Shown: positions 1 through 64,000, counted from the first letter of the stretch. The stretch is DNA of 64,000 bases from Thermodesulfovibrio sp. 3462-1 (GCF_040451425.1 NZ_CP144374.1:248001-312000); one strand, 5' to 3'. Notes: generated by a model not told the origin, from the sequence alone. Translations and numbers: made by a program.

Positions 1-214
1 GCCATCTCTCCATATACTCTTTTGCAAGAACATATTTATCTACTCCTGCTGAATTTTTCCCGTAATCAATTCTTATTATATTATAAGGGCTTTTATCATA
101 GAGAATATCTTTAAGTTCATTGGAGATGATATCATAGGGAGGGCACATGACATCATCTCCAATGATTTTTTCAGGATTGTAAACAATTCCCTTAAAAGGT
201 TTGATTACAGTCAT
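1..214 (-). CDS. DUF1015 family protein (partial, 5' end of gene only)
   Basis: The first 71 codons of a leftward gene that runs off the left edge. The N-terminus MTVIKPFKGIVYNPEKI, followed by a CPPYDIIS motif and then SPYNIIRIDYGK, matches the start of the DUF1015 family (conserved bacterial proteins of unknown function, usually about 400 residues). The start is placed at the ATG at 212-214 because family members begin with a similar I-x-PFKG stretch. No clear Shine-Dalgarno sequence precedes it. It is divergent from the gene at 283. The family assignment rests on the conserved N-terminal signature only. Confidence 0.8.
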   Translation of the reverse strand, partial: MTVIKPFKGIVYNPEKIIGDDVMCPPYDIISNELKDILYDKSPYNIIRIDYGKNSAGVDKYVLAKEYMERW

Positions 215-269
215 ATAGGTTCTATGATAACATTTAAAGTTATTGTAGCTCAACACTGATAAAATATGT

Positions 270-275
270 TATATT
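270..275 (+). promoter_or_regulatory. Candidate -10 box, leaderless promoter
   Basis: TATATT ends 8 bases before the ATG at 283, and no Shine-Dalgarno sequence lies between. No good -35 box is visible at standard spacing. It is one of several such arrangements in the window. Confidence 0.35.
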
Positions 276-282
276 GTTTTTC

Positions 283-945
283 ATGAATCTGATTACGAAA
301 ACAGTTCTTCTTCCAAAGATTGGAAAAACAAGAATAACATTTTACCGTGAAAGGAGAAAAATCACAAAGGATAAAACAACAATTTCTCTTCCCTTTGATC
401 TTCAATTGAATGAAAAACTTGCTTATGGAGAGATAATTTACAGTCCTGTATTCAGGTCCTGTAGAATCATGTGGAGTGATGCTCCAGAGGACATGCAGAT
501 AAAAGAAGAGGCAGAAAATTTTATTAAAGAATTTTTATTTGGTACTTTGATTGCTACAACAGAACCAATAGAGGATGAGGAAGCTGAAAAGATTTTTAAT
601 GATTTTATAGAATTTTTTGCCTCCTCTGTGCAATACAGGATAACAGCTGAAGGTGCTTGCGTTCTGACTATTCCAATTGCTAAGAAGGAAGCAAAAGTAA
701 TTAAAGTAATATTAAGGAAAAAAGAAACAGGAGATTATTTTTTCAGTGATGATGGATTAATACTCAGAAGTTTTCGTCCCCATGAAAGAGGTCAGAGAGA
801 AAGAGTTATTTTTGCTGCAAAAAAATTGGGCATAGAAATTAAAGAAGAAGAGTTGTTTCTTGAATCCTCTCGAGAAGAACTCTCTCAAAATTTTTACAAG
901 TTTATACAGTTTGTCTCTGCAGTATATTTGTTTTACTTGATTTAA
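283..945 (+). CDS. Hypothetical protein with DUF1828-like C-terminal half
   Basis: A 220-residue protein of unknown function. The C-terminal half carries FFSDDGLILRSF, then a helical stretch with ERVIFAAKKLGI, and ends in a hydrophobic FYKFIQFVSAVYLFYLI tail. This order (S/TDDG motif, conserved helix, final LFYL) resembles DUF1828, a family found in phage and defence-associated contexts, but the match is by eye and remote. The ATG at 283 is preferred over an in-frame TTG at 274, because a -10-like box would overlap the latter. The gene stands alone between a divergent DUF1015 gene and clpC, which has its own promoter. No signal peptide or membrane segment is seen apart from the hydrophobic tail. 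Confidence 0.6.
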   Translation: MNLITKTVLLPKIGKTRITFYRERRKITKDKTTISLPFDLQLNEKLAYGEIIYSPVFRSCRIMWSDAPEDMQIKEEAENFIKEFLFGTLIATTEPIEDEEAEKIFNDFIEFFASSVQYRITAEGACVLTIPIAKKEAKVIKVILRKKETGDYFFSDDGLILRSFRPHERGQRERVIFAAKKLGIEIKEEELFLESSREELSQNFYKFIQFVSAVYLFYLI

Positions 946-957
946 TATTCCTTCTGG

Positions 958-987
958 TTGACACAAAACAGGCAAAAAAATTAATAT
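958..987 (+). promoter_or_regulatory. Putative sigma-70 type promoter of clpC
   Basis: TTGACA at 958-963 and TAATAT at 982-987 with an 18-base spacer. The predicted start of transcription, near 994, gives a 30-base leader with a Shine-Dalgarno AGGAG at 1014-1018. No CIRCE-type or CtsR-type repeat was recognised. Confidence 0.55.
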
Positions 988-1025
988 TGATTTTAGAAAC
1001 TAAAAATTTTTACAGGAGCATTAAA

Positions 1026-3476
1026 ATGTTTGAGAAGTTTACAGAAAAGGGTCGTAAAATAATTCTCTATGCCAGAGAAGAAGCAGAAAAAAGAAATAGC
1101 GAGTTTCTTGATACAGAACATTTACTTCTTGCAATTTTAAGAGAAGAAGATTCCATTCCAGTGGCTATACTAAGAAAAATCGGAATTTCTCCTGAAAATG
1201 TAAGATATGAAATTGAAAAAAGAATAAACACAGAGGGTAATCTTCTTACTTATGGAGAAATACCTTTTTCTCCAAGAGCTAAAAAGGTTCTTGAAAATGC
1301 AGTGGAAGAGGCAAGACTTTTAGGACATCCCTATATCGGGAGTGAACATCTCTTTCTTGGTTTAATTAAAGAGGAAGAAGGAATCGCAGGTAAAATTCTG
1401 AGAAGTTTTGGAATTAATCTTTTAGGCGCAAGACAATTGACTATTAACTTTTCAATAAGACCTCATTTCCAGAGTACACCTCAAAAAGAAAAAAGAAAAA
1501 CAAATACTCCAGCTCTTGATGAATTTGGAAGAGATCTCACTTTGTTTGCTATTGAAGGCAAACTTGATCCTGTAATCGGAAGAGAAGATGAGATAGAAAG
1601 AGTCATTCAGATTCTTGGAAGAAGAATTAAAAATAATCCTGTTATAATTGGTGAGCCAGGGGTTGGCAAAACAGCAATAGTAGAAGGGCTTGCTCAAAAA
1701 ATTATTGAAGGAGATGTGCCTGATATTTTACTTGGCAAAAGAATTATTGCCCTTGACTTGGGAGCATTAATTGCAGGAACAAAATACAGAGGCCAGTTTG
1801 AAGAGCGACTCAAAGCAGTAATAAGAGAGGCAACTCAATCAGACAATATTATTTTATTCATTGATGAGCTTCACACAATAATTGGAGCAGGTGCAGCAGA
1901 AGGCTCTGTTGATGCTTCAAACATGTTAAAACCTGCTCTGGCGCGTGGAGAAATGCAGTGTATTGGTGCGACAACTCCACAAGAATACAGAAAATATATA
2001 GAAAAAGATGGAGCTTTGGAAAGAAGATTTCAACCTGTATACATTCAACCAACAACTGTGGAAGTAACAATCGAGATTTTAAAAGGAATAAGAGAAAAAT
2101 ACGAATCCCATCATAGGGTAAAAATTACAGATGAAGCAATAGAAGCTGCTGTAAAGCTTTCAGATAGATACATTGCAGACAGATTTTTACCAGACAAAGC
2201 AATAGATGTTATTGATGAGACTGCTTCAAGAATTAAGCTTAGAAGATCTGTGATGCCTCAGGAACTTAAAGACCTTGAGTTTGAGCTTGCTAGAATTACC
2301 AAAGAAAAGTCTTTATACATAAAGCTTCACGATCTTCCTGCAGCGCAGAAGGCAAAATACGAAGAGGAAAAATTAAAAAGAATTTATGAAACTAATTACA
2401 AAAAATGGAAAGACTCAATGCACAAGGAAGTTCCTCTTGTTACAGCAGAGGATGTCTCATATACTGTTTCCAAGATGACAGGTATCCCACTTTATAAACT
2501 TGAACAGACAGAGTCTGAAAAACTGCTTCATATGGAGGAAATTCTACATCAAAGAATTGTAGGACAGGATGAGGCAATAAAGAGTGTCTGCAAGGCAATA
2601 AGACGCTCTCGTGCAGGATTGAAAACAAAAAACAGACCAATTGGTTCATTTTTCTTTTTAGGTCCTACAGGAGTTGGCAAAACAGAACTTGCAAGGGTCC
2701 TTGCAGAGTTCATGTTCAATGATGAGACTGCTTTAGTAAAATTTGACATGTCCGAGTATATGGAAAAATTCAATGTATCAAAGCTAATAGGCGCACCTCC
2801 TGGGTATGTTGGTTATGAAGAAGGAGGGCAGCTTACAGAAAGAATTCGTAAACGACCTTATTCTGTTGTTTTATTTGATGAGATTGAAAAAGCTCATCCT
2901 GATGTATTTAATCTGTTGCTCCAGATACTTGATGAAGGCGTTCTTACAGATAGTTTTGGTAGAAAAGTGGATTTCAGAAATACGATTATAATAATGACAT
3001 CAAACATAGGAGCAAGATTGATTGAAAAATCAACACCTCTTGGTTTTCACAAGCCTCAGTCCACTGATATATACCAGAAAATCAAAGACAGCGTGTTTGA
3101 TGAACTTAAAAAGACCTTTAATCCTGAATTTCTGAACCGAGTTGATGATATTGTGGTATTCCATCCTCTTGAAGAATCCCATTTACTTGCTATTATTGAT
3201 CTTTTAATTGCTGAAACAAATAAAAAACTTGCAGAATACGGATTTGTTATTGCTGTATCCGATGCAGTTAAACATTGGATTCTCAGTAAATACTATCAGC
3301 CAGCTTATGGTGCAAGACCTATGAGACGAGCTATTGCAAAAGAAATAGAAGACCCACTTTCAGAAGAAATTCTGAAGGGTAACTTTAAAGGAGCGAGCCT
3401 TATAAAAGTTGAGCTAAATAACAATCAGATAGAGTTTAAAGAAGTTGCTGAAGAAGTAACAGCATCTGTTAATTGA
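1026..3476 (+). CDS. clpC: ATP-dependent Clp protease ATP-binding subunit ClpC
   Basis: An 816-residue Hsp100 unfoldase that feeds substrates to ClpP in the cytoplasm. Order of parts: two Clp N-domain repeats (residues 1-145), first AAA+ module with Walker A GEPGVGKT (209-216) and Walker B LFIDELHT, a middle UVR-like coiled segment (about 410-445) that marks ClpC rather than ClpA or ClpB, second AAA+ module with GPTGVGKTE (about 545), pore loop GYVGYEEGG and the ClpP-docking tripeptide LGF near residue 675. The ATG at 1026 is chosen over an in-frame TTG at 987 because AGGAG sits 7 bases upstream and homologs start with MFEKFTEK. It leads a proteostasis block that also encodes ClpP and ClpX. 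The length is normal for the family. Confidence 0.96.
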
Positions 3477-3484
3477 GGTGAGTG

Positions 3485-4009
3485 ATGAAAAAAAATGTAT
3501 TTTTAATTTTATTTGTTTTACTTGCCCTGATTGTTACAGGAAGTATTTTATTAAAAAAAGGCAAGACTTCTATAAAAGAAAATGCACAGATTGGACTCCC
3601 TGCTCCTGATTTTGAACTTAAAGATATTAATGGTAAAAAATGGAGTCTCAAAGACTTAAAAGGTAAAATTGTTATTCTCAACTTCTGGGCATCATGGTGC
3701 AATGACTGTAAAGTAGAGAAAAAGTCAATACAGGCTTATTTAAATAAAAATGGAGCTTCCGATGACTTTGTATTTCTTACAGTTCTTTACAAAGATAATC
3801 CCCTAACTGCCACTGAAATAGCAAAAAAAGAGGGTTTTACTTTCCCTGTGCTTATTGATGACAGAGTTACATCAACAATTTATGGAATAAAGGGAGTTCC
3901 TGAAACATTTCTCATAGATAAAAAAGGAATATTAAGGCACAAGATCGTTGGTCCTGTTGACTGGAGTAATCCTCATATAGTTCCTCATCTAAGACAAGTA
4001 TTATCTTAA
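3485..4009 (+). CDS. TlpA/ResA-like thiol-disulfide oxidoreductase
   Basis: A 174-residue thioredoxin-fold protein anchored by an N-terminal hydrophobic segment (about residues 5-23), so the catalytic domain should face the periplasm. The active site is FWASWCNDCKVEKK, a W-C-x-x-C motif, and a later GVPETFLID supplies the cis-proline of the TlpA/ResA/CcmG families. These proteins reduce disulfides in apocytochromes or other envelope proteins; the multihaem cytochrome at 39428 is a possible client (inference). The GAGGTG at 3475-3480, which overlaps the clpC stop, serves as ribosome-binding site for the ATG at 3485; an upstream in-frame GTG is less likely. It shares a TAATG overlap with the next gene. 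Confidence 0.88.
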   Translation: MKKNVFLILFVLLALIVTGSILLKKGKTSIKENAQIGLPAPDFELKDINGKKWSLKDLKGKIVILNFWASWCNDCKVEKKSIQAYLNKNGASDDFVFLTVLYKDNPLTATEIAKKEGFTFPVLIDDRVTSTIYGIKGVPETFLIDKKGILRHKIVGPVDWSNPHIVPHLRQVLS

Positions 4010-4533
4010 TGGGTAAACCCGCTCAGCCAAAAAAGGTTTTGCTATTTATTGGAACACTTTTCAAGGATAAAGAGGTATACTATAGGGCAAGACAAATCCT
4101 GGAGAAATTTTTCGGCGAAATAATTTTAGAGTCAAGTCCGAAACAATGGAATTATTCAGATTACTATACTGCAGAACTTGGTAGCCCAATACTGAGAAGA
4201 TTCATGTTTTTTAAAAATTTGATTTCTGAAGGGGATATTGCCCAGATAAAAATTCAAACAAATCAGATTGAAGAGGAACTTTCTAAGGATGGAAAACGAA
4301 CTATAAATCTTGATCCAGGTTATATAGGGCTTGCAAAGCTTATTCTTGCTACAACAAAGGATTACTCTCACAGAATTTATCTTAAAGATGGAATTTATGC
4401 AGAGGTTACATTGATTTTCAGGGATAATTCCTTCAGACCCTATATAAACACTTACAGAGATTATGCAGAAGATGAATATATAAAACTTTTTAATCTTGCA
4501 AGAGCTATTTATAAGGATTTGTTACTCAAGTAA
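4009..4533 (+). CDS. DUF4416 family protein
   Basis: A 174-residue soluble protein of unknown function. The LDPGYIGLAKLILATTKD block, followed by SHRIYLKDGIYAEVTL and a closing NTYRDYAEDEY, is the signature of DUF4416, a conserved family of mostly thermophilic and deep-branching bacteria. The ATG overlaps the stop codon of the thioredoxin-like gene (TAATG), implying translational coupling. No enzyme motif with a known role is visible. It ends just before the trigger factor promoter. Confidence 0.82.
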   Translation: MGKPAQPKKVLLFIGTLFKDKEVYYRARQILEKFFGEIILESSPKQWNYSDYYTAELGSPILRRFMFFKNLISEGDIAQIKIQTNQIEEELSKDGKRTINLDPGYIGLAKLILATTKDYSHRIYLKDGIYAEVTLIFRDNSFRPYINTYRDYAEDEYIKLFNLARAIYKDLLLK

Positions 4534-4536
4534 AAA

Positions 4537-4566
4537 TTGACAAAAATTCTATCTGACTTTTAAACT
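4537..4566 (+). promoter_or_regulatory. Putative promoter of tig-clpP-clpX
   Basis: TTGACA at 4537-4542 with a TAAACT -10 candidate at 4561-4566, 18 bases apart. It lies in the 61-base gap before trigger factor and would separate the tig-clpP-clpX unit from clpC. Confidence 0.4.
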
Positions 4567-4594
4567 TAAAATAAATCATACTGAGGGAGGGAAT

Positions 4595-5830
4595 GTGTTA
4601 AAAGGAATCGAAGAAATCTCAACGACCAAAAAAAGATTGAAATTTGAAATACCAGCAGATGTAGTTGAAGAAGAAATTCAGAGAGCATTAAAAGAAATTC
4701 AAAAGAAAGCAAAAATCCCTGGTTTCAGACCTGGAAAAGCTCCTCTTGCAATAATCGAAAAAAAATTTGGTCAAGAAGCTATTTCCGATGTTCTGGAAAA
4801 ACTGGTTTCAGAGTCTTACAGGAAAGCAGTTAAAGAGGCTAATTTAAAACCTCTTGTTCCTCCAATAGCTGAAGATGCCATTGATATAAAGAGGAAGGAG
4901 CCTCTTTCTTTTGAATTAGTTGTTGAAGTAAGGCCAGAGATTGAAAATCTTAGCTATGAAAATATAGAGGTAGAAGAGATTGAAACAGAAGTAAAAGATG
5001 AAGAAATTGAAGAAGTCATTAAAAGATTGTGCGAAGAAAGAGGTAGTTATGAACCAACAGATGAGCCTACCCGGGCTGGAGATCTTGTAGTTATTGATTA
5101 TAAAACAGACATTGGAAAAGAAGCAAAGGACTTTGTCTATAAGCTTGGTGCTGGACCATTTCCAGAGGATTTTTCAAAGGCAATAGAAGGCAAGAAAAAA
5201 GGAGAAAGTTTTAATGTAACAATTGATTTTACGGAAGACTCTATTGCTGATTTTGCAGGCAAAAAAGTTAATTTTGAGATTACTTTAAAAGAAGTAAAAA
5301 GAAAACAAACAGTTCCTTATGAAGAAATTTATAAAGAGCTTGGTTTTGAAAGTATGGAAGAGTTTAAAGATTACATAAGAAAAAATCTTGAAAACGCTAA
5401 AAAACAACAAGCTATTGAACAGCAGAAAATTGATATACTTAAAAAACTTCTTGATACTCATGAATTTGAACTTCCAGAAGGGCTTGTTGAGATGGAAATA
5501 AAACGAATCACTGAAGAATATGAATCATTAGGACTTGATATAACACAAAATATGGATAAAATCTCAGAAAGAGCAAAAAGGAATGTTAAAGCATATATTC
5601 TTCTTGAAGCCATAGGAGAAAAGGAAGGAGTTACTGTTTCAGAGGAAGAGCTTAAACAGGAAATTATGGATATTGCAAGAAGATACAGCATAACTCCACA
5701 GGGAGTTATACAGTATTACATGTCAAGGGATGGCTCCTTAGAGGCACTACAAAATAGTGTATTTGAAAGAAAGGTATTTGACATACTTCTAAGTAAATCA
5801 AATAAGATTAAAAAACAGGAGGCAGTATGA
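4595..5830 (+). CDS. tig: Trigger factor, ribosome-associated chaperone
   Basis: A 411-residue chaperone and peptidyl-prolyl isomerase that binds at the ribosomal exit tunnel. The N-terminal domain has the ribosome-docking signature GFRPGKAP (about residues 44-51). The central FKBP-like domain (about 150-235) begins near [11 protein letters not shown], and the helical C-terminal arms follow. Start codon is GTG at 4595; GGGAGG at 4585-4590 is the ribosome-binding site, and the ATG two bases upstream is out of frame and ends at once. The last codons overlap clpP by ATGA. The tig-clpP-clpX order is a classical bacterial arrangement. Confidence 0.95.
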
Positions 5831-6414
5831 GCATTGTTCCAATAGTAATAGAACAAACAGGAAGAACAGAAAGAGTTTATGACATATACTCAAGACTGCT
5901 AAAGGATAGGATTATTTTTATTGGCACAGAAATAAATGATCAGGTTGCCAATGTTGTAATAGCTCAGTTGCTTTTTCTTCAAACTGAAGATCCTGACAAA
6001 GACATTCATATTTACATAAACTCACCAGGAGGTATGGTATCAAGCGGACTTGCAATATATGATACAATGCAGTATGTAAAACCTGATATTGCCACATACT
6101 GTATCGGACAGGCTTCTTCAATGGCTTGTGTTCTTCTTGCAGCTGGAACAAAAGGAAAAAGATTTGCGCTACCTCATTCAAGGGTAATGATTCACCAGCC
6201 AATTGGTGGTTTTTATGGACAGGCAACGGATGTGGAGATTCATGCAAGAGAAATCTTAAAAATGAAAGATTTGCTCAATAAAATTCTTGCAAAACACACA
6301 GGACAGCCAATTGAAAAAATTCAGAAGGATACAGAAAGAGACTTTTTTATGTCAGCAGAAGAAGCAAAAGAATATGGAATTGTTGATGAAGTTATCACAT
6401 CAATAAAAAAATAA
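5827..6414 (+). CDS. clpP: ATP-dependent Clp protease proteolytic subunit ClpP
   Basis: A 195-residue serine peptidase that forms the double-ring proteolytic chamber used by ClpC and ClpX. The catalytic triad is visible: Ser98 in GQASSMA, His123 in MIHQPIGG and Asp172 in TERDFFMS. The oxyanion region [11 protein letters not shown] is intact. It starts at the ATGA overlap with tig, preceded by the GGAGG in the tig 3' end. The short N-terminus before the first beta strand is typical, since ClpP is processed. Confidence 0.97.
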
Positions 6415-6423
6415 GGTGGTAGT

Positions 6424-7653
6424 ATGGCAAAGAAAAATGAAGAAACTTTAAAATGTTCCTTTTGCGGAAAGTCACAGAAAGAAGTAAAAAAACTTATTGC
6501 AGGAAACGGCGTTTATATATGTGATGAATGTATTGCCCTGTGTAACGAGATTCTTGAAGAAGAAAGATTTAATAGCCTTGAGGGTATAAAGACAGATTTG
6601 CCAACTCCACAGGAAATTCACAGGTTTTTAAATGACTATGTTATAGGACAGGAAAGGGCAAAAAAAATACTTTCAGTGGCTGTTTACAATCATTACAAAA
6701 GAATTTTTAAAGGCACTTCCTCTGATGAAATTCAAAAAAGTAATATAATGCTTATAGGACCTACAGGCACAGGTAAAACCCTTTTAGCGCAAACTCTGGC
6801 AAAATTCCTTGATGTTCCCTTTGCAATTGCTGATGCCACAACACTTACAGAAGCTGGATATGTTGGCGAGGATGTGGAAAACATTCTTCTTAAACTACTC
6901 CAGAATGCCAATTATGACCTCCAGCGTGCTCAAATAGGAATAATTTACATTGATGAAATTGATAAAATAAGTAGAAAATCAGATAGCCCCTCCATTACTC
7001 GTGATGTATCAGGGGAGGGAGTTCAACAGGCACTTTTAAAAATAGTTGAAGGAACACTGGCAAACATACCACCTCAGGGAGGAAGAAAACATCCTCAACA
7101 GGATTATATTCAGATGGATACCACAAACATACTTTTTATATGTGGTGGCGCTTTTGTCGGGCTTGAAGAAATTATAAAAAAGAGAATCGGGAAAAGAACA
7201 ATTGGTTTTCTTTCAGAAACACCGAAAGTGGATAAAGAAAATGTATTAGACTATGTTGAACCAGAGGATTTGATAAAATACGGGATGATTCCAGAATTTG
7301 TTGGAAGATTTCCTGTTGTAGCAACTCTGAATGAACTTGATGAAAATGCACTTGTAGAGATACTTACCAAACCAAAAAATGCCCTTGTAAAGCAATATCA
7401 GAAACTATTCAGCATTGATGGAGTAAAACTCACATTTACTGAAGATGCTTTACGGGCAATTGCTAAAAAAGCAATTGAAAGAAAAACAGGTGCAAGAGCA
7501 TTAAGAAGCATACTTGAAGACATAATGCTTGATGTTATGTATCTCATTCCTTCTGAAAAGGGAATTTCAGAGTGCATTATAAACGAAGATGTGGTAAATA
7601 AAAAGACATCTCCTCTTTTGATTTATAAAGAAAAAAGAGCAAAACATGCATGA
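6424..7653 (+). CDS. clpX: ATP-dependent Clp protease ATP-binding subunit ClpX
   Basis: A 409-residue unfoldase partner of ClpP. The N-terminal zinc-binding dimerisation domain has Cys11, Cys14, Cys33 and Cys36 (CSFC and CDEC). The AAA+ module has Walker A GPTGTGKT at 112-119, Walker [10 protein letters not shown] and the RKH-type loop GGRKHPQQ. The ClpP-binding loop TIGFLSE carries the IGF tripeptide. It sits 9 bases after clpP with AAGGTGGT as ribosome-binding site. Both unfoldases and the protease are therefore within 6.6 kb of each other. Confidence 0.97.
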
Positions 7654-8024
7654 ATACAAAAGTCAGATTAATTATTGACGGAAGACAAATAAGAGCAGAA
7701 TTATATGATACGGAATGTGCAAAAAAAATTCTTGAGGCACTTCCAATAGAAAGCAAAATTAATGAATGGGGAGATGAATTCTACTTTTCAATAGGGATAA
7801 GCATGCCTCTTGACAGCACAGCAACGACTTGTGTAGCAGTAGGAGACATTGGTTATTGGCCAGCTGGTGAGGCTATGGCAGTATTTTTTGGAAAAACTCC
7901 TTTAAGCACCGGAGAGGATCCTGTGCCAGCCAGTGAAGTAAATATAGTTGGCAGAATTATTGATGATCCAGCCATTTTAAAAACTCTAAAAGGAGCAAGA
8001 AAAATTAGAATTGAAAAAGAATAA
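7650..8024 (+). CDS. Cyclophilin-like fold protein (TM1367 type)
   Basis: A 124-residue protein of the small cyclophilin-like family (DUF369/Cyclophil_like). The patterns [32 protein letters not shown] and the [21 protein letters not shown] stretch are characteristic. The family has the cyclophilin barrel, but prolyl isomerase activity is not established, so no enzymatic function is assigned. Its ATG overlaps the clpX stop codon, so it belongs to the tig-clpP-clpX transcript. It has no signal peptide. Confidence 0.85.
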
Positions 8025-8637
8025 ACTAAGGCTCAGTTTTCCTGAAGATGAAAAAATGCATAGCTGGCTACCAGTACTTCTTAATGCTTATGCAATAATG
8101 GATGAAGGAGTTAAAAGGGATATTAAAAAATATGAAAAATTAGGTCGTCGCCTGGCATGTCGTCGTGGATGTAGCTCCTGCTGTAAAACCCATCGTGACA
8201 TTCCCGTTTATCCAATTGAAATTGTAGGAATTTACTGGTATGTAATTGAGAAGGTAAAAGAACCTCTGCGAGCAAAAATAAAAGCCTCACTCATATCACA
8301 CAACCGAGGTGATTTCTGTCCTTTTTTAATTGATGAAGTATGTTCAATTTATCCAGTGAGGCCCCTTGCATGCAGACAGTTCAATGTATTTAATAGGCCC
8401 TGCAGTGCAGGGGAGGACCCTTTTTATACAAGACCTGAAGATGTTTTAAAGCCTTCAGAGCACTATCTTGGCAAAGCCCTCTATGAGACAACGCCATTTT
8501 ACAATGTTTATACTGATGAAGAAAGAGTTGATTTTATAAACTCTGGCAGACTTAATTCACTTGTCAGAGTTCTTCAAAACTATCCATGGATTGAACTGGC
8601 ACGAAGAATTGATAATGTGAAGAAAGCCCATAAATAG
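8011..8637 (+). CDS. YkgJ-type cysteine-cluster protein
   Basis: A 208-residue protein with the YkgJ/UPF0153 pattern: [12 protein letters not shown] near residue 50, then [22 protein letters not shown]. These cysteines are thought to bind iron or zinc; the biochemical role is unknown. Start is uncertain: TTG at 8011, overlapping the preceding gene, has AGGAG 15 bases upstream, whereas ATG at 8056 lacks a good ribosome-binding site. It is one of four cysteine-cluster proteins in this window (also 8664, 26046, 28670). Confidence 0.85.
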
Positions 8638-8663
8638 TAAATTTTATTGGAGGAGGAAGGTTT

Positions 8664-8864
8664 ATGGAATGCAAAATTGAGAGAAATAAAAAAATCTGTA
8701 ACTGCAGTTATGAGCCATGTGAAAAAAAGGGAATTTGTTGTGAATGCCTGCATTATCACAGAAAAAGAGGGGAACTACCAGCATGTTATTTTACTCCAGA
8801 AGTGGAAGCTACCTATGACAGAAGTATAAAAAGATTTATCTCAATGTATCAAGGGAAAAAGTAA
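8664..8864 (+). CDS. DUF6485-like small cysteine-rich protein
   Basis: A 66-residue protein with seven cysteines: three near the start in a C-x-C-x(5)-C pattern (NCSYEPC), a [21 protein letters not shown] block and one close to the N-terminus. This pattern matches small DUF6485 proteins found in anaerobes; a metal or Fe-S centre is likely but not shown. GGAGGAGGAAGG at 8650-8661 is an excellent ribosome-binding site. An alternative frame starting at 8647 would begin inside this site and is rejected. Its 3' end overlaps the convergent phosphatase gene by 29 bases. Confidence 0.78.
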
Positions 8865-9711
8865 GGTTTTCTAACTCAACATCTGTTGCATCTTTGATTT
8901 TTTTGGATAAATCAACTTTTGCTACAGTTATACCTGCTCTGAAGGCATATCTACGGCAGGTAAATACAGTTATGCATTTATTTGAATAGATGCGCTTACC
9001 TGCTACATTGTAGTCATGTCCTCTTATAAAACATGATGCATTGATTGAATTTAAAAACTCAATAAGTTGTTTTTCTGTGAACTTAGGAATTCCATATCCT
9101 CTAAACATGGGAGAACACTCAGGGTCTGCCCATAATATATCTATAATCAAATCCGTACTAGATTTGTCATCAATTTTTTGATCTTTTAAAGGAAACCCAC
9201 CATGCGCGGCTACTACTCCATTTTTTGTTTGTATCATTAAAGGCATTTCCTGAAAAACAGATACTGCAGCATCATGCATTTTTACTCCTGTTTTTCCAAA
9301 TAAATTTCCAAGCTCTTCATTAAATTCATAGGGAAAACATTGCACTGCATAGTTCGCCTCATGGTTACCCTTTAAGAGAAAAACTCTGTCTGGAAAGTTT
9401 ATTTTAAGCAGGCAAAGATAAACGAGGTTCCAGACAGACCCCTCAGGTTCAGGCTCTCTATCCACATAATCTCCAAGAAATATCAGATTTTGTTTGTCTG
9501 AGTTATGTAAAAATCTTTTCACAATATATTTCGTGGTTGAAAAATCTCCATGAGTATCTCCTACAAACACTGCTTCACCTGCTTTAAGATCTGGTTTTAC
9601 AAAAGCAGGCTCTTTAGCCAGAACCTCAGCTGTATTTTTGAAAATATCAATTATATCTTCTGGCTCGAAGTTATTTAATAATTCAGGATTATAAAGCACC
9701 TCCGAAAGCAT
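8836..9711 (-). CDS. PPP-family serine/threonine protein phosphatase
   Basis: A 291-residue metallophosphoesterase of the PPP superfamily (PP1/PP2A/calcineurin-like). The dinuclear metal site motifs are all present: GDTHGD (51-56), GDYVDR (80-85), GNHE (115-118), a later AAHGG and IRGHDY. PPP enzymes hydrolyse phosphoserine, phosphothreonine or diadenosine tetraphosphate; eukaryote-like PPP enzymes are scattered in bacteria. The substrate is unknown. It overlaps the upstream HEAT-repeat gene by 23 bases, so the two are probably co-translated, and the HEAT protein may be a partner, as HEAT scaffolds are in eukaryotic PP2A (analogy only). Confidence 0.88.
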
Positions 9712-10327
9712 TTAATAACTCTTTATGGTTTCCGTCAGAAGCTATTTCCTTTATAAAATTAACTGCCTCTGGTGTTCCTATTGATTTTAATGCACTTACA
9801 ATTGCTATTCTCACTGCAAGAGTTTTTTCTGATAAAAAGGCTTCTTTTAAATATTTAACTGCTTCAGCCATCTTAATTCTACCCAGTGATTTTGCTGTAG
9901 CTTCCCTTACAAGAGTTTCTGGGTCATTTAAGCCTTCTTTCAGAATCTCAAGAAGCCTTATACTTGGTTTAAAGTCTCCTAAAGCATCAGCTACATAGGA
10001 TTTTAACGAAGGACACTCATGATGAAAAAAAGGATCCTGAAACATTCCCAGTAAAGCTTCCTCAGCCTGAGGGCTGCCAATGCTTCCAAGAAGTTTTATT
10101 GCACGGATTCTGTATCTCCAGTCATAACCCCTTGCGTCAGCAAGTTTAATAACTGTGGAGAGCATATCAGGATTTTTAAATTTTTCTACAAAAGCTGGAT
10201 TTGAAACCTTTTCTCTCCATTGAGGTGTATCAAGCTCTTTAAGAAGTTCATCAATTGTAAGGCTGTAAACACTGGTAAAAGGGAAAAGCAGAAATATTAA
10301 AATCAGAAATTTCAAAAAAATTTTCAT
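9689..10327 (-). CDS. Exported HEAT-repeat protein
   Basis: A 212-residue protein with a signal peptide (about residues 1-22, hydrophobic and ending SVYS) followed by helical repeats. The HEAT-like units are seen in RIRAIKLLGSIGSPQAEEAL, the VADALGDF region, VREATAKSLGRI and VRIAIVSALKSIGTPEAV. Such repeats bind other proteins; no catalytic motif is present. GGAGG sits 8 bases before the ATG. It is the first gene of a two-gene leftward unit with the PPP phosphatase, although a periplasmic HEAT protein and a cytoplasmic phosphatase would be separated by the membrane, so a direct complex is doubtful. Confidence 0.78.
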   Translation of the reverse strand: MKIFLKFLILIFLLFPFTSVYSLTIDELLKELDTPQWREKVSNPAFVEKFKNPDMLSTVIKLADARGYDWRYRIRAIKLLGSIGSPQAEEALLGMFQDPFFHHECPSLKSYVADALGDFKPSIRLLEILKEGLNDPETLVREATAKSLGRIKMAEAVKYLKEAFLSEKTLAVRIAIVSALKSIGTPEAVNFIKEIASDGNHKELLNAFGGAL

Positions 10328-10356
10328 AAAAAACCTCCGTAACAGTTTTTATGTTT

Positions 10357-10362
10357 TATAAT
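10357..10362 (+). promoter_or_regulatory. Candidate -10 box, leaderless promoter
   Basis: TATAAT ends 7 bases before the ATG at 10369, which would place the transcription start exactly on the start codon. No Shine-Dalgarno sequence is present. The gap to the divergent HEAT gene is small. Confidence 0.45.
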
Positions 10363-10368
10363 AAAACT

Positions 10369-10944
10369 ATGCAATGGAAAAAAGAAAGAGAAGAAATTGT
10401 GAAGATAGCAAAAAGGATTTATAAAAAAGGGCTTGTTACTGGATGTAGTGGTAACATTAGCATGAGGCTTAAAGAAAATCTTATTGCCATTACAGCAAAA
10501 TCCAAATCTTACAATGGACTTAAAGCATCAGATGTGGTCATTATTGATTTTAATGAGAATGTCATAGAAGGAGACAGCGAACCATCATCAGAAAGAAAGC
10601 TTCATATAGAAATTTATAAGGCAAGAAAAGATGTAAATGCGGTGATCCACACACATTCTACTTTTGCATGCACAATGGCAGCTTTGAATCTTTCTCTCCC
10701 TTCAATTCTTGATGAACAGACTGATGTTCTTGGTGGGCCCATAAATGTTACAGAATACGCTCCTTCAGGGACAAAGGAGCTTGCCGAGAAGGCTGTAAAA
10801 GCTTTAGGGGATAAAAAAGCTGTTTTTTTATCAAGGCACGGAGCTGTAAGTGTAGGAGACTCCATGGAAGAAGCTTTTTCAGTTTGCGAACTTCTTGAAA
10901 AACTCTCTCAGATTTATCTTTTTATGAGATTAATTCAGAAATAA
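10369..10944 (+). CDS. Class II aldolase/adducin family protein
   Basis: A 191-residue zinc-dependent aldolase of the FucA/AraD fold. The N-terminal TGCSGNISMRL binds substrate phosphate in the family, the HTHS motif in AVIHTHSTFA and the later SRHGAVSVG provide zinc-binding histidines, and the catalytic acidic residue is in PSSERKLHIE. The true substrate (fuculose phosphate, ribulose phosphate, methylthioribulose phosphate) cannot be told. An in-frame ATG at 10351 exists, but it would place the -10 box TATAAT inside the gene, so 10369 is preferred. It stands alone, convergent with hldD at a 1-base distance. Confidence 0.85.
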   Translation: MQWKKEREEIVKIAKRIYKKGLVTGCSGNISMRLKENLIAITAKSKSYNGLKASDVVIIDFNENVIEGDSEPSSERKLHIEIYKARKDVNAVIHTHSTFACTMAALNLSLPSILDEQTDVLGGPINVTEYAPSGTKELAEKAVKALGDKKAVFLSRHGAVSVGDSMEEAFSVCELLEKLSQIYLFMRLIQK

Positions 10945-10945
10945 A

Positions 10946-11905
10946 TTAGCATTTTTCAAGATAGTTAACAACATAATCTTTTATCCCTTCTTCAAGAGAT
11001 ACAGCGGATTTATTGTAGCCAGCTTTTTTAAGTTTACCCATATCAGCTTTTGTAAAATATTGATATTTTCCTTTGATTTCTTCAGGCATGTCAATGTATT
11101 CTATCTGTGGTTCAAGCTCTAATGCTGAAAAAACCGCTTTTGCTAAGTCATTCCATGAACGGGGTATGCCTGTGCCTGCATTGAAAATTCCATTTATTTC
11201 AGGTTTTTCAAGGAAAAATATAGTCATTTCTACCGCATCTTTTACATAAATGAAATCTCTAAGTTGTTCACCATCTCTGTAATCCGGGTGATAGGATTTA
11301 AAGAGTCTTATTTTGCCATCTCTCTTAATTTGCTCATAGGCTTTCAAAACCATACTTCTCATCTCACCTTTATGAGCTTCTCCTGGTCCGTAAACATTGA
11401 AGTATTTTAAGCCAACTATTTTATCAAGAATTCCATTTTTTAATGCCCAGAGGTCAAATATCTGCTTTGAATAACCATAGGCATTTAAAGGTCTTAAAAA
11501 AGGTATTAAGCTATGCTCATCAGAAAATCCCTTAGAGCCATCTCCATAGGTAGCTGCAGTTGATGCATATATGAATCTGACATTGTTTTGTAATGACCAT
11601 TTTGCCAGTTTTTTAGTGTATTCATAGTTGTTTTTCATAAGAAAATCAACATCCTTTTCAGTAGTGCTACTTCTTGCACCAAGATGGATTATTGCTTTAG
11701 TTGAATTTTTAAATTCTTCTATTTTTTCAATAAACTCATCTTTGTGAATGTAATCTTCAAAATTGAGTTCCACAAGATTTTTCCACTTTTCCGAGGTATT
11801 TAAATTATCAACTATGAGGATTTTTTCCTCTCCCAGTTCATTAAGCCTTTTTACCACATTTGAGCCGATAAATCCAGCTCCTCCAGTGACAATCAGGTAG
11901 TTCAA
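10946..11905 (-). CDS. hldD: ADP-L-glycero-D-manno-heptose 6-epimerase
   Basis: A 319-residue short-chain dehydrogenase-type epimerase that makes the L,D-heptose used in the LPS inner core. The NAD(P)-binding motif GGAGFIGS (8-15), the YGYSK catalytic motif (about 143-147) and the C-terminal IEYIDMPEEIKGKYQYFTKA stretch are typical of HldD (RfaD) rather than GalE. Start codon is TTG at 11905 with GGAGGT 6 bases upstream; no ATG fits. Other heptose genes are not in the window. Its presence indicates a Gram-negative outer membrane with heptose-containing LPS. Confidence 0.9.
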   Translation of the reverse strand: MNYLIVTGGAGFIGSNVVKRLNELGEEKILIVDNLNTSEKWKNLVELNFEDYIHKDEFIEKIEEFKNSTKAIIHLGARSSTTEKDVDFLMKNNYEYTKKLAKWSLQNNVRFIYASTAATYGDGSKGFSDEHSLIPFLRPLNAYGYSKQIFDLWALKNGILDKIVGLKYFNVYGPGEAHKGEMRSMVLKAYEQIKRDGKIRLFKSYHPDYRDGEQLRDFIYVKDAVEMTIFFLEKPEINGIFNAGTGIPRSWNDLAKAVFSALELEPQIEYIDMPEEIKGKYQYFTKADMGKLKKAGYNKSAVSLEEGIKDYVVNYLEKC

Positions 11906-12013
11906 TTTTACCTCCAGAACAGTTTAATTTTTTATTTTACCAGAAATCTGCTCTATTCTGTAACCAGAAGGACTTAAATTTTCCATTAGGAAGTTAGTGT
12001 TTTGTTTAGAATG

Positions 12014-12043
12014 TTGACAAACATATAAAAATTTTTTTATACT
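12014..12043 (+). promoter_or_regulatory. arsR promoter with overlapping palindromic operator
   Basis: TTGACA at 12014-12019 and TATACT at 12038-12043, 18 bases apart. The inverted repeat TATAAAAA (12024-12031) / TTTTTATA (12034-12041) with a 2-base gap lies between and over the -10 box, a position expected of a self-repressing ArsR/SmtB operator. The predicted transcription start coincides with the ATG at 12050. Confidence 0.5.
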
Positions 12044-12049
12044 TTTTGT

Positions 12050-12409
12050 ATGGAAAACTTGAAAACATCTGAGTTGACAAAGGTGTTTCATGCATTGTCT
12101 GATGAAACGAGGCTTAAAATTCTCAAGCTTCTTGAAAAAGGTGAACTTTGCGTATGCGAAATAGTTAATGCTCTTGATATGATTCAGCCAAAGGTTTCCT
12201 TTCATCTCGGGGTTTTAAAGGAGGCAGGGCTGGTAAAGATAAAAAGAAAGGGAAAATGGATTCTCTATAGCCTTGATGACACTGATCTGTTTAAGAGATT
12301 TTTAATTCTTTCTGTGCTGGAAAAGATTTCAAATGAGGAGATTAAAAAAGAGCTTGAAAATTTAAAAAATTTTAAAGATAGCCAGGACCCTCGCTATTGT
12401 AAAACTTAA
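12050..12409 (+). CDS. ArsR/SmtB family metalloregulator
   Basis: A 119-residue winged-helix repressor. FHALSDETRLKILKLL leads into ELCVCEIV, the CxC metal-binding motif of arsenic/antimony-sensing ArsR proteins, and then the recognition helix QPKVSFHLGVLKEAGLV. A Cys near the C-terminus (RYCKT) might be a third ligand. The expected arsenic export or reductase genes are not next to it; only a short membrane-like remnant follows before the tlyA 3' end. The start codon lies at the predicted +1 with no ribosome-binding site, suggesting a leaderless message. Confidence 0.9.
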   Translation: MENLKTSELTKVFHALSDETRLKILKLLEKGELCVCEIVNALDMIQPKVSFHLGVLKEAGLVKIKRKGKWILYSLDDTDLFKRFLILSVLEKISNEEIKKELENLKNFKDSQDPRYCKT

Positions 12410-12430
12410 TTAAAATTCAAAAGGATAAAA

Positions 12431-12505
12431 TTGAAGGAAATAACTAAGCAATGGGCATATATCAAAGTTGTTGTGGGTATGGTTTTTGGTGCAATTGTTG
12501 ATTAA
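12431..12505 (+). pseudogene. Possible remnant of a membrane gene after arsR
   Basis: A 24-codon open stretch (TTG start, TAA stop) reading KEITKQWAYIKV followed by VVGMVFGAIVD. A polar start then a hydrophobic glycine-containing segment looks like the first helix of a transporter, which would be expected after arsR. It overlaps the tlyA 3' end by 44 bases. There is a GGAT before it but no clear ribosome-binding site. Chance open reading is a fair alternative, so this is offered as a weak call. Confidence 0.2.
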
Positions 12506-13229
12506 CCTTAGCATAGATTAAATATTCAATGTTGCCCTTTTGTCCTTTAATTGGAGACTCTATAATTCCAATTACTCTGAGCTTTATAGTTTCAAAGAAT
12601 TTTTTGATTTCCTCTACTGCTTCTCTTCTCCTTTCTGCGGATTTTACAATTCCTCCTTTTTCAACATCACCACGACCAACCTCAAACTGTGGCTTAATTA
12701 GCGCTATAATTTCACCTTCTGGTTTCAGGAACTCTATGACTTTCGGAATAACAAGCTTTAAAGATATGAATGATACATCAACTGTTACTATATCAATATC
12801 CTCTGGAATGCTATCTTTATTCATGTATCTTATATTTGTTCTTTCTACTGGAATAACTCTCGGGTCTGTTCTCAATTTCCATGCAAGCTGACCATATCCA
12901 ACATCCACCGCATAAACACGCTTTGCACCATGCTGAATTAGACAGTCAGTAAATCCTCCTGTGCTTGCACCAACATCCATTGCAATTTTGTCTTTAACAT
13001 CTATTGAAAAAGCTTTTAATGCTGCCTCAAGCTTTAATCCACCTCTGCTCACATAGGAAAGAGGCTGTCCACATATAGTAATTTCAACATTTTCATCAAC
13101 CATTGTGCCAGGTTTTTCAATTTTCTGTCCGTTTACAATAACTTTTCCTTCAAGAATTAAAGCACGGGCTTTTTCTCTGCTTTCTGTGATACCCTTTTTA
13201 TAAAGTAATTGATCAAGGCGAAGCTTCAC
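12462..13229 (-). CDS. tlyA: TlyA family rRNA (cytidine-2'-O)-methyltransferase
   Basis: A 255-residue protein with an N-terminal S4 RNA-binding domain (MKLRLDQLLYKKGITESREK to about residue 60) and a FtsJ/RrmJ-like methyltransferase domain with SAM motif DVGASTGGFTD (about 83-93) and ALIKPQFEVG. TlyA enzymes 2'-O-methylate 16S and 23S rRNA and are often mislabelled haemolysin. GTG start overlapping the ispA stop (GTGA). The last 13 residues (NQQLHQKPYPQQL) lie beyond the usual family end and may be an acquired tail. Confidence 0.9.
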   Translation of the reverse strand: MKLRLDQLLYKKGITESREKARALILEGKVIVNGQKIEKPGTMVDENVEITICGQPLSYVSRGGLKLEAALKAFSIDVKDKIAMDVGASTGGFTDCLIQHGAKRVYAVDVGYGQLAWKLRTDPRVIPVERTNIRYMNKDSIPEDIDIVTVDVSFISLKLVIPKVIEFLKPEGEIIALIKPQFEVGRGDVEKGGIVKSAERRREAVEEIKKFFETIKLRVIGIIESPIKGQKGNIEYLIYAKVNQQLHQKPYPQQL

Positions 13230-14110
13230 GATGTGCGTTTTATTATGTATTTTGCAATCTCTCTTAAAGGCTCTGCCTTTTCATCAAATGTTTCAAGAGC
13301 ATTCAGGGCTTCATCAATCAGCTGTTTTGCCTTTTTTCTTGATTGAGTAATTCCATACACTCTTGGATAGGTCATTTTTCCTTTTTCAATATCAGAGCCT
13401 TTTGGTTTTCCAATCTCCTCAGTACTACCTTCTATGTCAAGGATGTCATCAATTATTTGAAAGGCAAGTCCAATGCTTAACCCATAGGTTTCAATTTTTT
13501 TCATTTGCTCATCATCAGCACTTGCAAGTATTGCTCCTGATTTAACAGAGGCAGAAATAAGCTTAGCAGTTTTATTTAAATGAATGAATTCAACGCTTTC
13601 TTTGTCAGGCTCTTTTCTCTCTGATATTAAATCCATTGCCTGACCCCCTACCATTCCGTAAACACCTGCTGAACTGCTTAATTCATGAATTACTTTTATG
13701 AGATTTAATGGCTCAACATCTGTATAAGCAGGATTGGATAGGATTCTAAAAGCCTCTGTCAGCAAACCATCACCTGCAAGAATAGCAATTGCTTCTCCAA
13801 ATATTTTGTGATTTGTTGGTTTGCCGCGTCTGAGATCATCATTGTCCATTGCTGGAAGGTCATCGTGAATTAAAGAATAGGTATGGATGAACTCTATTGC
13901 AGTGGCATATGCAGTTATGTCTTCCTTTCCTCCGCAGGCTTCATAAGCAGATATGCATAAAATTGGCCTTAATCTTTTCCCTCCAGCTGTTAAAGAGTAA
14001 AGAACAGATTCATGAAGAATGGGAGGAACAATTGCTGGATTAAAGTAGGATTTGATAAATTCTTCAATTTTGGCTCTTTTTTCGGCAATGTATTTTTTTA
14101 AATCAAACAT
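13226..14110 (-). CDS. ispA: Polyprenyl (farnesyl/geranylgeranyl) diphosphate synthase
   Basis: A 294-residue trans-isoprenyl diphosphate synthase that condenses IPP with allylic diphosphates. The first aspartate-rich motif DDLPAMDNDD and the second DDILDIEG are intact; LTAGGKRLRP binds IPP. The residues just before the first motif (YSLIHDD) are those of short-chain synthases making C15 or C20 products. Start at ATG 14110 with GGGAGT upstream, in place of an in-frame GTG at 14122 that overlaps guaA. It lies in the guaB-guaA-ispA-tlyA run; dxs often accompanies tlyA and ispA but is not here. Confidence 0.9.
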   Translation of the reverse strand: MFDLKKYIAEKRAKIEEFIKSYFNPAIVPPILHESVLYSLTAGGKRLRPILCISAYEACGGKEDITAYATAIEFIHTYSLIHDDLPAMDNDDLRRGKPTNHKIFGEAIAILAGDGLLTEAFRILSNPAYTDVEPLNLIKVIHELSSSAGVYGMVGGQAMDLISERKEPDKESVEFIHLNKTAKLISASVKSGAILASADDEQMKKIETYGLSIGLAFQIIDDILDIEGSTEEIGKPKGSDIEKGKMTYPRVYGITQSRKKAKQLIDEALNALETFDEKAEPLREIAKYIIKRTS

Positions 14111-14112
14111 AT

Positions 14113-15645
14113 TTACTCCCACTCAATGGTTCCTGGAGGCTTTGATGTTATGTCATAAACAACCCTGTTTACTCCCTTTACTTCATTGATTATTCTATTT
14201 GAGATTCTCTCAAGTAATTCATAGGGAAGCCTTACCCAGTCTGCTGTCATTCCATCAACACTGTGAACTGCTCTCACAGCTATTACATGCTCATATGTTC
14301 TTTCATCTCCCATAACTCCAACAGTTTTTATTGGAAGCAAAACAGCAAAGGATTGCCACACCTTTTTATACCATCCTGAATTTTTAATTTCTTCAAGAAC
14401 AATCATGTCAGCCTGCCTCAGTATTTCAAGCCTTTCACGTGTAACCTCTCCAACGCATCTTATAGCAAGACCAGGTCCTGGAAAAGGATGCCTGTATAAG
14501 ATTTCATCAGGTATTCCAAGTTCCTGCCCAAGCTGTCTTACCTCATCCTTAAAAAGCTCTCTTAATGGTTCAATAAGTTTAAGTTTCATTCTTTTAAGAA
14601 GTCCGCCTACATTATGATGGCTCTTTATGGTTGCAGAGGGTCCTTTAAAGGAAATGCTTTCTATAACATCTGGATAAAGAGTTCCTTGTGCAAGAAATTT
14701 CACTCCTTCAATTTTCTTAGCTTCTTCTTCAAATATTTTTATAAACTCTCCACCAATTATTTTTCTTTTTCTCTCAGGGTCACGCACTCCTTTAAGTCTT
14801 CTAAGGAATCTCTCTGATGCATCCACAACCTTTAAATTTATGTGAAAATTATTTCTTAGCATCTCTTCAACTTTTTGTCTCTCTCCTGCCCTTAAAAGTC
14901 CGTTATCCACAAAAATGCAGGTTAAGCTCTCTCCTACAGCCCGATGAACAAGCACAGCTGTAACAGTAGAGTCAACTCCTCCACTTAAAGCACAAACAAC
15001 TTTATATGAACCAACTTTTTTTCTTATTTCCTCTATCTGTTTTTCAACAAAGGAATGCATATTCCAGGAAGGGCTACATCCACATACTTTGAATATAAAA
15101 TTATTGAGTATCTTTTTGCCTTCTTCTGTGTGTACCACTTCAGGATGAAACTGTAAAGCATAGATTTTTTTCTTTTTGTCAGCCATTGCAGCATAAGGAG
15201 AGTTTTCTGTATGGGCAAGCCGTATAAAGCCTTCAGGCATCTCTGTAATTTTATCAGCATGACTCATCCAGACTACTGTTTCCCGAGAAACATCACTGAA
15301 AATATCAGAAAAATCCTCAATTCTTAAAATTGCTTTACCATACTCTTTTTTTTCAGCTTTAGAGACCTTCCCACCAAGAAGATGGGTAATGAGCTGCATT
15401 CCGTAGCATATTCCAAGAATCGGTATCCCAAGGTTGAATATTTCTTTATCTATCGTAGGTGCACCATCTTCATAAACACTTGAAGGTCCACCAGAAAGAA
15501 TAATTCCTGCGGGTTTTCTTTTTTTTATCTCATTAAAAGGTGCGTTACAGGGAATTATTTCAGAGTAAACATTAAACTCTCTTATTCTTCGTGCTATAAG
15601 CTGAGTGTATTGGGAACCAAAGTCAATTACTATAATTTCTTCCAT
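14113..15645 (-). CDS. guaA: GMP synthase (glutamine-hydrolysing)
   Basis: A 510-residue bifunctional enzyme that converts XMP to GMP. The class I glutamine amidotransferase domain has the nucleophile in GICYGMQL (Cys80) and LQFHPEV for the His-Glu pair. The ATP pyrophosphatase domain has SGGVDSTV, and the C-terminal dimerisation domain ends with [13 protein letters not shown], the family signature. Start ATG at 15645 lies 1 base after the guaB stop; an in-frame TTG at 15657 inside guaB is less likely. Operon with guaB means that the two steps from IMP to GMP are co-expressed. Confidence 0.97.
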
Positions 15646-15646
15646 A

Positions 15647-17107
15647 TCAGTCTTCAATCCAGTAATTTGGTGCTTCTCTTGTTATTGTTACATCGTGAAC
15701 ATGGCTTTCTCTTAATCCAGCATTTGTAATTTTGATGAATTTTGCTTTAGTTCTTAATTCCTCAAGGGTTCTACAACCGCAGTATCCCATTCCGGATTTA
15801 AGCCCTCCAACTAATTGATGAACACTTTTTGAAAGAGGTCCTCTATAGGGGACTCTTCCTTCAACTCCTTCAGGAACGAGCTTTTCAGGAGTTAATCCTT
15901 GCTGACTATATCTATCAGAAGAACCACTCTGCATTGCACCAATAGAACCCATGCCTCTGTACGTTTTATAACTTCTTCCCTGATAAAGTATAATTTCACC
16001 TGGAGCCTCATCTGTACCTGCAAAAAGACTTCCAATCATAACACAGTGTGCTCCTGCTGCAAGAGCCTTTGTTATATCTCCTGAATATTTAATTCCGCCA
16101 TCAGCTATCAAAGGAATTTTATATTTTGATGTAACCCTGTAACAATTCATAATTGCTGTAAGCTGTGGAACTCCTGCACCAGCAACAATACGGGTTGTGC
16201 ATATGGAGCCCGGTCCAATTCCTACTTTTACTGCATCAGCACCTGCCTGAATAAGTTCTTCCGTAGCTTCAGCTGTTGCTATGTTTCCAGCAACCACATC
16301 TATGTCAAATCTTCTTTTAAGCTCTTTTAATGTTTCAATAACAGCTTTACTGTGTCCATGAGCAGTGTCAATTACAATTGCATCTACACCTGCTTTCACA
16401 AGTAATTCTGCTCTGTAAATTGCTGGTTCTCCAACTCCCACAGCTGCTGCAACACGAAGTCTTCCAATATGGTCTTTACAGGCATTGGGATATTTTTTTC
16501 TTTTTTCAATATCCTTTATTGTTATTAAACCTTTGAGATTGAAGTTTTCATCAACAATTGGAAGTTTCTCTATTTTGTATTTATGAAGGATTTCCTGGGC
16601 TTCCTCAAGTGTAATCCCCACGCCTGCAGTAATAAGTCTTTCTTTGGTCATTACTTCTTCTACTTTTTTTGTAAAATCTCTTTCAAATTTAAGATCTCTA
16701 TTTGTAATGATTCCAACGAGCTTTCCATTTACTGTAACAGGAACACCAGATATTCTATATTTTTCCATCAAAGCTAAGGCTTCTGATATCGGTGCATCTG
16801 GTCCAATTGTAATTGGATCAACAATCATTCCACTTTCTGATTTTTTTACCTTGTCTACTTCCATTGCCTGTTTTTCAGGAGGCATATTTCTGTGAATTAC
16901 TCCAATGCCTCCTTCTCTTGCAATTGCAATTGCAAGATTTGCCTCTGTAACTGTGTCCATTGCAGCGCTCACAATGGGAATATTGAGTTTTATATTGGGA
17001 GTAAAATAAGTTGTTACATCAACCTCAGCAGGAACAACATCTGAGCGGGAAGGTACAAGTAGCACATCATCAAAGGTTAATCCTAAAGGTATTTCATTTT
17101 CTCTCAT
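15647..17107 (-). CDS. guaB: Inosine-5'-monophosphate dehydrogenase
   Basis: A 486-residue enzyme oxidising IMP to XMP with NAD. Catalytic loop [15 protein letters not shown] carries the active cysteine, and the flap region has GMGSIGAMQ. Two CBS domains are inserted after about residue 95 ([17 protein letters not shown] and the [16 protein letters not shown] region). AAGGAG stands 9 bases before the ATG. It is the first gene of the leftward guaB-guaA-ispA-tlyA operon. Divergent promoter space (17108-17139) is shared with tRNA-Arg. Confidence 0.97.
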
Positions 17108-17139
17108 CTGATAACTCCTTTTTGTTATAATTTATTTAA

Positions 17140-17212
17140 GCGCCTGTAGCTCAGTGGACAGAGCGTGGGGCTCCGGACCCCAAGGTCGGAGGTTCAAATC
17201 CTCTCAGGCGCA
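17140..17212 (+). tRNA. tRNA-Arg (anticodon CCG)
   Basis: A 73-base cloverleaf: acceptor GCGCCTG pairs with CAGGCGC, D arm GCTC/GAGC, anticodon stem TGGGG/CCCCA around loop CTCCGGA (anticodon CCG), T arm GGAGG/CCTCT with TTCAAAT loop, discriminator A. CCA is not encoded. TATAAT at 17126-17131 is a fitting -10 box. It lies between two leftward genes and abuts the ribBA stop codon. Confidence 0.95.
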
Positions 17213-18436
17213 TTATACTTTTGTTAATATGTGTCCAAGCTTTTCCTTCTTTGTTTTTAAATAGCATCTGTTATTTTCATTTGGTTTAATTTCAATTGGG
17301 ACTCTTTCAACCACCTTAAGTCCGTAACCTTCCAATCCTACAATTTTGCGGGGATTGTTTGTCATTAGCCTCATTTTTCTAACTCCGAGGTCAACTAAAA
17401 TCTGAGCTCCTATTCCATAATCTCTTAAGTCTGGTTTAAAACCGAGTTTTAAGTTAGCTTCAACTGTATCATAACCTTTTTCCTGAAGTTCATAGGCTTT
17501 TAACTTGTTAAGGAGTCCTATTCCCCTTCCTTCCTGTCTCATGTAAAGAAGCACTCCTTTGCCTGCCTCTTCAATCATCTGCAAAGCTCTGTGAAGCTGT
17601 GAGCCGCAGTCACATCTTTTTGAAAGAAAAACATCACCAGTTAAACATTCTGAGTGAACTCTTACAAGGACTTCATCACCTGGCTTAATGTCTCCTTTAA
17701 CCAGTGCAAGATGGACCTTGTCATCAATCAAAGTAGTGTATGCTATTGCTTTGAACTCTCCATAATCTGTTGGAAGATGAACAGTGGCAACTTTTTTAAT
17801 AAGGGTTTCATTTCTCATGCGATATCTGATTAGATCTTTGATTGTAGTAATCTTAAGTCCGTGTTTTCTTGCAAATTCCATTAATTGGGGAACTCTTGCC
17901 ATTGTTCCGTCTTCGTTCATAATCTCGCATATAACACCTGCTGGATACAGTCCTGCAAGACGGGCAAGATCAACAGCTCCTTCTGTATGACCTGCTCTTT
18001 TAAGAACTCCTCCTTTTTGTGCTCTTAAAGGGAAAACATGCCCTGGTTTAACAAGATCTTCGGGTTTTGTTTTCGGGTCAATTGCAGTAAGAATTGTATG
18101 AGCTCTGTCATGAGCTGAAATTCCTGTAGTTACACCTTTTCTTGCTTCAATTGATACAGTAAAGGCTGTCTGATGGGGTGATTCATTTAAATCTACCATC
18201 ATGGGAAGTTTCAGTTCTTCAACCCTCTCAGGAGTTAAAGCCAGACATATTAAGCCTCTGGCATACTTTGCCATAAAGTTTATCGCTTCAGGTGTGACTT
18301 TTTCTGCTGCTATAAAGAGATCTCCCTCATTTTCTCTATCTTCATCATCAACGAGTATAATCATTTTTCCCTGAACCACATCCTCAAGAACTTCTTCTAT
18401 TGTATTAAATTTGAATGTCTCTTTTTTTATTGTCAT
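17213..18436 (-). CDS. ribBA: Bifunctional 3,4-dihydroxy-2-butanone-4-phosphate synthase / GTP cyclohydrolase II
   Basis: A 407-residue fusion that supplies both substrates for riboflavin synthesis. The N-terminal RibB domain (1-205) has [12 protein letters not shown] and GHVFPLRA; the RibA domain (about 210-400) has the zinc cysteines in [16 protein letters not shown] and the RQEGRGIGL loop. AAGGAGGT is 8 bases before the ATG. No other rib gene is near, and the 122-base upstream gap is too short for, and shows no sign of, an FMN riboswitch. The stop codon touches tRNA-Arg on the other strand. Confidence 0.96.
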
Positions 18437-18522
18437 TTCTATGACCTCCTTTAATGATTAATTTTTAATATATCAAAATTTGAAAGGTTTTTGCGAGATT
18501 TAAATGAAAAACATGAAAAATT

Positions 18523-18550
18523 TTGAGCATTTTGAAGTTTATGTTATAAT
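18523..18550 (+). promoter_or_regulatory. Promoter of the MSHA-like operon
   Basis: TTGAGC at 18523-18528 and TATAAT at 18545-18550 with a 16-base spacer. The -10 box ends 9 bases before the ATG at 18559 and there is no Shine-Dalgarno sequence, so the message would have a leader of at most a few bases. Confidence 0.5.
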
Positions 18551-18558
18551 TTTTAATA

Positions 18559-19872
18559 ATGAAAAAAGCCTATTTGAGTATAGAGGGAAATATTGTAAAA
18601 GCTATTATACCTAAAAAAGACATTGAAGATGCTGAATTTTCAGAATTTTCTCGGGATGAAATCTTTGGATTCATTAAAGAGTATTCAATAAAAGAGCTGT
18701 ATATTTCAGTCTTCTTCTCAGATCTATACACATTTAAATTTTCTCTGCCTTTTCAAATTCCTGAAAAGAAAAAAATTCTTGAAAAACTTGTATTTAATGA
18801 AATAAGAAAAAGATCTCCATCTTTGCAGCAGTTTTCATTCATCTATGAAAAATACACAACTGAGGCAAGAACCTGGATAAGATGTTATGTGGTGCCTGAG
18901 TCTTCCTATCAATTTATTGAGGAACTTATCGAAGCAAAAATTAATATAAAAGCTCTTTATCCAATGCATATTCCTTTAATTTTTTTTATAAACTCTGATT
19001 CAGAACTCGCAGAAAAAAACAAAATAGTGTGTTTTGTTTCTGGAACATCAAGATTTTTATTCATTTTTGAAAAATCAGAGATGCTTATTATGAGAGAGTT
19101 TGAAGGGAGAGAGAGTTTAACCGATGAAGATACAGTTAATATCAATATGACAGTGAACTATTCAATACAGAATCTAAGAGTAACTCCTGAAGAGATTATT
19201 TTTATTGGCACAAAACATAAGGAAGTTTCAGGACTTATTCTTCCACACAGGTTTCTGTCAGTATTGCCAGAAAATGAGAAATATGCCATTCCGCTGAGCA
19301 TGGTATTGTTTGAAGAGAATCTAAAAAAGAGAAGCATCCTACCACAGTCATACAGAAAATTTAAAAAAACAATGAAATACTTAAACTATGCAAGTTTAGT
19401 ATTATTGATGGCTGCTGTAGTTTTATTTGGATACAATATAGTGTATCTTTATGATTTAAACTCCCTTTACCATTCGCTTAATTCCCAAAAACAATATATA
19501 TTACAGCATAAACAAGAATTTATTAATCTTCAACAAAGCATTAAAAAATATGAAACTGAGTTAAAACCTTTTCAGGATTTACGAAACAAAAGAAATTCTA
19601 TTATTGATACAAGAGCTCTTCTTATGAAACTTATTCAGGCTAAAACAGAATTAATTTATCTGGACTCTATAGAAATTGATCCTGAGAAATTGGAAATAAA
19701 AATAAAGGGTAAAAGCACAGGTAAAAATTTTTCCGAAAGACAGATTTCTTACTTAAAATTTAAGGAACTTCTTTCTCAAAGGGGATTTAAAATTACAAAT
19801 GAAAAATTGGATATTACAAAAGGAGACCTTAGCATAGATGCAGTTTATGAGTATTCAGGAATTTTACAATAA
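18559..19872 (+). CDS. Pilus/secretion assembly protein, PilM-PilN (GspL/MshI)-like fusion
   Basis: A 437-residue protein. Residues 1-250 resemble the actin-like cytoplasmic domain of PilM, MshI or GspL, with weak sequence conservation. A single membrane segment (about 277-295) is followed by a coiled region (300-345) and a C-terminal domain of PilN type ending near 437. The layout, cytoplasmic actin-like domain then TM then periplasmic ferredoxin-like domain, is that of GspL. In the assembly machine it would link the ATPase to the periplasmic alignment complex. First gene of the operon that reaches 26591. The assignment rests on topology and on the neighbours. Confidence 0.72.
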   Translation: MKKAYLSIEGNIVKAIIPKKDIEDAEFSEFSRDEIFGFIKEYSIKELYISVFFSDLYTFKFSLPFQIPEKKKILEKLVFNEIRKRSPSLQQFSFIYEKYTTEARTWIRCYVVPESSYQFIEELIEAKINIKALYPMHIPLIFFINSDSELAEKNKIVCFVSGTSRFLFIFEKSEMLIMREFEGRESLTDEDTVNINMTVNYSIQNLRVTPEEIIFIGTKHKEVSGLILPHRFLSVLPENEKYAIPLSMVLFEENLKKRSILPQSYRKFKKTMKYLNYASLVLLMAAVVLFGYNIVYLYDLNSLYHSLNSQKQYILQHKQEFINLQQSIKKYETELKPFQDLRNKRNSIIDTRALLMKLIQAKTELIYLDSIEIDPEKLEIKIKGKSTGKNFSERQISYLKFKELLSQRGFKITNEKLDITKGDLSIDAVYEYSGILQ

Positions 19873-20365
19873 AAAAATAGGCAGAAAACTTCTCTTTGTA
19901 ACCATTGTTTATGCTATTGTTATGGTTCTTCTTTATGTTTTTATTTATCTTAACAAAACAGAGCAAGCCCTGAAGGAAGATTATGCCTTGATAACAAAAT
20001 TAGACAACAAGATAACTCAGGGCATTAGATTTAAAAGAATACTTGAAAATATAACAGTACCTGAAAGAAAAGATTCAGAAATTTTAGCAGCCCAATTTCT
20101 TGATAATCTGAAATCAAGATTTCCTGAAATTAACATAGAAATATCGAATATACAAAAAGAACAAAAACAATTAAGCTATGATATAACTTTGAAAGCTGAA
20201 ACTTTATGGAATAGAGTTGTTGATATTTTAAGCTTTCTTGAAGAGACAGAATATCCCTTGATTTTCATTAAATCAGTAGCTCTTTCTTCTAAGGGCAATA
20301 CAACAGGTATTGATATCAAAGCTCATTTAAAGTTATTTTATCAAGAAAGTGAGAAAAGAACTTAA
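19838..20365 (+). CDS. PilO/MshJ (GspM)-like alignment protein
   Basis: A 175-residue bitopic membrane protein: short cytoplasmic start, one TM helix (about residues 18-38), a coiled segment, then a small periplasmic alpha/beta domain. This is the plan of PilO, MshJ and GspM, which dimerise with PilN/GspL. It overlaps the preceding gene by 35 bases; AAGGAG lies 12 bases upstream of the ATG at 19838, and a second in-frame ATG is at 19847. Sequence identity to known families is too low to call by eye; position in the operon carries most of the weight. Confidence 0.65.
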   Translation: MQFMSIQEFYNKKIGRKLLFVTIVYAIVMVLLYVFIYLNKTEQALKEDYALITKLDNKITQGIRFKRILENITVPERKDSEILAAQFLDNLKSRFPEINIEISNIQKEQKQLSYDITLKAETLWNRVVDILSFLEETEYPLIFIKSVALSSKGNTTGIDIKAHLKLFYQESEKRT

Positions 20366-20777
20366 AATATCAATTGCTATTTTTATAATCTCCCTTTTAG
20401 GCTTAGGAGTTTCTTTGAAGATAAAACCTTTGAGCGTTGTCTCTCCAAATGAAAAAAACATGTTAGAGTATGCTTTTCCAGAGATAACAATTAAGGAGAG
20501 AGTCCGTATTTCTTATAGTAGTTTACAAAATCCCTTTGAAACCTCAAAAATAGTAGAAGCTAAAAAAAACCCTAAAGAGTCGGTTGTTAAAGAAGCTCCT
20601 TTACCTGTGCTGTCATTTATCTATGAAGGCAGGAATAAGTATGCTGTAATAGGAGATTCAATTGTCAGAGAGGGAGACTCAATCAATGGATACCAAGTAA
20701 AAGCCATATTTAAAGATAAAGTTTTAATTAAAAATAAACAGGGAGAAACAAAATGGCTAAAGTTAGAAAATTATTAA
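20349..20777 (+). CDS. PilP/GspC/MshK-like periplasmic protein
   Basis: A 142-residue protein with an N-terminal membrane anchor (about residues 7-23), a proline- and lysine-rich linker and a C-terminal HR-like domain. The ending AVIGDSIVREGDSINGYQV, then a KVLIKNKQGETKWLKL strand pair, is the typical beta fold of GspC and PilP that docks onto the secretin N0 domain. Start is GTG at 20349 inside the 3' end of the preceding gene. It directly precedes the secretin gene, which supports the assignment. Confidence 0.7.
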   Translation: MRKELKISIAIFIISLLGLGVSLKIKPLSVVSPNEKNMLEYAFPEITIKERVRISYSSLQNPFETSKIVEAKKNPKESVVKEAPLPVLSFIYEGRNKYAVIGDSIVREGDSINGYQVKAIFKDKVLIKNKQGETKWLKLENY

Positions 20778-22372
20778 TATTGCTTCTTTTATTATTCATG
20801 TATGCCTGCAGTAGCACTCAAATGAAAGGAGAAATAAAGATTCCTCAGATTGAGCTTCCTAAAAAAGAAGAAACAGTAAAAAAAGAAGTTTTCCCAGACT
20901 TCAGAATAGAGCAAGAGGATATAACCCCACTTAAGATGAAAAGGGTTTCTGTAAATGCAAGACAAAGTTCTTTAAGGGATATATTGATTGTTTTGTGTAG
21001 AGATGCTGGTTTAAATCTTGTTATTGAAAAAGGGGTAGATCCAAATGTCCCAGTAACAGTAGTTTTAAACAATGTTACATTAAAAGATGCTCTTGAGGCA
21101 GTTTTTTCCTCAACTGATTATTTTTATAAAATTGAAAGAAATGTGCTTACAGTAAAAGATACTGATACAAAAATATTTCACCTTAGCACAATTCCAATTC
21201 AACAAAATTATTCAACAGATGTTGGTGGAGACATTCTTGGTGGTGTAACAGGCCAGCTACCAGGTATAACTACAGGCACTACAGGAGGAACTACAGGAGG
21301 AACTACAGGAGGCACAGCAACTACAATACTTAAAGGGAATGTATCAAAATCTGAAAAAACAGATGATACAGCATATAAATTCTGGGATTCAATTGAGAAA
21401 GCACTTTCTACAATTCTTGGAGTATCAGATACTAAAACAATTCCACAGCAAGTAGCTTCATTGCAATTAGGTACTTCAATGCCTCGTGAAAACTATGTAA
21501 TAAATAGAATGACAGGAACAGTGATGGTTACAGCAACAAAGAAAAATATAAAAAAAGTTGAAGAGTATATTGAAACAGTGAAAAAGGTTATGGCAAGACA
21601 GGTCCTTATAGAAGCCAAAGTCATAGAGGTTGCACTTTCAAAATCTTTAAAATACGGAATTGATTGGTCTTTTTTAAGAGAGTGGAGTCATGGCACACAT
21701 AACTGGAGCATTGGTGGGAGCACATCAGGCTTTACAAATGTAATAGGTGGTGATAGCCCATACTCTTTGGGTAAATTTTCATTGACAACAACTGCTATAA
21801 AAGATTTTTCAGCTTTAATAAAAGCTCTTGGACAATTTGGAGATGTAAGAACCCTGTCAAATCCTCGTGTAAGTATAATGAATGGACAGACTTCGCTTTT
21901 TACAGTTGGAAGAAATTACTCGTTTATATCAAAGGTTCAGAGCAATGTTACAACATCCGGAACAGGTTCTCCGATAATAACTTATACAGTAGAAACAGGC
22001 AATCTTCTTTCAGGACTTATTATTGGAATAGTTCCTTACATTGATGAAAATGGAGAAATTTCTCTCACAATTACTCCAATAGTCTCTAAGCTTATAGATA
22101 TGAAAACAGCAACTTTTGGTTCTTCAGGTAGTGAAACAGTAATCCAGCTTCCAAATGTTGATTTAAGAGAACTAAGCACAACAGTAAAGGTAAAAGATGG
22201 TGAAATTATAATAATTGGTGGAATGATTAAAAAGGAGGAAACTCTATCAGAAAATAAAGTGCCACTCTTAGGAGATATTCCTATGGTTGGTGAGCTTTTT
22301 AAAAGTAAAGATAAGGAAGAGATAAATACTGAGCTTGTAATACTTCTGCAGCCAAGGATTATTTCACAATGA
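20753..22372 (+). CDS. Secretin, MshL/PilQ/GspD-like outer-membrane channel lipoprotein
   Basis: A 539-residue outer-membrane secretin. A lipoprotein signal with lipobox-type MYACS (lipid cysteine 19) is followed by an N0/STN-like domain (KRVSVNARQSSLRDILIVL), an N1-type segment, a Gly/Thr-rich linker (about 160-195) and the secretin core with VEEYIETVKKVMARQVLIEA, DVRTLSNPRVSIMNGQ and the closing PLLGDIPMVGELF. Domain order and size fit MshL of MSHA pili better than GspD, which has more N domains. It overlaps the preceding gene by 25 bases and the ATPase by 4. Confidence 0.9.
   Translation: MAKVRKLLILLLLLFMYACSSTQMKGEIKIPQIELPKKEETVKKEVFPDFRIEQEDITPLKMKRVSVNARQSSLRDILIVLCRDAGLNLVIEKGVDPNVPVTVVLNNVTLKDALEAVFSSTDYFYKIERNVLTVKDTDTKIFHLSTIPIQQNYSTDVGGDILGGVTGQLPGITTGTTGGTTGGTTGGTATTILKGNVSKSEKTDDTAYKFWDSIEKALSTILGVSDTKTIPQQVASLQLGTSMPRENYVINRMTGTVMVTATKKNIKKVEEYIETVKKVMARQVLIEAKVIEVALSKSLKYGIDWSFLREWSHGTHNWSIGGSTSGFTNVIGGDSPYSLGKFSLTTTAIKDFSALIKALGQFGDVRTLSNPRVSIMNGQTSLFTVGRNYSFISKVQSNVTTSGTGSPIITYTVETGNLLSGLIIGIVPYIDENGEISLTITPIVSKLIDMKTATFGSSGSETVIQLPNVDLRELSTTVKVKDGEIIIIGGMIKKEETLSENKVPLLGDIPMVGELFKSKDKEEINTELVILLQPRIISQ
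21278..21313 (+). repeat. Three tandem 12-bp repeats in the secretin gene
   Basis: Unit ACTACAGGAGGA (last copy ends in C) encodes Thr-Thr-Gly-Gly three times, forming a flexible linker between the periplasmic N domains and the secretin core. Such in-frame units can vary in copy number between strains. Confidence 0.85.
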
Positions 22373-24009
22373 GACTTGGTGACCTTTTATTAGAAAAAAA
22401 ATTAATAACTCCTGATGAACTTAACATAGCTCTTAATGTTCAGAAAATTACAGGTCAGGTTCTCGGAAAATGTTTAATATCACTTGGATTTATTACATCT
22501 TCAGAGCTTGCAGAAGTTCTTGCAGTTCAGCATGGGCTTGAATACATAAATCTCAGAGACTATCCAATTGAAACAGAACTTCTTAAAGCTTTTCCCAAAG
22601 ATGTTACTGAGTCAGCAAGATTTCTTCCAATTGAAGAAAAAGAGGAAGTTATTAAGATTGCAGTTACTGATCCAAGCAATATTGTTGCTTTAGATAAAGT
22701 AAAATCAATAACAGGCAAAAGGGCAAAGGCCTGTCTTACAGATGAAGAAGGTTTTATAGATACTCTTGAAAAAGCTTACTATTTCCTGGAAAATCCTACA
22801 GAAAAAATCATAGAAAATGCAATAAATGCAACCTTAGGGACAGGTGCAGCACCTCCTGAAATTTTTCCTAAGATTGTTGATGCAATTTTAGCAGAAGGAA
22901 TAAGAAGAGGAGCTACAGATATACACATAAACATAAATGCTGGAGTTGTAACAATCTTTTATAGAGTTGATGGTATATTAAATGAAGGTTATTTCCTTCC
23001 AAGACTGCTACATACAGGAGTTGTATCAAGAATAAAAATTCTTTCAAGGCTTGATATAGCAGAGCAAAGACTTCCTCAGGATGGTTCATTTATTTTTACA
23101 CTTGCAGGCAAAAAATATGAGGTAAGAGTATCAACTATTCCTACAGTAGAAGGAGAAAGCGTTGTAATGAGGCTACTTTTCGGTGCTTCAGAGGAGTTCT
23201 ACAGTCTAACCAAGCTTGGTTTTAGTGAATCACTTGCTTTAAGATTAAAAGAGATTATAAAAAAACCAAACGGTATAATTCTTGTTGTTGGACCTACAGG
23301 TTCTGGAAAAAGCACAACTCTTTATGCATTAATAAGAGAAATTAATAGACTTCAAAGGTCTGTTATAACAATTGAAGATCCTGTTGAGTATAGAATTAGT
23401 TTTGTAAAGCAAAGCGAAGTAAATGAAAGGATTGGATATAACTTTGCACTTGCTGGAAGAAACTTTATGAGACATGACCCTGATATAATTCTTCTTGGTG
23501 AGATTCGTGATGAAGAAACAACACGCATTGCAATAAGAGCATCAATTACAGGACATCTTGTTTTGAGCACTCTTCATACTTCGGATGCGGTAAGTGCTGT
23601 TCCAAGGCTTTATGATCTTGGTGCAGACAGATTTCTTCTGAGTTCATCTTTGACTGCTGTGCTAAGTCAAAGACTTTTAAGAAAAATATGCCCCTTTTGT
23701 AAAACTTCAAGAGATTTAAATGAAAGAGAAAAAGAAATTTTTGCTTCTTCAGGAATAAAGCTGGATAAGATTTATTATGCTAAAGGATGCAAGATGTGTA
23801 GGAATACTGGATACTTAGGAAGAGTAGCAATAGGAGAACTGATGACAGTAAATGAAAAAATAAGGGAGATGATTTATGAAGGAGCTTCTTTTAACTCTCT
23901 TACAAAAGCTGCAGCTGAAGGAGGAATGCTCCCAATTAGGATTGATGGATTGAGGAAAGTTGCAGAAGGAATTTCAACACTTGAGGAGGTTGAAAGGGTT
24001 TTAGGATGA
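22369..24009 (+). CDS. Type II secretion/type IV pilus assembly ATPase, GspE/MshE family
   Basis: A 546-residue cytoplasmic assembly ATPase. The N-terminal GspE-N domain (MRLGDLLLEKKLITPDEL to about 140) binds the GspL-like partner. The motor has Walker A GPTGSGKST (about 307), Asp box TIEDPVEY, Walker B LLGEIRDEET and His box STLHTSDA. A four-cysteine zinc knob CPFC...CKMC (about 440-480) marks the GspE/PilB/MshE extension-ATPase clade rather than the retraction ATPase PilT. ATGA overlap with the secretin and with the next gene. Confidence 0.94.
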   Translation: MRLGDLLLEKKLITPDELNIALNVQKITGQVLGKCLISLGFITSSELAEVLAVQHGLEYINLRDYPIETELLKAFPKDVTESARFLPIEEKEEVIKIAVTDPSNIVALDKVKSITGKRAKACLTDEEGFIDTLEKAYYFLENPTEKIIENAINATLGTGAAPPEIFPKIVDAILAEGIRRGATDIHININAGVVTIFYRVDGILNEGYFLPRLLHTGVVSRIKILSRLDIAEQRLPQDGSFIFTLAGKKYEVRVSTIPTVEGESVVMRLLFGASEEFYSLTKLGFSESLALRLKEIIKKPNGIILVVGPTGSGKSTTLYALIREINRLQRSVITIEDPVEYRISFVKQSEVNERIGYNFALAGRNFMRHDPDIILLGEIRDEETTRIAIRASITGHLVLSTLHTSDAVSAVPRLYDLGADRFLLSSSLTAVLSQRLLRKICPFCKTSRDLNEREKEIFASSGIKLDKIYYAKGCKMCRNTGYLGRVAIGELMTVNEKIREMIYEGASFNSLTKAAAEGGMLPIRIDGLRKVAEGISTLEEVERVLG

Positions 24010-25220
24010 ATATTTTCATGTACAGAGCTGTTACCGAAGAAGGAAAAGTTTTTAGAAGTTTTATAAAGGCAAACAATTATGAAGAAGCAATGCAGCTTCT
24101 GACAATGAAAAACATTTATGTTTTATCAATGTTAGAAATACCAAAGATTTTATCCCCTTTTATCAGCTTTTTCTCAGGCAAAATAAAAAATATTCATTTA
24201 ATTGAATTTTCAAAAAATCTCTCAATAATGCTTAAAGCAGGAGTGCCTCTCACAGCAGCCCTTGCAGATATCGCTGAAAACATGACAAACCAGAGATTCA
24301 AAAGAATAATTTTAGATATAAAAGACATGATTGAAAAAGGAATGCCCTTTAATGAAGCAATATCAATGCAAAAAGATGTTTTTCCTCGAGTTGTTCAATA
24401 TCTTATAAAAGTCGGAGAAGAAACAGGTCGTCTTGACAGAAGCCTTAGTGAGATAGCGGATTATTTTCAAAGAATTGAGGATTTAAGAACAGCCATAAAA
24501 AGAGCTCTTATTTATCCTATTTTTGCTACAGTGGTTTCTTTTGGTGCTGTTTGTTTCTGGCTTATTTATGTTCTGCCAAAAATTGTAAATGCAATGCAGG
24601 GCATGGGAGTAAAGATTCCTTTTATTACACAAATTATGGTTCAAATCGGTGCCCTACTGGCAAAGTTTTTTTATCTTTTGCCTGTCATACCTTTAATTTT
24701 TGTTCTTTCAATGCCTTTAATCAAAAAAAATAAAAAATTGAAATGGATAAAAGACTTCCTTTCGTTTAAATTGCCCATAATAAAAGAAATATTTTATAAT
24801 AGAGCAGTTGCTCTCTTTACAGAGCAGTTTCGCATTCTCACTGTAGCAGGTATTCCAATAGACAATGCTCTTGACATGACAGCAGAAGTTGTTAACAATG
24901 AAATAATGAAAAAAGCAATAAATAATGCAAAAGAGAGAATTACTATAGGAGAAAGAATTTCACAATCTCTTAAAGACCAGAAAATTTTCCCGCCTATGGT
25001 AATCAGGCTTATAAACATAGGTGAAACTTCAGGAAATCTTGACGAACAGCTTGGATTTTTAACTAATTATTACACTTCAAAACTTCAGGAATACTCTGTG
25101 AGGCTTGGCAAAATCATAGAGCCTGTAATGATTTTATTTATCGGTTTATTTTTTGCAATAATTTTAATCAGTCTTTTAAGTCCTCTTTATGATTTAATTT
25201 CAAAACTTGGAGGACAGTAG
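24006..25220 (+). CDS. Inner-membrane platform protein, GspF/PilC/MshG family
   Basis: A 404-residue polytopic protein with two repeats of the T2SSF domain. The first repeat starts near SIMLKAGVPLTAALADIAE and includes VPLTAAL, the second near RILTVAGIPIDNALDMTAE; membrane segments lie at about 165-190, 215-235 and 375-395. It converts ATPase motion to pilin extraction in the family. Starts at an ATGA overlap and ends in a TAGTG overlap with the ExeA-like gene. Confidence 0.93.
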   Translation: MNIFMYRAVTEEGKVFRSFIKANNYEEAMQLLTMKNIYVLSMLEIPKILSPFISFFSGKIKNIHLIEFSKNLSIMLKAGVPLTAALADIAENMTNQRFKRIILDIKDMIEKGMPFNEAISMQKDVFPRVVQYLIKVGEETGRLDRSLSEIADYFQRIEDLRTAIKRALIYPIFATVVSFGAVCFWLIYVLPKIVNAMQGMGVKIPFITQIMVQIGALLAKFFYLLPVIPLIFVLSMPLIKKNKKLKWIKDFLSFKLPIIKEIFYNRAVALFTEQFRILTVAGIPIDNALDMTAEVVNNEIMKKAINNAKERITIGERISQSLKDQKIFPPMVIRLINIGETSGNLDEQLGFLTNYYTSKLQEYSVRLGKIIEPVMILFIGLFFAIILISLLSPLYDLISKLGGQ

Positions 25221-26044
25221 TGGAATATTATGAGTTCTATAAATTTAAAGAAGACCCCTTTGGGATAACTCCTGATCCAGATTTCTTTTATCCTTCAAAA
25301 ACCCATATGGAAGCTTTTGAATCTATCCGATATCTTATTCAGAAGGGTGAAGGATTTATGCTTGTTACAGGAAATCCTGGAACAGGGAAAACAACGCTTA
25401 TAAGAAAATTCTTAAGAAACTTTAAAGAAGAAAATATCTTACCAATTGTTATCTACAATTCCTCTCTTACTCCTGAGGAGTTGCTCAAAGGAATAATTGA
25501 GAAATTAAGTAAAAACGACAATCAGATTGATTTAAACAAATTTCAAAGCAAGTTATCAATGATTGAATTTCTATCAGAGTATCTCAAAAATAAAAAACTC
25601 TCAGGTTATAAAAATATTCTTATAATTGATGAAGCCCAGGACATGCCTGAGGAAACTCTCACTGAAATAAAACATCTTTCAAATATTGAAACAGAAAAGG
25701 AAAAACTTTTTCAGATTATTCTATTTGCTCAGCCTTATTTTGAAGACCTTCTTGCAAAACCTAAATATTCACAAATAAACCAGAGAATAAGCCTTAAAGT
25801 AAGGCTTTATCCTTTAAGTAAGGAAGAAGTCGGAGAGTATGTAAAATTCAGACTCCAGACAGTAGCAGAAACACCTGTGTATTTTAAGAAATCAGCTATA
25901 AGAAAAATATACAAGGCATCAAAAGGAATTCCAAGACTTATAAATCTTATATGTTCCAGAGCCTTAATGGTTGGATATATTAAGAATTCGTATAAAATAA
26001 AAAAATCCTATGTAAAACTTGCTGTAAAGCATCTTCATTTGTAA
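25220..26044 (+). CDS. ExeA/MshM-type AAA ATPase
   Basis: A 274-residue AAA+ protein with N-terminal MEYYEFYKFKEDPFGITPDP, the standard start of ExeA/MshM proteins, Walker A GNPGTGKTT and Walker B ILIIDEAQDM. ExeA helps secretin assembly in Aeromonas, and MshM lies in MSHA operons. This copy ends after the ATPase module and lacks the peptidoglycan-binding tail of long ExeA. Start is GTG overlapping the previous stop by 1 base. Confidence 0.88.
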   Translation: MEYYEFYKFKEDPFGITPDPDFFYPSKTHMEAFESIRYLIQKGEGFMLVTGNPGTGKTTLIRKFLRNFKEENILPIVIYNSSLTPEELLKGIIEKLSKNDNQIDLNKFQSKLSMIEFLSEYLKNKKLSGYKNILIIDEAQDMPEETLTEIKHLSNIETEKEKLFQIILFAQPYFEDLLAKPKYSQINQRISLKVRLYPLSKEEVGEYVKFRLQTVAETPVYFKKSAIRKIYKASKGIPRLINLICSRALMVGYIKNSYKIKKSYVKLAVKHLHL

Positions 26045-26045
26045 A

Positions 26046-26591
26046 ATGGAAAAAATTACTCTAATTAACAAAGTAGAACTTTTATGGGATAACATTGATG
26101 AGCTAAGAAAGCTTGTTGAAAGGATAGATTCAATTTTTAAAAATTTCCCTGAAGTTTTTAAAGAAACGATGTTACTGGCAACACAGGTAAAAGAACTAAT
26201 CATAAAAATTGATCCCTTTGTTGATATTTATTCTAAGAAAGTTTGCGCCACATGCAGTAATATCTGCTGTTTAAACAAAAACAGTCGCTATGAATATGAC
26301 GATTTAATTTATGTTTTAGCATTAAGAGAAAAATTTCCTCTGCCTCCGAGAAATCTTAAAGAAAAACAACCATGTTATCTTCTTACAAAAAAGGGATGTA
26401 AAATTCCACGATATCTTCGTCCTCTTAGATGTAATTGGTATTTCTGTAAAGATCTCTTAGAAGAAATGCAGACTGCACATGCCCGTGTTTTCAGAGAATT
26501 TTCAAACACTTTTAATAAAATGCTTTATTTAAGGCAGCAGATGCTTAACTCTTTCTTCCAATTACTATCCAATCTTAAGAGTGACATATAA
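26046..26591 (+). CDS. Cysteine-cluster protein at end of pilus operon
   Basis: A 181-residue protein with an N-terminal helical region (1-70) and a cysteine cluster: CATCSNICC near residue 72, then CYLLTKKGCKIPRYLRPLRCNWYFC. The C-terminal part has the YkgJ-like spacing of a putative Fe- or Zn-binding site. Start ATG 1 base after the preceding stop, so it is coupled to the assembly operon. Its role there is unknown. The 3' end overlaps the convergent degP gene by 27 bases. Confidence 0.72.
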   Translation: MEKITLINKVELLWDNIDELRKLVERIDSIFKNFPEVFKETMLLATQVKELIIKIDPFVDIYSKKVCATCSNICCLNKNSRYEYDDLIYVLALREKFPLPPRNLKEKQPCYLLTKKGCKIPRYLRPLRCNWYFCKDLLEEMQTAHARVFREFSNTFNKMLYLRQQMLNSFFQLLSNLKSDI

Positions 26592-28016
26592 GACTCTACC
26601 GTTTCTGTAAAACCATACAACAGCTTCATTTTTGATATTTTTTGCTATTTTTGAAAAGTCTTTTACATTGTTAATTTTTTCATTATTAATTTCTATAATC
26701 ACATCTCCTTGTGAAAGTATTCCTTCAGCAGGGCAGCCTGGCTCAATTGATACTACAACAACTCCTTTAATTTTTTTAGGAATGTTTAATTCATTTCTTA
26801 TTTTGTCTGTTAGATTATCAACATGAATACCTGCCAGAACATTGTCTGTCTGAGAAAGCTGCTTTTCGCTGGGAAGTTCACCTATGGTAGCAGTTATTGT
26901 ATAATGTTTTCCATTTCTTATTATCTCCATCTGAACTGTTTTTCCAGGAGGACTACTTACTACCATGTTTCTGAGATGAGCAGAATCCTCTACTTCTTTA
27001 CCATCAAAGCTGATGATAATGTCCTTTCTCATAAGTCCTGCTTTTTCAGCAGGGCTGCCTTCATCAACATCTGTAACAACAGCGCCTTTTAGTTCTTTCA
27101 ATTTTGCCATTTTTGCCATTTCGGGATCTATATCTTGAACAGTTACACCAAGCCATCCACGAATTACTTTCTTATACTTGATAAGACTTTCCATTACAGT
27201 CTTTGCCATGTTGCTTGGAATTGCAAAACCAATTCCCTGATATCCTCCTGTTGTGCTAAATATCGCTGTATTTATTCCAACAAGTTCTCCACGAACATTC
27301 ACAAGAGGACCACCTGAATTTCCTGGATTAATTGCTGCATCTGTCTGAATAAAGTCTTCATAATCAGAGATTCCTACATTTGCTCTACCAGTAGCACTAA
27401 CAATACCACTTGTTACAGTAAGGCTTAATCCATAGGGATTTCCAATTGCTATTACTGTTTCTCCAACCTTTAGTTTGTCCGAATCACCCAATTTAATTGG
27501 ATGTAATCCTTCTGCTTTTATTTTTATCACTGCAATATCAGTTTTTGCATCATAACCAATTACAGTTCCATCATAAACCCTTTTGTCATAAAGCTTTACT
27601 TTAATCTCATCAGCACCTTTAATTACATGATAGTTTGTGAGAATATATCCTGAAGAATCAACAATCACTCCTGAACCAAGTGATGTTTGCGTATATTCTC
27701 TTTGTTTGAAAAATTCTCCAAATTCCTCATCAAAAAATCTTCTGAAAAAAGGATCACTGAAAGGAAAAGGAATTCCTGGTCTTTTAATCTTTTTTGTAGT
27801 GTAAATGTTTACTACTGACGGTCTTACAGCCTGAATAACCTCTGCCATGGCATTGCTTATTTTTGACAAAATTTCTTGAGACTCCTTAGAAATCTTATAA
27901 TCCTCTGAAAATCCCTTGTTCTGAATATCAAATTTTGAAGCAATTATAAGCCCTACTGTAATACCTATAACAAGAAAAATGATACCTGAAAGAAGAATTT
28001 TTTTACTTTTTATCAT
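26565..28016 (-). CDS. degP: Do family serine endopeptidase (DegP/HtrA)
   Basis: A 483-residue periplasmic protease-chaperone. An N-terminal hydrophobic segment (7-26) acts as signal or anchor. The trypsin-like domain has His in TNYHVIKG, Asp in TDIAVIKI and Ser in GNSGGPL, so the triad is intact. Two PDZ domains follow (about 285-375 and 390-480; the first includes GWLGVTVQDI). GGAGGAAG precedes the ATG. It is the last gene of a long leftward run, after the aldolase gene. It handles envelope protein folding stress in the family. Confidence 0.94.
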   Translation of the reverse strand: MIKSKKILLSGIIFLVIGITVGLIIASKFDIQNKGFSEDYKISKESQEILSKISNAMAEVIQAVRPSVVNIYTTKKIKRPGIPFPFSDPFFRRFFDEEFGEFFKQREYTQTSLGSGVIVDSSGYILTNYHVIKGADEIKVKLYDKRVYDGTVIGYDAKTDIAVIKIKAEGLHPIKLGDSDKLKVGETVIAIGNPYGLSLTVTSGIVSATGRANVGISDYEDFIQTDAAINPGNSGGPLVNVRGELVGINTAIFSTTGGYQGIGFAIPSNMAKTVMESLIKYKKVIRGWLGVTVQDIDPEMAKMAKLKELKGAVVTDVDEGSPAEKAGLMRKDIIISFDGKEVEDSAHLRNMVVSSPPGKTVQMEIIRNGKHYTITATIGELPSEKQLSQTDNVLAGIHVDNLTDKIRNELNIPKKIKGVVVVSIEPGCPAEGILSQGDVIIEINNEKINNVKDFSKIAKNIKNEAVVWFYRNGRVLYVTLKIG

Positions 28017-28028
28017 CTTCTTCCTCCT

Positions 28029-28673
28029 TTATTTTTTAATTTTTTCCCAATCTTTAAGAAATCTTTCAATGCCAATATCTGTTAAAGGATGCTTGATTAA
28101 CTGTTTGATTACTGAATAAGGGATTGTTGCAATGTGTGCACCAATTCTTGCTGCTTCAAGCACATGCAAAGGATTTCGAATACTTGCCACAATTACTTGA
28201 GTTTCAAAATCATAGTTTTCAAAAATAATCTGGATGTCTCTTACAAGTTCTATTCCAAAGTGGCTTATGTCATCAAGTCTTCCAACAAAGGGACTTACAT
28301 ATGTAGCACCTGCCTTTGCAGCTAAAAGAGCCTGTAGTGGAGAAAAAACAAGAGTTACATTGGTTTTTATCCCTTCCTGAGAAAGTTTCTTAACTGCCTT
28401 CAATCCATCCTCAGTCATTGGAATTTTAACAACAATATTTGGATGAATTTTACTTAACTGATAAGCCTCTTTCACCATATCATCAAAATTAAGAGATACT
28501 GCTTCAGCGCTCACAGGACCATCTACTATCTGGCATATTTCTTTAAGAAGAGACAGTGGTTGTTGCTTTTCCTTTGCAATAAGCGAAGGATTTGTTGTCA
28601 CTCCATCAATAACTCCAGCTTCCCATGCTTTCTTAATCTCTTCAACATTCGCTGTGTCAATAAAGAATTTCAT
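28029..28673 (-). CDS. fsa: Transaldolase-like fructose-6-phosphate aldolase
   Basis: A 214-residue single-domain TIM barrel of the TalC/FSA subfamily, about two thirds the length of classical transaldolase. [27 protein letters not shown] and the Schiff-base lysine in [12 protein letters not shown] are diagnostic, and SPFVGRLDD is the phosphate site. Whether it acts as transaldolase or as fructose-6-phosphate aldolase cannot be told from sequence by eye. It overlaps the upstream cysteine-cluster gene by 4 bases. Confidence 0.9.
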
Positions 28674-29443
28674 TGTTCAGCCTCCTTCATAACTTTAATC
28701 AGAAAGTTTTCTCCTTCTTTCTCTATTAAAACTCCATAAAGAGGAGCAATTTCCATCAAAGACCTACCAAAAAGCAAAGGCAGAACATCATCCTGAATCT
28801 CCAGTTTTTTCTTTGCCCAATCCCTTATTGTAGAGTCAAATAAAATCATCTCAACAATTTTTTCAAAAATTTCTTCTTTGCCAGAGACAAATTCTTCCAC
28901 AATATCATTGAATTTATAAAGAGAGCATTTTTCTTCGTGTTTATTTATAGCCTCTTTAACAATGTCAATACTGCCGAAAAGGTCATTTCTTGTTAGTCTT
29001 CTTTCCTCAAGACCTGTAATTGTAATGTTTTGACTCCAGCATTCAAATTCTCTGCATACAGTGGGTCTCATCTCATAGATTGTGCAACCTACTTCAGGGT
29101 CATAAAAAAGACATGTAGAGCTTGCAAAGATAGGACGGAGTTTTATCAATTCCATTGACGAATAATAGGTATCACCATCAATAAAAGAGCGAATTTTTTC
29201 ACCCTCTCTTATTGTATAAATGTCCTTTTCAGATATAACACCCTTTTTCAATAGGATGATATCTTCTTTAAGAATTACTGGAGTATCCCTTTTACAACAC
29301 TCTCCACATCGCTGGCATTCTGTTTTCATAGAAAACTTCATTTTCTTCGGCTTTCCATCTGGATCATAACCCTGAACAACTGATTCCTTTTCAGGTTTAT
29401 AAACTGTTCCGTCAGGTAAGATTATTTCAAATGACTTTTCCAT
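28670..29443 (-). CDS. YkgJ family cysteine-cluster protein
   Basis: A 257-residue protein with [16 protein letters not shown] near residue 39 and [20 protein letters not shown] then REFECW near 110-130, the YkgJ/FliB-like pattern of putative Fe-S or zinc ligation. An N-terminal strand region ([16 protein letters not shown]) precedes it. It overlaps the GlcF-like Fe-S gene by 17 bases, so the two are likely to function together in electron transfer or cluster handling (inference). Confidence 0.85.
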
Positions 29444-30563
29444 TTTTTTCTCCTTTCAGCAAAATTTTTTTAATTACCTCTACATAGTGAAGTATTTTTT
29501 TATCTTTCATAGCTGATTTTAACTGAATTATGCAATTTGGACAAGAGCTTATTATCATATCTGCTTTTTCATATTCTAAAACTTTTTTCTTAAGAATATC
29601 CATAGATTGTTTTTCAAATAAAAAAGAAAAGATTCCTCCAAAACCGCAGCATCCTGTTTTTTTGCTGGCATCAATTCCAAATTTTTTTAGCAATTTCAAT
29701 ATGTTATCAGCATCTTTAACATAGTTAAAAGTATGGCAGGAAACATGGAAAAACACATGACCATTGCTGTCTCCTTTGAACTCCTCCAGAGTGTTTTCAA
29801 ATAAATCTGCAAGTCTCAATACATTGAGCCCCTGTCCGATAATTTCTTTATACACATCTTCAATAAAATGAGCACAGGTTGGGCATGGAGTAACTACACC
29901 ATCAATATTGAAGGATTTATAAATTTCCACATTTTTTTTGGCGAGCTTTACTGCTTCTTTTTTAAATCCTGCAGCAAGCAGTGGTGCTGCACAGCAGTGC
30001 TGTTTTGGCACAATAACTTCATAGTTCAACCAGTTTAAAATATAAATTAAAGATTCAGTGATTGAAGGCATCAAATAATTTGATGAGCATCCTGAAAAAA
30101 TTGCTATTCTTCCTTTGGGTTTTAATCTGCTGTAAACCTGAAGAAAGTTGGCTTGCCGTTTAATATTCGGTGAGGGAAATCTGTTGAAGTATGGTAGATT
30201 TTTGATGTTTAAAGAGTTTTTAATATGATTTAAAATGGAAAAAATTGAGAAAAATATCTCTGGATAAAAAGAGAAATACTTGAACAGGTATTGAAAAACC
30301 CCTTTTTTCATTTTTGTTCTTGTTTCATAAATGAGAGTTGTTACATCTATATTTAAAGGACAGCAGCTTTCGCAACTTCCACAAAGAAGACAGCTAAAAA
30401 TTCTATTTTTAAAGGATTTCTCACAGGTTATTTCGTTCTCCTGCAGAGCTTTAATAAGCCTCAGCCTTCCTCTTGGACAGAAGGATTCATTAAGAAAAAT
30501 CTGATAACTGGGGCATGTTTCTTTACATTTTCCACATTTATTGCATTCTGCAAGTAGATTCAT
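29427..30563 (-). CDS. GlcF/LutA-like (Fe-S)-binding CCG-domain protein
   Basis: A 378-residue protein with two ferredoxin-type [4Fe-4S] motifs (CNKCGKCKETCP at 8-19; CLLCGSCESCCP near 58) and two CCG domains, the first with HCCAAPLLAAG and CPTC, the second with GCCGFGGIFS and CPNC. This is the architecture of the glycolate oxidase iron-sulfur subunit and of HdrD/GlpC-like proteins that pass electrons to quinone or heterodisulfide. No flavin dehydrogenase (GlcD-type) partner is adjacent, so the donor is unknown. Confidence 0.86.
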   Translation of the reverse strand: MNLLAECNKCGKCKETCPSYQIFLNESFCPRGRLRLIKALQENEITCEKSFKNRIFSCLLCGSCESCCPLNIDVTTLIYETRTKMKKGVFQYLFKYFSFYPEIFFSIFSILNHIKNSLNIKNLPYFNRFPSPNIKRQANFLQVYSRLKPKGRIAIFSGCSSNYLMPSITESLIYILNWLNYEVIVPKQHCCAAPLLAAGFKKEAVKLAKKNVEIYKSFNIDGVVTPCPTCAHFIEDVYKEIIGQGLNVLRLADLFENTLEEFKGDSNGHVFFHVSCHTFNYVKDADNILKLLKKFGIDASKKTGCCGFGGIFSFLFEKQSMDILKKKVLEYEKADMIISSCPNCIIQLKSAMKDKKILHYVEVIKKILLKGEKNGKVI

Positions 30564-30565
30564 TC

Positions 30566-32068
30566 TTATGGCATGTTTTTATGAATTGAGTAATTTTCCT
30601 GATGTAGCATCATATCTTTTTTAATTGTAATTCTTATTTTTTTTGTATTTTCAATTTCTTCTATTGAGTCTCTTTCTTCATCAGTAAGCAAATCTGCAAC
30701 TGAGGAATTGGCAACTACTGTAAGCTCTGTTCCTTGAGGAACTGTCATGAATCTTAGCTTCCTTAAGATTTCATAGGCTACAGTTTTTATGCTTTTTACT
30801 CTTCCTTTGCCCTCACAATAAGGACAGCTGTCACATAATATGTGTTCAAGGCTTTCTCTTGTTCTCTTACGGGTCATTTGAACTATTCCTAATTCTGTAA
30901 TGTTGTAAATTGTTGTTTTTGCTCTGTCTTTTTTCATCGCCTCTGTCATGGCATTTATGATTTTTTGTTTGTTTTCCTCCTTTTCCATGTCTATAAAGTC
31001 AATTAATATAATTCCACCGAGATTTCTCAGCCTTATCTGATAGGCAATTTCTTTGACTGCTTCAAGATTTGTTCTGAGAATTGTGTCTTCAAGATTCTCC
31101 TTGCCAACATACTTACCAGTGTTTACATCTATAACAGTCATTGCTTCTGTCTGATCAATAACAATGTATCCTCCAGATTTAAGCCATATCTTACGATGAA
31201 GTGCTCTTTCAAGGTCAACCTCTATGCCGAAGGCATCAAATATTGGTTCTTCTCCTTCATATAGTTCAATCTTATCGGCAAGTCTTGGAAAATAAACCTG
31301 AGCAAATTCCTTAAGCCTTTGCCATTCAATATAATTGTCAATAATCATACGATCTACATCCTGAGTCATAAAATCTCTCAGACTTCTCAGGACAAGGTCA
31401 AACTCACTGTGAATAAGAGATGGAGCATGAGCTTTATCTTTTTTCTTCTGAATGTTATCCCATAGGAGAAAAAGAAAATCAATATCCTTCTGAATCTCCT
31501 CTTGTGTTGCATCTTCACTAACTGTTCTCATAATTAAACCAAATCCTGGTGGTTTGATTTTACTGGCAAGCTCTTTCAGTTGCTTTCTTTTTTCTTCATT
31601 TTCTATTTTTCTTGATACACCAATGTGTTCCACCCCTGGCATAAGAACAACATATCTACCAGGAAGTGTAATTCTTGATGTAACCCTTGCTCCTTTTGTT
31701 CCCATTGGATCTTTTGCAACCTGAACAAGTATTTCCTGTCCTTCCTGGACAAGCTCTTCTATAGAAGCATCTTTGAAATCAATTTTTGGGAGGATATCTG
31801 TTCCCTCATCTGCTTCCAGAAAGGGATAAACCTCTTTAATTCCACCCCTTATGTCATCAACATAAAGAAATGCTGCCTTATCAAGTCCTATATCAACAAA
31901 GCAAGCTTGCATACCTTTTAAAACCTTAACAACCCTGCCTTTATAAATATTTCCTACATAGCTTGAATCTCCTTTTCTTTCAATATAAAACTCAACAACC
32001 TGCCCACCTTCTAAGAGAGCAACTCTGCATTCCTGTTTTGTTACATTTATTAAAAGTTCATTACTCAA
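30566..32068 (-). CDS. rng: Ribonuclease G/E family endoribonuclease
   Basis: A 500-residue RNase E/G catalytic core. S1 domain with GNIYKGRVVKVLKGMQACFV and KAAFLYVDD (about 38-75), RNase H-like part, and DNase I-like part with the magnesium aspartates in VIDVNTGKYVG and LIDFIDME, then the zinc-link CDSCPYC. Length matches RNase G rather than RNase E, which has a long disordered scaffold. It processes rRNA 5' ends and degrades mRNA in the family. Start overlaps the upstream radical SAM stop by 4 bases. Confidence 0.95.
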   Translation of the reverse strand: MSNELLINVTKQECRVALLEGGQVVEFYIERKGDSSYVGNIYKGRVVKVLKGMQACFVDIGLDKAAFLYVDDIRGGIKEVYPFLEADEGTDILPKIDFKDASIEELVQEGQEILVQVAKDPMGTKGARVTSRITLPGRYVVLMPGVEHIGVSRKIENEEKRKQLKELASKIKPPGFGLIMRTVSEDATQEEIQKDIDFLFLLWDNIQKKKDKAHAPSLIHSEFDLVLRSLRDFMTQDVDRMIIDNYIEWQRLKEFAQVYFPRLADKIELYEGEEPIFDAFGIEVDLERALHRKIWLKSGGYIVIDQTEAMTVIDVNTGKYVGKENLEDTILRTNLEAVKEIAYQIRLRNLGGIILIDFIDMEKEENKQKIINAMTEAMKKDRAKTTIYNITELGIVQMTRKRTRESLEHILCDSCPYCEGKGRVKSIKTVAYEILRKLRFMTVPQGTELTVVANSSVADLLTDEERDSIEEIENTKKIRITIKKDMMLHQENYSIHKNMP

Positions 32069-34473
32069 GGTTCTACTTCTCCTTGCTGGGCATACATAGC
32101 TACTCTTTTGATTTTCAAGTCATGTAGCTTTTTACCAAAGATAACCTCTACAATTTTAGAAATTCTTGCTTTATGAACACTGTCTTTTACTATTATACAT
32201 GCTTGATTACCATTTATTTGAATTTCTTCTAAAAAATCCTTGAGATAAAGCATTTTTTCATCTCTTTTTATGGTCATAAGGCTTATGGCATTATTGTCAA
32301 GCATAAATTCTTCTTCCAGTTCAACAATATACTTATATCGCTGAATAAAAGAATTAAGGGAAGGACTTTCATGAGGAATTTTTTTTGTTTCAATAATTTT
32401 TAAGCCTTCAGGCAAAATGTGATTTAATCTTTCAATGTCCTGATGATTAAGCTCACCGTAAATCTTCAAATCAAAATACTCTCTTTCACTTTCAATTCCC
32501 ACAGGTAAAGAAGGACCAAAAGAAATCTCTGGTTTTGGATGAAACCCCTTTGAAACTACAAATGGTATATCTGCCATTCTTAATGCTCTTGTAATGAGAT
32601 TGTTTAATTCAAGCTGAGAAAGATATTTCATCACTCCTGTTTTTTTATGGCAAAATCTTATTCTGGCTTCTTGACTTCTTAAATCATTTAATTCATTTTT
32701 TATCATGACAAGCTGAGGCTTTGCATCCTTGATATGGTTCGGAATAATCGATTGGCATCTCAATCCGCATGCTTCACATTTATCAGTGCATTCTTTTGAG
32801 CATTCACGGTTCATAGCCTTTTTAAATTCAGTTTTAAGAAAATCTTTTTTTACTCCTGTATCAATAAAATCCCATGGCAGAGGTTCATCCAGAGAAAGCT
32901 GTCTATTTGCATAGTTAAATAAATCAATTCCTGTTTCATCCATAGCTTTGAACCATCTATTAAACTCGAATAAATCAGACCATGCACTAAGTGTTTCTCC
33001 ATTAAGCCATACTCTTAATAAAAGTTCTGATAATTTTTCATCTCCTCTTGATAAAGCAGCTTCAAGAAGGCTCATCTCTGGATTATGTCCTTTATAGTGA
33101 ATTTTACTTTTTTTAAAGGCTTCTCTTAAAAAATTAAGTTTCTCAACCATTTCATTAAAATTAATCTGTCCAAGCCACTGAAATGGAGTGTGGGGTTTAG
33201 GAACAAAGGGAGAGACAGTAACATTTATTTCAACAAATTTTTTAGTGTATTTTTTCGCAATTTTTATTATTTTTCTTGAAAAATTAGCAATTTCTTCTAT
33301 ATCTTCTGCTGTCTCTGTTGGCAGTCCTATCATAAAATAAAGCTTTATACTCTGCCAGCCTTCCTCAAACAAAACGCTGCAAGCTCTTTCAATATCTTCA
33401 TCTGAAATATTTTTATTAATAACATTGCGAAGCCTCTCTGTGGCTGCTTCAGGTGCGATTGTAAATCCTGTTTTTCTTGCTGATTTTATTGCCTGAAGAA
33501 GTTGTTTTGTTACTCTGTCAGCTCTTATTGAAGGAAGAGAAACAGCAACTGCCTTTTCTGCAAAATATTGATTTAAAGCTTTAACAAGTTCAACTAAATA
33601 GGGATAATGGCCTATGCTAAAGGAAAGTAAAGAAAGCTCTTCATAACCAGTGTTTTTTATTAGATTTTTTGCAATTTCAAATACCTTCCCTGGGCTTCTA
33701 AATCTTAAAGGTCTGTAAATAAAACCTGCTTGACAGAATCTGCATCCTGAAGGACATCCACGGGATACTTCTACGGAGACTCTATCATGAACAATCTTTG
33801 CATAAGGAACCACAGGAGCCTGTGGGAAAGGAGCATTTTCCAAATCATTTATAAATCTTCTTTTAACAGTTTTTTTACCAGCATAAGGAACATAAAATCC
33901 TTCAATTTCTGAGATTGCCCTAAGAAGAGATTCCTTTGATGAATTGGATTTTTTCCATTCTTTGTATGTTTCAACAAGTTCCTTAACTGCCTCTTCTGCT
34001 TCTCCAATAAAAAAAGCATCAATAAAATCAGATACTGGCAGGGGATTAACAGTAGAGGGACCTCCAGCAATTACAAGAGGATGCTTACCAATCATTCTGT
34101 CCTGCCATTTTAGAGGGATACCGCCAAGCTCAAGCATGTTTAAAACTGCAGTATAGGAAAGTTCATATTGAAGGGAAAATCCTGCAATATCAAATTCATT
34201 GAGTGGAGTTTTTGTTTCAAGACTAAGTAGGGGAATTTTATGCTTTTTCATGTGCTCAGACATATCAATCCAGGGAGAGAATACTCTTTCAGCATAAACA
34301 TAGGGGATACTGTTTAAGATATAATAAAGAATTTTCAAACCAAGATGAGACATTCCAATTTCATACACATCAGGAAAACATAGAGCAAATCTTATGAATT
34401 CTCCCTTTTTGTAAACAGCATTTATTTCGTGATTTATATATCTTGTAGGTTTTTCAAAATAGACAAGATTCAT
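32065..34473 (-). CDS. B12-binding-like radical SAM protein fused to DUF2344
   Basis: An 802-residue fusion. The N-terminal region (1-190) has the B12-binding-like fold of TIGR03960 proteins, the radical SAM core holds the cluster motif SRGCPSGCRFCQAGF (three Cys, about residue 240), and the C-terminal 210 residues are DUF2344/TIGR03936 (RIRFCHKKTGVMKYLSQLEL, GFHPKPEISFGPSLPVG). A small cysteine patch CSKECTDKCEACGLRC joins the two. Co-occurrence with RNase G downstream is a known conserved pair; the reaction is not established. Confidence 0.9.
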   Translation of the reverse strand: MNLVYFEKPTRYINHEINAVYKKGEFIRFALCFPDVYEIGMSHLGLKILYYILNSIPYVYAERVFSPWIDMSEHMKKHKIPLLSLETKTPLNEFDIAGFSLQYELSYTAVLNMLELGGIPLKWQDRMIGKHPLVIAGGPSTVNPLPVSDFIDAFFIGEAEEAVKELVETYKEWKKSNSSKESLLRAISEIEGFYVPYAGKKTVKRRFINDLENAPFPQAPVVPYAKIVHDRVSVEVSRGCPSGCRFCQAGFIYRPLRFRSPGKVFEIAKNLIKNTGYEELSLLSFSIGHYPYLVELVKALNQYFAEKAVAVSLPSIRADRVTKQLLQAIKSARKTGFTIAPEAATERLRNVINKNISDEDIERACSVLFEEGWQSIKLYFMIGLPTETAEDIEEIANFSRKIIKIAKKYTKKFVEINVTVSPFVPKPHTPFQWLGQINFNEMVEKLNFLREAFKKSKIHYKGHNPEMSLLEAALSRGDEKLSELLLRVWLNGETLSAWSDLFEFNRWFKAMDETGIDLFNYANRQLSLDEPLPWDFIDTGVKKDFLKTEFKKAMNRECSKECTDKCEACGLRCQSIIPNHIKDAKPQLVMIKNELNDLRSQEARIRFCHKKTGVMKYLSQLELNNLITRALRMADIPFVVSKGFHPKPEISFGPSLPVGIESEREYFDLKIYGELNHQDIERLNHILPEGLKIIETKKIPHESPSLNSFIQRYKYIVELEEEFMLDNNAISLMTIKRDEKMLYLKDFLEEIQINGNQACIIVKDSVHKARISKIVEVIFGKKLHDLKIKRVAMYAQQGEVEP

Positions 34474-37400
34474 TATTTTATTATGTCACTTTCCACTGCT
34501 TTTTCTGAAAGTGGTTTTGAGAGGAAAAATCCTTGAAGCATGTCACAGCCAAGAACTCTCAAAATATCAAGATGTTGTTTATCTTCAACTCCTTCGGCAA
34601 GGGTTATATAGTCAAGTCTTTTTGCAAGCTCTATTATTGTTTGAACAATTGCAAAGGATTTTTTATCTTTAAGCATATCTCTTACAAAGGCAATATCAAT
34701 TTTAATAATGTCTACAGCTAAGTCCTTAAGATAAACAAGGGAAGAGTATCCTGTGCCAAAATCATCAATTGCAATCTTCGGTGGATTTTTCAATTTCTTA
34801 ATCATTGAAATTAATTCTATTGTCCTTTCAGGATTTTCAATAAATATTCTTTCTGTAATTTCTACTGTAATTTTATCTCTTATATTTTCATCAATCCAGG
34901 ATAACTTTTTAATAAAATCAGGTTCATTAAAGGTTTTTCCTGAAATGTTTATGGAAATATTAATGTTCCATTTTTTTATTTTTTCCGTGACTTCTTTAAT
35001 TAACCAATCTTCAAATTTGCTGAGATATTGACTGTTTTCTATATAGTCCATGAAAAAACCAGGATAATAAATTTTATCTCCCTGCACAATTCTAACTAAA
35101 GCTTCAAATCCTGCAACTTCTAAAGTATCAGTATGATAATAAGGTTGATAATAAAGAACAAACAGATCTTGCTCAAAGGCTTTCTTAACCAGATTAATCA
35201 CATTCCATTGAGTTTCTATTTCTTTTTCTATCCCGGGGTCAAAAAACTTTATTATTCCTGGACCTTCCTTTTTAGCCTTTGTTAATGTTATGTCAGCTTT
35301 CTCATAAAGTGTCTTAAAGGTTTCTCCATCCTTAGGAAACAAAGCTAATCCAGCATTGATATAAAATAAAATGGATTTACTATCTATTTGAAAACTTAAG
35401 TCATTCAACTCGAATAGCCTGGAGTAGGTTTTGGATAACTCATATGAACCCTCTAAAGTTAAATATATGCCAAAGGTATCTGCACTGATTCTCGCTATGG
35501 CATCTGTTTCCTTAAAGGTTTCCTTTAATTTTTGGCTTAGAAATTTTAATAACCCATCTCCACCTGAAATCCCAAGAGTTTTGTTTATAGAAGTCATATT
35601 AAACACATCAATCAAAATAAGCACCCCTATGATTCCTCTATCTTTCGTTTCTTTTAATTTTAAGGGAACTTGAGCAGCAAAGCCATTCAAATTTAAAAGC
35701 CCTGTAAGTGCATCGTAGTTTTGTAAAATATTTATTCTTTCAGAAAGCATTATTTGTTCTGTAATGTCTTTTGCTACAGCAACAAATCTTAAAATATTTC
35801 CTGGAAGGCTGACAGGAACTATTTTCAGGTCAGCATGGAAAATTTCACCATTTTTCTTTCTATTTGGAGTTATGGCATTAAATATTTTTCCTGAAAGAAT
35901 AGTATTCCACATCTGTTTATAAAATTCGGGTGGATTGAGCCCTGATTTAAATATTCTTGGATTTTTTCCAAGAAGTTCTTCCTTTGTGTATCCACTTATT
36001 TTTTCTACAGCTTCATTTACATAGATAATATCTCCCTTTTCATCAGTAACCAGTATCCATGTATCAGAATGTTTAAGTGCTTCTGCAATAATCATATTCT
36101 GTCTTATTCTTTCCACCCTTTCAACAGCAAAGGATAGATCTCTTTGGATTTCCCTAAGTAAATCAATAATTGATTCGTTGAAATAATCTGGAAATTCAGA
36201 GTATATGCTTAATATAGCCACAACCCTGTCGTGTTTCAGAATCGGTATTAAACATGAAGAAAGAATTCCTCTTTTTAAAAGCTCAGCTCTCAGAGGATTG
36301 TCTTCACCGTTTATTCTTAAATCAGGATTAACAATAACATTTTTTTCATTCAAAGCTTTTTCACATATATATTCAGTTTTTTCAAAAAATTCTATAATAC
36401 CCTGATCCTCGCCAAAATGAAATTTTGGAATTCTTCTGCAAGACTCATCACAAATACCTATCCATACAAGTTTAAACTTAAAATTATCTACCAGGGCTTT
36501 ACATATTCCACTGAAGATTTCTTCTTCTGTTAAGGAGGTTGTTATTGTTTTGTTTATTTGTTTTAAAATTTCCTTTATATTTTCCGCACATTTTTGCCTG
36601 GATATATCATAAAACAATATAAAATTTGAACATCTGCCTCTAAAAAGAATCGTTGATGCTAAACACTGAACTGGTATTATCTTACCATCCTTTCTTATAA
36701 AAGAAATCTCATAAATTGCTGAAAATTTTTCACCTCTGAGTCTTTTTTCCATATTTTCAATTACTTTTTCTCTGTCCTTACTGTAAACCAGATCTGTACA
36801 GCTCATTTCCAATATCTCATCTTCTCTATAACCAAGAATATTTAATGCGTATTCATTGATAAAGACGATTTTTTCTTGATAGACAATAATGCCAATTATA
36901 GGAGAAGACTTTAATGCCTCAACAATATCATTGTTAGCCCACTCTTCAAGTAATAGATCTAATTGACTGTATAGACTTTTAATATGTTCAATCTCGTCCT
37001 CTGAAGCTTTTTCAATATCTTCAATGTTAAGCAAAGCATCCTTATATTTTTCTAATGAAGGATGAATAAAAATAAAATGAGGACATGGGAAACAGAAGTC
37101 CTCTGAAATTTTTATATTTTTTCCATTCTTCAACTCTTCCAATGTCTTTGTATATATGAACCCAATATCTGCAGCAGAGCTTTGCACAAGTTCAAGTATT
37201 TCATCGTAATTTCTGGTAAAAATTAGCTGAAAATTTTTGTAAACTTTTTTATGAAATAAAAGAGGAAGAAAAGAAAATTTTCTGTTTATCAAAGCCACAT
37301 TTATTATTTCTTTTTGAGGATAATAGGAAGAGGAAATAATGCTACAAATAGAATGGTTCTCGTTTTTTAATTTGCCAAGAAGGATGTATCCTTTCTGGAT

Positions 37401-37610
37401 AAGTTTTATTGTAGAATCAGGATTCGCATAGACAAAATGATAATCAAATTCTTGAAGTTTTTTTTCCTCTTCTATAAAGTCTTCAAAAGTAACAATATTT
37501 ATTTGTCTCTCTAAAATTGAAGATATGTAAGAGATTATGCTTTTCCATTCTTCAATATCTTTTTCCAAACAGTGAGGACAAAAGGCAAAATTTAAAATTT
37601 TCGGCAACAT
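34473..37610 (-). CDS. PhnD-like/PAS/GAF/PAS/degenerate-GGDEF/EAL sensory protein
   Basis: A 1045-residue signalling protein without signal peptide. Order: periplasmic-binding-like (PhnD type) domain 1-225, PAS 235-340, GAF 350-500, PAS 505-620 (KSGLNPPEFYKQMW), GGDEF-like 630-790, EAL 795-1045. In the GGDEF the active loop reads SADTF, so cyclase activity is unlikely. The EAL keeps GFEALVR, NISINISG, VEITE, IDDFGTGYSSL, IKID, LAEGVED and QGFFLSKPL, so it should be an active c-di-GMP phosphodiesterase. The N-terminus carries a CPHC motif (11-14). Co-directional just after the soluble chemoreceptor gene, with a 4-base gap. Confidence 0.88.
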   Translation of the reverse strand: MLPKILNFAFCPHCLEKDIEEWKSIISYISSILERQINIVTFEDFIEEEKKLQEFDYHFVYANPDSTIKLIQKGYILLGKLKNENHSICSIISSSYYPQKEIINVALINRKFSFLPLLFHKKVYKNFQLIFTRNYDEILELVQSSAADIGFIYTKTLEELKNGKNIKISEDFCFPCPHFIFIHPSLEKYKDALLNIEDIEKASEDEIEHIKSLYSQLDLLLEEWANNDIVEALKSSPIIGIIVYQEKIVFINEYALNILGYREDEILEMSCTDLVYSKDREKVIENMEKRLRGEKFSAIYEISFIRKDGKIIPVQCLASTILFRGRCSNFILFYDISRQKCAENIKEILKQINKTITTSLTEEEIFSGICKALVDNFKFKLVWIGICDESCRRIPKFHFGEDQGIIEFFEKTEYICEKALNEKNVIVNPDLRINGEDNPLRAELLKRGILSSCLIPILKHDRVVAILSIYSEFPDYFNESIIDLLREIQRDLSFAVERVERIRQNMIIAEALKHSDTWILVTDEKGDIIYVNEAVEKISGYTKEELLGKNPRIFKSGLNPPEFYKQMWNTILSGKIFNAITPNRKKNGEIFHADLKIVPVSLPGNILRFVAVAKDITEQIMLSERINILQNYDALTGLLNLNGFAAQVPLKLKETKDRGIIGVLILIDVFNMTSINKTLGISGGDGLLKFLSQKLKETFKETDAIARISADTFGIYLTLEGSYELSKTYSRLFELNDLSFQIDSKSILFYINAGLALFPKDGETFKTLYEKADITLTKAKKEGPGIIKFFDPGIEKEIETQWNVINLVKKAFEQDLFVLYYQPYYHTDTLEVAGFEALVRIVQGDKIYYPGFFMDYIENSQYLSKFEDWLIKEVTEKIKKWNINISINISGKTFNEPDFIKKLSWIDENIRDKITVEITERIFIENPERTIELISMIKKLKNPPKIAIDDFGTGYSSLVYLKDLAVDIIKIDIAFVRDMLKDKKSFAIVQTIIELAKRLDYITLAEGVEDKQHLDILRVLGCDMLQGFFLSKPLSEKAVESDIIK

Positions 37611-37614
37611 AAAA

Positions 37615-38490
37615 TTAAAACTTCGTTAATTTAGAGATTTCATCATTAACTTTCACAACAGTAGCGAAAACTTTATATGTTTCATTGAGCATAGATGCAG
37701 TATTTGTGATTCTCTTTGAAACATCGGTTAAAACCTGACTTTGCTCTTCTATTGCTGTTGATAAAGTATTTACTGCATCACCAACTGTGTCTGACATATC
37801 CTTTGTTTTTTCAAAAGACGCTCTTATTGTTCTCATTTCCTCTTCTACTTCTCTGAAAAGGTATTTGATTTTTTCTACCTCTTTGACTGCAGTTATTACT
37901 CTTTCACTAAGATTCCCAAGTATTTTACTAATGTCTTTTGTTAAAGTATCTGTTTTCTGAGCAAGTTTTCTTATTTCATCTGCTACCACTGCAAAGCCTC
38001 TTCCAGCCTCTCCAACTCTTGCTGCTTCAATTGAGGCATTGAGGGCAAGAAGATTTGTCTGCTCAGCTACATCTGAAATAGAAGTAACAATGTTGCCAAT
38101 GTTTTTTGTTGCTTCTCCAAGTTCTTTTATGTTTGTGACAACTTCAATTATCTTTTCATTGTGGGATTCAATATCCTTGACTCTTTTTTCAAGTTCTTCA
38201 TCCATTGCTTCATTTTGCTTAACAAGTGTCTGAACTTCTTCATTTATAGAGGCTACACTTTGTGACATGTCCCTTATGGTGGTATCAATTTCTTCCATAG
38301 CAGTGGCAATTGAGGAGACTTCATCCTTTATTCTTGAGAAATTGGAATCAATCAATCCCATTGTATTTGAAATTGTTGAGCCAACAATATTTGATTTTAT
38401 AATACCTGAGGATAAAGTTCTAATAAGTGAAAGATTGGTATCAATGTCTTTTTTTGTAAGATTTGTATTTTTCTTTTTTCTTAAAAACAT
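37615..38490 (-). CDS. Soluble methyl-accepting chemotaxis protein
   Basis: A 291-residue chemoreceptor signalling domain without transmembrane segments or HAMP. The highly conserved hairpin tip is seen in [20 protein letters not shown] and [15 protein letters not shown]. The rest is long helical coiled coil, with a short basic N-terminus (MFLRKKKN). It has no sensing module of its own, so it must take its input from another protein; the ODP gene 11 bases upstream is the obvious candidate. GAGGAAT precedes the ATG. No cheA or cheW is in the window. Confidence 0.9.
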
Positions 38491-38501
38491 TTTATTCCTC
38501 C

Positions 38502-39290
38502 TTATCTGTAAAACTCCTCAGCTATATCAACTCCGCATTTTAAATTACTAAGCCAGTTAAAAAATTTCTGAATGTGTTCTTTCTTGTAAATTATTGCTCC
38601 ATGCTGTGGCGCTATTCTTTCAATATTGAGTTTATTTATTTTTTCAAGATATTTTCTTATCACACTGTTTGATGCAAGATATCTCCGATGAAATCCCTCC
38701 ATGAGCTTTAAATGACTGTCAAAGTCTTCAACATATGGATATCTCTGTCCTTTTGGGAATATCGCTGCTCCAAGATCTCCTGTAAATAAAGTTTTTGAAC
38801 GGGGATCATAAACATGAAAATTGGCTACAGAGTGTAAGAAATGAGCAGGAATTATCTCAAGATAATCGCCTGAAGGAAGTTGAATACTTCCCCCGCCTTC
38901 CTCCAATGGGACAATTCTTGTCATATCAAATATCCCATAATGAGGAAGAAACCTAACCCACCACTTAGAAATATAAACTTTAGCAGATGTTACGCTGAGC
39001 CATAATGCCACACCAGAGGAGACATCAGGGTCCTGATGGGAAAAGAAAAGATGTTGAATTCTTTCAAGGTCAACATACCTTGATACATTTGCAACAACTC
39101 TTGGAAAAACATGAACACCACCCGGGTCAAGAATTACACCTACATTTTTATTTTCAATAAGATACTGATTTACCTGAACTAATCCTTCTTCTTCATTTTC
39201 TTCCCAGCCAAGCCAGATAAATTTATGGATTCCATCATCGTAAATAATATCTCCTCTTACAATGTCGACTTCTTTGTTTAATGCTGGCAT
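38502..39290 (-). CDS. ODP-type di-iron metallo-beta-lactamase-fold oxygen sensor
   Basis: A 262-residue protein of the flavodiiron-related MBL fold without a flavodoxin domain. Metal ligand motifs: [12 protein letters not shown] (HxDxD, about 85-95), [23 protein letters not shown] and PQHGAI. This pattern matches the oxygen-binding di-iron proteins (ODP) that in Treponema denticola act as an iron/oxygen sensor for a chemoreceptor lacking its own sensor. GGAGGAGC lies before the ATG. First gene of the leftward run; followed by the soluble chemoreceptor and the EAL protein. An ordinary MBL hydrolase or NO reductase-like role is the alternative. Confidence 0.82.
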
Positions 39291-39320
39291 ATTTGCTCCT
39301 CCTTTAATAATTTTTTAGAC

Positions 39321-39349
39321 AGAGCAAAATTGAAAAAAAATTTAGCTCT
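39321..39349 (-). promoter_or_regulatory. Inverted repeat in the ODP leader
   Basis: Arms AGAGCAAAATT (39321-39331) and AATTTAGCTCT (39339-39349) pair over 11 bases with one mismatch around a 7-base A-rich loop. It lies 31 to 59 bases upstream of the ODP start codon, within the probable 5' leader; TATAAT-like boxes lie further upstream. It could be an operator or an RNA hairpin. The rest of the 137-base gap shows nothing recognisable. Confidence 0.35.
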
Positions 39350-39427
39350 ATATTTATAATGCAGTATACCCCTCGCTAATGCTCGGGATTACAGAAAAAT
39401 GCTATCTTATTTTATCAAAATTATCAC

Positions 39428-42076
39428 CTACTGTAAAGCTTTTTTATTTCTGAAAGCTCTCAGCATATTTGCATGGTGAGGAGAGCCCTGCATTTTCACC
39501 TTATGGCATACCTCGCACTTCATCTCTGATGAGATTGGAAGAGGCGTTCCCTGATATTGCATGGGCTGAATATTGTCTCTATTTTTTCCAAACTCATTGA
39601 ATGCAGGATAAATTGCATGGGGAGAGCTGTGACAGGCTATGCAGGGAATTTTTTCAGTGTTTTCTTTTCTGTTTCTGTAAAGACCTGCAGTGTCGGTTGT
39701 CCATTTATTGAATGCTCTAACATTATTAGCAGGTTTCTGAAATCCCACATGACAACTAAGGCAATCAGGCTCCTGTATCCAGGGCGCTCTTGGTTTTATC
39801 TCTGAGATTGGTGTTTCAGGCTTTAGATTTCTAAGAAGAAGCTGAGCAGTTGTTGTACCTTCCTGAGACAATAAAACTGCAGAAGCATGCTCATCAAGTC
39901 TTCCATGACACCTGGTGCAACCAATTCCGATCTTTGCATGGATGTCTCTGTTACATCTTGTGTTACCTTTTGCATCATTGGGATGGCATAAGTTACAGGC
40001 TCTTTCATCTTTCCATGGTATATAGTTGGCATGCCATCCATGCATGGAGGCTGAAAAACTGTTGTGCCTCTTTATTCCCTTTGATTTAACAATAAAATCC
40101 TCATGACATTTCTGACACATAACAGGCTTTCCTTTAAGAGCATTTTCAAGAAGCTTTGTCCCATTATTTCTGTCATGAACTCTCAGGATGTTCTTAGCAG
40201 TATTATCAGATATACCTGAAATGCCATTCCATCTTGGAGCACCACTGTGACACTCAAAGCATCTGAGTTCCGTTGAAACAGGAGCAACAAATTTTGTGGT
40301 CTGTAAAATCCTGCCTGTAGATTTATGTATTGCCTTTGCTTTAAAAACTGGATAAGGATTAAATTTTCCGTCATCTCTATAAGGTAAGACAGGAATCCCC
40401 TCAGCCGAGAATATATTTCTTTCCTTATCATAATCAAATACTCCACTAAGACCTTTACCGGTAACTCCTGTATTTTCAGCCAGTTTTTTGCCTTTCAAAG
40501 ACTCAGAATACTTCCAGAACTCACTATGTCTGGATGGATTCTCATATCCTTTCTGGACTTCATAATGAATTTCTATGTTTTCTGAGACAATTTCTGGCTT
40601 TAAACCTCTTTTTATAAGCACTGCCTGGAAGGAACTTCCCGGATATAGGAATGAAAACCATTTGTCTGAATCAGTTATGCATTTCTCACCGAGCGTGCTC
40701 CAAGCAAGAAGGACATATTCATCCTTCTGGGAATTGAAGGATGGAATGGAGACTTCCTCCTGTATTGGTTTAAAATCTGTCTTTTTGTTTTCTCTTTTGT
40801 CATGAAGGCTTGCTATAAACTCTGCAAGAGCCTCCATCTCCTTTTCCGTTCCAATAAACTTGGGCATGTAATCGCGAACTTTACCCTGACCATAAATCTG
40901 AGATAGTATTCCAAGCTTTGTAAGTCCCTTTGTTTTTTCAACAATATCATTTTTAACCCCTCTGATTGTGTGGCAGCTTAAACATTGAAGATTAAATAGT
41001 TCTTTACCTGCAAGGAGTTTGTTTTTTTCTGTCACTTCTTTAATAGGACTCCATTTTGCATATTTGAGAAATCCTTCTTTATTAAGCCTTTCCTCATCTG
41101 TAACCAAGACAGAAGGTGAATACATGTATCCATAAATAACATATGGCTTTCTTGCATACTCTCTTATATATTCAAAACCACCAATCCATGCGAGACCAAT
41201 TAAAACAAGTATAAACACTGCAATCTGCTGAAGCTTTCTTGAAGTTTTCATTATGAAAATGAGTGTTAGAAGATAAATCAGAACTGACGAGACTATAAAG
41301 ACATTGACTGCGTTGGCGGTCTGTCTATTAAGCCAGAAATTGGTCAATCTTGCATTTTCTGGAATTGCATAAAAATACCAGAATCCTGAAATTATCAGGA
41401 AGGCAAGAGGCATATAAAGCCATTTTGCACAATATCTTAGAAGTTTATCTCTAAAATCACTCTGGGGCATAGATACTGCTGTAATAAATCCGAAAAGACC
41501 TGCGAACATAATGCATACTGCAGTTCTGAAAACAACACCTGGAAGATTTGTGGGATTGAAAAATCCATCCCAGAAGTTATAACTTCGGAGCCACTCTCCA
41601 GGAGTGAGCATAAAAGTTATAATTCCATTAATTATGAAAAGACTTAACCACGCTGCAGCTGCGTAAATAAAAGCAATTCTCAGGCGATTTTTATCAGAAA
41701 GTGTTTCGAATTTGTAGTGATAAATAAGCAATGAGACGATTTCAACGAGGAAGAAAACCCACTCAATTGCCCAGGCAAATACAAAAGTATGAATTAGCAC
41801 AGAAGTTGCCCAGGGACTTGAAAGAGCAATAATAAACCATATTCCAACACCTGTTACTCCACCAAAAACCATTGTAAGAAGCAGGAAAAACCAGATATGT
41901 TTACGTACATACTGTCTAAGTTCGTAATTTTTTTCCCGTACACTTTTTAAATCTGTAAGCCATAAAAATATTCCACCGCCTACTGCAAAATGTGCGACAA
42001 AGACGTGAAGAACAGCAATTACTGCAATTAAAGTTCCTGAATTGAGATAATATAATTGCCAAACAGGATAATTCAT
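39428..42076 (-). CDS. Cytochrome bd subunit I-like membrane protein fused to octahaem cytochrome c
   Basis: An 882-residue fusion. Residues 1-330 hold about 8 membrane segments with CydA-like features: early histidines (His24, His29), the AIEWVFFLVEI helix and GFEYIREYARKPYVIYGYM, which resembles the GRQPW-VYG end of CydA. The rest is extracytoplasmic with eight CxxCH haem-binding motifs (Cys at 365, 606, 654, 694, 720, 772, 812, 854). The first haem sits in a small class I-like domain; a roughly 150-residue block with LAWSTLGEKC and GIPVLPYRDDG separates it from the other seven. Likely it moves electrons between quinol and a periplasmic haem wire; whether it reduces oxygen is unknown. ATGA overlap with the gene upstream. 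Confidence 0.85.
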   Translation of the reverse strand: MNYPVWQLYYLNSGTLIAVIAVLHVFVAHFAVGGGIFLWLTDLKSVREKNYELRQYVRKHIWFFLLLTMVFGGVTGVGIWFIIALSSPWATSVLIHTFVFAWAIEWVFFLVEIVSLLIYHYKFETLSDKNRLRIAFIYAAAAWLSLFIINGIITFMLTPGEWLRSYNFWDGFFNPTNLPGVVFRTAVCIMFAGLFGFITAVSMPQSDFRDKLLRYCAKWLYMPLAFLIISGFWYFYAIPENARLTNFWLNRQTANAVNVFIVSSVLIYLLTLIFIMKTSRKLQQIAVFILVLIGLAWIGGFEYIREYARKPYVIYGYMYSPSVLVTDEERLNKEGFLKYAKWSPIKEVTEKNKLLAGKELFNLQCLSCHTIRGVKNDIVEKTKGLTKLGILSQIYGQGKVRDYMPKFIGTEKEMEALAEFIASLHDKRENKKTDFKPIQEEVSIPSFNSQKDEYVLLAWSTLGEKCITDSDKWFSFLYPGSSFQAVLIKRGLKPEIVSENIEIHYEVQKGYENPSRHSEFWKYSESLKGKKLAENTGVTGKGLSGVFDYDKERNIFSAEGIPVLPYRDDGKFNPYPVFKAKAIHKSTGRILQTTKFVAPVSTELRCFECHSGAPRWNGISGISDNTAKNILRVHDRNNGTKLLENALKGKPVMCQKCHEDFIVKSKGIKRHNSFSASMHGWHANYIPWKDERACNLCHPNDAKGNTRCNRDIHAKIGIGCTRCHGRLDEHASAVLLSQEGTTTAQLLLRNLKPETPISEIKPRAPWIQEPDCLSCHVGFQKPANNVRAFNKWTTDTAGLYRNRKENTEKIPCIACHSSPHAIYPAFNEFGKNRDNIQPMQYQGTPLPISSEMKCEVCHKVKMQGSPHHANMLRAFRNKKALQ

Positions 42077-43137
42077 TTTTTTGCCTCTTTGAAAAAGGCA
42101 AGTTTAAGCATGTAAATAATAACTCCAACGCCTGCAAATAAAATCAGAAGAAAGATAACAAAAACATCCCACTGAGGATTAATCTTTAGCTCAGAAATCT
42201 TGAAATAATCACCAAGCTGAAAAATCCTTAGGTTGTAGCGATTTATAATCATAGCAAGAATAGTAAGAGTAAGAAAAACCAGGGTAAAGTTCAACTTTTC
42301 TTTAAATCCTGAAATCATTGCAGCTGTAGCAAAGACTATTCCTGAGATAAACACTAAAGTGGCTAAAAAATCACCACCCATAAATTGAAGCATGACTTTT
42401 TTTGGAAGAGTTAAAAGGAATAAAATTCCAATAAACATTTGAACCACTGTGGCATAACTGAATATTTTCAATCCTTCTTTAATTTTCATACTTTGTATTT
42501 TTTTATCCGTACTTTTTGTAAGTTTATTATAAACAGCATAAAAAATACCTCCCACAGCTAAAGAAGCAACAATAAAGTGGAAATATCTTGGATATATGGT
42601 TATTTCTTTCCACAGTAGAATTGTTCCGTCTCTTTTTTCAAAGTATTGAGGCCATTTTTGAGGCTCTTCCATGAGTGTGAGATTGTTAACCAGAATAAAG
42701 GCAATGTAAAGCAGTATAAAAATCACAATTAAAAGAGACAGGTTTGCCAAAGTAGAGGCTTCAACTTTCCTGTAGTAGAAATAGGATGCATAGTAGGCAA
42801 CTATAAGCGATGGAATAATCAATATCCAGAAAGTTCCAAGAAGCACAGAACTGGTGTAGAAAAAATGCCCAAAAACAACCTGAATGAACAAAAGAGCAGG
42901 GATAGCCATATTTATCGCAATAGCAAAAAGAATGGGAATTTTTTGTGCAATTAGTTTTTTTATCTCCAGAGTTTCACCTGTAGCAGATAAATTTTTATAA
43001 ATGATTATTAAACTCAATCCAATAATAGAATTTACAAGCACGATATGAATCATGAAAAAAAACTGTTCAAACAGAATCAAAATCTGCGCAGGCGCAGGAA
43101 TGCTTTCAGTATATGGAATCAGATTTTTAATCTCCAT
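42073..43137 (-). CDS. Polytopic membrane partner of the bd-like/octahaem protein
   Basis: A 354-residue protein with about 9 hydrophobic segments and few soluble parts. No CxxCH motif is present. Histidines near helices (in FFMIHIVLV, VVFGHFFYT, PRYFHFIVA) could ligate haem b. It is not recognisable as CydB by eye, yet its place directly upstream and in ATGA overlap with the CydA-like protein, and similar helix content, suggest the second membrane subunit of the same complex. First gene of the module, with its own promoter and no Shine-Dalgarno sequence. Confidence 0.75.
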   Translation of the reverse strand: MEIKNLIPYTESIPAPAQILILFEQFFFMIHIVLVNSIIGLSLIIIYKNLSATGETLEIKKLIAQKIPILFAIAINMAIPALLFIQVVFGHFFYTSSVLLGTFWILIIPSLIVAYYASYFYYRKVEASTLANLSLLIVIFILLYIAFILVNNLTLMEEPQKWPQYFEKRDGTILLWKEITIYPRYFHFIVASLAVGGIFYAVYNKLTKSTDKKIQSMKIKEGLKIFSYATVVQMFIGILFLLTLPKKVMLQFMGGDFLATLVFISGIVFATAAMISGFKEKLNFTLVFLTLTILAMIINRYNLRIFQLGDYFKISELKINPQWDVFVIFLLILFAGVGVIIYMLKLAFFKEAKK

Positions 43138-43146
43138 TTTCTGGAA

Positions 43147-43175
43147 ATTATATCAAATAATTTGATAGAATTCAA
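43147..43175 (-). promoter_or_regulatory. Promoter of the bd-like cytochrome module
   Basis: On the minus strand TTGAAT (43175-43170) and TATAAT (43152-43147) are 17 bases apart. The -10 box ends 9 bases before the ATG at 43137, and no ribosome-binding site lies between, so the transcript is nearly or fully leaderless. Confidence 0.55.
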
Positions 43176-43176
43176 C

Positions 43177-43902
43177 TTAATCTTTAAGTTTTTCCTCTAT
43201 ATGGGTGCAGATTCCATGAAGAAGTCTCAACTCCCAGAATGTAAGAGCTGTTCTTCCAAAAAGATGCCTGAAATTGTTGATTATTCTTTTTTCAAGATCA
43301 GGATTATCAGGTATATAACCGATTTTTTTTAAAACACTAAAAAATCTTTCATAAAATTTATTTAACTCCTGCTGGTCAACATAAAACTGACGTTGCATAT
43401 GAAAATCTTTTATTTCTTCGCATCGCATAAGCTCATAAGCAACAATCAATACTGCTTGAGCAAGATTTAAAGATGGCTGAAGCTCTGATGTAGGAATTGT
43501 CATGAGATATCCGCACTTTTCAACTTCTTTATTAAAAAGTCCTTTATCTTCCCGTCCAAACAGTATGGCAACTCTGTTGTCCTGAGATATTTCATAAATT
43601 CTTTTTACTCCATCTCTTACATCCAGAATTGCACCTCTTTTTGAGCCTCTTCTGCGAGTTGTTCCAACTACGACTGCTTTGTCTTTGAGAGCATTGTCAA
43701 GTTCTTTATAAACTTCAGCTTTTTCAAGAATATCTTTGCTTGCCCATGCCATCCAGTAAGCTTCATCTGTTAGGGGTGCAGGATTTATAAGGATAAGATT
43801 TTTGAAACCCATGTTTTTTATTGCTCTTGCAGAAGAGCCAATGTTTCCTGATTCCTTTGGCTCAACTAAGACAAAATAGATATTTTCTTTCCATGAAGTC
43901 AT
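43177..43902 (-). CDS. trmJ: TrmJ-type tRNA/rRNA 2'-O-methyltransferase (SPOUT)
   Basis: A 241-residue SpoU/TrmH superfamily enzyme. NIGSSARAIKNMGF, LFGREDKGLFN and the knot region IPTSELQPSLNLAQAVLIVAY define the family; the Trp-rich ALTDEAYWMAW segment and C-terminal helical extension fit TrmJ, which methylates position 32 of tRNAs. ATG start 1 base after the xseB stop codon on the minus strand. Last gene of the pdxJ-xseA-xseB-trmJ unit. Confidence 0.88.
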   Translation of the reverse strand: MTSWKENIYFVLVEPKESGNIGSSARAIKNMGFKNLILINPAPLTDEAYWMAWASKDILEKAEVYKELDNALKDKAVVVGTTRRRGSKRGAILDVRDGVKRIYEISQDNRVAILFGREDKGLFNKEVEKCGYLMTIPTSELQPSLNLAQAVLIVAYELMRCEEIKDFHMQRQFYVDQQELNKFYERFFSVLKKIGYIPDNPDLEKRIINNFRHLFGRTALTFWELRLLHGICTHIEEKLKD

Positions 43903-44124
43903 TTAAAAGGGTTCGCTCTCTGTAGAATCTGGCTGTTCAAGCTCAATTAGGGTTTTATGAAGTTCTTCCTCTGCAGTTTTTAATTTGCCCTTGCAAAAAC
44001 GAATAAGCTCTGTTGCTCTTTTTACTTTTTCAACAAGCACATCAACATCAACTTCCTGTGATTCTATAAACTTAAGAATTTCTTCAATCTCTTTCATTGC
44101 CTTAGAATAACTTAAGTTCTCCAT
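43903..44124 (-). CDS. xseB: Exodeoxyribonuclease VII small subunit
   Basis: A 73-residue helical protein. SYSKAMKEIEEILKFIESQE, a central VDVLVEKVKRATELIRFCKG helix and a LKTAEEEL end are typical of XseB. It forms the ExoVII complex with XseA, which degrades single-stranded DNA. It overlaps the xseA 3' end by 23 bases, and the ribosome-binding site lies in that gene. Confidence 0.92.
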   Translation of the reverse strand: MENLSYSKAMKEIEEILKFIESQEVDVDVLVEKVKRATELIRFCKGKLKTAEEELHKTLIELEQPDSTESEPF

Positions 44125-45568
44125 TGTTTTCCTCCTTATTGGTTACAGTTGCTGAAATCTTTCCTTTGTAAAGCTGAATCTGAATATTAGCCCTGAGAGG
44201 GACTTCCCCGGAATTCTTCAAAACTTTTCCATTTAAATAAGTAATACTGTAGCCTCTTTTTAAGATATTTTCAGGGCTAAGAAGACGAAGTTTCTCATTA
44301 ACTCTTTCTATTTGAATATTTTTCAATGAAAGCGTGTTTTTCAGCTTTGTAAAAAGGCTGTCTTTGTAAGAGCTTATTCTGAAATTCTGTTTCGCCATGT
44401 TTTCGTTAATTTTCATTTTTACTTTATTGTTAATGTTTGTGAGCTCCACTTCCTGCGCTGTCAGTATTAGATTTGTTTTTTTATAAAGCTGCTGTTTAAC
44501 TTTGAAAAGAAATTCTCTTTCACTGTGAACCCTTTTTAAAACATTATTATGCACTTCACTTACGATTAGATTCATTTTCTGTAAAATTTTTTCTCTTGAG
44601 TTTTTCACAGCTAGCTTGAATCTTTCCTCAATGCTTTGATTTTTTGAAATCTCAACACTTAGAAAATTCTCAGCTCTGTGAATAATTCTCTGTCTCAGAG
44701 TATCAAGCCTTGAGTCAAAATCAACTGCTCTGTCAAGTATGAATTTAGCAACCTCAGATGGAGTTTTAAAAGACATTGATGCAACACGGTCTGCTACAGT
44801 TTCATCTCTTGTATGACCTATTCCTGTAAATACAGGGACCGGCATTAAAGCCATTGTTTTTGCAAGTTCATAATCATTGAAAATTGCTAAATCAGCAACA
44901 GAGCCACCACCACGAATTAAAACTACAGCATCAAAATTCTTAGCTTCAAAAGCACATCTTTGAAATGCAGCCATTAAAGAGGCAACGGCAGAGTCTCCCT
45001 GAACAAAAGCATCAAAAAGTTTTGTATAAAACTTAAAGCCATATTTGTTTCCCTTTAAAATTTTTAAAAAGTCCTCATATCCAGCTGCAGATTCACTGGA
45101 GACAATTGCAATTCTCTGAATTATAACAGGGATCTCAATAAGCTTATTTCTGTCAATGAAGCCTTCTCGGGTAAGTCTTTCTATTGTTTCTTTCTTTTTT
45201 AAAGCCATTTCTCCGAGGCTGAAAGAGGGATCAATCTGATAAATACTTATTTTAAAACCATATTTTTCATGAAAAGTTGCTTTGCCAAGAAAAAGAATTT
45301 TTATTCCCTTCTGAAGCTCCATACCGGTTTTTAGATAAAAGTTATGAACAGTTTCTACATTTCTGCTCCATACTACAGCATCGCATTTTGCAACAATTTC
45401 ATTGTCTTTTTTTTCAACAAGCTCAATCCAGTAATGCCCATTTTTATCAGAATCTATTTTTGCTATTTCAGCAACAATCCATTGATAATCAGAGATTTCT
45501 TGAATAAGTTCTTTAATCTCATTTAGATATTGTGAGAGTGTTTGATAGGTTACATCCACATTAAACAT
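44102..45568 (-). CDS. xseA: Exodeoxyribonuclease VII large subunit
   Basis: A 488-residue nuclease subunit. N-terminal OB fold (WIVAEIAKIDSDKNGHYWIEL), catalytic domain with IVSSESAAGYEDFLKIL, VVLIRGGGSVADLAIFND and the conserved PVFTGIGHTRDETVADRVAS block, long coiled-coil arm (about 280-400) and a C-terminal segment with LRLLSPENILKRGYSITYL. All are normal for XseA. It overlaps pdxJ by 8 bases. Confidence 0.95.
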   Translation of the reverse strand: MFNVDVTYQTLSQYLNEIKELIQEISDYQWIVAEIAKIDSDKNGHYWIELVEKKDNEIVAKCDAVVWSRNVETVHNFYLKTGMELQKGIKILFLGKATFHEKYGFKISIYQIDPSFSLGEMALKKKETIERLTREGFIDRNKLIEIPVIIQRIAIVSSESAAGYEDFLKILKGNKYGFKFYTKLFDAFVQGDSAVASLMAAFQRCAFEAKNFDAVVLIRGGGSVADLAIFNDYELAKTMALMPVPVFTGIGHTRDETVADRVASMSFKTPSEVAKFILDRAVDFDSRLDTLRQRIIHRAENFLSVEISKNQSIEERFKLAVKNSREKILQKMNLIVSEVHNNVLKRVHSEREFLFKVKQQLYKKTNLILTAQEVELTNINNKVKMKINENMAKQNFRISSYKDSLFTKLKNTLSLKNIQIERVNEKLRLLSPENILKRGYSITYLNGKVLKNSGEVPLRANIQIQLYKGKISATVTNKEENNGELKLF

Positions 45569-46289
45569 TCATACATGCCTCTTTAATAAGATTTTTCATC
45601 TCTCTGACAGCTTCTTCAATTCCAACCAGAACAGCCCTTGCAATTATGCTGTGGCCAATGTAAAGTCCTCTTAATCCTTTTATTGCAGCAACTGGTTTTA
45701 CATTGTAGTAATTTAATCCATGCCCTGCATTTGTCTTAAGTCCAAGATTCAATGAATATGCAACTGCATCTTTAATTCTTTCAAGTTCTTTAAGCTGACT
45801 CTGTCGTCTTGTTTCAGAATAATATCCTGTATGAATCTCAACCATGTCTGCTCCGATTTCTTTTGAGCATTCAATAGAGGCTCTGTCAGGATTTATAAAA
45901 AGACTTACAGGAATTCCTCCATCTTTAATTTTTTTTATAGCTTCCTTAAGAGAATCTTTAAGTTCAATAACATTTAAGCCACCTTCTGTTGTAAGTTCCT
46001 GCCTTTTTTCTGGAACGAGGGTTACCATATCAGGTTTAACATTAAGAGCAATATTTATCATTTCTTCTGTGGCAGCCATCTCAAGATTAAGCTCGCATGG
46101 GACAACTTCTCTAAGAATTTTTAAATCCCTGTCCTGAATGTGTCTGCGGTCTTCTCTTAGATGAACTGTTATCCCATCAGCTCCGCCAAGTATTGCCAGT
46201 GTTGCAGCCATTGCAGGATCAGGCTCAAAGGTTTTTCGTGCTTGCCTAACAGTGGCAACATGATCAACATTTACTCCTAAGATAACCAT
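45561..46289 (-). CDS. pdxJ: Pyridoxine 5'-phosphate synthase
   Basis: A 242-residue TIM-barrel enzyme of the DXP-dependent vitamin B6 pathway. LGVNVDHVATVRQARKT, ITVHLREDRRHIQDRD, the catalytic glutamate in VTLVPEKRQELTTEGG and the NAGHGLNYYNVKP end are all intact. GGAGGT lies 8 bases before the ATG, and a good promoter is at 46321-46350. PdxA, its partner, is not in the window. Confidence 0.95.
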   Translation of the reverse strand: MVILGVNVDHVATVRQARKTFEPDPAMAATLAILGGADGITVHLREDRRHIQDRDLKILREVVPCELNLEMAATEEMINIALNVKPDMVTLVPEKRQELTTEGGLNVIELKDSLKEAIKKIKDGGIPVSLFINPDRASIECSKEIGADMVEIHTGYYSETRRQSQLKELERIKDAVAYSLNLGLKTNAGHGLNYYNVKPVAAIKGLRGLYIGHSIIARAVLVGIEEAVREMKNLIKEACMNV

Positions 46290-46320
46290 AATTAAACCTC
46301 CGAAAAGAGTAATTGATTTG

Positions 46321-46350
46321 ATTATATCAATTTTTTTGAAAAGTTGACAA
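46321..46350 (-). promoter_or_regulatory. Promoter of pdxJ-xseA-xseB-trmJ
   Basis: Minus-strand TTGTCA (46350-46345) and TATAAT (46326-46321), 18 bases apart. Predicted transcript starts near 46314, giving a short leader with GGAGGT. A cluster of TTGAAC repeats lies directly upstream. Confidence 0.55.
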
Positions 46351-46377
46351 AAACCTGGTTTGTCCTCAGATTGCCGA

Positions 46378-46431
46378 TTGAACCCTTGAACATTTTAACA
46401 ATCTTGAACAATTTTTTTGAACCCTTGAACA
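46378..46431. repeat. TTGAAC repeat cluster upstream of the pdxJ promoter
   Basis: Five TTGAAC elements in 54 bases, including two identical 15-base copies of TTGAACCCTTGAACA (46378-46392 and 46417-46431) and a CTTGAACA at 46403-46410 between them. CTTGAACA elements recur 18 and 21 bases apart. They lie just upstream of the pdxJ -35 box. The rest of the 178-base gap shows nothing else clear. Confidence 0.6.
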
Positions 46432-46467
46432 ATTTTTAAAACTGATGAAGTCTGAACAGGAACTGGC

Positions 46468-47538
46468 TTACCATATTTTTTCTAATAAAGAAAAAGGTTT
46501 GTGAATCTGTAGAATTTTTTCATAAACTTTTAAGTATTCCTTTACCATTTTTTCTGCAGTGAAATTTTTTTCAACATGAAGCCTGCAATTTAGAGGATTT
46601 ATATTTTTAATTTCTTCAATTTTTTTAACCATTCCATCAATCATGTTTTCAACTGAAACAATAAAGCCTGTAACTCCATCAATCACTATTTCAGGAACAG
46701 ATGCTCTTCTTGGGGCAATAACAGGAGTTCCACAAGCCATTGCTTCAATCATTACAAGTCCAAAGGCTTCTTTCCATCTAACTGGTAAAATAAGAGCCAG
46801 AGCATTTTTTAAAAGCTCTGCCTTTTCGGAAAAAGTAAGTTCTCCAAATACTTTAATTTGCTTTCCATCCTGCTCAGAAAGAATTTTTTCTTTATAAAAG
46901 TCTTCAAATTCTTTTCTTATTTCACCTGCAAGAATAATTGGAATTCCACTTTTTTTACTTATTTCAATAGCTATGTCAGGACCTTTGTAAGGAGAAAAAG
47001 TTCCAAGAAACAGTAAATACTCTCCTTTTTTGTCTGAAAAGGGATATTTTTTTACATCTATTCCATGATAAACTGTTGCTATCCAATTAAGCTCTGGAGC
47101 AAGCTCTCTTTGAGCATTACTTATTGAGACATAAAATCTATCTTTAAAGGCTTCCCTGAGCACTGCAGGCTCTGGAGGTAAAGAGCTGTGAATTGTTGTT
47201 ACCACAGGAGTTTTCACTAAAGGAGTAATGCTGAGAGGGATAAATCCATTATGATTATGAAGAATATCAAAATCATTACTCATTTTACCAACTATTTCTG
47301 TTTGTAAAATATCGTAGTCATAAAAATCCCATTTAAATTTTCCAAGTATGTCATAGAGATTTCTCTCTACAATTGGAACTAATTTACATGGAAGGTTTGA
47401 GTCTCCAGAGGCAAAAACAGTTACTTCATGCCCTTTTTCAGTCAATGCACAAGCAAGGTCATAAACCACAAGTTCTGTGCCTCCATATTTTTCAGGAGGC
47501 AGTTTTTTCCAAAGTGGTGAAATTAATCCAATTTTCAT
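46468..47538 (-). CDS. GT4 family glycosyltransferase
   Basis: A 356-residue GT-B fold transferase of family 4. N-terminal MKIGLISPLWKKLPPEKYGG is the usual start with acceptor-side GGTE; the C-terminal donor-binding part has LGTFSPYKGPDIAIE and the ExxxE motif in KEAFGLVMIEAMACGTPVIA. ATG at 47538 has AAGGAG 8 bases upstream and is preferred over an in-frame upstream ATG at 47571 that lies further inside the GT2 gene. Its 5' end overlaps the GT2 gene by 47 bases. Role in surface or storage glycan is inferred from the neighbours. Confidence 0.88.
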   Translation of the reverse strand: MKIGLISPLWKKLPPEKYGGTELVVYDLACALTEKGHEVTVFASGDSNLPCKLVPIVERNLYDILGKFKWDFYDYDILQTEIVGKMSNDFDILHNHNGFIPLSITPLVKTPVVTTIHSSLPPEPAVLREAFKDRFYVSISNAQRELAPELNWIATVYHGIDVKKYPFSDKKGEYLLFLGTFSPYKGPDIAIEISKKSGIPIILAGEIRKEFEDFYKEKILSEQDGKQIKVFGELTFSEKAELLKNALALILPVRWKEAFGLVMIEAMACGTPVIAPRRASVPEIVIDGVTGFIVSVENMIDGMVKKIEEIKNINPLNCRLHVEKNFTAEKMVKEYLKVYEKILQIHKPFSLLEKIW

Positions 47539-49009
47539 TTTTTTCACTCCTTGAGAGTTTGAAAAATCCATATAATTGCCATATTGCTGAAGAATAAATT
47601 AAACCATTGACAAAAGCTCCGGTAGCCAAAACAAATTGATTTTTTAAAATTCCCACACTGAAAGCTAATCCACTAAAAATTAATATTAAAATTTCTGACA
47701 AACCTTCTCTGAGATATCTAAATATTCCAAAATTTTCCTTAAATTTAGGGGTTCTCCAGAATTCTTTTTTAGGATAGATTAGACATTTTATCCATTCTGT
47801 TGCCATTGGCAAGGTTAAAGAAAGAAAAGAGATAAACGCATACAGACGTTCTTTCAACCCTACAGCTGTATTAACTGGCATTGCAAAAAACAAACCAAGA
47901 GCTCTGCTTGACAGGAATGCTAAATAGGGAACTACAAAAGCAAAACTGAAAGAAACAAACTCAAAACAACTTAAGAGCATAATCCAGAATGGTATAAATA
48001 GATTGTTAAACCATATTGTATTTTGAGCTAAATAACAAAGTTTTTGCATAAAATTAAGTCTACTGAAGATGAAAAATCTAAGATTTTTTATTATTGTCTG
48101 CATGTTTCCAAATACCCATCTTGCCCTTTGTTTTTTGTAGGCTGCATAGCTATATGGCATAAGTCCTTTACCTTTTGAATGGTCAATATAAACTGTTTTA
48201 TAACCAAGCTCGTGAATTCTAATTCCAATTTCACTGTCCTCTGTTATAACCTCCTTAGAAAATCCTCCTATACTTTCAAGAACGCTTTTTCTTATAAGTC
48301 CCATTGTTCCCATAAAGGAAGCAGCATTGTACTCATTGCAAGTATTCATTACTGTGCTGAAAAAGTATCTGTAGGCATAATACATTCCTTTTGATACAGC
48401 AGTGTCATTCAAAAAATAATTCTGCGGAAGTTGAACAACTGCTATTTCAGGGTCTTTAAAGTATCCCACTGTTTTTTTAAGAAAATCCTTTTCTACTATA
48501 TAATCAGAATCTACAACTGCGACTATTTCGGTTTTAGGTGAAGTTAAATTTAAGGCATAATTTAACACTCCTGCCTTAAATCCTTCAATTTGTGGAATGT
48601 AAAAAAATTTTACTTTTTCACCAAGACTTTGGCAAATTTTTTCAATACTCCTCACCTCTTTATCATAAGGAGTATTGTTTACTAAGGCATATACTTCGTA
48701 GTTTTCATAATCAAGCTCGCTTAAAGAAATTAATGCCGGTGTTACAACCTCTGCTGGTTCTTTACATATGGGAACAAAAATGGAAACAAAAGGTTTATAA
48801 TCAGCAGGCAGTTCAATAAAATCTGTTTTCCTCAATCTGTGTTTTTTTGTTGTATCAAAAATAACAAGAAGCTCTAATGAAAAAAGACAGAGAGAAATAC
48901 AATTTACAATTGCTTCAAAAAAATTTAAATGAAATATATAAAAAATGTATCCAGAAATGATTGAAAAATAAAGAAATTTGGAAGAAAAAGACCAGCCAGC
49001 ATTCTTCAT
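47492..49009 (-). CDS. Membrane-bound GT2 glycosyltransferase (cellulose/hyaluronan synthase-like)
   Basis: A 505-residue processive-type GT2 protein. Two N-terminal TM segments (about 8-45), catalytic core with VSIFVPICKEPAEV, DSDY (the DxD of the donor site), TEDSEIG and the QxxRW motif KKQRARWVFG, then four or more C-terminal TM segments. This fits beta-glycan synthases that also extrude the chain. No PilZ domain is seen. GGAGGTGG precedes the ATG; the promoter carries a palindrome over its -35 box. Confidence 0.88.
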   Translation of the reverse strand: MKNAGWSFSSKFLYFSIISGYIFYIFHLNFFEAIVNCISLCLFSLELLVIFDTTKKHRLRKTDFIELPADYKPFVSIFVPICKEPAEVVTPALISLSELDYENYEVYALVNNTPYDKEVRSIEKICQSLGEKVKFFYIPQIEGFKAGVLNYALNLTSPKTEIVAVVDSDYIVEKDFLKKTVGYFKDPEIAVVQLPQNYFLNDTAVSKGMYYAYRYFFSTVMNTCNEYNAASFMGTMGLIRKSVLESIGGFSKEVITEDSEIGIRIHELGYKTVYIDHSKGKGLMPYSYAAYKKQRARWVFGNMQTIIKNLRFFIFSRLNFMQKLCYLAQNTIWFNNLFIPFWIMLLSCFEFVSFSFAFVVPYLAFLSSRALGLFFAMPVNTAVGLKERLYAFISFLSLTLPMATEWIKCLIYPKKEFWRTPKFKENFGIFRYLREGLSEILILIFSGLAFSVGILKNQFVLATGAFVNGLIYSSAIWQLYGFFKLSRSEKNENWINFTTLEKTAS

Positions 49010-49064
49010 TAGCCACCTCCTAAGAAAAATCTTAGTAGCAGCTAATTATTAAGAATGCTACCAA

Positions 49065-49101
49065 ATTATAACAAAAAAATTTTAAGTTTATCAACTTAAA
49101 A
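49065..49101 (-). promoter_or_regulatory. GT2 promoter with palindrome over the -35 box
   Basis: Minus-strand TTGATA (49094-49089) and extended -10 TGTTATAAT (box at 49070-49065), 18 bases apart. The -35 lies in a perfect 9-base inverted repeat, arms 49080-49088 and 49093-49101 with a 4-base centre, which resembles a repressor operator. The same element looks like a terminator on the minus strand (T-run follows), but promoter overlap is the better reading. Confidence 0.5.
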
Positions 49102-49230
49102 ATTCTTCTTAAAACTGCCATTAGGAAATTATTGTCTTGAGCGAATTTAGAATTTTTTTGGGAAAAGTTCTTAACTAAGCGGAAGCGAAAGTAAGTTTCC
49201 TGTCGGCAATTTCAACTCCTTAAGGTAAAC

Positions 49231-49260
49231 TTGCGAAGAATGTCCTGATAAAGGTAAAAT
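49231..49260 (+). promoter_or_regulatory. Putative tRNA-Leu promoter
   Basis: TTGCGA (49231-49236) and TAAAAT (49255-49260), 18 bases apart, with predicted start near 49267, five bases before the tRNA. The stretch 49102-49230 between this promoter and the GT2 operator holds no gene or repeat that I can recognise. Confidence 0.4.
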
Positions 49261-49271
49261 TAAAATACTGA

Positions 49272-49355
49272 GCCGAAGTGGCGGAACTGGCAGACGCGCC
49301 AGATTCAGGATCTGGTGGTGGCAACGCCGTGCGGGTTCAAATCCCGCCTTCGGCA
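49272..49355 (+). tRNA. tRNA-Leu (anticodon CAG)
   Basis: An 84-base class II tRNA: acceptor GCCGAAG pairs with CTTCGGC, anticodon stem CCAGA/TCTGG around loop TTCAGGA (anticodon CAG), variable arm GTGGTGGCAACGCCGTGC region, T arm GCGGG/CCCGC with TTCAAAT loop, discriminator A. CCA is not encoded. The 3' end is not repeated further on, so there is no sign of an integrated element. Confidence 0.95.
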
Positions 49356-49391
49356 TTTAAAAGGTCTTTAAATAGTGTAAAAAACATATAC

Positions 49392-49489
49392 TTCAGAAGA
49401 CAGTAAGTATTAAGATAGAGCTTCTGAAAAAGCAGTAGTATAATTTTATTCTACTCGGTTACATTTGCTTTTGTGCTGATGTAACTGAG
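49392..49489 (+). other. Structured intergenic segment after tRNA-Leu (candidate RNA)
   Basis: Two inverted repeats in a gene-free stretch (49356-49559). The first has arms TTCAGAAG (49392-49399) and CTTCTGAA (49421-49428). The second is CTCGGTTACAT (49454-49464) with ATGTAACTGAG (49479-49489), 11 pairs including one G-U and a 14-base loop. An extended -10 box AGTATAAT (box at 49439-49444) lies between them, so a transcript beginning near 49451 would open with the second hairpin. No coding frame is seen. Confidence 0.4.
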
Positions 49490-49525
49490 GATGCGGAGCA
49501 TTGAAAAAAGCATGAGCCTAAATTG

Positions 49526-49554
49526 TTGATAACATTTACTAAAATTGTTATATT
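49526..49554 (+). promoter_or_regulatory. Putative leaderless promoter of coiled-coil protein gene
   Basis: TTGATA (49526-49531) and TATATT (49549-49554), 17 bases apart. The -10 box ends 6 bases before the ATG at 49560 and no Shine-Dalgarno sequence is present. Confidence 0.45.
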
Positions 49555-49559
49555 ATAGT

Positions 49560-50345
49560 ATGCTTTTCAGTATAGAAATTATTGAAGAGTTAGAAAAACT
49601 TGAGCCTGCCATCAGGTCAAGTCTTATCAAAATATTGAAAAGTCTTGACAAGACCATCGGTGAGATGGTCAAAAGAGAGGATTTTTTAGAATTAAAGGTT
49701 GATTTCAAGAAGCTCACAAAAATAGTAGAGGAGCTTGCAGAGGCACAGAAGCGTACTGAACAGAGGGTAGAGGAGCTTGCAGAGGCACAGAAGCGTACTG
49801 AACAGAGGGTAGAGGAGCTTGCAGAGGCACAGAAGCGTACTGAACAGAGGGTAGAGGAGCTTGCAGAGGCACAGAAGCGTACTGAGGAGGAACTGAGAAG
49901 ACTTGCTTCAGATCATAGAGAAACAAGAAAAATACTTGGAAATCTCACAGATACAGTAGGATATGGTCTTGAGGACAGGATATTTCCATTTATAAAGAAA
50001 TTTGCTGAAACAGAATATGGGATTAAAGTAAAAGACTTTGGTAGAAAAAATATTGTTTATCCTGATGGAAATTACGACGAACTGAACATCTATGTGGAAG
50101 GTGAAAGAGATGGTCAAAGGGTTTATCTTATAGGTGAATGTAAAGCACAGTTAGGCAAAAAGGACATTGAAAAATTTATTAAAATAATTGAAAGGGTTAG
50201 ACAATATCTTAGAAGTGATGTTAATGGATTTATAGTAAGTTATTCCATACAGCCCAAAGTGGAGGAATATTTAAGAAAATCTCATCCTGAAATAAATTTC
50301 TACTACAGCTACTACTTTGACATGAAATACAAATATGGGGAATAA
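49560..50345 (+). CDS. Coiled-coil protein with C-terminal PD-(D/E)xK-like nuclease domain (DUF3782-like)
   Basis: A 261-residue protein. Residues 1-55 are helical; 56-111 contain four near-identical 14-residue units beginning [14 protein letters not shown], two heptads each, which form a continuous coiled coil. The C-terminal domain (about 125-261) has DELNIYV and, 12 residues on, [10 protein letters not shown], the D-x(n)-E-x-K arrangement of restriction-type nucleases. Such proteins are common and multi-copy in thermophiles; function is unknown. The ATG at 49560 is preferred over TTG at 49545 because promoter spacing fits it. Confidence 0.72.
49725..49892 (+). repeat. Four tandem 42-bp repeats in coiled-coil gene
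   Basis: Units begin at 49725, 49767, 49809 and 49851. The first three are identical over 42 bases; the fourth is identical for about 35 bases and then diverges. Forty-two bases equal 14 residues, so copy number changes keep frame and lengthen the coiled coil by two heptads. Confidence 0.95.
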
Positions 50346-50384
50346 AAATTTTTCTATGTGATCCTCAGGTAACAATAAAAGATA

Positions 50385-51474
<1,090 letters not shown>

Positions 51475-51508
51475 TGGGGCAATTCGCCTTTACCGATTAT
51501 GTAACGAT

Positions 51509-51531
51509 GAGGAAATTCCTCTAAAGAGCAA
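51509..51531 (+). repeat. Right copy of the repeat flanking galE
   Basis: GAGGAAATTCCTCT at 51509-51522 is identical to 50460-50473, and the similarity goes on (AAAGAGCAA against TTTAAGGAGCAA). It lies in the gene-free stretch after galE. A frame through it reads NDEEIPLKSNNARKRK to a stop near 51560, resembling the end of the short frame before galE. Confidence 0.6.
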
Positions 51532-51582
51532 CAATGCCAGAAAGAGAAAGATGCATTACTAAGGATTATCAGTGGTGAGAAG

Positions 51583-51609
51583 GCCAAACTTAATTTTGGC
51601 AATTTTTTT
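51583..51609 (+). terminator. Intrinsic terminator after galE
   Basis: Stem GCCAAA (51583-51588) with TTTGGC (51595-51600), 6-base loop, then AA and seven T (51603-51609). It closes galE on the plus strand. An extended -10 box TGTTATAAT (51611-51619) directly after it can serve the next gene. Confidence 0.6.
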
Positions 51610-51663
51610 GTGTTATAATTGGGTTGGATTTGATTGAAATAACTCTCAATAAGAGGATGAGAA

Positions 51664-52974
51664 ATGGTTGAAAAAATATGCGTAGTGGGACTCGGTTATG
51701 TGGGGCTGCCTTTGGCATGTTTATTAGCTACAAAGTATAAGGTTATAGGATATGACAAAAACAAACAGAGGATTAAAGAGCTGAAAAAAGGTATAGATTC
51801 AACCAAAGAGGTTTTACCTGAAACTCTAAAGAACTCTAACCTTGAATTTACAAACAATGAGAAGAAAATATCGGAGTGTGACTTTATAATAGTTGCCGTT
51901 CCTACACCTGTGGATAAAGTTAAAAATCCTGACTTTTCGTATCTAAGAGATGCTTCAAGGATTGTAGGTAGAAATTTAAAGAAAGGAGCTATAGTAGTTT
52001 ACGAATCAACGGTATATCCAGGAGCAACAGAGGAGATATGTGTGCCCATTCTTGAAAAAGAAAGTGGGCTTAAGTGGAAGAGAGACTTTTTGGTAGGTTA
52101 TTCTCCTGAAAGGGTAAACCCTGGAGATAAAGAGCATACCATTGAAAAAATTGTTAAGGTTGTTGCAGGTGATACTGAGTACTCACTTGAGAGAATAGCA
52201 GAAGTTTACGGTTCTGTAATTAGCGCAGGTATATATAAAGCTCCGAGTATAAAGGTGGCAGAAGCTGCTAAAGTAATAGAAAATACTCAAAGGGACATAA
52301 ATATAGCATTGATGAATGAGCTTGCGATTATTTTTGACAAAATGGGAATAGATACAAGGGAAGTTTTAAAAGCAGCTTACACAAAGTGGAACTTTTTAAG
52401 GTTCGAACCTGGACTTGTCGGAGGTCACTGCATACCGGTGGATCCATATTATTTAGCTTATAAGTCTATGGAAATAGGACATGTTCCTGAGTTGATACTT
52501 GCCGGAAGAAATATAAATGAGTCTATACCATCATACATAGCTTATAAAACTTTAAAGCTTATGATTAAAGCTGAAAAGACTATTGCAAATGCAAAAGTTT
52601 TAGTTATGGGAATAACCTTTAAGGAGAATGTTCCAGATATAAGAAATTCCAAATCCTATGATTTGGTAAAGGAATTAAAAGAGCTTGGGCTTAAAGTGTT
52701 TGTTTATGACCCTATAGCATATCAGGAAGAAGTTAAGAAAGAGTATGGAATAGAACTCATTAGAGATATTGAAGAATATGCACCTTACGATTGTGTAATC
52801 GTATCTGTGAAACATAATGAATTTATAAAATTCTCGAAAGAAGTTTTTAAAAAAATTATAAAAGCTCCCTATTTATTTATAGATGTAAGTAAAATTATAA
52901 ATGTAAGTAATAAAATAAAATCTTGCTTTGAAGAGTTTAAGCAAGATAAAGATTTTATATATTGGGCTTTGTAA
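51664..52974 (+). CDS. Nucleotide-sugar dehydrogenase (UDP-HexNAc/UDP-Glc 6-dehydrogenase, TviB/WbpO-like)
   Basis: A 436-residue NAD-dependent four-electron dehydrogenase making a UDP-uronic acid. Start VGLGYVGLPLA (NAD site), YESTVYPGATEE, SPERVNPGD, and the catalytic cysteine in GLVGGHCIPVDPYYL are present. The PGD and NTQRDINIALMNELA segments place it with UDP-N-acetyl-hexosamine dehydrogenases (TviB, WbpO) rather than Ugd. The ribosome-binding site AGAGGATGAG precedes ATG 51664. It pairs with the Wzz gene 17 bases downstream. Confidence 0.9.
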   Translation: MVEKICVVGLGYVGLPLACLLATKYKVIGYDKNKQRIKELKKGIDSTKEVLPETLKNSNLEFTNNEKKISECDFIIVAVPTPVDKVKNPDFSYLRDASRIVGRNLKKGAIVVYESTVYPGATEEICVPILEKESGLKWKRDFLVGYSPERVNPGDKEHTIEKIVKVVAGDTEYSLERIAEVYGSVISAGIYKAPSIKVAEAAKVIENTQRDINIALMNELAIIFDKMGIDTREVLKAAYTKWNFLRFEPGLVGGHCIPVDPYYLAYKSMEIGHVPELILAGRNINESIPSYIAYKTLKLMIKAEKTIANAKVLVMGITFKENVPDIRNSKSYDLVKELKELGLKVFVYDPIAYQEEVKKEYGIELIRDIEEYAPYDCVIVSVKHNEFIKFSKEVFKKIIKAPYLFIDVSKIINVSNKIKSCFEEFKQDKDFIYWAL

Positions 52975-52991
52975 ATAACCAGGAGGTGTAA

Positions 52992-53765
52992 ATGGAAAAG
53001 GAATTTAAAAAGGAGACTTCATTTGAAGATGAGATTGACCTTTATGAATTAATTCTTATTTTTAAAAAACGGATAAAATATGTTGCTGGGGTGTTTGTTC
53101 TCGGTGTTTTTATCGCAACTGTAGTTAGTTTTCTTATGCCGAATATATATCAGGCAAGAGCAATGCTGTGGGTGGATTTTTTTTCGACTCAGACAATGAT
53201 TGAAAGTCTTAAAGCAAATCAATTGGTAAAGGATGGTGAGTTTATAATTCCTCTTCAACAGGGTAGGCATCCAGAGGTAAATAATCTGAGTTTGTCAATA
53301 CTGAACAGCGCTGAGTTTCAGAAAAAGGTGAGAGATAAAGTTAGACAAACTTTTGGTTCAGACGTTGATTTATTATATTTCAAAACTGATATAGATAAGA
53401 AATATTTCAAAACTGATATAGATAAGAAAACAGGAAGCATTGTTCTTACATCAGATCAAAGGGAAAGAAAGCTTGCAGAAGAGATTTTGAAGACTGCTAT
53501 TGAGGAGTTCAGGACAGAGCTTGACAAAGTCTCTCTTACCTATTCAGAAATTCTGACTTCACAGAAGGTAAAGACTGATAAAAGTAAAAATTTCCTTCTT
53601 TATATTGTAGAAAATCCTTATTCCTCAGATGTTCCTGTGAAGCCTAAAAGGATGTTGATTATTGCTGTGGCTGCCATAACATCACTTTTTGCAGGAATTT
53701 TTCTTGTCTTTTTAGTTGAGTGGTGGAGTAAGGCAAAAAAAAGAAAGATTCCTCTCGCTCAGTGA
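52992..53765 (+). CDS. Wzz-type chain length determinant protein
   Basis: A 257-residue inner-membrane protein with TM segments at about 30-50 and 222-243 and a periplasmic helical part between, the layout of Wzz/PCP proteins that set the length of O-antigen or exopolysaccharide. The proline-rich YSSDVPVKPKR before the second TM is the family signature. The periplasmic part is short for the family and contains a 9-residue tandem duplication. AGGAGGTG precedes the ATG. No polymerase (Wzy), flippase (Wzx) or Wza follows; the next gene is a convergent peptidase. Confidence 0.85.
   Translation: MEKEFKKETSFEDEIDLYELILIFKKRIKYVAGVFVLGVFIATVVSFLMPNIYQARAMLWVDFFSTQTMIESLKANQLVKDGEFIIPLQQGRHPEVNNLSLSILNSAEFQKKVRDKVRQTFGSDVDLLYFKTDIDKKYFKTDIDKKTGSIVLTSDQRERKLAEEILKTAIEEFRTELDKVSLTYSEILTSQKVKTDKSKNFLLYIVENPYSSDVPVKPKRMLIIAVAAITSLFAGIFLVFLVEWWSKAKKRKIPLAQ
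53376..53429 (+). repeat. 27-bp tandem duplication in the Wzz gene
   Basis: Two identical 27-base copies (53376-53402 and 53403-53429) encode YFKTDIDKK twice. The frame is kept. It looks like a recent slippage duplication, as no divergence has built up. Confidence 0.92.
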
Positions 53766-53820
53766 TGAGGCTCGGAATGATAAAAAGACAGGCTCAGATA
53801 AGTTGGAGGATATATAAATT

Positions 53821-55131
53821 TTATAAGTCTTTTCCTACAATTACAACAATATATGCCTGTGTATTAAGAATCTTTTCTGCTACTGTTTTTATGTCTTGTT
53901 TTGTTACTTTTTCAATATATTCTGGATATTTTGATATGTAATCATCTCCGAGGCCATAAAAATCAATAACAGGTAGAAATTCACTGATTTTTTTCATTGT
54001 GTCAATTCTTAATGGAAAACTTCCAGTAAGAAAAGCTTTTGCCTCTTTGAGTTCTTCTGTGGTCACTTCTTTTTCCTTCATTTTTTTAAGTTCTTCAACA
54101 ATTAATTTTATAACATTCTGAGTATTTTCAGATTTTGTCTTTACCTCTACATAAAAAGCTCCTGGCATTAAATAAGGCGAAAAAGTGCTATACACTGAAT
54201 AAGCAAGTCCACGGTTTTCTCTTATTTGTTTTGCAAGCCTTGATGTGAGACCTCCTCCTCCAACAATGTAGTTCATCACGCTTAAGGCATAGAAATCAGG
54301 ATCATTTCTTGAAATTCCTTCAAATCCAAGAATTATCGTTGATTGAGTTAAATCTGGTCTTTTTATAAAAATTTTTACTGGCTCTTTTCTTTTTATAAAG
54401 ATGGGTGGATTTAACTGCCTGCTGTAGTAGTGCCCATTTTGCCATCGACCAATGGGTTCAATAAGCTTTTTTAATTCTTCTTCCTCTATATCTCCAACAA
54501 CTGAAAAAATCATTCCCTGTGGATTATAAAACTTTTCATAAAAATTCATTAAATCCTGTCTTGTAATGTTTTTGAGCTGTTCAGGTTCACCTTCCACTGG
54601 TCTTCCATATGGATGTTTATTAAAAAGCTGGTTAATAAAAGTTTTGTAGGCTATGTAGGAAGGGTCTTCTTCCATCTGCTTTAATGATTTCTCTACTCTG
54701 GTAAGTTCTTTTTTTAGCTCCTCTTCAGGAAATACAGGATTCATCAGGACATCAAAAAATAAATTTAAAGCTTCTTTTAAATGCCTTTTTGTTGTTGCAA
54801 GAGTGAGCATTGTATAGTCGTGGGTGATTTTTTTATCAATGGAGATTGCCAGGAAATCAATTTTGTCTTCAATCTGCCGTACAGTCATTGTTTTTGTGCC
54901 ATGAGTAAGTAAGTGTGCTGTGAGATAGGCAACTGAAGGCTTAGACTCATCCAGTGCAGATGCTGGAATTAAAACAGATACATAAACAATGGGAATGCTA
55001 TCCCTGTAAAGATATTTAATTTTTGCTCCGTTTTCAAGTTTAAAGGTTTTAAAATCCATACGGGTAGCTCCTTGAGTAGAGTTTAGATATAAAATAAAAA
55101 TGATAAAAAAAATTATTAAAAAATTTTTCAT
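53821..55131 (-). CDS. M16 family peptidase-like protein, probably non-catalytic subunit
   Basis: A 436-residue periplasmic protein with an N-terminal signal (about 1-20). The M16 zinc motif HxxEH reads HLLTH here, so the catalytic glutamate is missing. The C-terminal half has GGGGLTSRLAKQIRENRGLAYSV, the R/Y motif used for substrate binding. In the M16B subfamily a catalytic and a non-catalytic chain form a heterodimer, and the adjacent gene supplies the active chain. It overlaps that gene by 4 bases. Confidence 0.9.
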   Translation of the reverse strand: MKNFLIIFFIIFILYLNSTQGATRMDFKTFKLENGAKIKYLYRDSIPIVYVSVLIPASALDESKPSVAYLTAHLLTHGTKTMTVRQIEDKIDFLAISIDKKITHDYTMLTLATTKRHLKEALNLFFDVLMNPVFPEEELKKELTRVEKSLKQMEEDPSYIAYKTFINQLFNKHPYGRPVEGEPEQLKNITRQDLMNFYEKFYNPQGMIFSVVGDIEEEELKKLIEPIGRWQNGHYYSRQLNPPIFIKRKEPVKIFIKRPDLTQSTIILGFEGISRNDPDFYALSVMNYIVGGGGLTSRLAKQIRENRGLAYSVYSTFSPYLMPGAFYVEVKTKSENTQNVIKLIVEELKKMKEKEVTTEELKEAKAFLTGSFPLRIDTMKKISEFLPVIDFYGLGDDYISKYPEYIEKVTKQDIKTVAEKILNTQAYIVVIVGKDL

Positions 55132-56420
55132 TCTGGTAGAAGCACTCCTACAGTGAGATTGTCAAAGTTAAAATACTTTTTTGCTACTTCCTGAACATCC
55201 TTTGCTGTGACTTTCATTATATCTTCCTTATATTTTTCAATGAGTCTCCAATTTCCAAGAACTTCAAACTTACCAAGATAAAGGGCATGCCCGAAAACAG
55301 AATCCTGACTGAAAAGAAAGGAAGCCTCAATTTGATTTTTTGCTTTTTCAATCTCTGTATCTGTAGGGGGTTCGCTTTTTATTTTTTCAATCTCTTCTTT
55401 TATAATTTTTTCAACTTCTTCCACTTTATCAGGAGTTTTCACAGAAGCCAAAATGAAAAATAAAAATCCGTCTCTGCTTAATGGTGAATTACTACTTGAG
55501 ACATCCACTGCTAATGATTTTTCTGTAACAAGGGTTCTGTAAAGTCTTGAACTTTTTCCTTCTCCAATTATACTACTTAATATTTCAAGACTGAGACTGT
55601 CTTTATCGGGATAAGCAGGAACTTTATAGCTCAGAACAAGCACTGGAAGATGTGTCTGCCTTTTCAGTATAACTCTTTTTTGTCCATATTGTTTGGGTTC
55701 ATGGAAAAATTTTTTTGGAGGCTTACAAGAAGGAATTTTTTCAAATTTTTCTCTGATTTTTTCCTTTAGTTCATCAATTTTTATATCTCCTGCAACAATT
55801 ATAAAGGCATTACCTGGACAGTAGTATTTATTGTAGTAGTTTTTTAAATCTTCAAGAGTTATTGATTCAATATCTTCAGTCCAGCCAATTACAGGCTTAC
55901 GATAAGGATGTTCTTTGAATGCCAGGCTGATAACTTCTTCAATTATAAGACTTTCAGGATCATCTTCATATCGCTGTCTTCTTTCTTCAAGAACAATCTT
56001 TTTTTCAAGTTCAAAGTCTTCAGAATTAAAGAGCAGATTTGCCATTCTGTCAGATTCAAGATCAATTGAAGTTTGTAACTTTGAAGGAGAAAGCTTTTGA
56101 AAATAAACAGTGTAATCTTTTGTTGTAAAAGCATTGTCAATGCCACCTTGAGACTGAATTATTTTTGAAAAAACATTTCCAGGATAGTTTTTGCTTCCTC
56201 TAAACATCATGTGCTCAAGAAGATGACTTATTCCTGACTTGCCTTCAGGCTCATCAATGGCTCCAACTTTATACCACACTTGAAAAGTTGCCAGAGGCGC
56301 TGAATGATCTTCAATAAATATCAATTTAAGTCCGTTTTTTAAGACTTCTTCTTTAACTTCAGAGAATCCCATAAGTGGAAATATTAAAACAAAGATTAAG
56401 GATATTACAAGATATTTCAT
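55128..56420 (-). CDS. M16 family zinc metallopeptidase, catalytic subunit
   Basis: A 430-residue periplasmic protein with signal peptide (1-20). The inverted zinc motif HLLEHMMFRGS carries HxxEH, and the downstream glutamate ligand is in the EKKIVLEERRQRYEDDPE region. GKSSRLYRTLVTEKSLAVD is the C-terminal binding motif. Such M16B pairs degrade peptides in the periplasm. It overlaps the response regulator gene by 4 bases, placing both peptidases in the galT-glgA-kinase operon. Confidence 0.92.
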   Translation of the reverse strand: MKYLVISLIFVLIFPLMGFSEVKEEVLKNGLKLIFIEDHSAPLATFQVWYKVGAIDEPEGKSGISHLLEHMMFRGSKNYPGNVFSKIIQSQGGIDNAFTTKDYTVYFQKLSPSKLQTSIDLESDRMANLLFNSEDFELEKKIVLEERRQRYEDDPESLIIEEVISLAFKEHPYRKPVIGWTEDIESITLEDLKNYYNKYYCPGNAFIIVAGDIKIDELKEKIREKFEKIPSCKPPKKFFHEPKQYGQKRVILKRQTHLPVLVLSYKVPAYPDKDSLSLEILSSIIGEGKSSRLYRTLVTEKSLAVDVSSSNSPLSRDGFLFFILASVKTPDKVEEVEKIIKEEIEKIKSEPPTDTEIEKAKNQIEASFLFSQDSVFGHALYLGKFEVLGNWRLIEKYKEDIMKVTAKDVQEVAKKYFNFDNLTVGVLLPE

Positions 56421-56776
56421 TTTATTCCAAATTTTTCTGCAATTTCTTTAATTGTCTCCTTTAAAGGACCAAGATCAGAGGATTTGACAACATAGGCATC
56501 TGATGCCCATATTGAAAAATCATCTCTGTAATCATAGGCAGTTAGCATTATTACAGGAATATTAGGATTTTTCTGTTTAAGCTGTCTTAAAACCTGAATT
56601 CCATCAATATCAGGCATCATTATATCAAGAGTTACCATATCTGGTTTTTCAGATTCAAAAAGTTCAATTGCTTCACGACCAGAATTTGCTGTAATAACTT
56701 CATATCCTTCATCTTCAAGCTCAGCTTTGTAAAGCATTAATATATTTTTTTCATCGTCAACTACCAGAATTTTCAT
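56417..56776 (-). CDS. Single-domain response regulator (CheY-like receiver)
   Basis: A 119-residue receiver domain. Acidic pair Asp7/Asp8, phosphoacceptor Asp51 in TLDIMMPDIDG, Thr79 and Lys98 are all present. There is no output domain, so it acts by protein contact or as a phosphorelay step. It overlaps the kinase gene by 20 bases and is its likely partner. The segment after Thr79 (YDYRDDFSIWASDAYVVKSSD) is a known feature of receivers attached to such multi-sensor kinases. Confidence 0.94.
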   Translation of the reverse strand: MKILVVDDEKNILMLYKAELEDEGYEVITANSGREAIELFESEKPDMVTLDIMMPDIDGIQVLRQLKQKNPNIPVIMLTAYDYRDDFSIWASDAYVVKSSDLGPLKETIKEIAEKFGIK

Positions 56777-59363
56777 TATCTCCTCCTTGTTCTTTATGTA
56801 TTGGCAAATAAACTTTAAATTTTGTTCCTTTATTGACTTCGCTTTCTACTTTAATTATACCACCATGTTCTTCAACAATTCTTTTTGAAATAGCAAGCCC
56901 AAGACCTGTGCCCGTAGTTTTTGTTGTAAAAAAGGGATCAAAAATCCTTTTTAAATTTGCCTTTTCTATGCCGCAACCAGTATCTTCAACTTCAATTATG
57001 AAATACTCCTTATCTGCATCTGCCTCTACTGGTAATTTATCTGCCTTCTGTATTTTTAAAGTTATCAATCCATCCTTTGTTGCTTCATTGGCATTTGAAA
57101 TCAGATTTAAAAGCACTTCTTTCAATTTATCATAATTACCGAGCACTGTAAAATTGTTATTTATCATCAATTTAAATTCATTGTTATTGTCTTTCAGCGT
57201 AGATTCAACAAAATTGACCACATCATCCACAAGCTGCTTAATTTCAAAAGATTCCTTTGCAATTGGGTAAGGCTTTACAAAGCTCAATATTTCATTAAGA
57301 ATTCTTTCAAGCCTTTTTACTTCTTCAATGATTATCTTTATATATTCCTGTGATTTTCCATCCTTCAGCTCTTTATTAAGTCTTTTAGCAAATCCGCCAA
57401 TTGCAAGCAAAGGATTTCTTATTTCATGAGCAACCTTTGCTGCCATTTCTCCAAGTGCAGCCATCTTTTCCATTGATATGATTCTTTCTTTTAAGTTTCT
57501 CAGTTCTGTTATATTTTTTGCCACATTAATGGTTCCTATAAGATTACCATTTTTATCAAATATTGGAGAGCTTGAAAGAAGATAAACACCATCAAGATAG
57601 TTTTCTTCAAGCTCTCCCACCTGAGATATTCCAGTTTCCATTGCTTTTCTATGAGGACATTCTTCCAGTGGATAATTAGTCTTATGAATAAGTTTAAAAC
57701 ATTTTTTGCCAATTACTTCATTTTCTTTTAATCCAACTGCATCAAGAAATGAGCGGTTTACTTTTTTTATTGTATAAGTTTCATCAGTGTAATAGATAAG
57801 GTCAGTTATTGAGTTAAAAATCATTTCAAGCTCTTTTTCTGCCTGCTCTACCTTGTCAAATATCCATGCATTTTCAATTGCACCTGCAACCTGATCCGCA
57901 AATCCTTTCAAAAAATTAATATCCTGTTCGGTAATTGGTTTTCTTGTATAAAGATTGTCAACCCATACTGCTCCAATAGCTTTATCCTTAGAAATAAGAG
58001 GAACAACAGCATATGCAATGCTTCCAAGTTGTTGAATTATTACAGGGTCTGCTTCTTCTTTATGAGCATCTCTAATATTAAAAACTTTTTTTTCTTTTAT
58101 AGCTCTCACAATTGGTGTGTTGTCATTTAAAGAAATTGAAATGTTTTTACAGAGTCTTTCAAGAAAGCTATCCTCTTCAAACTCTTTCGTGCTTAATTCA
58201 TCAAGAACCTCAAAAAGAGTTTTCTTTTCTCTTGACATACTTGACCATATATGCCAGGCTTCTTCATAGCTTGAAGGACCTACTGCCATAACTCCTCGGA
58301 GAGTATTGCTTTCTTCATCAACAAGAAATAGCACTGCTCTATTAAAACCGAGTCCTTCACCCATTGTAATTACTGTAAGTATCATTCTTAAAAGTTTATT
58401 CAGTTCTAAAGTGCTTCTTACAGCAGAACTTATAAATAAAATTTTCGTAAGCTCTTCATTTCTTCTGATGAGATCCCTTTCAAGCTTTTTCTTTTCTGTA
58501 ATATCTCTTATTATTCTGCTGACTCCTACTATTTCTCCCCTTGAATTCTTTATCGGAGACATGGTAAGACTTACTTCTATAATTTTATTTTCCTTTGTTA
58601 TCATGACTGTTTCTATATCTTTTAATGTCTCATCCTGTTTAACTCTTTCAAAATATATTTTTTCCATCTCATATAGGAAGTCAGGGATAACAGCCAAAGG
58701 TTTTCCAATAACTTCCTCCTTTGTGTAACCAAAAATATTTTCTGCACCTTTATTCCATGCAGTCACTATGTTGTTTAAATCAGTGGCTATTATTGCATCA
58801 GCAGAACTCTGAATCAGGCTTTCAAGATAACTTTTAAGCTCCTCTATCTGAGCCATTACCTTTATATTTTGTATTTCTCTTTCTTTAAGTTCCCTGAACT
58901 TTAGGGATTTAAGAATAATTAATGAAGCTATTGCTGAGAAAAGCTCTCCAACTTCAATGTCTTCTTGTGTAAACTCTCCAAAGCCTTCTTCTGAATCAAG
59001 TTTATTGTAAACAAGAATTGTTCCAATATTTTCCTGTTGCATTTTTAATGGAATGCATATTGCTGAGTAAGCAGGTATATCAAGCTCGTATTTTTCAAGT
59101 TCAGATTTATTAAATTTTTTAACCTTACCTTCATTTAAAACTTTTCCACATACTCCTTCATCAGATTTAATAACAGTTTTATCGGAATTAATGTTGTAAG
59201 TGGCAGTGACGTATAAATATCCATTTCTAATCAGTCTTACGATACCTGCCTGAGCATTCATAAGCTGACAAACGTAATAAATAAGTCTTTCAAGAAGGAT
59301 TTCAATATCTTCGTATACTTCAAGAAGTTTTATAAGCTCAAATAATGCCTGTCTTTCCTTCAT
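56757..59363 (-). CDS. Multi-sensor histidine kinase (GAF-PAS-GAF-PAS-HisKA-HATPase)
   Basis: An 868-residue cytoplasmic kinase without TM segments. Order: GAF (15-165), PAS (185-300), GAF (315-510), PAS (515-635, with a CPHRKAME stretch), HisKA with H-box AAKVAHEIRNPLLAIGGFAK (about 650), HATPase with NLISNANEATKDG, DTGCGIEKANLKRIFDPFF and TGTGLGLAISKRIVEEHGG. All catalytic boxes are intact. It overlaps glgA by 26 bases, tying a soluble sensor system to glycogen metabolism genes. Confidence 0.94.
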   Translation of the reverse strand: MKERQALFELIKLLEVYEDIEILLERLIYYVCQLMNAQAGIVRLIRNGYLYVTATYNINSDKTVIKSDEGVCGKVLNEGKVKKFNKSELEKYELDIPAYSAICIPLKMQQENIGTILVYNKLDSEEGFGEFTQEDIEVGELFSAIASLIILKSLKFRELKEREIQNIKVMAQIEELKSYLESLIQSSADAIIATDLNNIVTAWNKGAENIFGYTKEEVIGKPLAVIPDFLYEMEKIYFERVKQDETLKDIETVMITKENKIIEVSLTMSPIKNSRGEIVGVSRIIRDITEKKKLERDLIRRNEELTKILFISSAVRSTLELNKLLRMILTVITMGEGLGFNRAVLFLVDEESNTLRGVMAVGPSSYEEAWHIWSSMSREKKTLFEVLDELSTKEFEEDSFLERLCKNISISLNDNTPIVRAIKEKKVFNIRDAHKEEADPVIIQQLGSIAYAVVPLISKDKAIGAVWVDNLYTRKPITEQDINFLKGFADQVAGAIENAWIFDKVEQAEKELEMIFNSITDLIYYTDETYTIKKVNRSFLDAVGLKENEVIGKKCFKLIHKTNYPLEECPHRKAMETGISQVGELEENYLDGVYLLSSSPIFDKNGNLIGTINVAKNITELRNLKERIISMEKMAALGEMAAKVAHEIRNPLLAIGGFAKRLNKELKDGKSQEYIKIIIEEVKRLERILNEILSFVKPYPIAKESFEIKQLVDDVVNFVESTLKDNNNEFKLMINNNFTVLGNYDKLKEVLLNLISNANEATKDGLITLKIQKADKLPVEADADKEYFIIEVEDTGCGIEKANLKRIFDPFFTTKTTGTGLGLAISKRIVEEHGGIIKVESEVNKGTKFKVYLPIHKEQGGDNENSGS

Positions 59364-60825
59364 TTATTAATCCTCTATAGAGTTCTATATATTTTTTACA
59401 TGAATTGCTCCAGGAAAAATCTCTTTTCATGGCTTCATAAATCATATTGAGAAATCTGTTTTTGTTTTTATATATTTCAATAAATCGCTCGATTGCTTCT
59501 GTTAAAGCAGCACTCGTGTATTCATCAAAGAGGAAACCTGTTACCCTATCTTCCACCGTGTCTGAAAGTCCACCAGTGCGTCTACATATTGGAGGTGTGC
59601 CATATCTCATAGCAATAAGTTGACTTAAACCACAGGGTTCGTATCTTGACGGAACGAGCAAACCGTCTGCACCAGCATATATTTTATGTGCTAAAGCTTC
59701 ATCAAATCCGACAAAAGCATAAATTTTTGAAGGAAAGTTTTTTTGAAGTTCTCTTATTTTGTTTTCATAATAGGCTTCGCCTGTTCCTTCAAATACAAAA
59801 CTTACTTCCTTCTGAACTAAAGCTGGTATTGCCTGAGCAATTATATCAATGCCTTTTTGATAAGCAAATCTTCCTATAAATGCAATTAAAGGAGATTCTG
59901 AGGAACATTTTATTCCAGCGAGGTTTATTAAATCTTCTTTGTTTTTCTGTTTGTTTTTAATATTATTTACTCCATAGTTTTGAACAATAAATGGATCCGT
60001 TTCAGGATTCCATATTTTGTAGTCAATCCCATTTATAATGCCAACAAGGCTTTCTTTTCTTTTCCTTAAGACTCCGTCAAGCCCTGCTCCGTATTCAGGA
60101 GTCAGGATCTCTTTTGCATATGTAGGACTAACAGTGGTAATTATGTCTGCATTGAAAAGTCCTACTTTAAGAAAATTTATCATACCATAAAATTCAAATC
60201 CATCTATATGAAACATCTCCTGCCCAAAGCCTGTTATCTCAAGTTTTTCACGGGGGAATATGCCCTGATACCCAAGATTATGAATGGTTAATATGGTTTT
60301 TGTTCTTTCAAAGCAACTACATTCTTTATAAAATGTTTTCAGATAAAGAGGAACCAGAGCTGTATGCCAGTCATGACAGTGAATAACATCAAATTTTAAA
60401 TTCATAATTTTACAAATTTCAAGAACTGCTCTGCAAAAAAATACAAATCTTTCAGCATTGTCAAGATACTCACCATGAGTTGTTCCATAAAGTTCTTCTC
60501 TGTCAAAAAAATCATTATGCTCAATAAAGAACAGATTTCCTTGCGTTGAAGCTTCAATTTTTAAATTTTCTTCCTCATCAAAACAGACCCTTGCAGTTCT
60601 CAGAGCACCAAAACGAGTATTTGCACCCACTGACACTCCATAAACTATTCCTGCATTTACTGTAGATGAGGGAAAATTCTGTTTAGTTGTTCTGTAAAAG
60701 GGAAGAAAAAGTGTTGTATCAATGCCAGCTTTAATAAATTCTTTAAAAAGAGCACCTACAACCTCACCAAGACCTCCAGTTTTTGAAAAAGGATAAGCTT
60801 CTGCAGAGACAAGTGCTATTTTCAT
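59338..60825 (-). CDS. glgA: Glycogen (starch) synthase, GT5
   Basis: A 495-residue GT5 enzyme. The ADP/UDP-glucose motif SKTGGLGEVVG lies at about 14-24, the DWHTALVPLYLK and LTIHNLGYQG motifs follow, and the C-terminal domain has FIGRFAYQKGIDI, PSRYEPCGLSQLIAMRYGTPP and RTGGLSDTV. It elongates alpha-1,4-glucan. It overlaps galT by an ATGA. No branching enzyme or glgC is in the window. Confidence 0.95.
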   Translation of the reverse strand: MKIALVSAEAYPFSKTGGLGEVVGALFKEFIKAGIDTTLFLPFYRTTKQNFPSSTVNAGIVYGVSVGANTRFGALRTARVCFDEEENLKIEASTQGNLFFIEHNDFFDREELYGTTHGEYLDNAERFVFFCRAVLEICKIMNLKFDVIHCHDWHTALVPLYLKTFYKECSCFERTKTILTIHNLGYQGIFPREKLEITGFGQEMFHIDGFEFYGMINFLKVGLFNADIITTVSPTYAKEILTPEYGAGLDGVLRKRKESLVGIINGIDYKIWNPETDPFIVQNYGVNNIKNKQKNKEDLINLAGIKCSSESPLIAFIGRFAYQKGIDIIAQAIPALVQKEVSFVFEGTGEAYYENKIRELQKNFPSKIYAFVGFDEALAHKIYAGADGLLVPSRYEPCGLSQLIAMRYGTPPICRRTGGLSDTVEDRVTGFLFDEYTSAALTEAIERFIEIYKNKNRFLNMIYEAMKRDFSWSNSCKKYIELYRGLINEGKTGII

Positions 60826-61820
60826 ACTGTAGCCTCCCTCATAAATTGAGCAGCTTCTTCAGGAGAAGTTGGATTTATAAAAAATCCAGAACCCCATTCA
60901 AATCCAGCAGTTTTTGTAAGCTTTGGTATGATTTCAATATGCCAGTGATAGTATTCATTTATCTCATCTTGAAAAGGAGATGTGTGAAGAACATAGTTAT
61001 AGGGAGGAGTTTCAAGTACAGCGTCAAGTTTTTTAAGTGTTGTCTGGAGAGCATCTGCAAGAAGACTGAAGCTTTTTTCTCTTGGTTCAAAACGAGATTC
61101 ATGTCTTTTTGGTAGAATCCATGTTTCAAAAGGCTCTCTTGGTGCAAAGGGAGAAAGCACTATATAAGCATCATTTTGATAGATTATTCTTTTTTCAAAC
61201 TCAAGCTCCTGAGCTATTATATCGCAAAATATGCATCTGTCTCTTAATTCAAAGTATCTTTGGGCTGAAGTCATCTCATTTTTTACAAGCTGAGGAACAA
61301 TGGGAAGAGCAATTAACTGGCTATGGGTGTGCTCAATTGAGGCTCCTGCTGCTTCACCTTCATTTTTAAAGACCAGAACATATTTAAAGCGAATGTCTTT
61401 TTTAAGATCAGTAATCCTGAAATAATATGCCCACAAAACATCCTCAACTGCTTTAATTGGCATTGTAGAGAGTGAAGCAAGATGATCAGGTGTTTCAATA
61501 ATTACCTCATGAGCGCCAATTCCATTCATTTTATCATAAATTCCTTCTCCTCTTTTATTGAGGTCTCCATGAATCTGCAAAGCTGGAAATTTATTTGGAA
61601 CAACCCTCAGTGTCCAGCCAGGTGTGTTTGGCGCAGTATTTGGAGGTCTAAAAGCAATAATTTCATTTGGCGCAGTATGTTCATTTCCCGGGCAAAAGGG
61701 GCAGAATCCCTTTATTTTTCTTTTTTGACTTACAGGAGCAAAATCTGAAGGTCTTTTACCTCTTTCAACAGCTATAATAACCCATCGTCCAGATATAGGA
61801 TCTCTTCTGAGTTCTGACAT
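60822..61820 (-). CDS. galT: Galactose-1-phosphate uridylyltransferase
   Basis: A 332-residue HIT-superfamily nucleotidylyltransferase. LRRDPISGRWVIIA at the start, the zinc-binding CPFC, a central IEHTHSQLIALP carrying the catalytic histidine and a C-terminal HWHIEIIPKL. ATG 61820 has GGAGGAA 4 bases upstream and is preferred over ATG 61832. First gene of the leftward galT-glgA-kinase-regulator-M16-M16 run. Some such enzymes in thermophiles act on other sugar phosphates, so the exact substrate is uncertain. Confidence 0.9.
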   Translation of the reverse strand: MSELRRDPISGRWVIIAVERGKRPSDFAPVSQKRKIKGFCPFCPGNEHTAPNEIIAFRPPNTAPNTPGWTLRVVPNKFPALQIHGDLNKRGEGIYDKMNGIGAHEVIIETPDHLASLSTMPIKAVEDVLWAYYFRITDLKKDIRFKYVLVFKNEGEAAGASIEHTHSQLIALPIVPQLVKNEMTSAQRYFELRDRCIFCDIIAQELEFEKRIIYQNDAYIVLSPFAPREPFETWILPKRHESRFEPREKSFSLLADALQTTLKKLDAVLETPPYNYVLHTSPFQDEINEYYHWHIEIIPKLTKTAGFEWGSGFFINPTSPEEAAQFMREATV

Positions 61821-61891
61821 AGATTCCTCCATTGAAAAAGTTTCTGGATAATGTCACAAAAGTGCTTTTCATTTTGTATAATTATACCATT

Positions 61892-62902
61892 GTGGCAAGA
61901 CTTTTTCATTATAGAGTTGTAAATGATGCCTTTGGAGACCCTTGTGTTTTTGTAAGGCTTCTTAGGGAAAGGAGAGCTTTGCTTTTTGATGTAGGAGACA
62001 TAAGAAAAATTCCCTTTAATGAAATACTTAAAGTAAGCGATATTTTTGTAACTCATACGCATATTGATCATTTTATAGGATTTGATCAGGTTATAAGAGC
62101 TGTTTTAAGAAGATCTGAACCCTTGAGAGTTTACGGACCTGACAATATTATAGATTGTGTTTATGGAAAACTCAGGGGGTATACCTGGAATCTCGTTTCA
62201 GATTATCCATTATCAATTGAGGTTTTTGCAATTACAAAAAAAAAGATAAAAAGAGCAAGATTTTGTGCTAAAAATAAATTTAAAATTGAAAAATTACCAA
62301 CTCTGCCAAGACAGCAGTGGATTATTGAAGACCCCCTTTTTAAAGTTAAAGCAGAAGTTTTATCTCATGGAATACCTGTAATTGCCTATTCGATTGAAGA
62401 GGATTTTCACATAAATATTAAAAAAGTAGAGCTTGAGAAAAAAGGCTTTGTAGTAGGTCCCTGGCTTGGACAGCTTAAAAAATTAATTAAACTTTATTAT
62501 GAATATGATCCTCAAAAAATGCTTAAACCTAAACAGGTTTCAGTGAAAATCAATACTTCAAAGGGAGAATTTTTAGTGGAAGAGCTTTTTGATATTTTAA
62601 ACATCTCAAAGGGAGAAAAAATCTCTTATGTTATGGATGTAGCTCCAGTAGAAGAAAACATAAAAAAAATAATAGATTTTGTAAAAGGCTCGGATGTTCT
62701 ATTTTGTGAAGCCTATTTTTTAAGTAAAGACATGGAGAGAGCAATTGAAAGAAATCATCTGACTGCTGCTTTAGCTGGTAAAATTGCAAAAGAAGCAGAA
62801 GTTAAGGAGTTTATAATCCTCCACATTTCCCCAAAATATATTAACAATCCAGAGGAAGTTTACAGAGAGGTGGAATTATCAAGGTTTCAAGGTTTACGGT
62901 AA
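61892..62902 (+). CDS. RNase Z-like metallo-beta-lactamase-fold hydrolase
   Basis: A 336-residue MBL-fold protein. LLFDVGD, VTHTHIDHFIGFD (the HxHxDH metal site) and later NHLTAALAGKIA and LHISPKY are in the order seen in RNase Z (tRNA 3' endonuclease) relatives. It is longer in the middle than canonical Rnz, so an alternative hydrolase role is open. Start is GTG at 61892 (homologous start ARLFHYRVVNDAFGDP), because an ATG at 61832 would lie upstream of TATAAT (61877-61882) and overlap the galT start. No ribosome-binding site is seen. Confidence 0.85.
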   Translation: MARLFHYRVVNDAFGDPCVFVRLLRERRALLFDVGDIRKIPFNEILKVSDIFVTHTHIDHFIGFDQVIRAVLRRSEPLRVYGPDNIIDCVYGKLRGYTWNLVSDYPLSIEVFAITKKKIKRARFCAKNKFKIEKLPTLPRQQWIIEDPLFKVKAEVLSHGIPVIAYSIEEDFHINIKKVELEKKGFVVGPWLGQLKKLIKLYYEYDPQKMLKPKQVSVKINTSKGEFLVEELFDILNISKGEKISYVMDVAPVEENIKKIIDFVKGSDVLFCEAYFLSKDMERAIERNHLTAALAGKIAKEAEVKEFIILHISPKYINNPEEVYREVELSRFQGLR

Positions 62903-64000
62903 GATTAATTATATCTTCCTTAGTTTTCTTTGCCTCTTTAACTCAGTTAATCAGTGCTTTTTTTCTTTACAAAAATGCAGAACGCGCTACAGAGCAATCT
63001 CTTCAGATGCAGGCAATAGGAATTACAATCACTCTTAACAGTGTTCTCCAGGCTTCTGATATTGACCAAATTAAAAAACATGGTAGCACAATCTTTTCAG
63101 AAATCTTACTGGATGAGAGATGGGAAGGGGTTGCCTTTATAGCTCTTTATAATAAAAAAGGAAATGTGGTGTTCCATTCTAATCCTGCCCTGATAGGGAA
63201 AAAAATTCAGGAAGTAATTGCAATTTTTCAGGAGAAAACTCCCTATTATCATTATCTTGTTCTGGGCACAGGAGAAAAAGTTTTTATATCAGATACAAAA
63301 ATAATTCTCCATGGGCTACCCTATCTTTTAAGAGTTGCTTTACATAAATATCCAGCTGAGGCTATTTTAAGAAATACAAAAATACATATACTTTTTATGG
63401 CTTTTACAGTAGGATTCCTTATTCTGGCAGGTTTTTTTACAACAATACTTTTAAGTAAAATAGAAAAAATGCAGATTAAAATGAGGGAGCTTGAAAATCT
63501 TTCAATGCTTTCACGAGTTTTAGCCCATGAAATAAGAAATCCCCTTGGAAGCATAAAGGGATTTGCCCAGTATCTTATGAAAAAGATTTCAGAGGCTTCT
63601 TTAAAAGAGTATCTTGAAATAATTGTAAAGGAGAGTTTGAGACTTGAAAGACTTACTGAAGAGCTATCACAGTATGCAAATCCTCAAAACATTAACATCC
63701 AGATGGTTAATCTCAAAGAATTAATTCATGACACAGTTTTACCTTTTATAGTTGAACACAGGGAAATATTTTTTGATTTAGACTTAGATGAAATCTACCT
63801 GAACACAGACAGTGATAAAATGACACAGATTATAAGTAATATTCTTCAGAACTCTGTTTTTGCCGTATCAGAAACAGAGGATAAAAGAATTAATATAAAA
63901 GCAAAAAAGATCAATGGTAAAATAAAAATTGAAATATCCGATACAGGAACTGGAATGGATGAAGAGACTTTAAAAAAAGCGCAAGAGCCTTTTTTTACGA
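62875..64000 (+). CDS. Membrane sensor histidine kinase (3' end cut by window edge)
   Basis: At least 375 codons. TM helix (about 10-30), periplasmic sensor domain (30-170), second TM (about 178-198), then HisKA with VLAHEIRNPLGSIKGFAQYL, HATPase N-box NILQNSVFAVSE and G1 box SDTGTGMDEETL; the sequence ends at the G1 region. The reading frame has no ATG, GTG or TTG between the in-frame stop at 62842-62844 and the ATG at 63007, which would remove the first TM helix. The call uses ATT at 62875; ATC at 62878 has better spacing to GAGGTG (62867-62872). It overlaps the RNase Z-like gene by 28 bases. Confidence 0.82.
   Translation, partial: MIKVSRFTVRLIISSLVFFASLTQLISAFFLYKNAERATEQSLQMQAIGITITLNSVLQASDIDQIKKHGSTIFSEILLDERWEGVAFIALYNKKGNVVFHSNPALIGKKIQEVIAIFQEKTPYYHYLVLGTGEKVFISDTKIILHGLPYLLRVALHKYPAEAILRNTKIHILFMAFTVGFLILAGFFTTILLSKIEKMQIKMRELENLSMLSRVLAHEIRNPLGSIKGFAQYLMKKISEASLKEYLEIIVKESLRLERLTEELSQYANPQNINIQMVNLKELIHDTVLPFIVEHREIFFDLDLDEIYLNTDSDKMTQIISNILQNSVFAVSETEDKRINIKAKKINGKIKIEISDTGTGMDEETLKKAQEPFFT

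Follow-up and report, generated by a model that had tools for sequence, protein, structure and literature searches.

A pair of overlapping genes in Thermodesulfovibrio sp. 3462-1, here P1 and P2, probably encodes an O2-reducing membrane enzyme from the cytochrome bd superfamily, i.e., one of CydAA' type which, as judged from sequence and predicted structure, would be driven by c-type cytochromes and not by quinols. Textbook accounts generally present cytochrome bd as an oxidase of quinols. Both genes lie in what is here called the window, that is, the whole stretch of 64,000 nucleotides that was analysed (NZ_CP144374.1:248001-312000), from the genome of a strict anaerobe, of 1.82 Mb in a single contig, which also encodes a separate canonical CydAB. 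By window position, the features of the pair are:

39428..42076, minus strand: P1, 882 aa, with 8 membrane helices and 8 CxxCH motifs
41087..42076, minus strand: P1 residues 1-330, a divergent 8-helix membrane domain of bd (CydA) type
40805..41029, minus strand: P1 residues ~350-424, a monohaem class I cytochrome c domain (C365-x-x-C368-H369)
40277..40729, minus strand: P1 residues ~450-600, a beta-sandwich (AF2 strands, pLDDT >90)
39467..40261, minus strand: P1 residues 606-870, a heptahaem domain with 7 CxxCH motifs
42073..43137, minus strand: P2, 354 aa, the putative CydA' partner, a predicted paralogue of the P1 membrane domain

The open reading frames of 882 and 354 residues, which share a 4-nt overlap (ATGA), are exactly where a preliminary description had placed them, and the eight CxxCH motifs and roughly eight membrane helices which that description counted in P1 are present both in the sequence and in the model. 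The CxxCH motifs start at residues 365, 606, 654, 694, 720, 772, 812 and 854. The AlphaFold model of P1 (mean pLDDT 90.1, pTM 0.86; 54 aligned sequences) has eight long membrane helices, at residues 13-47, 51-86, 99-121, 128-153, 177-201, 207-237, 252-275 and 280-307, followed by a small cytochrome domain made of helices, by a beta-sandwich, and by a multihaem part of helices and loops. A block of 150 residues had been described between haems 1 and 2. A distinct domain does exist there, i.e., the beta-sandwich of residues ~450-600, but the block itself is ~237 residues long, with its first ~55 residues belonging to the class I cytochrome c domain (355-421). Structure comparison of the beta-sandwich gave only weak, Ig-like matches (Z<=5), with no family named.

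This layout is not a matter of chance, as the same eight-haem, ~880-aa form recurs among relatives. Genome contigs were scanned and gave 207 of these, 80 of which were kept, and in ~65 of the 80 all eight CxxCH motifs are in one protein, 840-900 aa long, at near-fixed spacing. P2 is found immediately upstream in nearly all relatives for which enough upstream sequence exists. The fusion of a bd-like protein to c haems, as previously proposed for P1, stands, as does the idea of c haems serving as an attached wire.

By homology and predicted fold, the membrane part of P1 is a member of the cytochrome bd superfamily, that is, a CydA-like subunit I, since profile matches of orthologues, profile-profile comparison and structure comparison all agree. 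Compared directly with P1 and P2, PF01654 and PF02322 gave no significant match. The PF01654 check that had been set beforehand thus failed for P1 alone but succeeded for 36 of 54 P1 orthologues of the same architecture (best E 2.6e-15), with orthologues from members of the genus exceeding the curated cut-off (E 8.8e-8 and 1.5e-6). Profile-profile comparison (hhalign) of P1 with canonical CydA gave an E of 1.4e-13. The predicted fold, when compared with ten CydA chains, gave Z of 29-31 over 308-317 residues at ~3 A; the CydA structures matched are those of E. coli, Mycobacterium, Corynebacterium and Geobacillus (Foldseek E 3e-6). The monomer model of P1 does display a bd fold, at Z ~30 over 316 residues, and the earlier suggestion of a CydA-like membrane part is upheld by all three comparisons, strongly divergent from CydA as that part is. 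The AIEWVFFLVEI motif, likewise pointed out previously, is real and carries the equivalents of E99 and E107.

Which residues P1 retains and which it has lost is relevant to an appreciation of its likely donor. In E. coli bd-II, the ligands are His186 and Met393 for b558, Glu445 for b595, and His19 for d (PMC8585947). P1 residues H24, E105, E112, E306 and R309 correspond to E. coli CydA H19, E99, E107, E445 and R448, with the last two equivalents carried by an EYARKPY motif, and all five are conserved in 27/27 P1 rows aligned. The position of H186, which with M393 holds the b558 linking quinol to the O2 site, is by contrast Phe in 27/27 rows. The Q-loop, along with its K252/E257, is absent from P1 and from every orthologue aligned. 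As helix 7 aligned poorly by sequence, loss of M393 is read from there being no conserved Met or His in that helix among the aligned P1 rows. On paper, then, the O2-reducing di-haem site of P1 would seem to be intact and its quinol entry route gone, a combination which disfavours the quinol-linked complex of the preliminary description, for which P1 and its aligned orthologues offer no support.

The preliminary description was correct also in supposing a membrane partner, here a 354-aa protein of predicted bd fold (pLDDT 92; Z 24.8 to CydA, ~23 to CydB), but it missed that this partner appears to be a second CydA-type paralogue. That is, by profile comparison P2 is a CydA-type paralogue of the P1 membrane domain and not a CydB, as its E values are far better to P1 (7e-10) and to canonical CydA (4.8e-4) than to CydB (0.11). 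CydB as an identity for P2 was ruled out on that last value, the Z of ~23 to CydB reflecting solely the shared bd fold. P2 and 43 homologues gave no meaningful Pfam or NCBIfam match, with PF02322 unmatched in all 44, and the P2 profile, searched against solved structures, returned chance matches only. Equivalents of H19 (44/44), H186 (43/44) and R448 (44/44) are kept, whereas E99, E107 and a conserved E445 are lacking in the 44 members aligned; conserved P2 residues are H31, H187, R300 and R304. The losses of P1 and P2 would thus seem to be complementary, as expected for a CydAA' pair having one catalytic half.

The haem-bearing remainder of P1 begins with a class I cytochrome c domain, residues 355-421 matching PF13442 (E 4.7e-6; 27.3 bits against a cut-off of 27). 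C365, C368 and H369, as well as M404, which is a candidate distal ligand, are conserved in 54/54 P1 orthologues. Within the heptahaem part there are eight further conserved histidines (634, 679, 682, 713, 730, 820, 867 and 868), enough for all seven of its haems probably to be bis-His, with haem 1 probably His-Met. The heptahaem part of P1 orthologues matches c3/c7 families. It matches PF22113 (MtrC/MtrF domain II/IV) in 39/54 orthologues, over the cut-off in orthologues and below it in P1. The haem part is presumably periplasmic, as the N terminus should be outside, as in CydA, and eight helices follow. Split loci fit such a periplasmic wire: in three of them (L080, L095 and L099) a one-haem CydA part is followed by a separate gene with an apparent N-terminal signal sequence, the product of which, where complete, has seven CxxCH motifs. 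Two members of the Desulfovibrio group (L091:1855-3786 and L101:7366-9264) have a CydA-like protein of 435 aa with one haem and, after it, a separate decahaem cytochrome of 632-643 aa (10 CxxCH).

Relatives occur in Nitrospirota, Thermodesulfobacteriota, Bacteroidota, Ignavibacteriota, Spirochaetota, Verrucomicrobiota, Krumholzibacteriota and other phyla, and those carrying the octahaem form are mostly anaerobic lineages. The gene is present in all near-complete genomes of the genus Thermodesulfovibrio that were searched. Within Nitrospirota, however, the fused form is found only in this genus and in one near relative (12/246 genomes), with other Nitrospirota families possessing instead a 436-aa monohaem form. 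A tree of the N-terminal domain places the window sequence among those of Thermodesulfovibrio (Nitrospirota), in a clade which is sister to Thermodesulfobacterium and nested in Ignavibacteriota/Bacteroidota sequences (starred branches), and this placement suggests horizontal transfer. The split forms, being themselves nested within the fused set, look like later fissions. Short P1 forms of 582-597 aa with three CxxCH motifs only (L088, L093 and L097) make up a clade of their own, and in these the partner gene comes after P1 rather than before it.

Two further genes of the window are relevant to gene neighbourhood:

38502..39290, minus strand: ODP, an oxygen-binding diiron protein (PF19583)
37615..38490, minus strand: an MCP signalling-domain protein adjoining ODP (PF00015, E 4e-37), with no recognised sensor domain

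An ODP gene is directly downstream of P1 in several members of the genus. Together (37615-39290), ODP and the MCP protein look as if paired for chemotaxis or signalling in response to O2. The MCP gene is followed immediately downstream, at 34473-37610, by that for a 1045-aa protein in which a phosphonate-binding-like domain is joined to PAS, GAF, GGDEF and EAL domains. Canonical cydA lies within ~6 kb of 10 of the 80 loci (0.91 Mb in total), on at least five separate branches of the tree, versus 0.2 expected if cydA is estimated to occur once per 4 Mb. Further neighbours, at some relatives, are CydB, a flavodiiron protein, Rrf2 regulators and an Rrf2-rubrerythrin fusion. Monohaem relatives are similar, with one (L018) found directly behind canonical cydAB and another (L017) behind rubrerythrin and Rrf2. 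Most relatives have no O2-related neighbours within the flanks examined. Where found, neighbouring cydAB, flavodiiron, Rrf2, rubrerythrin and ODP genes point to O2 and oxidative stress. In Desulfonema magnum, a 317-aa fusion of Rrf2, rubrerythrin and rubredoxin adjoins the octahaem bd gene (L057:9654-10607), and is possibly a self-contained redox-sensing regulator.

Given what is observed, i.e., homology, fold, ligands kept and lost, gene pairing, a fixed eight-haem layout and an O2-defence neighbourhood, an electron route may be proposed. Low-potential periplasmic cytochromes (c3-type and, in sulfate reducers, hydrogenase- or formate-linked) would supply electrons to the seven-haem chain of the P1 C-terminal domain, with both this direction of transfer and the redox potentials being presumed. 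From these seven probably bis-His haems, electrons would pass to the His-Met class I haem, attached right behind helix 8, and from it directly to the E306/H24 di-haem site, by-passing the lost b558/quinol route. There, assuming that haems do occupy the site and that O2 is the substrate, O2 would be reduced to water, any electrogenicity of that reaction being similarly presumed. The membrane dimer would be completed by P2, in which H31/H187 may bind a further b haem. Physiologically, P1-P2 would serve anaerobes by scavenging O2 with high affinity and so defending them against it, though with canonical CydAB in the host genome, O2 removal need not require P1-P2.

A quinol-linked complex would instead oxidize quinol in the membrane and send electrons out via the octahaem wire to acceptors in the periplasm or outside the cell, or else do the reverse, delivering electrons into the quinone pool. 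Resemblance of the heptahaem part to c3/c7 and MtrC/MtrF domains, as in electron-export systems, is in keeping with this possibility, and P2, by retaining H31, H187 and two arginines, could build a different quinol or b-haem site. The Q-loop, K252/E257 and H186/M393 nevertheless are missing from all P1 sequences. The glutamates E99, E107 and E445, furthermore, are kept everywhere, and these are parts of an O2 site that something serving only to conduct electrons could do without; the neighbours, too, are O2-defence genes rather than outer-membrane conduits. Quinol linkage is unlikely.

Perhaps the donor is as proposed, i.e., the same cytochrome-fed complex, and it is the substrate that differs, being NO, peroxide or some other small oxidant rather than O2. 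Bd oxidases have been linked to NO and oxidative-stress tolerance (PMC12342949, PMC10839748), and flavodiiron, Rrf2 and rubrerythrin neighbours would fit NO or peroxide defence as well. The recurrent adjacency of canonical cydAB, along with ODP, points however to O2, making a different substrate improbable, even as sequence alone cannot separate these substrates. It is very improbable that P1-P2 is a degenerate bd relative, structural or sensory in role and lacking turnover. The membrane part is indeed very divergent from CydA, and the O2-sensing genes, ODP and MCP, do adjoin, but every catalytic ligand and each of the eight haem sites is retained across many phyla.

Cytochrome-driven O2 reduction by P1-P2, if that is what occurs, would add an O2-defence route that is missed by current genome reconstructions of sulfate reducers; in one published for Thermodesulfovibrio, canonical cydAB is alone in being credited with detoxifying O2 (PMC5165239). 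Strict anaerobes would be able to discharge periplasmic electrons, as derived from hydrogenase or formate, onto O2 without the quinone pool. The broader proposal is that of a widespread and hitherto undescribed respiratory enzyme in which bd di-haem O2 reduction is hard-wired to a periplasmic octahaem conductor and to a catalytically degenerate CydA', with the quinone pool by-passed; for this the balance of evidence is, we think, about even. For P2, neither Pfam nor NCBIfam offers a family model. Non-quinol bd classes have been predicted from sequence, with donors unproven; here the donor chain is covalent in the catalytic subunit, such that the prediction can be addressed with one purified two-subunit complex.

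No described bd-octahaem fusion was found in the open-access literature, subscription papers and preprints being outside the scope of that search. A c-linked, non-quinol bd is an already predicted kind of enzyme. The open literature searched gave no account, however, of the fixed octahaem fusion with its CydA' partner, of its spread among anaerobes, or of its O2-defence setting. With canonical CydAB (qOR; PF01654/PF02322), P1 shares a membrane fold (Z ~30) and the equivalents of H19, E99, E107, E445 and R448, but it differs in lacking the Q-loop, K252/E257 and H186/M393, in having eight c haems fused to it, and in having a partner that is CydA-like. With the MtrC/MtrF outer-membrane decahaem cytochromes (PF22113 domains II/IV), P1 has in common a multihaem domain which follows a beta-sandwich; the P1 part, though, has seven haems, is fused to an inner-membrane bd domain, and has no outer-membrane anchor. 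The monohaem relatives (L016-L019), which are pairs of 436 aa and 404 aa from other families of the order, possess as does P1-P2 a CydA-like domain, a class I c haem and a paired partner, but neither beta-sandwich nor heptahaem part; identity is ~32%.

Bd enzymes have been divided into qOR, OR-C and OR-N (PMC13189123; classes of Murali et al. 2021, also cited in PMC10839748 and PMC12342949). Cytochrome c has been proposed, without biochemical proof, as donor for OR-N CydAA' or non-qOR bd enzymes (PMC10839748; see also PMC12342949). P1-P2 shares with OR-C and OR-N, e.g., CydAA' of Nitrospira and Nitrospinota, a missing quinol site, two CydA-type subunits and this proposed cytochrome c donor, in keeping with the likeness to bd-like proteins of Nitrospira that had been noted previously. 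OR-N-like homologues from the same order (L129-L132; 560-590 aa) have no fused c haem, whereas P1 has a whole octahaem donor fused. Those genes adjoin mono- and dihaem cytochromes as well as NxrC-like proteins, as in the bd-like clusters of Nitrospira. Likened by class description only, P1-P2 would seem most to resemble what OR-C should be.
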